From positions 1 through 34,962 of the forward strand of contig JAAUZZ010000001.1 in NCBI GenBank assembly GCA_014804345.1: DNA of 34,962 nt. The letters run 5' to 3'. Numbering within the stretch: position 1 is the stretch's first letter; each line of letters opens with the position of its first letter. The DNA is from Lachnospiraceae bacterium (GTDB lineage: Bacteria; Bacillota; Clostridia; Lachnospirales; Lachnospiraceae). Positions 1-34,962 of this stretch are shown here, in pieces. The notes beneath the pieces are model-generated. The model ran no database searches, was not told the origin of the DNA, and was given only the letters and a program-made list of their open reading frames with translations. The position numbers and the translations under genes were made by a program.

Positions 1-1
1 G

Positions 2-115
2 GAAAGGATATTTATTCAGTATGCGCCCACAAAAGGGAAGTTCAGGAAATTTGCAATCAATGGTAATGCGAATGAGGCAGACTCTTGGACTGTAGTGGAA
101 GAAATTATAAAATAG
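2..115 (+). CDS. C-terminal end of an unidentified protein (5' truncated by window)
   Basis: An open frame enters from the left edge and gives 37 residues ending in TAG at 113-115. The ending (DSWTVVEEIIK) has ordinary protein composition, and the other two frames close sooner or look less protein-like. A strong promoter follows directly, so this is probably the last gene of an upstream transcript. Too little is present to name a family. Confidence 0.5.
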   Translation, partial: ERIFIQYAPTKGKFRKFAINGNANEADSWTVVEEIIK

Positions 116-157
116 GACAGATGTTTTATAAGAGCTAGGTTTTAGGAGTGCTAATAT

Positions 158-187
158 TTGACATACACATTAGCAGCGGTATATAAT
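158..187 (+). promoter_or_regulatory. SigA-type promoter, TTGACA-N18-TATAAT
   Basis: A perfect -35 box (TTGACA, 158-163) and perfect -10 box (TATAAT, 182-187) are separated by 18 bases. It lies about 70 bases upstream of the start at 261, with no gene between, so it should drive the membrane protein and probably the GT4 gene after it. The -10 is embedded in GGTATATAATG, a string also present at the promoter near 21248. Confidence 0.8.
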
Positions 188-260
188 GAATAGATATATT
201 AGATATTCAGATTATGAAAGTTTTAGCAGGATGGATATGTAAGCGGCAGAGGGATTTTTG

Positions 261-1856
261 ATGGTGAAGAGCAAACGTAACATTAATAAAATAATATTTA
301 TGGCATTATTAATAATGCAGATATTATATATGCTTTACTGGGGAAATGCAAAAGGGGGATTTTATGTAGATGAATTTTTTTCGTTTGACAATGCGCATTA
401 TCTTTCGGCTTCCACTCCCAAAAGAATCAAGCTTTACGATGCGGATTTTATGGAATACGGCAAGTGGTTTCAATTAAGCGATTTAAAAGAGACATTGGCA
501 GTGACAAAGGAAATTGCCTTGTATCAGGATTCTTTTGGGCATAACATAAAAACACTGCTTAAAAGCGCCTATAACTGGATGCTCAATTACGTTGAGGCTT
601 TGTTTTTTCCGGGCGAGGTAAACAAATGGAGCGGCATTTCCATTAATGTTGTGCTGTTTGTGCTGTGCCAGGTCTTTTTGTACCTTCTTTCCTCAAAGGT
701 TTCAGAGAACAGCCTTGCGGCGTTAATCGCCTGTGCGATGTATGGCTTTTCGGGTCTTGTCGTAAGCATGGTCGTCTATGTGCGGTTTTATGTGCTTGCA
801 AATTTGTGGATGCTGATATTCCTGTACCTGCATGTGCTGATGTGGGAGGAAAAGAATATAAGGAAAAATATTTTATATGAAATGATAGCAGTGTTTGTGC
901 TGTTTTTAGGGTATCGCATGTCGCCGCTGGCCGCCATAATGGGCATTGGGGAGATATTGTGTTTTTCCGTGGCATTAGGCATCAAAAAAAGGTGGCTTCA
1001 AATCGGATATTATACTGTCCCGATTTTATTGGGGGGCATTGTTTACGCGGCATTGTTTACAGATTATTTAAAAATGTTCCGTGACCCGTCTGCTGCGGCT
1101 CAAGGAGGGTATGGCGCTGCAAAAACAAGCCTTTTGGTAAGCCTTGTGCGCCTGACGCCTTCTTCCTTTGTCACAAGGGCAGCAAGCCTGGTTGAAATCA
1201 TCAATGACTATCTGTTTGGGCATGTGTATGTGCTGCTTCTGTTTGCGGTTTTATGCATATACAGTGTGATTAGGGAATTTCGGAAGAAGCAGAAAAGGCT
1301 GTTTATATATGTTGTTGTTTTGGGTGCTTCTTTGTTTTACTTTATTGCGTCAGTCTGCTTTAAGCTTGGCACCATTCGGTATAATTCCTTTTTGTATCCG
1401 TTGCTTGCAATGATGATAGCGGATATGGTGTCGGCTCTATTAAATAAAGAGAAAACAGGCAAAGCTGCCGCAGTGTTACTGGCTTTGGCATTAATCGGGG
1501 AATTATACTATACCGTATCAATCCCGCGTATTCAAAACCTTTATCCGGAGGAAAAAGCGCAGGTGGAAATAATCCGCCAAAACAACGGCATTGACAATAT
1601 TGTGGTGGATTACCATTTTAACGACAGGGTCATTTATGAGTGCCTTGCCTATGGGGATGAAGGCACAAAAGTGATGTTTCAGCATTTGGACGAGGCTGAT
1701 TTTACGGATAAGGGCAGCGCGATTCTTGTATGGCAGCCCGCAAACGAGTCCGACGAAATCCTCCCATATCTTGAGGAAGCGGGATACTCCTATGTGGAGC
1801 AAATCGCAGTTACCCATGAATCGAAAATATTCTTGTGCAGGAAGGTGAATGTGTGA
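261..1856 (+). CDS. Polytopic membrane protein, probable GT-C-type glycosyltransferase
   Basis: A 531-residue protein with an N-terminal membrane segment, a first extracytoplasmic loop, about ten further hydrophobic segments to about residue 425, and a soluble C-terminal tail of about 100 residues. The first loop carries YVDEFFSFDNAHY; an acidic pair in loop 1 is typical of GT-C enzymes of the PMT/ArnT class, which use polyprenyl-phosphate sugars outside the membrane. That family placement is inferred from topology and this motif. ATG at 261 was chosen because GCAGAGGG lies 8 bases upstream; a TTG at 258 is possible but less well spaced. It is the first gene after the promoter at 158-187, with a GT4 gene 23 bases downstream. 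It could instead be a glycan-related membrane protein with no transferase activity. Confidence 0.7.
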   Translation: MVKSKRNINKIIFMALLIMQILYMLYWGNAKGGFYVDEFFSFDNAHYLSASTPKRIKLYDADFMEYGKWFQLSDLKETLAVTKEIALYQDSFGHNIKTLLKSAYNWMLNYVEALFFPGEVNKWSGISINVVLFVLCQVFLYLLSSKVSENSLAALIACAMYGFSGLVVSMVVYVRFYVLANLWMLIFLYLHVLMWEEKNIRKNILYEMIAVFVLFLGYRMSPLAAIMGIGEILCFSVALGIKKRWLQIGYYTVPILLGGIVYAALFTDYLKMFRDPSAAAQGGYGAAKTSLLVSLVRLTPSSFVTRAASLVEIINDYLFGHVYVLLLFAVLCIYSVIREFRKKQKRLFIYVVVLGASLFYFIASVCFKLGTIRYNSFLYPLLAMMIADMVSALLNKEKTGKAAAVLLALALIGELYYTVSIPRIQNLYPEEKAQVEIIRQNNGIDNIVVDYHFNDRVIYECLAYGDEGTKVMFQHLDEADFTDKGSAILVWQPANESDEILPYLEEAGYSYVEQIAVTHESKIFLCRKVNV

Positions 1857-1879
1857 CTGTATAGAAGGAGAGGGTTTGT

Positions 1880-3031
1880 ATGAAAATATTAATCATATCA
1901 CATGAGTATCCACCATTAGGTGGTGGAGGGGCGAATGCGTGTTTTTTCTTGGCAAGACAGTTTGCCCAAAGCGGAAATGATGTTGACATACTTACAGCCA
2001 TGTATGAGGGACTTCCTAAAACGGAAAAGACAGAAACTGGTGTAAAGATATACCGTGTGAAATGCAAACGGAAAAATAAGGAAAAGAGTAGTTTTGCTGA
2101 GATGCTGTCCTTTTTGTGCAGTGCATGGCGCAAAGCGGAAAAAATGGCGCGCGAAAATCATTATGATAAATGTTTGACCTTTTTTGGAATACCGAGCGGT
2201 CCGATTGCATTGCATCTGAAAAGGAAATATGGACTGCCATATGTGGTGCGTTTTGGCGGTGGAGATATACCGGGCGCTCAAAAGCGCTTTAAATATGTCT
2301 ATGCGGTTGTTTCTCCGATTTTGCGAACAATATGGAGGGAAGCAGATGCGCTAATTGCCAATAGTGAAGGGTTAAAGAAGCGTGCACAGCGTTTTGAAAA
2401 GAGGTATGAAATCAGCATTATCGAAAACGGAGTCGACGATCAATTTTTCTGCCCATTGGAAGAAAAAGCGGAAGGCGATATATTAAAGATACTGTTTGTG
2501 TCAAGACTGATAGAAGGAAAGGGGTTACAGTTTGTAATTCCTAAAGTAAAGGATATTAATGCTCAAGTAGCTCAAAAAGGGAAAAAAGGGATAGAGCTTT
2601 TGATTGTTGGGGATGGTCCATATAGGACGATTCTTGAAAAAATTACAAAAGAAAATGAGGTAGAGGATCTTGTAAGATTTGAAGGCAGAAAAAATAAGGA
2701 CGAGGTAAGGGAATATTACCGTAATGCAGACTTATTTATCCTCCCATCACTGTCTGAGGGAATGCCGAATGTGGTGCTTGAAGCTATGGCAACTGGACTC
2801 CCTATCGTGATGACACCTTGTGAAGGAAGCAAAGAACTTATAAATGGCAACGGAATTATCAGTAAAGTGGAGGAATTTGACAAAGCGCTGGTAGAAATGT
2901 GTATATCTGATGATAAGCGGAAAATAATGGGGCAGACAAGTCGGAAACTTGTAGAGGAACATTTTCGGTGGAAAGTATCTGCTCAAAAATATCTCTTTTT
3001 GATGAATGAGATCTTGAAAGACCATGAATAG
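1880..3031 (+). CDS. GT4-family glycosyltransferase
   Basis: A 383-residue cytoplasmic GT-B-fold glycosyltransferase. The N-terminus (MKILIISHEYPPLGGGGAN) has the usual glycine-rich loop after beta strand 1. The C-terminal half has the SRLIEGKG stretch, the VGDGP nucleotide-binding segment, and SEGMPNVVLEAMATG at about 290-304, with the two glutamates of the E-x7-E motif. Length is normal for GT4. AGAAGGAGAGG just upstream supports the ATG at 1880. It probably adds a sugar from a nucleotide donor to the lipid-linked repeat unit; donor and acceptor cannot be read from the sequence. It is followed by an AT-rich gap and the broken genes at 3111-4544. Confidence 0.9.
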   Translation: MKILIISHEYPPLGGGGANACFFLARQFAQSGNDVDILTAMYEGLPKTEKTETGVKIYRVKCKRKNKEKSSFAEMLSFLCSAWRKAEKMARENHYDKCLTFFGIPSGPIALHLKRKYGLPYVVRFGGGDIPGAQKRFKYVYAVVSPILRTIWREADALIANSEGLKKRAQRFEKRYEISIIENGVDDQFFCPLEEKAEGDILKILFVSRLIEGKGLQFVIPKVKDINAQVAQKGKKGIELLIVGDGPYRTILEKITKENEVEDLVRFEGRKNKDEVREYYRNADLFILPSLSEGMPNVVLEAMATGLPIVMTPCEGSKELINGNGIISKVEEFDKALVEMCISDDKRKIMGQTSRKLVEEHFRWKVSAQKYLFLMNEILKDHE

Positions 3032-3110
3032 GTAAATTCGTGAAAAAGTCAATTGAAAAAATTATAAGTTATGTAATAAAAATGAGATATAATACTTTGA
3101 TATAGGTATA

Positions 3111-4290
3111 ATGAGAAAACGAAAATTAATTAAAAATACGATTGCAACAATAATTAAATATTTTGTATTTGTGATAATTGGGTTTGTAACGCCCAAATTG
3201 ATTATACAATACTATGGTTCGGCAGTAAATGGATTAGTTAACTCTATAACACAGTTTTGGGGTTATATATCACTTTTGGATATGGAAGTGGGCACTGTAG
3301 TTGCAAGTTCGTTATATGTTCCTTTAGCAAGAAAAGATGATGCAGAAGTTAGCCGGATTGTTGTTTCTTGCAATCGATTTTACAAAAAATTGCTTTAATA
3401 CTGTTGGTATATAGCATTATAGTAATGTTTCTATATCCTTTTTTAATTGGCAATGAATTTGGCTTTTGGTATATCGCAAGTTTGGTATTCACCCTTGCAT
3501 CAAATACATTTATGCAATATTCTTTTGGTTGGACGTGGATGATATTATTAGTAGCTGATCAAAAGGCATATGTGAAGTACTGTATTGAAACATTTATTGC
3601 GTTTATTAATCTGTTGCTTACTGTGTTTTTGATTCAAAAAGGGTTTTCAATACAAGCTGTAAAGTTGGCAGCTGCGGTAGTATTTATTGCAAAACCGTTT
3701 CTTTTGTCTGTTTACGTAAAAAGAAATTATAATATTGATAGAAAAATAAAGTTAAATGGTGAGCCAATGTTTCAAATGAAATCTTTCTTTAAAAGGATTA
3801 TTACGCTTAAGAGGCTAAAAAGGAACAATGATTATGATGCATGCATTAGCTTTATGGATAGCGCGAATATTGCTAATATTTTAACAGGGAAACGGCACTG
3901 TAAAACGATTGTTTCTGTGAGAAATACACTTTCTCAAAGCCGTTCAAAAGAATATAAATATATTGTAAATCCTATTGCAAAGCTGCTTTATTCACATACA
4001 GATAAGGTGATTGCGCTTTCAAAGGGGACGGAGTGGGACTTGAAGGAGAACCTTGGAGTTCCTGAAAAAAACTTGCAACAATTTATAATGGATACAATTT
4101 TGATTTGATTGTCTGGGAAAAAGTGTGATGCTGGTGAGCCTCTTGAAAAAGAGGAAAAGCTTTTGTCAGAGGCGATGATTTTACTTAAAGAAGATCCGAA
4201 ATTAAGGGAAAAGTATAGAAAAAATCTAAAAAAAGGGCAATGGGTTTTGATATTGGACAAGTTGTCGGACAATGGATTGATTTATGCTGA
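3111..4290 (+). pseudogene. Chimeric remnant: Wzx-like flippase front joined to GT4 glycosyltransferase pieces
   Basis: The first part (3111 to about 3765) reads as the N-terminal half of a polysaccharide flippase, with VTPKLIIQYYGSAVNGLVNS. It changes frame at the A6 run at 3384-3389, where one more A would restore FYKKIALILLVY. At about 3766 the same frame passes directly into the middle of a GT4 glycosyltransferase (DYDACISFMDSANIANIL), a clear paralogue of the intact gene at 23238-24437. A second frameshift near 4076 is revealed by TIYNGYNFDLI in the alternative frame, matching TIYNGYSIDTI of the intact gene. The catalytic C-terminal half is missing, and only a GT4-like tail remains, ending MGFDIGQVVGQWIDLC at 4287 after another frame change. 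No product from this stretch should be functional; the intact flippase at 25272 probably replaces it. Confidence 0.85.
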
Positions 4291-4332
4291 TTATATTTCA
4301 GAAAGAATTATGTTAGTAAATTACATCGCTTC

Positions 4333-4544
4333 AGCAATGAAAAGAGAAAAGAATATGTCGGAAAAAAATTGGTGAATAGTATATTATTCCATTACTTGGT
4401 GCGTGGGACAGTCCGAATAAAATCAATTTTGATGAACTTACATTTTATTATGAATCAAGTTTGGCAGATTTTAGACTGAAATCATTGGGAATTAAACTAG
4501 GAGATTATATTAAAATACAGGAAGCTCATATTGAGAAAAAATGA
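4333..4544 (+). pseudogene. Remnant of a TupA-like ATP-grasp protein
   Basis: Reading across two frames gives KRKEYVGKK, then IGE-stop-YIIPLLGAWDSP and NKINFDEL. This resembles the conserved VREYV-KKIGEEYLIPLLGVWDS region of TupA-like ATP-grasp proteins common in capsule loci. The change of frame falls in the A7 run at 4362-4368, and the stop at 4377-4379 is one base from a Glu codon (GAG to TAG). After FDEL the similarity ends and about 35 unrelated residues run to a TGA at 4542. The family match is from memory of the motif. The stretch is clearly non-functional. Confidence 0.6.
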
Positions 4545-4604
4545 TTTATAAGATTGTAGTGTATTATTTTGAACAATATATGAAAAGAAATAAGGAGAAT
4601 GATG

Positions 4605-5546
4605 ATGTACAAAGTTTCAATAGTCGTGCCTGTATATAACGAAGAAGGAAATGTGGCGGAGCTTCATAGGGAAATAAAGGAGGTCTGTGAGAAAAATAAT
4701 TTTGTGTATGAGATCATTTTTATTAATGATGGTTCCTCTGATAAGACCGAGGAAATTTGCAGAACCTTAAGACCCTTAAAATATATAAGACTCAGGAAGA
4801 ATTTCGGGCAGACGGCGGCAATGGACGCAGGAATTAAGGCGGCGCAGTATGACTATATCGTGACAATGGACGGGGATAGGCAGAATGACCCTGAGGATAT
4901 TCCGGGAATGTTGAACTATATGACTGAGAATGACTTGGATGTAGTGTCGGGTTGGAGAAAACACCGTAAAGATTCTTTCATGAAAAAGTTTACGTCAAGA
5001 GGTGCAAACCTGTTAAGGCATATTCTTGTGCATGACGGAATCCATGACAGCGGCTGCTCCCTTAAAGTATACAAAAAAGAGTGCTTTGAGCATATTAATC
5101 TTTATGGGGAACAACACCGTTTTATACCTGCTATTTTGAAGATAAAAGGTTTTTCAGTGGGGGAGATTGTTGTCAATCACAGACCACGTACCGCTGGAGT
5201 GACAAAATATAATTGGAAGCGCACCATAAAGGGATTTGTGGACATGATATCCGTGTGGTTTTGGAATAAATATTCTTCAAGACCACTTCATCTGCTTGGC
5301 GGTATTGGCTTTTTCTTTACGTTTCTTGGCGGATGCTGTGGAATATGGTCTATTGCATTGTTTGCGATGGGAAAGAAAATGTCAAACAATATCTTTCCGC
5401 CACTTCTTACAGTATTCTTTATTATCATTGGATTGTTAATGTTTGTGTTTGGACTTATGAGCGAGATTCTAGTAAAGACCTATTTCGGAACGGGTGTGGA
5501 TGCCTCATACAGTGTTAAAGAAATAACGGATTACGGGGAAGAATAA
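4605..5546 (+). CDS. GT2 polyprenyl-phosphate glycosyltransferase (GtrB/ArnC/DPM1-like)
   Basis: A 313-residue protein with an N-terminal GT2 domain: KVSIVVPVYNEEGN at the start, NDGSSDKT at about 41-48, and the metal-binding MDGDRQNDPEDIP at about 88-100. Two C-terminal membrane segments follow (about 230-250 and 265-295), the standard layout of enzymes that load a sugar onto undecaprenyl phosphate at the inner membrane face. Such a product would supply the GT-C and GtrII-like proteins in this window. Three ATG codons occur in tandem (4599, 4602, 4605); 4605 gives the best spacing from AAGGAG at 4592-4597. Its TAA shares a base with the ATG of the MBOAT gene, showing translational coupling. 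Confidence 0.9.
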   Translation: MYKVSIVVPVYNEEGNVAELHREIKEVCEKNNFVYEIIFINDGSSDKTEEICRTLRPLKYIRLRKNFGQTAAMDAGIKAAQYDYIVTMDGDRQNDPEDIPGMLNYMTENDLDVVSGWRKHRKDSFMKKFTSRGANLLRHILVHDGIHDSGCSLKVYKKECFEHINLYGEQHRFIPAILKIKGFSVGEIVVNHRPRTAGVTKYNWKRTIKGFVDMISVWFWNKYSSRPLHLLGGIGFFFTFLGGCCGIWSIALFAMGKKMSNNIFPPLLTVFFIIIGLLMFVFGLMSEILVKTYFGTGVDASYSVKEITDYGEE

Positions 5547-6940
5547 TGGGTTTTTCGACATATGCATTCATTTTTATATTTTTTCCCATTGTTATCTGTC
5601 TTTATTATTTTGGAGGCCTTTTTTCAGATAAAATAGGGAGCGTTTTTCAGCGGTATGTCATAATCGTTGCTTCGGCTGTCTTTCTAGCCTGGGCAGATAT
5701 AGGTGCATTGGCAGTATTTTCTATATCCGCAGTTGTAAATTATATTATTTCATTGATGCTTGTGGGGAAATATACAAAACGGTATCTTATTATAGGCGTT
5801 ATATGGAATGTTCTGCTTTTAAGTTTATTTAAGTATTGTAATGGCAGTAATTTTGTGGCAAACATTGCATTACCGTTAGGAATAAGCTTTTATACATTTC
5901 AACAGCTTGTTTTTCTGCAAGGCGTATATAAGGAAAAAAAGAACTTTGGCAGTTTTAGTGAATATCTTTATTACGTGATTTATTTTCCGAAAATGATATC
6001 GGGGCCGCTTTTGCAGTATAAGGAAAGCGTCGATCAGTTTGCTGGAAGGAAACTGTCAAAACTGGATTTTTCTAATATCAGTTCGGGGATGTATCTTTTT
6101 GCGATAGGATTATTTAAGAAAGTTGTAATTTCTGATACAGTGGCGCAGTTTGCCAATACGGGATTTGGAATGGCAGATGGATTAAATTTTCTTCAAGCAT
6201 GGGGTACGGCTTTGTGTTATACCTTTCAGATCTATTTTGATTTCAGTGGGTATAGTGATATGGCTGTGGGAAGCGCAAGAATGCTTAACATAAAGCTTCC
6301 GTTCAATTTTGATTCGCCATACAAGGCAGAGAACATTAAAGACTTTTGGAACAGATGGCATATTACATTGGGGAAAACGCTGACAAATTTAATCTATATC
6401 CCGTTAGGTGGAAACAGAAAAGGAATTGTGAATACATGCTTGAATAAGTTTATCGTGTTTTTTATAAGCGGATTGTGGCATGGAGTAGGAATCAATTTTG
6501 TCATATGGGGCTGCTGTTATGGTATCTTATCTGTATTTGAGGTTATATTTGAAAAAACCTTAAAGAAAATTCCCAAGCAGATAAGATGTATTTTAATATT
6601 TTTGATTGTAAATTTCTTGTGGGTACTTTTTCGGGCAGATAATTTGCATCAGGTGATTAGTATCTATAAGGCAATGTTCTCTGTGGGCAGTTTTTCGTTT
6701 GCAAGTCTTGGCGTCTTGGCTGACGATGGTATTATTCCGTTCCCCGATCTTCTGTGGGCACTTTATTTGATTGGGATTTTAGTGTTGCTTGCAGTTATCG
6801 TATTGCGCAAAAAGAATTCCAATGATATGTATATCAATTACAGGGCAGGATGGAAAAAAGTTATCTTCACTGTTGCATTACTTGTTTTTTCAGTTCTGCA
6901 TTTATCAAGGCTAAGTATTTTTGTATATCAGAATTTTTAG
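5546..6940 (+). CDS. MBOAT-family O-acyltransferase (AlgI-like)
   Basis: A 464-residue multi-pass protein with MBOAT hallmarks: YFPKMISGPLLQY, YFDFSGYSDMAVG, FWNRWHITLG (His about 272), YIPLGGNRKG and SGLWHG (His about 312, the presumed catalytic histidine). Family members such as AlgI and DltB move acyl groups, often acetyl, across the membrane for transfer to a polysaccharide. The start overlaps the upstream GT2 stop by one base and an SGNH-like partner gene follows after 17 bases, the usual two-gene export/acetylation arrangement. All motifs are intact, in contrast to the broken MBOAT gene at 31424-32835. Confidence 0.93.
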   Translation: MGFSTYAFIFIFFPIVICLYYFGGLFSDKIGSVFQRYVIIVASAVFLAWADIGALAVFSISAVVNYIISLMLVGKYTKRYLIIGVIWNVLLLSLFKYCNGSNFVANIALPLGISFYTFQQLVFLQGVYKEKKNFGSFSEYLYYVIYFPKMISGPLLQYKESVDQFAGRKLSKLDFSNISSGMYLFAIGLFKKVVISDTVAQFANTGFGMADGLNFLQAWGTALCYTFQIYFDFSGYSDMAVGSARMLNIKLPFNFDSPYKAENIKDFWNRWHITLGKTLTNLIYIPLGGNRKGIVNTCLNKFIVFFISGLWHGVGINFVIWGCCYGILSVFEVIFEKTLKKIPKQIRCILIFLIVNFLWVLFRADNLHQVISIYKAMFSVGSFSFASLGVLADDGIIPFPDLLWALYLIGILVLLAVIVLRKKNSNDMYINYRAGWKKVIFTVALLVFSVLHLSRLSIFVYQNF

Positions 6941-6957
6941 CGGTAGGGAGCGTTGCA

Positions 6958-8022
6958 ATGTCAGATAAAAAATTTACAGTTTATACCATTACATTGTCTG
7001 CGGCAATTTTATTATGTATGGGTATCTTTATCTATATATGGGATCCGTGCAATTATTATAGAATAGAGGATAACCAATTAAAATACGTGGCTTCTGCGTA
7101 TATTGATGCGGGGATTATTAGAAATGCGGAATATGATACAGCAATCATTGGTTCATCAATGTCACAAAATTTTGATATGCAGTTATTTCGAGATAAACTG
7201 AGCATAAACCCTGTGAAAATTAATACAGGCGGTATTACATTGGAGCAGAGAGATTTATTTTACAATGCAATTGAACATACCAATAAGACGGATAATTATT
7301 ATATTGAGATCGCATTGACGAAATTCAACGAGGATACAGATCTATTAGACGATACCCCCGTATATATGTATGATGATAATCAATGGAATGATTTGAAGTA
7401 TTTATATGGATATGAAACATGGATGCGGTCGCTTCCAATTAGTCTGGTATATGCTGGTTTGGACACTTTGGGGATTGAGATAGAAACCGCACATAATCTT
7501 GAAAATGTTGACTATGTTGGAGAATGGTATTATCGTTCTAAAACGGGAAGTGATATTGTAAAGAAAAAATATTTATCGGGAATAGATGCAGTGTCAGCAC
7601 AGGATACGGATGGAATGTGTGAGAGAATGATGAGAAATGTGGATGATAAGCTGACAACGGTTATTGACGAAGATAACAGTTATGTGTTTTACTTTCCGCC
7701 GTATTCTGCCTTGTTCTGGCATGATGCCAAAGAGAAGGGGTATGTTGATGCCTATTATACTGTAAAAGAGCACATTTTGGAGGTATTATTGGAATATCCA
7801 AATGTCAGGGTATTTGATTTTCAATATGCACCGTTTATTTGTGATTTGGATAATTATAGGGATACCACCCACTATAGTAAAGACATTAGTGATTTTATGG
7901 TCAATTGTTTTGGAAATCAGGAGTATATGGTGACAAAAGAAAATTATAAGGACGGATTAAAGGAACTAAAAGGGCACGTAGAACAGTTTTCAGATGATAA
8001 TATGGGCTGGTTATCGAAATGA
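6958..8022 (+). CDS. SGNH-hydrolase-like membrane-anchored protein, MBOAT partner
   Basis: A 354-residue protein with one N-terminal membrane anchor (about 8-28) and a large extracytoplasmic domain. TAIIGSSMSQNF at about 61-72 carries the block I GSS/nucleophile-Ser context of SGNH enzymes, and YRDTTHYS near residue 300 supplies the Asp-x-x-His pair expected near the C-terminus. It is likely the extracellular acyltransferase that receives the acyl group from the adjacent MBOAT protein, as AlgJ/AlgX and DltD do; that role is inferred from position and motifs. The ATG at 6958 follows TAGGGAG; an in-frame upstream start would run deep into the MBOAT gene and is unlikely. Confidence 0.75.
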   Translation: MSDKKFTVYTITLSAAILLCMGIFIYIWDPCNYYRIEDNQLKYVASAYIDAGIIRNAEYDTAIIGSSMSQNFDMQLFRDKLSINPVKINTGGITLEQRDLFYNAIEHTNKTDNYYIEIALTKFNEDTDLLDDTPVYMYDDNQWNDLKYLYGYETWMRSLPISLVYAGLDTLGIEIETAHNLENVDYVGEWYYRSKTGSDIVKKKYLSGIDAVSAQDTDGMCERMMRNVDDKLTTVIDEDNSYVFYFPPYSALFWHDAKEKGYVDAYYTVKEHILEVLLEYPNVRVFDFQYAPFICDLDNYRDTTHYSKDISDFMVNCFGNQEYMVTKENYKDGLKELKGHVEQFSDDNMGWLSK

Positions 8023-8076
8023 TGTATGTTTTGATAGGAACGAGAGCGGAATCTTGAAAGCAGAAGGTGATAATTT

Positions 8077-9624
8077 TTGGAGAGAGTGGACGGCATTATA
8101 AAGAAAGTGAATAAAAAACTCAGTTCCGGTTTCAAGGCAGCGTTTATTGCGGCAATTGTGGCGGGACTAATTGCGCATATGTATATGTTCACGAACAAAT
8201 TGCCAAATTTTGACGATCTGATTGGAATTGATAATTTTGGCGTGACATTTAAAAATGGAAGATGGTTTTTATGGGTTGTGGGCGCTGTGGCATATCATTT
8301 GGAATTTGTGTTTAGTCTGCCTTGGGCGAACGGAGTAATTACACTTGTGCTGCTTGGCATCTCGGCAGGAATGATTGCTGATTTACTTTCTATAAAGAGC
8401 AAAACTGCAAATGTACTGCTTGGCGCAGCGCTTGTGGTATTTCCGAGTTGGACAAGTACATTCTTCTATATGTTTACTGCACCGTATTATGCGTTAGCGG
8501 TATTAATGTCCGTGGCTTCCGTGTATGTTACGGTTAAACACCAAAAGGGGATTTTTGCATCAGTCATATTGTTGGCCTGTTCGCTGGGGATATATCAGTC
8601 TTACCTGCCGTTTACGGCTACGTTGTATGTTGTCATTTTATGTTTGATGCTTTTTGATGATCAATATGGATATTTGGACATTTTAAAAAAATCCCTGTTG
8701 TATTTATGCAGTATGGTGGTTGGAACAGTGGTTTATTTTATATGCATGAAGCTGTCCCTGCTTATTACCGGACAAGAATTAAACGCTTACAAGGGAATCA
8801 GCACAATGGGAAAGTTTGAATTGGCACGGATTCCTGAAATCGGTCATACGATTATGGTCAATTTTTTTGGAATATTTCTCAATAATAATATGGAAATCAG
8901 TTACAATTATATCACGAAGGGAATGTATTTTGTACTGTATGCCGCCAGTCTTGTTATGGTTTTGTATTTGCTGGTTGTCAATATTAAGAAACAGGATATT
9001 TTGAAGGCGGTAGAGACGGTTGTTCTGTTCGTCATCTATATCATTGCCATCAATTCAATTTATATTATGTGTGAAGATGGAATCTATTCTCTTATGTATT
9101 ATTCTTATGTATTCCTTATGATATTTCCGCTTGCGCTTTTGGACAGGTGTATCGGGAGAGAAGAAAAAAAACATTGGATTGGAATTGAGTATGTGATAAC
9201 AATCGCTGTTTCCGCCGGTGTGGCAAGTTATTGCCATTTCGCGAATGGTGAGTATATAAGTATGCAGCTTAGTTATGAACAGGCAGCAAGTTACTATACG
9301 ACTATGATTACGCAGATAAAAAGCGTTGACGGCTACCGTGATGATATGAAGGTAGCGTTCAGCGGAACGGATCTCGTTGACACAACACTATATCACAATG
9401 AGGTTATGGACACATTTTCTATGAGCGGTAGAGATGACGCTCTCGCAGATGCGTACAGCAAACAAAATTTTATTCGTTATTATTGTGGGTTTGATGCAGA
9501 AACTGTCGGTACCGATATATTGTCCGAAACTTCTAAAACGAAACTCGCCCAAATGCCGACCTATCCCAATGCCGGTTCTATACAGGTTATGGATGATGTT
9601 GTGGTTGTTAAATTATCTGACTGA
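8077..9624 (+). CDS. GtrII-like glucosyltransferase membrane protein
   Basis: A 515-residue polytopic protein. After the first membrane segment it has LPNFDDLIGIDNFG and then KNGRWFLW, the pattern of the GtrII-type glucosyltransferase family (Glucos_trans_II), which transfers sugars from undecaprenyl phosphate to a glycan outside the membrane. About ten membrane segments are followed by a soluble tail from about residue 400. The start is a TTG at 8077: AGAAGGTGA ends six bases upstream and no in-frame ATG lies before the first membrane segment. The GT2 enzyme at 4605 is the natural donor-lipid maker for it. Confidence 0.75.
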   Translation: MERVDGIIKKVNKKLSSGFKAAFIAAIVAGLIAHMYMFTNKLPNFDDLIGIDNFGVTFKNGRWFLWVVGAVAYHLEFVFSLPWANGVITLVLLGISAGMIADLLSIKSKTANVLLGAALVVFPSWTSTFFYMFTAPYYALAVLMSVASVYVTVKHQKGIFASVILLACSLGIYQSYLPFTATLYVVILCLMLFDDQYGYLDILKKSLLYLCSMVVGTVVYFICMKLSLLITGQELNAYKGISTMGKFELARIPEIGHTIMVNFFGIFLNNNMEISYNYITKGMYFVLYAASLVMVLYLLVVNIKKQDILKAVETVVLFVIYIIAINSIYIMCEDGIYSLMYYSYVFLMIFPLALLDRCIGREEKKHWIGIEYVITIAVSAGVASYCHFANGEYISMQLSYEQAASYYTTMITQIKSVDGYRDDMKVAFSGTDLVDTTLYHNEVMDTFSMSGRDDALADAYSKQNFIRYYCGFDAETVGTDILSETSKTKLAQMPTYPNAGSIQVMDDVVVVKLSD

Positions 9625-9638
9625 CGGGAGTTTAAAAT

Positions 9639-10655
9639 ATGGAGGCAAAAAAAAGCTTCAATAGTATTGATTTATTTAAACTATTAATGGCTGTGGCGGT
9701 GGTTGCAATCCACACGAATCCAATTGTGGCATGGACGAATCCGGCAGCAATCAAAATTGTAGTCATTATTGAAGAGTGGGCAGTACCGTTTTTTTTTACG
9801 GCATCCGGTTTTTTTCTTTTTTATAATATGGAAAAGCCATATAAAGAAAATACGCGGCGTATAGACAACTATTTGCGGAAGATCATAAAATTGTACTGTG
9901 TATGGACACTGATTAGTTTACCGCTTACCATATACGGGTATGTAATATCGGGAAACGCTATTGTAAGCTGTATCTTTTCCTATATAAAATATTTTCTGTT
10001 TGTGGGCAAGCTTTATAATTCCTATCATTTATGGTACCTGCTTGCATTAATATATGCACTGTTTGCAATACGATTTCTTGTAAAAAGAGGATTGGAACCG
10101 GTTTTCATTTTTGTCATAGCGCTTGTGATTTATGTGGCAAGTGAAATGATGGTCATGCTTGAAGGCAATATTGATTCGATTGGGGGAATGGCAGGGAAAA
10201 TCGTTTCTGCATACCAATATATATTTAACAATGGCGGTGTATTTACCGGAATGATATATGTTTGTGTGGGAATGCTGATTGCACATTATGGGCTTTGCAT
10301 GAATAAATGGCTTGGCGCCTGTGGGATGATCGCCATAAATATAGCAAAGCTTTTTGCAGGGGCAGAAATGTCACGCATGATAATGCCGTTGGAAGTGTTT
10401 GTTTTATTTGCGTCATTATTGACAGTAGAACTGCCGGACAGCAGAGTGTGGAATATATGCAGAAAGGTCAGTACAATCGTTTATTTATCGCATTTGATTT
10501 TTTTCTCGATTTATACGATTATAATCCTTGGCAATCCGAATAAATTGGGCTTTGATTCATTTCTTGTAACAATAATGTTCAGTGTTTTCAATGCGATATT
10601 GCTGATAAATATACAGAACAATAAAGGTTTTGAATGGATAAAGTGTATTTTTTGA
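9639..10655 (+). CDS. Acyltransferase-3 family membrane protein (first copy)
   Basis: A 338-residue protein with about ten membrane segments. The N-terminus has NSIDLFKLLMAVAVVAIHT, with the conserved AT3 histidine at 25, and VPFFFTASGFFLF at about 50-63. AT3 proteins (OafA, WecH, Oac types) O-acetylate surface sugars using cytoplasmic acetyl-CoA. No SGNH domain is fused. The ATG follows CGGGAG and lies 14 bases after the previous stop, so it is cotranscribed with the GtrII-like gene. A second AT3 gene lies at 14965 in the phosphonate module; the two are only distantly alike. Confidence 0.85.
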   Translation: MEAKKSFNSIDLFKLLMAVAVVAIHTNPIVAWTNPAAIKIVVIIEEWAVPFFFTASGFFLFYNMEKPYKENTRRIDNYLRKIIKLYCVWTLISLPLTIYGYVISGNAIVSCIFSYIKYFLFVGKLYNSYHLWYLLALIYALFAIRFLVKRGLEPVFIFVIALVIYVASEMMVMLEGNIDSIGGMAGKIVSAYQYIFNNGGVFTGMIYVCVGMLIAHYGLCMNKWLGACGMIAINIAKLFAGAEMSRMIMPLEVFVLFASLLTVELPDSRVWNICRKVSTIVYLSHLIFFSIYTIIILGNPNKLGFDSFLVTIMFSVFNAILLINIQNNKGFEWIKCIF

Positions 10656-10847
10656 CAAATCCTCTTTGTTATGGCAGAAGGATCGTATTGTTAACAGCTG
10701 CTTTGAAAAAATACTTGATAACATAAATGAGGGGGCGTATTATATTAATATGTTTTCGTTCATAGTATGTTGTTATAGAGCTGATAATACTGTGACAAAG
10801 TGATGGATATAGCGGTTATAAAAATTGATAAAAAGGAAGGTTTGCAA
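10656..10847. other. Intergenic stretch, no gene recognised
   Basis: About 190 AT-rich bases without a convincing open frame, promoter or terminator. A GATAAT-like -10 occurs near 10783 but no good -35 pairs with it. Confidence 0.4.
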
Positions 10848-12761
10848 ATGATGAAACAAAGACGGGCATCTTTGTATACAAAAGTAGTAAAATATATTAT
10901 ATGTTTTTTGGGATTAATAATATTCTATATTGCGTTTCTTGTTTTGGGACAGGCAATCCCTCGCAGATTAGTTGTAGACAATGCATTAGCATCTTATAAT
11001 GAATTAAATTCGCAGGGGTTATATTTTAAGGTTGTGGATGGTGCAAGCTGGGACAATTTAACGGATTCTTTTTTTATCAATACAGCAGTTACAGAATATG
11101 ATGGAAATTTATTGGAAAAAGCCATTGCAAATGCATATACGACTATGGAGAACAACGGTTGGAAGTCTGTTCTTGAGGGGATCATGTATTCTGTTGATGG
11201 GGATGAAAATGTTATTATAAAACCATATTCAAGATATTGGGTAGGAATGGTAACCATATATAAAGTGTTATTGATTTTTATGCCAATTTCGGGGATCAGG
11301 ACATTCATATTTGGAATTACAATTGTATTATTTGCGATGGCGATATTAAATGTTTATAAGATGCTTGGCATGAGAGGCTTGATTCCGTTTCTGACCAGTG
11401 TGATTCTTGCCTTATATATACCACAAGCAATATGTCTGGTATTTGGCATTGAGATTATCATGATGTTACTTATGATGAATATATGTTACATAATGATAAA
11501 AAGAAATGCTTCAATAGATACATTTTGCGTGGCGTTCTTTTTGGCAGGTTCAATTCTGGCGTATTTAAATTACTGGGGTTTTCCATTAATTACATTGGGT
11601 TTTCCTCTGGTTTTTATTGTGACTGTAAAACTGGTGAATAAATATGATATGAAAACGCTGATGAAAGAAGTAATTCTTGTATCGTTTAGCTGGGGAGCAG
11701 GTTTGGCTGGGACAATACTTGCAAAACAGATTGTGAGCAAGATTGTGTTAGGAGAACAAACTGGAACAAGTCGGTTATTAGAACGGATGGGTTCAGAAGT
11801 TTCGTTGAGTGACAGATTTGTTTCTGTATTTAATGGTCTTGTCCAACAGATGAGTAGTACACCAGTGTTTATATCAATCATTGTAGTGACGATAGTAAGC
11901 ATTGTATTGTTCAAAACAAATGGTTTTAAAAGAAATACAAAGGTTTTCTTATTCGTGTTTATTGCGCTATATCCAGTTGCATGGTGGTTTATCCTGGTAA
12001 GTCATAGTGAATTAGGATTTGTAAAACATATGTATGGAGTGACATATTATGCACTCCTGAGCGCACTTTTTATTAAATGTAAAAAGTGTGCTTCGTTGTC
12101 AGAAAATTTACATAATATTACCAAAAAGAGTGTTATTATGAATATTAGTGTAGTGGTGGTTTGGTTCGTTTTATTATCTATATTTTTGAATACAGTCGTG
12201 CATTATGGAACAAATGAATCAGAACCGTGGTCATCGGAAACGATTGAGACCATAAACTTAACGGAAAAATCAGCCGTTCAGGAAGTTTACTTTAACGAGC
12301 TTGCACTTGGGGAAGCCTATTTGAAAAGCGTAAGTACAATTCTTGTAAACATAATTGATGATACAAAAGAAGAAATTTTACATGTTGAAATTGCAGAAAA
12401 TGGCAATGTATTAACGATGGCTGATGTTTCCATTAAAGACATAGAAATAGGTGAATATTTTAAAATTCCTTTGGGATGCGTTATCTATTCGGGAGATAGA
12501 TATGAAGTAAGTTACTCATTGAAAAATGTTAATCATATAGAACCATATTTGCTTATACAGGATGATTCACAGGCGGTGCGGGAAAATGGTGTGCTTTATG
12601 TTGATGGAACAGATCGAAGTGGTGCAATTATAAATAAATATGAGTATGATGATTATATGTTGTCATCAAAGGCAAAAATAGCTATTATGTTTATTGTTTT
12701 ATTTATTTTACAGTATATGTTGTTCCTATATGAAGGGAAAGACAAGGTGGATTTCTCATAA
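10848..12761 (+). CDS. Large polytopic membrane protein of unknown function
   Basis: I do not recognise the family. The 637-residue protein has a membrane segment at about 15-35, an extracytoplasmic loop of about 100 residues, about nine further membrane segments to about 470, a second extracytoplasmic domain of about 140 residues, and a final membrane segment near the C-terminus. The first loop ends with YSRYWVG, and NYWGFPLITLGFPL lies in a later segment. Layout and setting suggest a GT-C-like or other glycan-handling membrane protein, but no catalytic motif can be named. AAGGAAGG at 10833-10840 supports the ATG at 10848; an earlier in-frame ATG at 10803 lacks such a site. The PEP mutase gene follows after a 140-base gap. 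Confidence 0.7.
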   Translation: MMKQRRASLYTKVVKYIICFLGLIIFYIAFLVLGQAIPRRLVVDNALASYNELNSQGLYFKVVDGASWDNLTDSFFINTAVTEYDGNLLEKAIANAYTTMENNGWKSVLEGIMYSVDGDENVIIKPYSRYWVGMVTIYKVLLIFMPISGIRTFIFGITIVLFAMAILNVYKMLGMRGLIPFLTSVILALYIPQAICLVFGIEIIMMLLMMNICYIMIKRNASIDTFCVAFFLAGSILAYLNYWGFPLITLGFPLVFIVTVKLVNKYDMKTLMKEVILVSFSWGAGLAGTILAKQIVSKIVLGEQTGTSRLLERMGSEVSLSDRFVSVFNGLVQQMSSTPVFISIIVVTIVSIVLFKTNGFKRNTKVFLFVFIALYPVAWWFILVSHSELGFVKHMYGVTYYALLSALFIKCKKCASLSENLHNITKKSVIMNISVVVVWFVLLSIFLNTVVHYGTNESEPWSSETIETINLTEKSAVQEVYFNELALGEAYLKSVSTILVNIIDDTKEEILHVEIAENGNVLTMADVSIKDIEIGEYFKIPLGCVIYSGDRYEVSYSLKNVNHIEPYLLIQDDSQAVRENGVLYVDGTDRSGAIINKYEYDDYMLSSKAKIAIMFIVLFILQYMLFLYEGKDKVDFS

Positions 12762-12901
12762 AGAGCGTAAGGAGCCGGTGCCCCCGCTAGAGTATTTGAA
12801 TTAGAGTGATACCGCTGCGTACAGGGCAAAAGAGGTTCTTTCAATCTTTGTGGTCATTGTAATTAAAATTAAAATAAATTGTAGAGAGGCACTGTGTTAA
12901 A

Positions 12902-14197
12902 ATGAAGAAAGTATATACTTGTTTTTGTACGGATGTGATACACGAAGGACATCTGAATATTTTGCAGGAAGCAAAGAAATATGGTGACGTGATTGTAGGA
13001 ATTTTAAGTGATGCGGCTATGATTAAATTTAACAGATATCCCACCGTCACGATTGCAGAAAGAAAGAAAATTGTGGAAGACACAGGATTTGTAGATGAAA
13101 TTGTCATTCAGGATGAAGTCATGTATGACAGCATAATAGCGCAGGTGAAGCCAGATTATGTGATTCATGGAGATAACTGGTGTTCAGGACCTGAACGCGC
13201 TATCCGCCAGAATGTAATCGACAATTTGAAAAAGTACGGTGGTGAGCTGATTGAAGTCGGCTATACGTACAATGAGAATGTCAAAAAAATTGATGATAAC
13301 ATCAAGGAAAAGCTTGCGATGCCGGAATACAGAAGAAAGCGTCTGCGTCAGCTTTTAAAGATTTGCCCTGTTGTAAAAACAATTGAAGTGCATAGCGGAC
13401 TTACGGGGTTAATTGCGGAGAAGACTGTCGTGGAGCATAATGGCGAGTTGAATCAGTTTGATGCGATGTGGCTCTCAAGTCTCTGTGACTCCACTGCAAA
13501 GGGAAAGCCCGATATAGAACTGGTCGACATGTCTTCAAGAATGCGTACGATTGATGATGTGATGGAGGTTACAACAAAACCGATCATTCTCGACGGCGAT
13601 ACAGGTGGACTTGTGGAGCATTTTGTGTATAATGTGCGCACCTTGGAACGCATGGGCGTGTCGGCAGTGATTATCGAGGATAAGACTGGATTAAAGAAAA
13701 ATTCCCTGTTTGGAACAGAGGTTGAACAGACACAGGATTCGATTGAGAATTTCTGCAATAAAATCCGTGCCGGAAAGAATGCACAGCGGACAGAAGAATT
13801 TATGATTATTGCGCGTATTGAGAGTCTGATTCTGGAAAAAGGGCAGGAAGATGCACTAGAACGTGCGTTTGCATATGTTGATGCGGGTGCAGATGCCATT
13901 ATGATTCATTCCAGAAAAAAATCGCCGGATGAAATTTTTGCGTTTTGCGACTCGTTTCGGAAAAAAGACAGCGATACGCCGATAGTTGTCGTGCCGACTT
14001 CATTTAACAGTGTAACGGAGGAGGAGCTTGCGTCGCATGGCGTGAAAATTGTAATCTATGCAAATCAACTTACGAGAAGCGCTTTTCCGGCGATGCAGGG
14101 TACGGCAGTGGAAATCCTCAAAAACCACAGAGCATTGGAGGTTGACTCCAAACTGATGCCGTTTAAGGAAATTATCACATTGATTGATGATATGTAA
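12902..14197 (+). CDS. pepM: Phosphoenolpyruvate mutase with N-terminal cytidylyltransferase-like domain
   Basis: A 431-residue two-domain protein. Residues 1-135 are a TagD-type nucleotidyltransferase fold with the HEGH form of the HxGH motif at 14-17. Residues about 140-431 are PEP mutase of the isocitrate lyase superfamily: DAMWLSSLCDSTAKGKPD, DGDTGG at 231-236, and the diagnostic EDKTGLKKNS at 259-268, which distinguishes true mutases from related lyases. It converts phosphoenolpyruvate to phosphonopyruvate, the entry step to C-P compounds. The decarboxylase that pulls this unfavourable reaction is at 19522. The N-terminal domain seems to lack the ISSTT-like C-terminal nucleotide-binding motif (IEVGYTYNENVK sits where I would expect it), so its activity is uncertain. 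The mutase assignment is firm; the role of the front domain is not. Confidence 0.95.
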   Translation: MKKVYTCFCTDVIHEGHLNILQEAKKYGDVIVGILSDAAMIKFNRYPTVTIAERKKIVEDTGFVDEIVIQDEVMYDSIIAQVKPDYVIHGDNWCSGPERAIRQNVIDNLKKYGGELIEVGYTYNENVKKIDDNIKEKLAMPEYRRKRLRQLLKICPVVKTIEVHSGLTGLIAEKTVVEHNGELNQFDAMWLSSLCDSTAKGKPDIELVDMSSRMRTIDDVMEVTTKPIILDGDTGGLVEHFVYNVRTLERMGVSAVIIEDKTGLKKNSLFGTEVEQTQDSIENFCNKIRAGKNAQRTEEFMIIARIESLILEKGQEDALERAFAYVDAGADAIMIHSRKKSPDEIFAFCDSFRKKDSDTPIVVVPTSFNSVTEEELASHGVKIVIYANQLTRSAFPAMQGTAVEILKNHRALEVDSKLMPFKEIITLIDDM

Positions 14198-14216
14198 AAA
14201 TAAAAAGGGAAAAAGA

Positions 14217-14927
14217 ATGAGTAAAGAAATCGGAATTATTATGGCGGCAGGGCTTGGAACAAGAATGCGCCCGTTGACCGAAAAAAAACCAAAACCACTT
14301 GTAAAAGTGTATGGAAAACCGTTAATTGAAACTGTGATAGAGGGACTGCGCAGAAGAAAGGTTGCAGATATTTATGTTGTTGTGGGATATCTGAAAGAAC
14401 AGTTTTTATATCTTACAGACAAATATAAAAATTTACACATTATAGAAAATCCGGACTATCTTGTCAAGAACAATATCTCTTCTGTCTATGCGGTAAAAAA
14501 AGTTTTGGGAACGGCAGATTGTTTTATCTGTGAGGCGGACTTGTTAATCTCCGATTTATCTGTTTTTGAGAAAGAATTGCCATGTTCGGGTTATTTTGGG
14601 AAGATGGTGAACGGTTATTCTGATGATTGGGTGTTTGAGCTGTTAAACGGCTATATTTCCAAAGTGGGAAAAGGTGGTACGGATGTTTATAATATGGTAG
14701 GCATTTCATTTTTTAAGAAAGCGGATGCCAAAGTTTTGGCAGATGCAATCAAGCAGGCGTATGCAAAAGAAGAAAATGCAAATCTGTATTGGGATGAAGT
14801 AGTAGACCAAAACCTTGATAAACTTCGGCTCAAAGTCTGGCAGGTGGAAAAGGGGCAGATTGTGGAGATTGATACGGTAGAAGAGCTTATATTAATTGAT
14901 CCTGCAGCTTTGGCGGAAAACTCCTGA
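14217..14927 (+). CDS. pntC: Nucleotidyltransferase, probable CTP:2-aminoethylphosphonate cytidylyltransferase (PntC/LicC-like)
   Basis: A 236-residue cytoplasmic enzyme with the nucleotidyltransferase signature AAGLGTRMRPLTEKKPKPLV near the start, a CEADLLI metal/substrate segment, and YWDEVVDQ and VEIDTVEEL in the C-terminal third, as in LicC-type phosphocholine cytidylyltransferases. PntC enzymes of this fold activate 2-aminoethylphosphonate to CMP-AEP. Placement between PEP mutase and the CDP-glycerol-transferase-like fusion makes that substrate the best guess, but the sequence alone does not exclude phosphocholine or a sugar phosphate. The ATG at 14217 follows AAAAGGGA and lies 19 bases after the previous stop. 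Confidence 0.8.
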   Translation: MSKEIGIIMAAGLGTRMRPLTEKKPKPLVKVYGKPLIETVIEGLRRRKVADIYVVVGYLKEQFLYLTDKYKNLHIIENPDYLVKNNISSVYAVKKVLGTADCFICEADLLISDLSVFEKELPCSGYFGKMVNGYSDDWVFELLNGYISKVGKGGTDVYNMVGISFFKKADAKVLADAIKQAYAKEENANLYWDEVVDQNLDKLRLKVWQVEKGQIVEIDTVEELILIDPAALAENS

Positions 14928-14964
14928 CAGGGGAGTGAAACGATATAAAAAGGAATACCATAAT

Positions 14965-16047
14965 ATGAAAGAAAGAAATTTGATTCATATTGAACTTATA
15001 AGAATAATAGCGGCCTTTCTTGTAATATTCAATCATACAGGAGACAAAGGATTTTTTCTTTATTCAACATATGAATTTGGAGGAATACAATTTTGGATAA
15101 CATTAATCATGTCAATATTCTGTAAGGTTGCTGTGCCACTGTTTTTTATGATGTCAGGAGCATTATTGCTGGAGAAGGAGTATTCGCTAAAAACGATATG
15201 GCTGAATAAGATAACCAAAATAATTTTTGTGTTGGTTGTATTTTCTGCTTTTTATTATATAAGGTATCATCTATTGGGATTAATACCAGAAATTAGTGTG
15301 AAAAGGTTTTTTGTGAGATTATATAAAGGAAGTATCCAGCTGTCTTTTTGGTATTTATATGCCTATTTGGCAATGCTGATGAGCATTCCCTTTTTGAAAA
15401 GTATTGCTAAAAATCTGTCAAATACTACCTTCTTGTATTTAATTGGAATATACTTTGTCTATATATCCGTGTTTCCATGTCTGGAGTTTTTTTTGTGGGA
15501 AGGTGATGGTTCAATTGATTCAAATATTCGGGTTGATTGGATTCTAAGTAATATTGTGTTATATCCGATAGTGGGATATTATCTTGAAAATAAAATTGAT
15601 ATCGATAAAGTTCAAAGAAAGAATATTATTGCAATATGGGCGATTAGTATTTTAGGATTAGCCGCTGCCTGCGGCATGACATATTATAAACAAAAAATAA
15701 CAGGATTACTTTCAGAGGCTGATTCACAGGCGTTTCATAATTCCTTTATTTTATTTCCTTGTATGGCTATTTATATTACGATAAAGTATATTTGTTCCAA
15801 GGTGCATATTCCGGCTCTTTTGTATAAAACAATTTCATCAATAGGCGCTTGTACGTTTGGAATATATTTGATACACGGTGCAATATTAGGAAGTAAGTTT
15901 GCTTCAAAGTTCTGGAATTTTTTAGAAAATGAAATTCACATGAATCGTATGGTGATGCCATTTCTTTTTTCATTTCTTGTATTTTGTATAGGGTATATCA
16001 TAACATTGATATTGAAGAAAGCGCCAATTATTAGAAGATTGATTTAG
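14965..16047 (+). CDS. Acyltransferase-3 family membrane protein (second copy)
   Basis: A 360-residue protein with about ten membrane segments. LIHIELIRIIAAFLVIFNHT carries the conserved AT3 histidine at 24, and VPLFFMMSGALLL at about 66-78 is the second family hallmark. It probably O-acetylates (or otherwise acylates) a sugar of the glycan made here. Its position inside the phosphonate module, 37 bases after the cytidylyltransferase gene, suggests cotranscription. Whether it acts on the AEP-bearing unit is unknown. AAAAAGGA lies 11 bases before the ATG; an in-frame start further upstream would overlap the previous gene. Confidence 0.85.
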   Translation: MKERNLIHIELIRIIAAFLVIFNHTGDKGFFLYSTYEFGGIQFWITLIMSIFCKVAVPLFFMMSGALLLEKEYSLKTIWLNKITKIIFVLVVFSAFYYIRYHLLGLIPEISVKRFFVRLYKGSIQLSFWYLYAYLAMLMSIPFLKSIAKNLSNTTFLYLIGIYFVYISVFPCLEFFLWEGDGSIDSNIRVDWILSNIVLYPIVGYYLENKIDIDKVQRKNIIAIWAISILGLAAACGMTYYKQKITGLLSEADSQAFHNSFILFPCMAIYITIKYICSKVHIPALLYKTISSIGACTFGIYLIHGAILGSKFASKFWNFLENEIHMNRMVMPFLFSFLVFCIGYIITLILKKAPIIRRLI

Positions 16048-16130
16048 AAAGCAAAAGATTTGTTAAGATAGAAAAATACAAATAATATTATTTGGGATAA
16101 AATAGGAATGATTTAGTATGGGAGATTTTT

Positions 16131-18032
16131 ATGGAAATTTTATATAATGCTTTTGAAGTAGTTATGAACGGCTGCTATTGGCTTTGTAAAAATTACGGAG
16201 TGGCGATCATACTCTTTACACTTATTAGCAAGATTGTGTTGTTGCCTGTATCTGTATGGGTACAGAAAAATTCAATCAAAATGGTAAAGATGCAGCCGGA
16301 AATCAATTTTATCATGGTAAAGCGCTTTGGTGATAAAGATACGATTGCGGAGGAACAGGCAGCAGTTTATAAGCGGGAAAAGTATCACCCAATGGCATCC
16401 ATCTTTCCACTGATCATCCAGCTTGTTCTGTTGATGTGTGTGATAGAAGTAATCAAGCGTGGAATGAATAATCCTGCGATTGATATGGGCTTTGCAGGGA
16501 TTGATTTGAGTCTGGTGCCAAGTGTGGAAGGGATAAACCTGATCTGGTCACCGATTGTGGCGGGGGTTTCTGCATGGCTTTTATGTGTAGCACAGAATGC
16601 AAGTAATGTGCTGCAATCAGAGCAGTCAAATCTGAATAAATACGGGCTGATGGCATTTTCCGTAGGGCTTTCGCTTTATCTGGGATGGTTTGTATCCGTG
16701 GGTGTGGCGCTTTATTGGACTGCGAGTAATGTTTTTGCAATCATCCAGCTTTACCTTTTAAACTGGGTCATTAATCCAAAAAAATATGTGGATTACGAAG
16801 CATTGGAACAGAGCAAGAAAGAACTTGAAAAACTGGGCAGTATCGGTGGAAAACGCAGGCGCTTCAATGACCCGGATGCAAAACGGGAAAGACAGGATTA
16901 TAAAAAATTCTTTTCTGTTGTCAACAAACATCTGGTGTTCTATTCAGAAAGCAGCGGATTTTATAAATATTATAAAGGTTTTATAGACTATCTGTTAGAC
17001 AACACGAACTTAGTGATCCATTACATTACAAGTGATCCGAATGATATGATTTTTGAACTTGCAAAAGAGAAGACGCAGCTTAGACCGTATTATATTGGTG
17101 AGAAGCGGCTGATAACGCTCATGATGAAGCTTGAGGCGGATATGATGGTGATGACGATGCCCGATCTTGAGAATTATCACATTAAGCGCAGTTATATTGA
17201 CAAAAATATCGAATATGTGAGTGTGCGGCATGAAATGGACAGCCTCAATCTCACATATCGTACCGGTGCCTTGGATCATTACGATACGATATTTTGTACC
17301 GGAAAGCATCAGAAGGAAGAGATGGAAAAGACAGAGGAGGCGTACGGACTTCCTAAAAAAACGCTGGTTGAGTGTGGCTATCCGCTTCTTGACGAGATGC
17401 GCGCAGATTATGAAAAACGAAACATTTCCGCGCATCAAAAAAAGCGCATTTTGATAGCGCCATCCTGGCAGGAAGGCAATATTGTTGACAGCTGCCTTGA
17501 AAAACTGCTTGATAATTTAAAGGGAGAGGGGTATGATATAACCGTACGTCCGCATCCGCAGCATGTGCGCCACAGAGCGGAATTTATGGAGTATCTCAAA
17601 AAACAGTATGAACAGGAGGAAGATATTGAGATACAGACAGATTTCTCTTCAAACAGTACTGTATTTGAGGCGGATCTTGTGATTACCGACTGGTCAAGCA
17701 TTGCATACGAATATGCGTATACGACGAGAAAACCTGTGCTTTTTATCAATACGCCGATGAAAGTGATGAATCCGGAGTATCAAAAAATCGATACGGTTCC
17801 GATCAATATTCTGATCCGTGAGGAACTTGGATGCTCTCTGGATGTGGACGAGCTTGACAAGCTTTCCGGCAGTGTGAAGACGCTTTTGGAGCATAGCAGT
17901 GAATATTATGAAAAAATCGGACATTTTGTAGACGAATATGTATACAATCTTGGCACAAGTGCAGAAGTGGGCGCAAAATACATTATTTCACAGATACAAA
18001 AAAGAATTCAAGAGAAGAAAAAGGAGAAGTAG
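16131..18032 (+). CDS. YidC/Oxa1 insertase domain fused to CDP-glycerol glycerophosphotransferase-like domain
   Basis: A 633-residue fusion. Residues about 1-215 match YidC: NYGVAIILFTLISKIVLLPV, then KMQPEI, YHPMASIFPLIIQ at 85-97 (the YidC NPLAGCLPLLIQ region), and a final segment with LYWTASN at 194-200. The groove Arg of YidC appears replaced by Lys34. A basic linker (about 222-262) leads to a TagB/TagF-like domain at about 263-625: SVRHEMDS with His367 in place of the usual WHG, APSWQ at 443, RPHP at 473-476 and ITDWSSIAYEY at 518-528. YidC C-termini face the cytoplasm, so the transferase would sit on the inner leaflet. Family members move glycerol-phosphate from CDP-glycerol; here CMP-AEP is the likely donor (inference). 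GGGAG precedes the ATG; the next gene starts one base after the stop. Confidence 0.92.
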   Translation: MEILYNAFEVVMNGCYWLCKNYGVAIILFTLISKIVLLPVSVWVQKNSIKMVKMQPEINFIMVKRFGDKDTIAEEQAAVYKREKYHPMASIFPLIIQLVLLMCVIEVIKRGMNNPAIDMGFAGIDLSLVPSVEGINLIWSPIVAGVSAWLLCVAQNASNVLQSEQSNLNKYGLMAFSVGLSLYLGWFVSVGVALYWTASNVFAIIQLYLLNWVINPKKYVDYEALEQSKKELEKLGSIGGKRRRFNDPDAKRERQDYKKFFSVVNKHLVFYSESSGFYKYYKGFIDYLLDNTNLVIHYITSDPNDMIFELAKEKTQLRPYYIGEKRLITLMMKLEADMMVMTMPDLENYHIKRSYIDKNIEYVSVRHEMDSLNLTYRTGALDHYDTIFCTGKHQKEEMEKTEEAYGLPKKTLVECGYPLLDEMRADYEKRNISAHQKKRILIAPSWQEGNIVDSCLEKLLDNLKGEGYDITVRPHPQHVRHRAEFMEYLKKQYEQEEDIEIQTDFSSNSTVFEADLVITDWSSIAYEYAYTTRKPVLFINTPMKVMNPEYQKIDTVPINILIREELGCSLDVDELDKLSGSVKTLLEHSSEYYEKIGHFVDEYVYNLGTSAEVGAKYIISQIQKRIQEKKKEK

Positions 18033-18033
18033 T

Positions 18034-18294
18034 ATGAAAAAAGGAATTTTCAAGATAGCAGGCGTCGGATACTTCGGTTTGTGTGCAATGCTTTTGTTTG
18101 GTGCAAATTCTCAGGCATATATCGACCCGTCTGTGGCAACATATGCCATTCAAGCAGTTGCCGGTATTGTCATCGCAGTTGGAGCGGCAGTCGGAATTTA
18201 TTTTAGAAGAGCGAAGAAGAAAATCAATGATACGCTTGGTATTGATGAGAATAAAAATAAAGAAGTGGAATCGGACGATATCATTGTAAAATAG
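18034..18294 (+). CDS. Small two-segment membrane protein with AYIDPSVATY motif
   Basis: An 86-residue protein. A hydrophobic stretch at about 8-24 ends in a signal-peptidase-like NSQA site at about 25-28. AYIDPSVATY at 28-37 follows, then a glycine/alanine-rich membrane segment at about 38-57, a basic RRAKKK stop-transfer run, and a charged tail. The start is one base after the stop of the YidC fusion and its AAGGAG site lies inside that gene, so the two are tightly coupled and may form a complex. I recall similar short YIDPS proteins in other Firmicute surface-glycan loci, without a known function. A terminator-like hairpin begins six bases after its stop. Confidence 0.85.
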   Translation: MKKGIFKIAGVGYFGLCAMLLFGANSQAYIDPSVATYAIQAVAGIVIAVGAAVGIYFRRAKKKINDTLGIDENKNKEVESDDIIVK

Positions 18295-18300
18295 TGTGAA

Positions 18301-18336
18301 AGGGCGGTTTGGAATAAGCCGTCCTATCCTATTTTT
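18301..18336 (+). terminator. Hairpin terminator, first copy of a repeated 25-base unit
   Basis: AGGGCGGTTT and AAGCCGTCCT pair around a GGAAT loop (18301-18325), including G-U pairs, and a T-rich tail (ATTTTT) follows at 18331. It separates the small membrane protein from the AEP transaminase gene. The same unit occurs at 20657 with G-C in place of a G-U pair. Confidence 0.65.
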
Positions 18337-18376
18337 GCCTAAAAGACAGAACACGGAAGGAGTATAACGATATAAA

Positions 18377-19504
18377 ATGGAAATCAAAAGAAATATTTTA
18401 TTAAATCCCGGACCGGCAACGACGACGGATACAGTAAAGATGGCACAGGTGGTTCCCGATATCTGCCCGCGGGAGAAGGAATTTGCATCCATGATGAAGA
18501 AGATGCGTGAGGACTTGGTGCGTATTGTACATGGTGATCCAAACAAATATACCTCCGTATTGTTCTGCGGTTCGGGAACGATTAATATTGATGTCTGCAT
18601 CAATTCGCTTTTGCCGGAAGGGAAAAAAGTTCTGATTATCAACAACGGCGCTTACAGCACGAGGGCGGCAGAAATCTGTGCATACTACAATCTGCCGTTT
18701 ATTGATTTGAAATTTCCTGTAGATGAATTGCCGGATTTGGCAAAAGTGGAGCGGGTGCTGCAGGAAAATCCCGATATCGCGCTTGTTCATACAACACACA
18801 ATGAGACAGGCACGGGCATCTTGAATCCCATACGGGAGATTGGCGCTCTTGTACACAAATATAACGCAGTATTTACTGTGGATACGACATCGACATACGC
18901 CATGCGTCCGATTGATATTGAGAAGGATAACATTGATTTTTGTATGGCATCTGCACAAAAGGGACTTATGGCGATGACAGGGTTGTCCTTTATTATAGGA
19001 AATACACAAATCATAGGGGAATCGGCAAACTATCCGAAACGTTCTTACTATTGCAATTTGTACTTACAGTATCACTTTTTTGAAACAACGGGAGAGATGC
19101 ATTTTACGCCACCCGTTCAGACGATTTACGCCACCAGACAGGCGCTTGATGAATATTTTGCGGAGGGCGAGGAGGCAAAATGGCAGAGGCATCTGGAGGT
19201 ATTTGAGGCGATTCATGCGGGGCTTGAAAAACTTGGCTTTCAGGATATCATCAAGAGAGAATTACAGGCAGGACTTGTCGTGTCGGTAAAATATCCCAAT
19301 GATGAAAACTGGGATTTTGAAAAAGTACATGACTATTGTTATGAACGCGGGTTTACCATATATCCCGGAAAAGTATCGACACAAAATACGTTTCGGCTTT
19401 GTGCGCTTGGAGCAATTACATCAAAGGACATTGAGGAATTTTTTGTCGTTTTGGAGGAGGCGCTCAGAACGTATCACATTCAGATACCGATTCGTTATGA
19501 ATAA
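18377..19504 (+). CDS. phnW: 2-aminoethylphosphonate:pyruvate aminotransferase type, class V PLP enzyme
   Basis: A 375-residue fold-type I aminotransferase. ILLNPGPATTTDTVK at the N-terminus and REKEF are characteristic of the PhnW/AEP transaminase group. FTVDTTS places Asp169 under the PLP ring nitrogen and ASAQKGLM places the Schiff-base lysine at 195. In a biosynthetic setting it aminates phosphonoacetaldehyde to 2-aminoethylphosphonate. The enzyme is reversible and also serves catabolism, but no phosphonatase gene is present, and PEP mutase and phosphonopyruvate decarboxylase flank it, so synthesis is the clear reading. GGAAGGAG at about 18355-18362 supports the ATG. The decarboxylase gene follows after 17 bases. 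Confidence 0.92.
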   Translation: MEIKRNILLNPGPATTTDTVKMAQVVPDICPREKEFASMMKKMREDLVRIVHGDPNKYTSVLFCGSGTINIDVCINSLLPEGKKVLIINNGAYSTRAAEICAYYNLPFIDLKFPVDELPDLAKVERVLQENPDIALVHTTHNETGTGILNPIREIGALVHKYNAVFTVDTTSTYAMRPIDIEKDNIDFCMASAQKGLMAMTGLSFIIGNTQIIGESANYPKRSYYCNLYLQYHFFETTGEMHFTPPVQTIYATRQALDEYFAEGEEAKWQRHLEVFEAIHAGLEKLGFQDIIKRELQAGLVVSVKYPNDENWDFEKVHDYCYERGFTIYPGKVSTQNTFRLCALGAITSKDIEEFFVVLEEALRTYHIQIPIRYE

Positions 19505-19521
19505 GCTTATGGGAGGTCAAG

Positions 19522-20649
19522 ATGAAAGCAAGTGTTTTTTTACAGGAAGTAAAGAATATTGGAATTCGTACCATTACGGGGGTGCCGGATTCTACTTTGA
19601 AACAGTTCTGTGATGCAGTCAGGATGGATAACGGAAAAGAATTTCAACATTATGTGACGGCAAATGAGGGTGCGGCTGTTGGTCTTGCCACGGGCGAGTA
19701 TCTGGCATCAGAGCGCCCGTGTCTAGTGTATCTGCAGAATTCAGGACTTGGAAATATTATCAATCCGTTAGCATCCATTGCCAATAGTGAGGTATATGGC
19801 ATTCCGATGCTGTTTGTGATTGGATGGCGTGGGGAGCCGGGAAAGAAAGATGAACCCCAGCACATTTATCAGGGGAAAGTAACGTGTGAGCTTTTAGAGA
19901 TTATGGATGTGCCGTATTCTGTGGTTGACGATATGACTACTCAGGATCAGATGAAAGAGATATTGTTAAAAGCAAAAGAACTGATGAATGAGAACGAACA
20001 GTATGCGATTATCGTTAAAAAAGGAACATTTGAGAAAGAGAAGGAATTTGCTTGGGAGAATGGTTACAGTCTTGTGCGTGAGCAGGCATTAAGAGTCATT
20101 TTGGAGAATGTCTATCAGGATTCATTCATTGTTTCCACCACCGGAAAGATATCAAGAGAGCTTTATGAACAGAGTGATGCGTTATATAAAAATCACGAAA
20201 GGTTGTTTATGACAGTCGGCGGCATGGGACATGCGTCAATGATTGCGTATGGAATGGCTCAAGCGGATGCGTCAAAACAGATTATCTGTGTTGATGGCGA
20301 CGGAGCGGTGATGATGCATATGGGGGCGTTGGCATTTCTTGCGAAGCAGTCACCTGAAAATCTTCTGCATATTGTGATCAATAATGCAGCACACGAATCG
20401 GTCGGCTCTATGCCCACAGGTTTTAGCGGACAGACGTATGCGCAGATTGCGGCAGCATGCGGATACAAGAACACATGCACGGTCACGACAGACGAGGATT
20501 TAAGGATTGCTATTTTGGAGGCAAAAAAGAAACGGGAACTGTCATTGATCGAGGTGATGGTATCCCTTGACGCAAGAGCGGATTTGGGGAGACCTAAGGA
20601 AAGCGCTAAGGAAAACAGAATTGATTTCATGAATGCGGTTTTGCGATAG
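19522..20649 (+). CDS. ppd: Phosphonopyruvate decarboxylase
   Basis: A 375-residue thiamine-diphosphate enzyme. ITGVPDSTLKQFCD at about 18-31 and NEGAAVGLATG with Glu49 mark the PYR domain. GDGAVMMHMGAL at 259-270 and INNAAHESVGSMPTG at about 286-300 give the ThDP/Mg GDG-to-NN motif and the phosphonopyruvate-decarboxylase-specific region. It converts phosphonopyruvate to phosphonoacetaldehyde and makes the PEP mutase step effectively irreversible. Length is typical of single-chain Ppd/Fom2 proteins. GGGAGGTC precedes the ATG. Its 3' end overlaps the convergent signal peptidase gene by 23 bases. Confidence 0.93.
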   Translation: MKASVFLQEVKNIGIRTITGVPDSTLKQFCDAVRMDNGKEFQHYVTANEGAAVGLATGEYLASERPCLVYLQNSGLGNIINPLASIANSEVYGIPMLFVIGWRGEPGKKDEPQHIYQGKVTCELLEIMDVPYSVVDDMTTQDQMKEILLKAKELMNENEQYAIIVKKGTFEKEKEFAWENGYSLVREQALRVILENVYQDSFIVSTTGKISRELYEQSDALYKNHERLFMTVGGMGHASMIAYGMAQADASKQIICVDGDGAVMMHMGALAFLAKQSPENLLHIVINNAAHESVGSMPTGFSGQTYAQIAAACGYKNTCTVTTDEDLRIAILEAKKKRELSLIEVMVSLDARADLGRPKESAKENRIDFMNAVLR

Positions 20650-21118
20650 TTGCAACAGGGCGGTTTGGAATAAGCCGCCCTATAATATTTTCAAGTCTGA
20701 CACAACCGATTTCTTCATACCTGCTGTCTTTGCTCAGCGTATGATTATCACCCATCACAAAAAATAGGTCATCACCGATTAAAAGCTTGTTGGATGCAAT
20801 GCCGCTAAAATCCACATTACCGTTTACATGTGGACTTTTAACGCCGTCCACAATCACATCTCCGTCTGAAATCAGAATCGTTTCACCAGGTATTGCGATG
20901 ATGCGTTTTACCATTGTACACTTGAGCGCAGGACAGTAAAAGACAATTACATCGCCGCATTGAAAATTTGTGGCGCGACGGTCTATCATGGTAAGCTGCA
21001 TATTTTTATAGGCCGGATACATGGATTCGCCCTGAATGAGATTTAGCTGATAAAGATTCTGTGAAATATACAGGGCAATTAAAAGTGTGGAAAGTATAAT
21101 AATAAATTTTTTTCGCAT
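20627..21118 (-). CDS. lepB: Type I signal peptidase
   Basis: A 163-residue membrane-anchored serine protease with one N-terminal membrane segment (about 4-20). IQGESMYPAY places the catalytic Ser at 32, MVKRIIAIPGE places the catalytic Lys at 71, and MGDNHTLSKDSRYEEIG supplies the GDN-SxDSR box. Such enzymes remove signal peptides from exported proteins. It stands alone, convergent with the decarboxylase and divergent from the promoter at 21248. Its last 20 or so residues (GRLIPNRP and beyond) are encoded by the hairpin at 20657, which may be an extension of an ordinary C-terminus. A broken paralogue lies at 29459-29922. Confidence 0.9.
   Translation of the reverse strand: MRKKFIIILSTLLIALYISQNLYQLNLIQGESMYPAYKNMQLTMIDRRATNFQCGDVIVFYCPALKCTMVKRIIAIPGETILISDGDVIVDGVKSPHVNGNVDFSGIASNKLLIGDDLFFVMGDNHTLSKDSRYEEIGCVRLENIIGRLIPNRPVATIAKPHS
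20657..20691 (+). terminator. Hairpin terminator, second copy of the repeated 25-base unit
   Basis: AGGGCGGTTT pairs with AAGCCGCCCT around GGAAT (20657-20681), a ten-pair stem followed by ATAATATTTT. It lies eight bases after the decarboxylase stop and should end the phosphonate transcript. On the minus strand it is coding sequence of the signal peptidase. Confidence 0.7.
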
Positions 21119-21247
21119 ATTAATACCTGAAAACTTCTAAATAAAATATATTGAATACTAACATAGTAACATGAAAGAATAAAATATAATACAATAATTT
21201 TACATTTTGTACTTACGCGCAACATCACTTCTTAAAAATGCCGATGC

Positions 21248-21277
21248 TTGACACGGTTATTATCAAAGGTATATAAT
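21248..21277 (+). promoter_or_regulatory. SigA-type promoter, TTGACA-N18-TATAAT
   Basis: A perfect TTGACA (21248-21253) and perfect TATAAT (21272-21277) are 18 bases apart, about 70 bases upstream of the amidotransferase start at 21350. The -10 lies in GGTATATAATG, as in the promoter at 158-187, and the distance to the start codon is also alike. It probably drives the genes from 21350 to 26582. Confidence 0.8.
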
Positions 21278-21349
21278 GGGAAAAATGATCAGATAGTCAA
21301 ATAAGTAATGATACATGGGGTTGATGGGGCAGTAGATTGGAGAATTGTT

Positions 21350-23209
21350 ATGTGTGGCATATGTGGTTATATCGGTCCGAAAGCAATTGAGGAAGAACAA
21401 TTATGGAAAATGAATAACACGATGTACCACAGAGGTCCCGATGATGGTGGCGTCTGGCAGTTTCAGCAGGGAGACATACAAATCGGACTGGCACAGCGCA
21501 GACTGTCTATACTTGATCTGTCAGAAATGGGGCATCAGCCAATGCTTTCGGAAGATCAACGTTATGTGCTGGTATATAATGGCGAAATTTACAATTTTCA
21601 GAATATACGCAAAAGCTTAGAAAAAAAGGGATATCGTTTCCAGTCGAACTGTGATACAGAAGTTATTTTATATGCCTATGCTGAATGGGGAAAACAATGT
21701 TTTTTGCGTTTTAACGGAATGTTCGCAGCGGCGTTATATGACAGGAAAGAAAGAAAACTGATTTTGGCAAGGGATCGCATCGGAAAGAAACCACTTTATT
21801 ATTACGTTTATAAAGGGCATTTTGTTTTTGCCTCCGAACTAAAACCGATTATGGAATATCCTTATTTTGAAAAAAAAATAGATAAAAGCGTTATCAATCA
21901 TTATTTATGTAATAAATATCTGGTAGCGCCTTTCTGTATTTTTGAGCATACGTATAAAATGATTCCGGGAACGATACTAGAGTATTCATTCGGAAAAGTG
22001 ACTACAGAATACTATTGGGATGTATTGGGACAGTATCAGAGTTATTCTGCCAATAAAGAAAACAGTTTTGCAATATGTAAAAAATCTGTGAACAAAATTC
22101 TTCAGGATGCGGTAGCGGCAAGACTGGTTGCAGATGTGCCGATAGGAACGTTTTTAAGTGGTGGTATTGATTCGACGCTGATAACAGCGATTGCGCAAAG
22201 AAATACAGATACGCCAATCAATACGTATTCAATTGGATTTTATGATAAGGAAAGAAATGAGGCTCCGTATTCGGCGGAGATTGCAAAATTTTTAGGTACA
22301 AATCATCATGAACATTATGTTCGTGAAAAAGACATTTTTGATTTGATTGATGACTTGTCATTTTATTATGATGAGCCGTTTTCGGACTCATCTCAGCTTC
22401 CAACAATGTTGGTTTCAAAGTATGCGTCACAGGATATCACGGTTGCTTTGTCAGGTGATGGCGGCGATGAGATTTTTTGCGGTTATAAAATGTATGATTG
22501 GACATGGGTTGCACAGCATGCGGACTTCTTGGGAGCGATTGCCAGCTGTGTTCCGGGAATGGGTTCTCTGAAAAAGAAACTTCCTCCGGAGCTGTGCGCT
22601 TTTATCAGTAATCGTAAAAAGGATAAAAAGACACAGCTTTATATTGATGTAATGATTGAGGAAGCAGACAAACTGACAGGAAGAAAAGCGGATAATATAA
22701 AGTACGAACATGAAAAAAGGCTTACCATGAAGAACTGGCAGGAGCGCAGGATGCTTTTGGATATGCAGACTTATCTGCCGGATGAAATTCTGGCAAAAAC
22801 AGACAGGGCGTCTATGAAGTATTCATTAGAGGTACGATGTCCGTTACTGGATTATAGAGTGATAGAGGAATCCTTTAAAATACCACATCAATACAAATAC
22901 CATCATTTTGACAAGAAGTACATTTTAAAAGAGATTACCTATGATTATGTGCCCCGAAAACTTTTGGACAGACCCAAAAAGGGGTTTGGGGTACCACTGA
23001 GAAAATGGCTTCGGACAGTTTTGAAAGATGAGATTTCACATTATGCGGATACGGCGATACTAAAACGGCAGGATATTTTTGAGCCAGAGGCTGTGAAGAG
23101 GCTGATTATTCATCAGGAAAAATCTGACAAGATCATGTACAGTTCAATGCTATGGTCATTTTATGTGTTTCAGAAATGGTATCAAATGTATATTGAGGAC
23201 TTATGGTAA
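21350..23209 (+). CDS. asnB: Asparagine synthase (glutamine-hydrolysing) type amidotransferase
   Basis: A 619-residue protein with an N-terminal class II glutamine amidotransferase domain starting MCGICGYIG. Cys2 must become the N-terminal nucleophile, so the ATG at 21350 is the true start although an in-frame start occurs earlier. YHRGPDDGG, YNGEIYNF and the synthetase P-loop SGGIDST at about 270-276 are intact, as is SGDGGDE. Classical AsnB makes asparagine; in surface-polysaccharide clusters close relatives are thought to amidate uronic acids. The setting favours that role, but free asparagine synthesis cannot be excluded from sequence. It is the first gene after the promoter at 21248. Confidence 0.9.
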   Translation: MCGICGYIGPKAIEEEQLWKMNNTMYHRGPDDGGVWQFQQGDIQIGLAQRRLSILDLSEMGHQPMLSEDQRYVLVYNGEIYNFQNIRKSLEKKGYRFQSNCDTEVILYAYAEWGKQCFLRFNGMFAAALYDRKERKLILARDRIGKKPLYYYVYKGHFVFASELKPIMEYPYFEKKIDKSVINHYLCNKYLVAPFCIFEHTYKMIPGTILEYSFGKVTTEYYWDVLGQYQSYSANKENSFAICKKSVNKILQDAVAARLVADVPIGTFLSGGIDSTLITAIAQRNTDTPINTYSIGFYDKERNEAPYSAEIAKFLGTNHHEHYVREKDIFDLIDDLSFYYDEPFSDSSQLPTMLVSKYASQDITVALSGDGGDEIFCGYKMYDWTWVAQHADFLGAIASCVPGMGSLKKKLPPELCAFISNRKKDKKTQLYIDVMIEEADKLTGRKADNIKYEHEKRLTMKNWQERRMLLDMQTYLPDEILAKTDRASMKYSLEVRCPLLDYRVIEESFKIPHQYKYHHFDKKYILKEITYDYVPRKLLDRPKKGFGVPLRKWLRTVLKDEISHYADTAILKRQDIFEPEAVKRLIIHQEKSDKIMYSSMLWSFYVFQKWYQMYIEDLW

Positions 23210-23237
23210 ATAGGCTGTATTAAAAGGATGCATAAAT

Positions 23238-24437
23238 ATGAGCAAAAAAAGAAAAAAAAAGAAAATTTTATTTGTGATATCAACTTTAACCGGTGGAGGC
23301 GCGGAAAGAACGCTTTGCAATATAACCTGCGGATTGCCCGATGATGTTATGGCAGATATTTTAATTAATTATGAAACGGAACAGGATTATCCGCACAAAG
23401 GAAATGTTATTTCTCTAGGAATGCCAAAGAGAAAGAAATTTTCATTAGGATATCAGTTTGTTACGGTAATACGAAGGTATATTCGTCTTAGACAGTTAAA
23501 AGCGCAAGGTGGGTATGATGCATGCATTAGTTTTATGGACAGCGCTAACATTGCTAACGTTCTGTCGGGAAAAAAGCATTGTAAGGTGATTTTGTCCGAG
23601 CGGATTAATCTTTCTTCCTGCACTTCGGCAGGCTATCGCTATATTGTAGGACCACTTGCAAAGCTGCTGTATCCGAGAGCGAATTATATGGTTTCTCTGT
23701 CAAAAGGGGTTGAGGCAGATCTGATTGAGAATTATAACCTGCCAAAGAAATGTGCGGTAACAATATATAATGGGTATAGTATAGATACGATACAAAAAAA
23801 AGCGCAGGAACCTAGTGCCATAGAGATAGAAAAGGACAAATTTTACTTTATTTCGGTTGGGAGGTTGTGCGAGCAGAAAGGACAATGGCATTTGATTAAG
23901 GCCTTTCGCGAAGTTGTAAAAAAACACCCGCAAAGCCGCCTGATCATATGCGGAAAAGGACCTTATCTGCCTATGTTGGAGCAGATGGCACAGAAATATG
24001 GATTATCGGATTATGTGATTTTCGCCGGATTTCAGAAAAACCCATATGCCATTGCCGCAAAATGTAATGTATTTGTGTTTCCATCCAATTATGAAGGATT
24101 TGGCAGTGCTATGATTGAGAATATGGCATGTGGATTGCCGGTGATTTCTACAGATTACCGTTCCGGCGCGAGGGAGATTTTGGCACCAGATACGGACTTC
24201 CGAATGCAGCAGCTGGAAACCATTGAACGAGCTGAATATGGAATACTGGTTCCTGTCTGCAAAAGTTCAATTGAGATGTCAGGAGAGGAAAATGAACCAG
24301 AGGAAAATCTCCTTGCTAATGCGATGAACATTTTGATTGAGGAGGAACAGACTTATAATCAATATAAAGAACTTTCTTTAAAGCGAGCTAAAGAATTTTC
24401 GATAGAGCGTACGGTTGAAAAATGGCTTAGTTTGTAG
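23238..24437 (+). CDS. GT4-family glycosyltransferase, intact counterpart of the 3766-4290 fragment
   Basis: A 399-residue GT-B-fold enzyme. A lysine/arginine-rich start leads into ILFVISTLTGGGAERT, the usual N-terminal loop of this GT4 branch. SVGRLCEQKGQWHLI, ICGKGPYL and SNYEGFGSAMIENMACG (about 284-300), with the E-x7-E pair, mark the donor-binding half. It likely adds one sugar of the repeat unit. GYDACISFMDSANIAN at about 94-109 is almost identical to the degraded copy at 3830-3880. The gene lies 28 bases after the amidotransferase. Confidence 0.9.
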   Translation: MSKKRKKKKILFVISTLTGGGAERTLCNITCGLPDDVMADILINYETEQDYPHKGNVISLGMPKRKKFSLGYQFVTVIRRYIRLRQLKAQGGYDACISFMDSANIANVLSGKKHCKVILSERINLSSCTSAGYRYIVGPLAKLLYPRANYMVSLSKGVEADLIENYNLPKKCAVTIYNGYSIDTIQKKAQEPSAIEIEKDKFYFISVGRLCEQKGQWHLIKAFREVVKKHPQSRLIICGKGPYLPMLEQMAQKYGLSDYVIFAGFQKNPYAIAAKCNVFVFPSNYEGFGSAMIENMACGLPVISTDYRSGAREILAPDTDFRMQQLETIERAEYGILVPVCKSSIEMSGEENEPEENLLANAMNILIEEEQTYNQYKELSLKRAKEFSIERTVEKWLSL

Positions 24438-24483
24438 ATTTTTGAATAGAATAAGAGTTAAAAATAAGAGAGGGATGGACAAA

Positions 24484-25206
24484 ATGTATTTAAAGGAACC
24501 ATACAGAATTAAGGCGGGAATATGCAGGAGAGTATTTGGTAAGACAAAGTTCTTTTTGGGTGAAAGAGTGGACTATGCCCACGACAAAGATGATTTTTGG
24601 GATTCTGCTCTGTTTCAGTCAAAGGATAGGGATGTATACTTTGCGTCTTATACGCGGTACAAGACAATTGAGTTATTGGCAAATGAGCTGAAAGAAAAAA
24701 AGGTTCCTGGCGAAGTTGCTGAACTGGGTGTATACAAAGGTACGACTTCAATGGCATTAAATTTTTTGTTTGCTGAAAAGAAAATATATATGTTTGACAC
24801 TTATGAAGGATTCGATGACGCGCAAGTAAGTATGGATGTAGAAAGGGGATTCTCAAAGGAGAAGCATGATTTAACCGACACAAGTGCAGAGGCAGTATAT
24901 TCAAGAATGCTGTATAAAGAAAAATGCATTATAAAAAAAGGTTTTTTTCCTTCAACTGCGGATGGCCTGGTAGAACAGTTTTGTTTCGTGTCATTAGATA
25001 CCGACTTATATCAGCCAATTTTGGACGGTTTGCGTTACTTTTATCCGAGAGTAACGAAAGGAGGGTATATCATAGTGCATGATTATAATAATGGGACGTT
25101 TAAGGGGGTAAAACAGGCGGTTAAGGATTTTCAAAGTGAGATTGATGAGATGCTGCACGTTGTTCCTATAGTGGATTTATGTGGTAGTCTTGTTATTTCC
25201 AAGTGA
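24484..25206 (+). CDS. TylF/MycF-like SAM-dependent methyltransferase
   Basis: A 240-residue protein of the macrocin O-methyltransferase (TylF) type: VAELGVYKGTTSMAL at about 78-92 is the SAM-binding motif I, MFDTYEGFDD at about 103-112 the acidic strand-2 motif, and FVSLDTDLYQPILDGL with GGYIIVHDYNN are family hallmarks including metal-binding Asp residues. In a polysaccharide locus it may O-methylate a sugar. GAGAGGGA is well spaced for the ATG at 24484; the ATG at 24475 sits too close to it. An upstream in-frame start would overlap the preceding gene. Confidence 0.8.
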   Translation: MYLKEPYRIKAGICRRVFGKTKFFLGERVDYAHDKDDFWDSALFQSKDRDVYFASYTRYKTIELLANELKEKKVPGEVAELGVYKGTTSMALNFLFAEKKIYMFDTYEGFDDAQVSMDVERGFSKEKHDLTDTSAEAVYSRMLYKEKCIIKKGFFPSTADGLVEQFCFVSLDTDLYQPILDGLRYFYPRVTKGGYIIVHDYNNGTFKGVKQAVKDFQSEIDEMLHVVPIVDLCGSLVISK

Positions 25207-25271
25207 TCAGCATGAGGCAGGGACAATGAATCTCATTGAATTTGTAGATTTCTAAATAGGATGGGATATTT

Positions 25272-26582
25272 TTGAAGGTTTTTATAAATAGGATATGTGA
25301 AGTAGTAAAAAAAGATCTATTCATTAATACTATGTTCAGTTTAATGGGAAAAGCGGCAGCGATGGTACTTTTTCTGCTTGCAGATATTTTTTGTGCCAGA
25401 CTGCTGACGGAAGATGAATATGGGGAATGGAATTTTTTTTATGCAATAGCCACGATGTTTTTTTGGATTGTAGGGTTTGGAATTAGCGCTTCTACCAGAG
25501 TGTATGCAGCGAAAGCGCGGGAGGATAAAAGATTATTAAGGCAGTATGTGAATTCCGGTTTTCTGCTAAGAGTGCTTGTAACAGTTTTATTTATTCCGGT
25601 TTTGCTCCTTTTGAGGGCGTTGTTTACAGGCAGGCTGGGATATCCGGATAAATATCCTAATTTAATGCTTTTGATGTTGTTGGGGATTGTAATTGTTGCG
25701 TTAAATACATTTAATGAGCTGTTTAAAGATTTATTTATTGCTACTGTTAAGTTTGCAAACATGTTTTGGATTAACATAGCAGAGTATGGCGGATATTTGG
25801 TATGGGGCATCCTTGGAATTATGTTAATCGGCAACAATACAGGTATTGCATTAGGATATATAGTTGCGTTACTGCAATGTGTGGTACTACAGTGGATTTT
25901 ATTATATAAGGATGACATACAAATCAATTTAAAAAAATATGTAAAAAAACAATATGTTACGACAATTTTTCACTACGCAATGCCAATATTGGTTCTAAGT
26001 TTTGGCGCTTTGGTATTGACAGAGATGGATACTTTCATGATTGGAATTTTCTGTCCACCGTCTGAAGCGGGGACTTATTCTGTTGCGAAAAAAATGTTAT
26101 CTAAAATTTCGCATATCAATTTTGCCATTTGTTCAAGCACAATGACACAGTTTGTGTTAATCAATAAGGAAAATTTTACTCATAAAAGAAAGCTTTATCA
26201 TAAAGTAGTGGGGATGAATCTGATGCTGACAATTGCAATATCAGCGGGACTGTTTTTACTGGGTCCATGGGGGATTACCCTGTTGTATGGGGAACGTTAT
26301 GCGGAGGCTGGGATGGTACTTCGGGCATTGGTACCATACTATTTTATGTATGGCACGGCACTGTTCTTTGCAACATTGTTAGATTATCAGGAAAAGGCTA
26401 AGACGCGTTCCTATTTATATATGGTAATGGTAGTGTTAAATTTAATTTTAAATTATGTGTTAATACCGCGGTATGGCGCGGTTGGTGCGGCTGCGGCAAC
26501 AGTAGTAGCGATGATGCCATATTATTTAGGGCTGATTATACAAGCCCACTTAATTTTTGTACGGATTCAGTCAGCCAAATAG
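25272..26582 (+). CDS. Wzx-type polysaccharide flippase (MATE/MVF-like)
   Basis: A 436-residue protein with about twelve membrane segments. LFINTMFSLMGKAAAMVLF at the N-terminus, LLTEDEYGEWNFFYAIATM, and LYGERYAEAGMVLRALVPYYF in the second half match oligosaccharide-unit translocases. It would flip the lipid-linked repeat unit across the membrane. The start is a TTG at 25272 with GGATGGGA upstream; the first ATG (25332) would cut off the start of the first membrane region. It is intact, unlike the flippase fragment at 3111, so it is probably the working exporter for this locus. Confidence 0.88.
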   Translation: MKVFINRICEVVKKDLFINTMFSLMGKAAAMVLFLLADIFCARLLTEDEYGEWNFFYAIATMFFWIVGFGISASTRVYAAKAREDKRLLRQYVNSGFLLRVLVTVLFIPVLLLLRALFTGRLGYPDKYPNLMLLMLLGIVIVALNTFNELFKDLFIATVKFANMFWINIAEYGGYLVWGILGIMLIGNNTGIALGYIVALLQCVVLQWILLYKDDIQINLKKYVKKQYVTTIFHYAMPILVLSFGALVLTEMDTFMIGIFCPPSEAGTYSVAKKMLSKISHINFAICSSTMTQFVLINKENFTHKRKLYHKVVGMNLMLTIAISAGLFLLGPWGITLLYGERYAEAGMVLRALVPYYFMYGTALFFATLLDYQEKAKTRSYLYMVMVVLNLILNYVLIPRYGAVGAAAATVVAMMPYYLGLIIQAHLIFVRIQSAK

Positions 26583-26789
26583 CAGGATATATTTATGCTG
26601 AAATTGTGGCAACTTTATTTTGGATCAAATATAGGGGAGTTATCATAAATAATGCGTGCATCATTTTCGGTATTGCAGCTTTTGTGATTTCGCTTGGATT
26701 TTCTTTTTTGTATAAAAACTGATTTTAAAGTACCCAAAAAGAGAAAGTATTATTTATTTTACCAATTATTCTGTTATGGACAATAACAG
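26583..26789 (+). other. Possible decayed membrane-protein fragment
   Basis: No intact gene. Hydrophobic segments read in shifting frames: one open from 26579 to a TGA at 26720 (IIFGIAAFVISLGFSFLY), another near the right edge (VLFILPIILLWTITVRL). This could be the end of a membrane protein cut by the IS at about 26790, or chance in AT-rich DNA. Confidence 0.3.
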
Positions 26790-26799
26790 TCAGACTGTC

Positions 26800-26839
26800 A
26801 AAGAACCCTTATTAAGCCATAACAAAATAGGGGTTCTTT
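26800..26839 (+). terminator. Hairpin at the left IS end
   Basis: AAAGAACCCTTATT and AATAGGGGTTCTTT form a stem of about 13-14 pairs, followed by TTTCT on the + strand. It overlaps the last codons of the transposase and would stop transcription entering the IS from the left. Confidence 0.5.
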
Positions 26840-28237
26840 TTCTGTATAAGGATATAGTTATTATTAACAGACTTGGAAGGGGAGTTTTTCCACCTCCACA
26901 TTGCCAGCTTTTTCAGATTCATGGCAGCAAATTTAAGCCTTACCCACATACTTACCCTTTTCAGCTCGCGGTACGGCGTGTATCTCATCCCATATTTCTC
27001 TTTTGCATCGGCAAACACCCTCTCTATTGTCCGGGAACGCAGTTTATAGCTTTCCTTTCCCTCCGGCGAATGGCGAATGTCTTCCGCCTGTTCAATATAG
27101 TGTTCCCATATATGGCGGGTGACCGTTTTCTGACAGTTCCGGCTTTCCGTACACAGATGCCGTGTCGGACATGCCTCACACAGATACGGCAGGCTTTTAT
27201 ATTCTCTGTATCCGTTCCTGTTTGTCGTACTGTATGGCAGGCTTTTATACTCCGGACAGATCACAATGTCCAGATGCTCATCATACACATATTTATACCA
27301 TTCATGAAATCCTTTCTTCGTCATTGGGCGCTTATAAGGCAGGGAAGGCACTCTTGCGTCATCTATGACACGTTTGCAGATCCAAGGTGTTTTATATCCT
27401 GCATCCATTGTGACGGTCTTTATTTCGGGAAAACGCCGTGTCACTCTTTCATAAAGTGCGTCAAAGGCGACGCTGTCATGTATGTTTCCGGCAGTAACTA
27501 CCGTGTCAAGTATGAAATTATGTCTGTCACATACAGTGTGGGCTTCATAAGCGAAACATCTTTTGTGCTCCCCCTTGTGGAACATTCCGCTTTCAGGGTC
27601 TGTTACGGACACTGTGATTTCCTTATGTTTTGGATCTGCATCTCCCGTTCCTCCGTCAAACGGCTTTTTCCCATGTGCCACCCTGTCTTCATTGATCTCT
27701 TTCATAAGCAGTTCTTCATAAGTTCTGGCGGCTGCCGGTATCGCTCTTTTCATTTTCTTATTGATGTTGGCATTCGCTTTGATATGCGTGCCGTCTATAA
27801 ATACAACTTCAGGGGAAAGATAACCGCTTCTCTGTGCTTCAAAAAGGATCCATGTAAAAACCTTTTCAATGGTGTCTTCTGTAAAACGGTGCCGGAAGTT
27901 ATAGCTGACTGTTGCGAAATGGGGAATGGGTTCGTTTAAAAGATACCCTAGAAACCACCGATAGGCGACATTCATACGGATATCCTCAACAGTGCGGCGT
28001 AAAGAAGGGATGCCGTAAAGATGCTGGATAAGGACCATCTTAAACAGGACCACGGGATCGACGCTGGGACGTCCGTTATCCGTACAATAAAGTTCTTCCA
28101 CGAAATCGTATATATGTGTAAAATCTATGGCGCTGTCAATTTTACGCAATAGATGGTCTTGTGGAACAAGTCCTTCCACGCTTACTAGTTCCAAAGTATT
28201 TCTTTCTGATTTTTCTTTTTTCAGCTGGTTTTGCCAT
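26812..28237 (-). pseudogene. IS1182-family transposase with N-terminal frameshift
   Basis: The main frame (28194 down to 26812, 460 residues from a TTG) is a full DDE transposase: NGRPSVDPVVLFKM, FIDGTHIKANAN with the first Asp, TMDAGYKTPW with the second, and a C-terminal RSRTIERVFADAKEKYGMRY with the Glu. The natural start appears to be the ATG at 28237 (MAKPAEKRKIRKKYFGT), which is out of frame. The expected family sequence YFGTLELVSVEG would need TTGGAACT twice, and only one copy is present at 28187-28194. Loss of one 8-base repeat thus explains the break. The protein could still be made from the TTG, lacking about 19 residues. Confidence 0.75.
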
Positions 28238-28269
28238 TAAGTTTGAAAGGTCTGATCCCTGATGAGACT

Positions 28270-29432
28270 TAAGTCCGACTGCTGAGCCACGAATTGGAGG
28301 ATTTAGATTACGGACTGCTGTATCAGGCGTACTCTGCCAAAGGCAGAAATCTGGCAGTGGAACCAAAGACCATGTTTAAGATCCTGACCTATGCTTATTC
28401 CCAAAATATATATTCATCCCGAAAAATTGAAACCGCATGCAGACGGGATATCAACTTTATGTGGCTTTTGGCAGGACAAAGGCCCCCGACCATAGCGCTA
28501 TTGCCCGTTTTAGAACAGGTTTTTTGGCAGATGCATGTGGGGACCTGTTTTACCAGATGGCGCGCCGTCTTGCATCAATGGGCGAGCTATCAAAAGAAAC
28601 GGTATTTATCGATGGAACAAAGCTGGAAGCGTGTGCCAATAAGTACACTTTTGTATGGAAGAAATCCGTAGGGAAATGGGAAGAAAAAATGTTTGTGAAG
28701 AGCTTCCTTGACAGACAGCTTCTCTATGACCTGCATCATTCAAGATTTGGCAGCCGCAACAGCTATTCGAAGACGGATGTGGATGCCACATTTATGCACA
28801 TGAAAGATGACCATATGAGAAATGCCCAGTTAAAACTGGGATATAATGTACAGATCGGGATGGACAGTGAATATATCGTCGCGGCAGATGTTTTTCAAGA
28901 CAGGAACGATGTATGGACACTGGTTCCGTTCTTAAAACAGATGGAAGAACACCTTCATTTCCGTTATCCAAGCGTAACAGCCGATTCGGGTTATGAAAGC
29001 GAAGAGGCTTATGATTACCTCAAAAGCCATGACCAGAAGCCATATATCAAACCCCAGACCTATGAAAAATGGAAAAAGAGAAGCTTTAAGAAAGACATCA
29101 GCAAACGGGAAAACATGGAGTATGACGCAGAAAACGATACTTATATCTGACATGCGGGTAAAAGACTGATTCCCCTCTGCATCAAAAAACAGAAAAGCAA
29201 AAACGGCTATGAATCAGATGTGACCATATATGAATGCGCAGACTGTTGCGGATGTCCCTGTAAAGATAAATGCACAAGGGCAAAAGGAAACAAACGACTG
29301 TATGTGTCCAAAAACTTTATAAATCTCCGGCAGAAATCTTACAAAAATATCATGAGTGAAACAGGCATCAGGTATCGAATGAACCGTTCCATTCAGGTAG
29401 AAGGCGCTTTTGGGGTTCTGAAAAACGATTAG
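28270..29432 (+). pseudogene. Second IS1182-like transposase, degraded
   Basis: This reads VRLLSHELEDLDYGLLYQAY at its start, lacking the family N-terminus, which the neighbouring IS removed or separated. A frameshift at the C5 run near 28484 moves from AGQRPP to KAPDHSAIARFR. Further on are FIDGTKLEACANK, VTADSGYESEEAYDYL and, after a nonsense codon at 29148-29150 (NDTYI-stop-HAGKR, probably from TGC), ECADCCGCPCKDKCTRAKGN with clustered cysteines. The frame ends prematurely at GVLKND. It is non-functional and unlike the element at 26790 in sequence. Confidence 0.85.
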
Positions 29433-29458
29433 AGCGCCGCTACATAACTAGAAATTAG

Positions 29459-29922
29459 TTATTTTGCGACACTCCCTATAATATTTTTTCGGTCGATACA
29501 GCCGATTTCCTCAAATCTGCTGTCTTTACTTTGTGCATAGTTATCACCCATTACAAAGAACCGGTCATCACCGACAAAAAGTGCAGTGGATGCTGTGCCT
29601 CCGAAGTCCACATTTCTGTTCACATATGGACTCTTAACGCTGTCTACAAACACATCCCCGTCTGTGATTAGGACTGTTTCGCCTGACATTGCAATAATAC
29701 GTTTTACCATAGTACAGTTGAGTTCGGGACAGTAAAAGACAATGACGTCACCGCACGTAAAATCAGAGGCACGTTTGTCTATAAGGGTAAATTGCATATT
29801 TTGATAGGTCGGATACATCGATTCCCCCTGAATTAGGTTTAGCTGATATAGGTTTTGGGAGACAAAAAAGGAGCCTAAAAATATTGCGATGATAAGAATA
29901 AATGTTTTTTTCTACTTTTCAT
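29459..29922 (-). pseudogene. Type I signal peptidase, frameshifted and 3'-truncated
   Basis: A close paralogue of the gene at 20627: IQGESMYPTYQNMQ, MVKRIIAMSGE and MGDNYAQSKDSRFEEIG are preserved. The ATG at 29922 (MKSRKK) is out of frame with the rest because the A7 run (29905-29911) is one base short. The first in-frame ATG (29818) begins just after the catalytic Ser, so its product would be inactive. The C-terminus ends early at NIIGSVAK, next to the IS remnant, so the IS probably cut it. It lies nine bases after the SGNH gene with AAGGTAGG before the ATG, and so belonged to that operon. Confidence 0.8.
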
Positions 29923-29931
29923 ATGGATAGC

Positions 29932-31419
29932 CTACCTTAGTGAGGAAAGTCCGGGGGAAGCAGTATCAAAAGAAACCCGATCAATAACTTTTTTTGTTAA
30001 ATTGTCATATACTACAATATTTAATCCGCTACCGGCACGAGCATATTCCGTACCATCCAGTTGTATTGAGCACGAGGGATGTTCACATGTGCTTCCGGCA
30101 GACGTGATTTGATATCTGACAATGCCGTTTCGTATGGTTCCTTTTGCTTCAAGCGGTGTATTGCCGATATCTTCATAGATATTTTCAGGGGAGATTACTG
30201 CAATATAGCTTGTGCCGGATTTTTCCATCAGGCGAAAGGACAGTCCGAGATCGTTAAATTTTCGAACGACATCATCATTCAGGCAACTCGTGGCATCGTC
30301 TTTTACTGCAATCAGGATCGAATAGTGATCTTTCATCAAATTTAGGCAGTCTAAATAAGTATTAATATCAGGAATATGTTTTAGGTTTGCATTGCAAAGC
30401 AGGCAGGAATAGGCGTAGCGTGTATTTTCCCAAGCGTCATTTACTTGTGGCGCGATATCGTAATCTGTCTGAAGAAGGTTACCAAGATAATTTGTGATTT
30501 TGATAGCGCCTTTAAAAGAAGTGTGACCATTTGTATCCATCATATCGCTGTCATATGAAAATTCGATATCATTGTATAGCTGCATTGTATTAAAATCGTA
30601 AAATTTGACGTTGAGTGTGTCCGCGAGCTGTTTGGTGGTATTATATTTCCCGATTTTTTGGGATGGTGCGGGAGTTTTGACAAGGATCAGTTTGATATCA
30701 TTTGTCGCGCAAAGCGCTGATATTTTTTCGATATATCGTTGCATTAATTCGTCAGCCTTGGTTGTTTCGTCGTTTCCTTCTGTATATAGCGGTACATAAT
30801 CGTTGTCGTTAGCTTGGTCAAACGTTGTGCTAAACCCTTTCATTTCATAATGGCTGCTCATTTTCGAATAGGAAAAATCGTTTTCAGACAATTCGGCCCA
30901 TCTTGTGTGAAAACGCAGATTTGTGAAATAATAGCTGTTTTTAGTCTGATTTGTGTCAATTGAGCAGATATCTTCTATTGCCTGTACTTTTACATTGCTC
31001 CATTTCATATAATCAATCGCTTTTCTGATATATGCTTCCGAAGAAGTAAATTGGTCGTTAAACAGGTAGAATGTTTCCAGTACAACTGCTTTCGGTTTTT
31101 GAAAGCGCAGCGCTTCCTTTAGCCAATAATAAGATATTACAAGATTTTGCTGCTCGCAGCTCAAATTATAGCTTGTAATGCCATAGTTATTATACAATTC
31201 CTGTGGAATAAAGGCTGTAACTCCGTAGTTGCTTCCTAAAAATAGTACATCGATAGAGTCTTTGGGCATTTCGTAAAATCCAAGATAGGTTGCCGTCGTT
31301 GACCAGCGATTATCAATAAAGTATTTAGGAACAAACATTCTGTCAAGGAAGAAAAGTAAGATTGTTAAAAGGACAAGAAAAAAGATACCTTTTACTATAA
31401 AAGCGCATTTCTTTTTCAT
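29932..31419 (-). CDS. SGNH-like membrane-anchored protein, partner of the broken MBOAT
   Basis: A 495-residue protein with one N-terminal membrane anchor (about 8-27) and a large extracytoplasmic domain. VLFLGSNYGVTAF at about 58-70 resembles SGNH block I with Asn after GS, and DTNGHTSFKGA near residue 300 recalls the DltD-type Asp-x-x-His C-terminal box. A further domain of about 170 residues follows, ending DTASPGLSSLR. It starts four bases after the MBOAT stop, so the two were an acylation pair. The gene is intact although its partner is broken. The enzymatic role is inferred from context. Confidence 0.65.
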   Translation of the reverse strand: MKKKCAFIVKGIFFLVLLTILLFFLDRMFVPKYFIDNRWSTTATYLGFYEMPKDSIDVLFLGSNYGVTAFIPQELYNNYGITSYNLSCEQQNLVISYYWLKEALRFQKPKAVVLETFYLFNDQFTSSEAYIRKAIDYMKWSNVKVQAIEDICSIDTNQTKNSYYFTNLRFHTRWAELSENDFSYSKMSSHYEMKGFSTTFDQANDNDYVPLYTEGNDETTKADELMQRYIEKISALCATNDIKLILVKTPAPSQKIGKYNTTKQLADTLNVKFYDFNTMQLYNDIEFSYDSDMMDTNGHTSFKGAIKITNYLGNLLQTDYDIAPQVNDAWENTRYAYSCLLCNANLKHIPDINTYLDCLNLMKDHYSILIAVKDDATSCLNDDVVRKFNDLGLSFRLMEKSGTSYIAVISPENIYEDIGNTPLEAKGTIRNGIVRYQITSAGSTCEHPSCSIQLDGTEYARAGSGLNIVVYDNLTKKVIDRVSFDTASPGLSSLR

Positions 31420-31423
31420 AGAC

Positions 31424-32835
31424 TTAAAATCCTACATATATAAAATCCTGTGCGTCAAAGCCAAAACCATAGGTTCCAAAAGCATAAATAGCCACAATTG
31501 TGCCAAGATAGATTGTCCACCTGATAATCAATGGCTGGGCGATAATCTTTTCCCGAATGCACATTTTACTCTGAAGTGTACTGCTGACAGCCCGAACGCC
31601 GATGGAGGCTGACAGAACTGCCAGTTCTTTCCACGAAAGTCCTAAATTGAAGATTGAATCGTCGAAAAATATCCAAGGATTATAAACCGTGAAAATAGAA
31701 ACAATCATCGACCAAGCGGCATTTAAACTTTCGGCTCTGAAAATAATCCACGCCAGGGTTACCAAGAGGAAGGTAAGAACGCGTCTAATGTGTTTTTTTT
31801 AAAATTGTCCTGTTCAAATCCGAGAGCTTGATAAAGCTTTTCCCTTAGGTTTAATGTCAATTCACCAACGATTTGAGAGAGTGCATGAAAAAGTCCCCAT
31901 ACAATATATTTAAAGCCACTTCCATGCCATACACCGCTCACTATAAACGTTATTATTAAATAAAGATATTTTCTGAACTTACCGTTCCGATTGCCGCCAA
32001 GTGGAATATAAACATAATCTTTTAACCATGAACTTAATGAAATATGCCATCTTCGCCAAAATTCACGAATAGAAGTCGAAAAGTAGGGATGATTGAAATT
32101 GTCAACAAGCTCGATTCCGAATAAAGCAGCGGCTCCTTGTGCTAATGTTACACATGCGAGAAAGTCGGTATACAGTTGAATACTGTACAAAATTCCTGCT
32201 AAAATGACATAGGAACCTTTATACATTTCGTAGTTATCGAAAACCGTATTAACGATAACGGCTGCTTTATCAGCAATCATAAGTTTGAGAAAAAATCCTC
32301 ACAAAAGAAGCAAAAGCCCTTTTACAAACTTCTTTTCATTGAAGCTGTGCCCCTTAAGTAATTGTGAGTTAAGTTGTTTATACCCTGGGATAGGTCCTTG
32401 CAGAATTTGCGGAAAAAAGGATATAAATAAAGCATATTTCAGAAAATTTTTCTGAGGAGATATTTTTCCCAAGTAAACGTCTGATATGTATGCGATCATT
32501 TGCAAAGTAAAAAATGACAGCCCTAATGGAACGATAAAAGTAGTCCTTAAAAGTGTACTTTTGGAGAAAAAAAGAGGAACGACTATCAGTATAATGCATA
32601 TGATGAATGCGCATGTCCGATATATTTTTAATCTCATGCGTTTTATGATATGAGAAGAACAATAAGAAATTATAATCATAGAGAGAAACATTATAATTGA
32701 ATTTGGTGCAGAAATAAGATAAAATATAAAACTACCGGCAAGTAAAGAATACCATCTTAGTCTTTTTGGAAGAATATAATATATTGCAACTGTTATGCAT
32801 AGAAAAATATTATAGTTTAGTGATATAAAATCCAT
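31424..32835 (-). pseudogene. MBOAT O-acyltransferase broken by a nonsense codon and a frameshift
   Basis: Three pieces together make a full AlgI-like protein. The first (32835-32299) has FFPQILQGPIPGYKQL and ends KGLLLLL at an in-frame TGA (32299-32301). The same frame continues GFFLKLMIADKAA, so the TGA replaces what is likely a Trp (TGG). The second carries FWRRWHISLSSWLKDYVYIP and SGVWHGSG with the catalytic-type His. A frameshift in the A8 run (T8 at 31793-31800) then leads to HIRRVLTFLLVTLAWIIFRAES and the C-terminus. Neither lesion alone leaves a working protein. An intact homologue is at 5546-6940. Confidence 0.88.
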
Positions 32836-32858
32836 TTTGGGCTCTCATAAAAAAATAA

Positions 32859-32887
32859 TTTATAATTTATATAATAGCATAACACAA
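32859..32887 (-). promoter_or_regulatory. Possible promoter of the minus-strand MBOAT operon
   Basis: On the minus strand TTGTGT and TATAAA are 17 bases apart, about 25 bases before the MBOAT start codon. The surrounding DNA is very AT-rich, so the match is weak. Confidence 0.3.
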
Positions 32888-32964
32888 ATAAAGATGGTAT
32901 ATTAAATAAAAAATTTTGGGTTTAAGTGGTTGTGGATATGCGTCAAATCTGCTGGATGCTTCGA

Positions 32965-32993
32965 TTGACTATACAGACAGGGTAAGGTATCAT
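32965..32993 (+). promoter_or_regulatory. Possible promoter, TTGACT-N17-TATCAT
   Basis: TTGACT (32965-32970) and TATCAT (32988-32993) are 17 bases apart, about 80 bases before the DUF6020-type gene. The AAGGTAT around the -10 recalls the two stronger promoters at 158 and 21248, so it may be a weaker member of the same set. The rest of the 237-base divergent gap shows no gene. Confidence 0.45.
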
Positions 32994-33072
32994 TAATTAT
33001 GCTGACGAATGTAAGGAATTTATATACTACTGATAATTTGGGACGATGAATCAGGAACGATGAGGATTTTTT

Positions 33073-34914
33073 ATGGAAATTACTTCGAAAAATTGGTTCA
33101 ATGAGTTGATAACTTTAGCGGCATCAATGCTTACAACGGTGGCGCTCTTTGCAGATGTGGAATCTACCGGAAATCTGTCAATGGCATTAAATGGTGACGG
33201 AATACCGCAACTGATTGCGCTTGCTGTAGTTTGGGCGGTATATCGCAGGTGGATTGCAAAAAAGAAACTTTTTGTCCGGACAGGCAGACGGGAACAGATA
33301 TACAGTGCGGTTACTGCGTTTTTATTTACGATGTTTATGCTAATCGGAAAAGCGCAGACTGCCGAACCCGATTTAAAATATGAATTGTTAGCAATCCTTT
33401 TGTTTTTCGGGTATATGCCGTTATTTTATGTTGTGACAGTGTTTTTGTTTAATACAATAGAAGATGCATCTAAGAAGCAGATAACGCGTATAACAGACGG
33501 GATTACACAATGGATTTTCGAAAAGCATGTGACAGCAGGCGTGATGCTTGTCGTGATCTTATGCCGTCTGCCCTATCTGATTGCATTCTACCCCTGTTCG
33601 ATGTCATGGGACGGCGGTGCGCAAATCTGTTGTTTTTTCGGGACGGAACCATTTACCAACCATCATCCGCCGCTGATCAGTTATTTGTACGGAGCGATAG
33701 CATGGTATTCGCAGGAGTGGGGGATACCAAATATCGGAATGTTTGCGATTCCAGTGATGCAGACATTGCTTTCCGCGTTTGCCTTGGCGAAGGTATGTGA
33801 ATTCTATAAGCGTTTGCGGCTGCCCTATTGGATACGATGGGGAAGTTTGATTTACTATGCAGCTTTTACGGTCTGGTGCATCTTTGACGTGACAGTCATA
33901 AAAGATACCCTTTACTATCCGTTGACACTTTTGTTTGCTTTGCAGTTGATATCTTGTCTGATTGAAAGCGATTGGTTTTGGAGCAGAAAACGAAACTTTG
34001 TTTTAATGATTGTCTATGCTGTGTTGATGATGCAGACGCGAAATAATGGCGTGTTTGTGGCACTGTTTGCCCTTCCGTTTGTAATCTGTTTTGCGAAAGG
34101 AAAACAGGCGCTTTTGATTGCAGGAACATGTATGATATTGTTTGCCAATACAATACTAAATAATGGCTTATATCCTGCGCTTGGCGTGATTAGTCTTGAC
34201 ACGAAAGAAGATGTGTACTGTATCCTGTTTCAGCAGACGGCAAAATACGGTCAGGATTATCCCGAGGACGTAACAGATGAGGAACGAGCGCTGCTAGATA
34301 CAATATTTGACTATGATGAAATGGTGGAGGTTTATAATCCGCAGCTTGCAGACTGGGTGAAAAACTGCTTAAAGCTTTCGGAATATTATTCGGCGGATCA
34401 TACCAATAAAGAGTTCTCTGAGATTAAGGGGGAATATTTTAAGGTATGGTTTGCGCAGTTTTTGCGGCATCCCATGTCCTATGTTAAAACGTTTCTTGAA
34501 TGTTCGTACGGTTATTATTATCCTGAGGCAAAGCCGTACAAAGAGGGAACAGGTTTTTACGAGACCGATCGGAATATGTTGACAACCGGCATGCATGCGT
34601 ACAGACAAATAAAACAGTTAAAGCCGGTGCGTTTTCTTTTGGAGCAGGTAAGTAAGGCGGAATATTTGCCTGGTATCGGACTCTTATACCGCTGCGGTTT
34701 TTACACATGGTGCGTATTGTTTGCGGCAATGTATCTGCTTGCAAAAAAAAGGTACAGGCTTTTAATCGCAGTGATACCGCCCGCAGTGAACATTCTGGTA
34801 TGCCTGATTTCTCCTGTAAACACCTGCCTCCGATATGCGATGCCGACGATGTGTATGGTGCCTGTGCTGATCGGACTGTTATTTTTGAATGAGGATTCAA
34901 ATGTTATCGGATAA
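33073..34914 (+). CDS. DUF6020-type polytopic membrane protein, possible GT-C glycosyltransferase
   Basis: A 613-residue protein with about a dozen membrane segments. Its first large loop holds YPCSMSWDGGAQ at about 173-184 and FTNHHPPLISYLYG at about 194-207. The Trp-Asp followed by Asn-His-His-Pro is what I recognise as the DUF6020 signature. A loop with an acidic residue then NHHPP resembles GT-C enzymes acting outside the membrane on lipid-linked sugars, but no activity is known to me. A soluble stretch at about 370-480 is rich in charged residues. The ATG at 33073 has GATGAGGA upstream. Its 3' end overlaps the next gene by 14 bases. Confidence 0.75.
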   Translation: MEITSKNWFNELITLAASMLTTVALFADVESTGNLSMALNGDGIPQLIALAVVWAVYRRWIAKKKLFVRTGRREQIYSAVTAFLFTMFMLIGKAQTAEPDLKYELLAILLFFGYMPLFYVVTVFLFNTIEDASKKQITRITDGITQWIFEKHVTAGVMLVVILCRLPYLIAFYPCSMSWDGGAQICCFFGTEPFTNHHPPLISYLYGAIAWYSQEWGIPNIGMFAIPVMQTLLSAFALAKVCEFYKRLRLPYWIRWGSLIYYAAFTVWCIFDVTVIKDTLYYPLTLLFALQLISCLIESDWFWSRKRNFVLMIVYAVLMMQTRNNGVFVALFALPFVICFAKGKQALLIAGTCMILFANTILNNGLYPALGVISLDTKEDVYCILFQQTAKYGQDYPEDVTDEERALLDTIFDYDEMVEVYNPQLADWVKNCLKLSEYYSADHTNKEFSEIKGEYFKVWFAQFLRHPMSYVKTFLECSYGYYYPEAKPYKEGTGFYETDRNMLTTGMHAYRQIKQLKPVRFLLEQVSKAEYLPGIGLLYRCGFYTWCVLFAAMYLLAKKRYRLLIAVIPPAVNILVCLISPVNTCLRYAMPTMCMVPVLIGLLFLNEDSNVIG

Positions 34915-34962
34915 AATCAATATCAAGACAAAAACTATATATATTGCGACGATGCTGTTGGG
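34901..34962 (+). CDS. Start of a further membrane protein (3' truncated by window)
   Basis: The frame opens with MLSDKINIKTKTIYIATMLL and runs off the right edge. GAGGA lies six bases upstream and the start overlaps the previous gene by 14 bases, as in a coupled operon. The polar-then-hydrophobic start suggests another membrane protein. Confidence 0.6.
   Translation, partial: MLSDKINIKTKTIYIATMLL

Follow-up and report, generated by a model that had tools for sequence, protein, structure and literature searches.

The window analysed here, a stretch of 34,962 nucleotides from a Lachnospiraceae bacterium (contig JAAUZZ010000001.1), contains a set of genes for 2-aminoethylphosphonate (AEP) metabolism, among which lies an ORF that joins a YidC-like to a TagF-like half. 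The features discussed below are as follows.

12902..14197, + strand: PEP mutase (PepM) with an N-terminal cytidylyltransferase-like domain (TIGR02320, PF13714 and PF01467 above cut-offs)
14184..14927, + strand: nucleotidyltransferase, PntC-like by context (PF00483 and PF12804 above cut-offs)
14896-16047, + strand: acyltransferase, upstream of the fusion
16131..18032, + strand: YidC-TagF-like fusion (single ORF, two Pfam domains above cut-off, kept in relatives)
16131..16775, + strand: YidC/Oxa1-type half of the fusion, residues 1-215 (60KD_IMP at 22-211; alignment to solved YidC sequences)
16230-16232, + strand: codon of Lys34 (alignment to solved YidC sequences)
16917..18005, + strand: TagF-like half of the fusion, approximately residues 263-625 (PF04464 at 381-604; 16 free-standing relatives align to it from about residue 267 on)
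17229..17234, + strand: codons of the invariant His367 (His in 83/83 rows) and of Glu368 (the top pepM-associated column)
18034..18294, + strand: YIDP membrane protein, 86 amino acids (homologue at 88/94 loci; two hydrophobic segments)
18377..19504, + strand: AEP aminotransferase, PhnW/AepZ type (TIGR03301, 467.2 bits over 360.8)
19522..20649, + strand: phosphonopyruvate decarboxylase (TIGR03297, 445.4 bits over 312.5)
20627..21118, - strand: signal peptidase I-type gene (PF10502, 87.2 over 22.9; TIGR02227, 96.9 over 47)

The fusion and its gene context

The ORF at 16131-18032 is uninterrupted and encodes 633 amino acids. A first-pass annotation had proposed that this one frame contains both a YidC and a TagF-like half, and profile searches bear this out. 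The YidC part matches the Pfam model 60KD_IMP (residues 22-211, 101.3 bits against a cut-off of 35) and the NCBIfam YidC C-terminal model TIGR03592 (91.2 bits against 84.3), and the transferase part matches the Pfam model Glyphos_transf (PF04464; residues 381-604, 57.4 bits against 22.1). No domain beyond these two was found in the Pfam scan of the fusion, LicD (PF04991) being absent. The YidC core (residues 1-215) had also been described as complete, which holds as far as profile coverage and hydropathy go; the latter gives overlapping segments in the places expected for a five-helix core with a cytoplasmic hairpin. As 17 relatives, one of them truncated, align with the fusion at 79-41% identity, it is no assembly accident. 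Neither a second 60KD_IMP nor a second PF04464 match was found in the window's own assembly, which is 76% complete. Among the open-licence papers searched, we found no published YidC-glycerophosphotransferase fusion; where PMC2175527 mentions YidC and a glycerophosphotransferase, they are separate genes.

The fusion is present in 16 of the 299 genomes of the window's family, not counting a fragment in genome G255. A scan of a genome collection gave at least 565 stretches encoding a relative, which may include members of the sister subfamily described below, and the best 80 of these were kept. Together with the window and 19 neighbourhoods, and after removal of five duplicates and the G255 fragment, this resulted in a set of 94 loci. 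In 78 of the 80 named genome loci the match extends from residue 12 or earlier to residue 618 or later of the fusion, the remaining two (L096 and L130) being shorter. Most named loci belong to Lachnospiraceae or further Clostridia, or to Erysipelotrichaceae and related Bacilli; some bins are labelled Saccharibacteria and may be mis-binned.

The fusion had further been described as adjoining genes for CMP-AEP formation. This is confirmed by PepM (TIGR02320, 413.5 bits against 319.55), the aminotransferase and the decarboxylase, all of which exceed their NCBIfam cut-offs. The PepM frame contains EDKTGLKKNS, which fits the EDKxxxxxNS motif given in PMC6697681. The nucleotidyltransferase encoded at 14184-14927 matched no NCBIfam equivalog above cut-off and, judging from its context, would make CMP-AEP. 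Several features outside these genes were noted as well. By eye, transposase-like ORFs lie at the downstream edge of the cluster (26812-28194, - strand; 28437-29150, + strand), and two neighbouring ORFs at 31759-32835 (- strand) resemble the halves of one MBOAT-type gene, which looks broken. At 3111-4375 (+ strand) there are pieces that seem to come from a broken glycosyltransferase copy, similar to the gene at 23238-24437.

The YidC half and its small membrane partner

In the alignment with solved YidC sequences, Lys34 falls on the position of the YidC groove arginine, as the first-pass annotation had suspected. In the groove column, 76 of the 82 filled rows have Lys and the other 6 have Arg, and hence a positive charge throughout. 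According to PMC8920935, YidC requires a positively charged groove residue, and a Trp at the position equivalent to Trp196 is discussed together with it; Trp196 is invariant in the 64 aligned rows. The cytoplasmic hairpin region is conserved among relatives as well. The idea that both halves have been repurposed is not supported by these findings, and we reject its derivation from Lys34 in the case of the YidC half, as Lys is the usual residue of the family and a conservative one that keeps the charge. Like members of the YidC/Oxa1/Alb3 family, the fusion thus scores above the 60KD_IMP and TIGR03592 cut-offs and has the groove Lys and Trp, but it carries a transferase in place of the C-terminal tail and is encoded in surface-glycan clusters and not with the housekeeping YidC.

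The gene for the small YIDP protein starts one base past the stop of the fusion and is preceded by AAGGAG eight bases before its ATG; the adjacent small protein of the first-pass annotation corresponds to the larger ORF 17938-18294 (a 118-amino-acid frame). A homologue is encoded in 88 of the 94 loci, in 81 of these 88 within 300 bp of the fusion. In four of the six loci without it (L040, L048, L113 and L130) the contig stops close to the fusion, and the other two (L065 and L068), with flanks of at least 5 kb, look like real absences. All 88 homologues contain the motif Y-[IVL]-D-P (YIDP in 81, YVDP in six and YLDP in one), usually with a Thr or Ser close behind. No NCBIfam model matched the small protein. 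Its 118-amino-acid frame scored 21.2 bits with the inovirus coat model PF05356, below the cut-off of 23.5, so that assignment to a phage coat or holin family was rejected; it resembles these only in size and layout. Judging from hydropathy and charge, the mature protein would be a single helix that has YIDP on the outside and a tail rich in Lys/Arg on the inside.

A sister subfamily links this protein to the transferase. Sixteen of the matches in the family genomes cover the transferase half only; these proteins stand alone and have about 415-450 residues (734 in one open frame), and PF04464 was found in all six that were scanned. An N-terminal YIDP element is present in 16/16, in 15 of them as YIDPGTG. 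Searched against the 94 loci (all 17,034 ORFs in six frames), a profile of these N-termini had as its top three hits the small YIDP proteins encoded at L045, L046 and L047 (E 7e-5 to 5e-4), and a profile-profile comparison of the sister N-termini with the small protein gave a probability of 83% over 38 columns. A profile of the small protein found nothing at E 1e-3 when run against the 16 sister loci, so the link rests on the search in the other direction. As the sister subfamily has the YIDP element fused to a relative of the transferase, the small YIDP protein probably serves the transferase as a subunit in trans. The first-pass annotation had regarded the YidC half as a platform that binds the lipid-linked acceptor or the adjacent small protein; what gains support is the second of these partners, from the YIDP gene in 88 of 94 loci and from the YIDP-transferase single chains. 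PMC7618853 names short proteins of one or two helices, M13 procoat and Pf3 coat among them, as the classic clients that YidC handles independently of Sec. It is for this reason that insertion of the small protein is the role we favour for the YidC half, which most likely inserts the YIDP subunit, holds it, or does both.

One might instead argue that the transferase works as proposed and that the YidC half lacks insertase function and only anchors the enzyme in the membrane. Contact with the membrane is something that TagF-like enzymes need, and the sister subfamily has a single YIDP helix in place of the YidC half. However, an anchor would need neither Lys or Arg in all 82 groove positions, nor an invariant Trp196 in 64 rows, nor a conserved hairpin region, and the YIDP gene is kept next to the fusion. 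We therefore regard a pure anchor as unlikely, although it deserves to be kept in mind. It is far less probable that the YIDP protein is itself the acceptor of the headgroup or a covalent relay for it: it is a constant partner and its YxDP motif, invariant in 88/88 homologues, usually has a Thr or Ser nearby, but hydropathy and charge predict the motif on the outer and the transferase on the inner side of the membrane, and in the sister subfamily the element belongs to the enzyme.

The small protein may in addition be processed. The signal peptidase gene of the window is convergent to the phosphonate cluster, and a homologue occurs in 33 of the 94 loci. By a cut-off of our own, for which L044, L047, L123 and L129 are borderline, 64 of the 88 YIDP homologues have a hydrophobic stretch upstream of the motif and 24 do not, most of the latter starting close before YIDP. 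A signal peptidase gene accompanies 33 of the 64 with such a signal-like stretch and none of the 24 without it (p 1e-6, uncorrected for kinship), and the peptidase possibly acts on the YIDP precursor.

In L093, L107, L108 and nine other loci, 12 in all, a single ORF encodes the YIDP element, as the N-terminal part, together with a sulfatase-like domain; the element is thus common to two kinds of surface-modifying enzymes. Sulfatase-like genes are found in 62 of the 94 loci; of three checked with the Pfam Sulfatase model, two matched. YidC and other insertases have been reported to scramble lipids in vitro (preprint PMC10491306), and together with the frequency of the sulfatase-like genes and the shared ORFs this might point to a YidC half that scrambles the lipid-linked product across the membrane, where LtaS/sulfatase-like partners would use it on the outside. 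Such a gene was found in 6 of the 14 pepM-linked loci, judged on the fetched flanks, and there was none in the searched part of the window (6001-28100). Moreover, clusters of this kind usually own a flippase, and a Wzx-like gene was recognised by eye at 25272-26582. We consider scrambling improbable, and favour a YidC half that inserts or holds the YIDP subunit.

Donor genes and the residue after the catalytic-type histidine

Genes that could supply a donor appear as alternatives across the 94 loci: pepM in 14, a CobD-like gene in 22, a choline kinase gene in 6, CobD-like and kinase genes together in one and none that we recognised in 51. PhnW is encoded in 12/14 and the decarboxylase in 12/14 pepM-linked loci. 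The fusion is therefore commoner away from pepM than beside it, which, taken literally, is what the first-pass annotation had named as speaking against an AEP transferase. But in 29 of the 80 pepM-less loci there are genes that could plausibly supply another CDP-linked donor, and for this reason we read the survey as describing a family with varied donors rather than as evidence against AEP transfer here. In the scanned loci L055, L039, L064, L043 and L102, the CobD-like or kinase domains are joined to a PF12804-type nucleotidyltransferase; a chain of about 604 residues combining this nucleotidyltransferase with a CobD-like PLP protein lies beside Gly-type fusions (with glycine at position 368, see below) at L055:8167-9981, L039:10899-12722 and elsewhere. 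Because the CobD-like domains score below curated cut-offs, we can only infer the product, perhaps a CDP-linked amino alcohol such as CDP-ethanolamine. In the pepM locus L046, where no PhnW was found, an ORF at 13924-15081 looks by eye like an iron-type alcohol dehydrogenase, and the product there may be hydroxyethylphosphonate rather than AEP.

Within the family sample, pepM is present in 32 of 299 genomes, in 10 of the 16 with the fusion versus 22 of the 283 others (p 2.5e-7). A survey of the pepM locus took in 31 of these 32 genomes, G129, which scored below the family cut-off, being left out; the fusion is found at the pepM locus in 8, a YIDP-transferase in 3 and neither in 20. LicD is encoded within 10 kb of pepM in 0/8, 1/3 and 9/20 of these, respectively (p 0.029 for 0/8 versus 9/20, with one of the eight fusion-type loci, G251, on a 6.4 kb contig), and the fusion may therefore stand in for LicD.

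The catalytic histidines of TagF are H444 and H584. The enzyme of the window has RHE at a site where HG is the usual reading among relatives; this site is placed by its motif and by the alignment of relatives, as the Pfam match begins only at residue 381. His367 and the RPH histidine, His475, are each present in 83/83 rows, and by motif and position His367 would be the counterpart of H444. The glycine of the WHG motif is missing in the window, while 58 of the 83 family rows have Gly at residue 368. That RHE replaces WHG and that this matters, as was first suggested from the window sequence, is upheld, since no other column of the alignment is as strongly associated with pepM as 368. Gly is found in 56 of 64 pepM-less but in 2 of 19 pepM-linked fusions (Fisher p 7e-10, the next-best column having p 2e-4; 83 combined rows, without L147 on its short contig), many of the rows being related and the Fisher values ignoring kinship. 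The pattern was first spotted on 18 aligned fusions. Among the 67 rows with adequate flanks (27 excluded), 12 pepM-linked fusions are non-Gly and 2 Gly, versus 8 non-Gly and 45 Gly among the pepM-less ones (p 1.4e-6). It recurred in 17 newly fetched loci (20 neighbourhoods from 24 new genomes, minus three duplicates), some of them mutually close and a few short-flanked, where 5/5 pepM-linked fusions are non-Gly and 12/12 pepM-less ones Gly. Kinship was taken into account with independent pairs on a tree for which the motif columns had been removed: of 10 pairs, 7.5 go the same way and 0.1 the opposite way (median p 0.016). With L067 and L131 scored as pepM-linked, a reassignment made after their residues were known, this becomes 8.7 of 11 (p 0.004). 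In L067, a pepM cluster lies about 13.6 kb downstream on the same contig; the contig of L131 ends inside a PhnW gene, and its likely remainder, on another contig, is beside pepM.

The association has exceptions. Gly occurs in the pepM-linked L063 and L079 and in L085, next to a PhnW gene where the contig ends, and L084, L087, L090 and L115 are non-Gly in genomes in which no pepM was found, as are L099, L103, L118 and L126, which stand outside the counts for their short flanks. A strict rule, with Gly without pepM and another residue with it, had fitted the window and the first 16 judgeable relatives except L043; it is contradicted by L063, L079 and several of the non-Gly, pepM-less fusions, and was rejected in favour of a strong association only. 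Nor does a rule extend to all relatives, as the YIDP-transferase single chains deviate, having S, A or D when pepM-linked and A or T when linked to choline kinase. The residues that replace Gly368 (E, Y, D, A, S, H or N) have no common chemistry, and for that reason we did not adopt a tie between residue 368 and the amino group of AEP. PMC11666461 counts G480 of CgoT, the Gly that follows the catalytic His, among the key conserved active-site residues that surround docked CDP-glycerol, and states that WHG differs between donor types; on these grounds, residue 368 is a plausible donor determinant. Most likely, the residue after the catalytic-type His marks a switch to phosphonates in many relatives.

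These findings also bear on the possibility that the donor is CDP-glycerol or another ordinary one, that the adjacency of pepM is incidental and that the pepM product goes elsewhere. The founding members of PF04464 use CDP-glycerol, and 80 of the 94 fusion loci lack pepM. Against this stand the residue-368 association, the enrichment of pepM in genomes with the fusion and the genes of the window, in which no CDP-glycerol synthase was recognised and only the N-terminal domain of PepM resembles one, far below cut-off. We give an ordinary donor very little chance. The proposal that the fusion is a candidate AEP transferase is supported by the residue-368 association, upheld as it is in phylogenetically independent pairs, and the AEP reading is strengthened in a modified form, in which AEP transfer would be one branch of a wider headgroup-transferase family.

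A proposed membrane-bound AEP transferase

Starting from the fusion, its gene context, the constant YIDP partner and the residue-368 association, which are observed directly, we propose a model that would assign to them a donor, an acceptor, a side of the membrane and a set of activities. The fusion would be a membrane-bound transferase for CMP-2-aminoethylphosphonate, working with a YIDP subunit that is served by its YidC half. PepM, the decarboxylase and the aminotransferase would make AEP, which the nucleotidyltransferase would activate to CMP-AEP. The TagF-like half, on the cytoplasmic side, would pass AEP to a glycan hydroxyl, probably before this glycan leaves its lipid carrier. As its own task, the YidC half would insert and/or hold the YIDP protein. 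This short helix, its N-terminus facing outward, would be the transferase's membrane subunit, a part that in the sister subfamily belongs to the transferase chain. Relatives of the fusion would use other CDP-linked headgroups. We judge this model as a whole to be reasonably likely, with greater confidence in the donor and less in the role of the YidC half. A more specific version, which we put forward tentatively, is that the YidC core is a dedicated assembly factor for the YIDP protein, at many loci after cleavage by the signal peptidase, that the transferase then uses the helix, and that headgroups vary across the family, the loss of Gly368 reflecting repeated moves to phosphonates.

The proposed enzyme shares features with several known systems. 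It has the Pfam domain and the two catalytic-type histidines of TagF/TarL-type CDP-polyol phosphotransferases (PF04464), but differs from them in its fusion to YidC, in the Glu that replaces the WHG glycine and in its probable donor, a CMP-phosphonate. It would do the same job as the LicD phosphocholine transferases of the Lic-1 pathway, which, according to PMC10434233, transfer a headgroup from a CDP/CMP donor to a glycan; unlike these, the fusion has no LicD domain, and the two did not co-occur within 10 kb of pepM in the eight fusion-type loci. As in the PntC/PepM tailoring clusters of PMC6697681, pepM, the decarboxylase, the aminotransferase and a PF12804 nucleotidyltransferase are found together. 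By contrast, the main text of that paper names LicD-like phosphotransferases and glycosyltransferases, and neither YidC nor TagF appears in it. In the phosphonate literature that we searched, no enzyme was identified that moves AEP from CMP-AEP to surface glycans.

Taken together, although most fusions lie elsewhere, the changes in the active-site motif beside phosphonate genes make the fusion a good candidate for an AEP transferase. This provides a named and conserved candidate for AEP transfer, with a partner that looks required, a diagnostic residue and relatives with other donors for comparison, so that donor choice can be approached by single-residue swaps between relatives. It also suggests a second life of the YidC fold, as the built-in helper of one enzyme complex.
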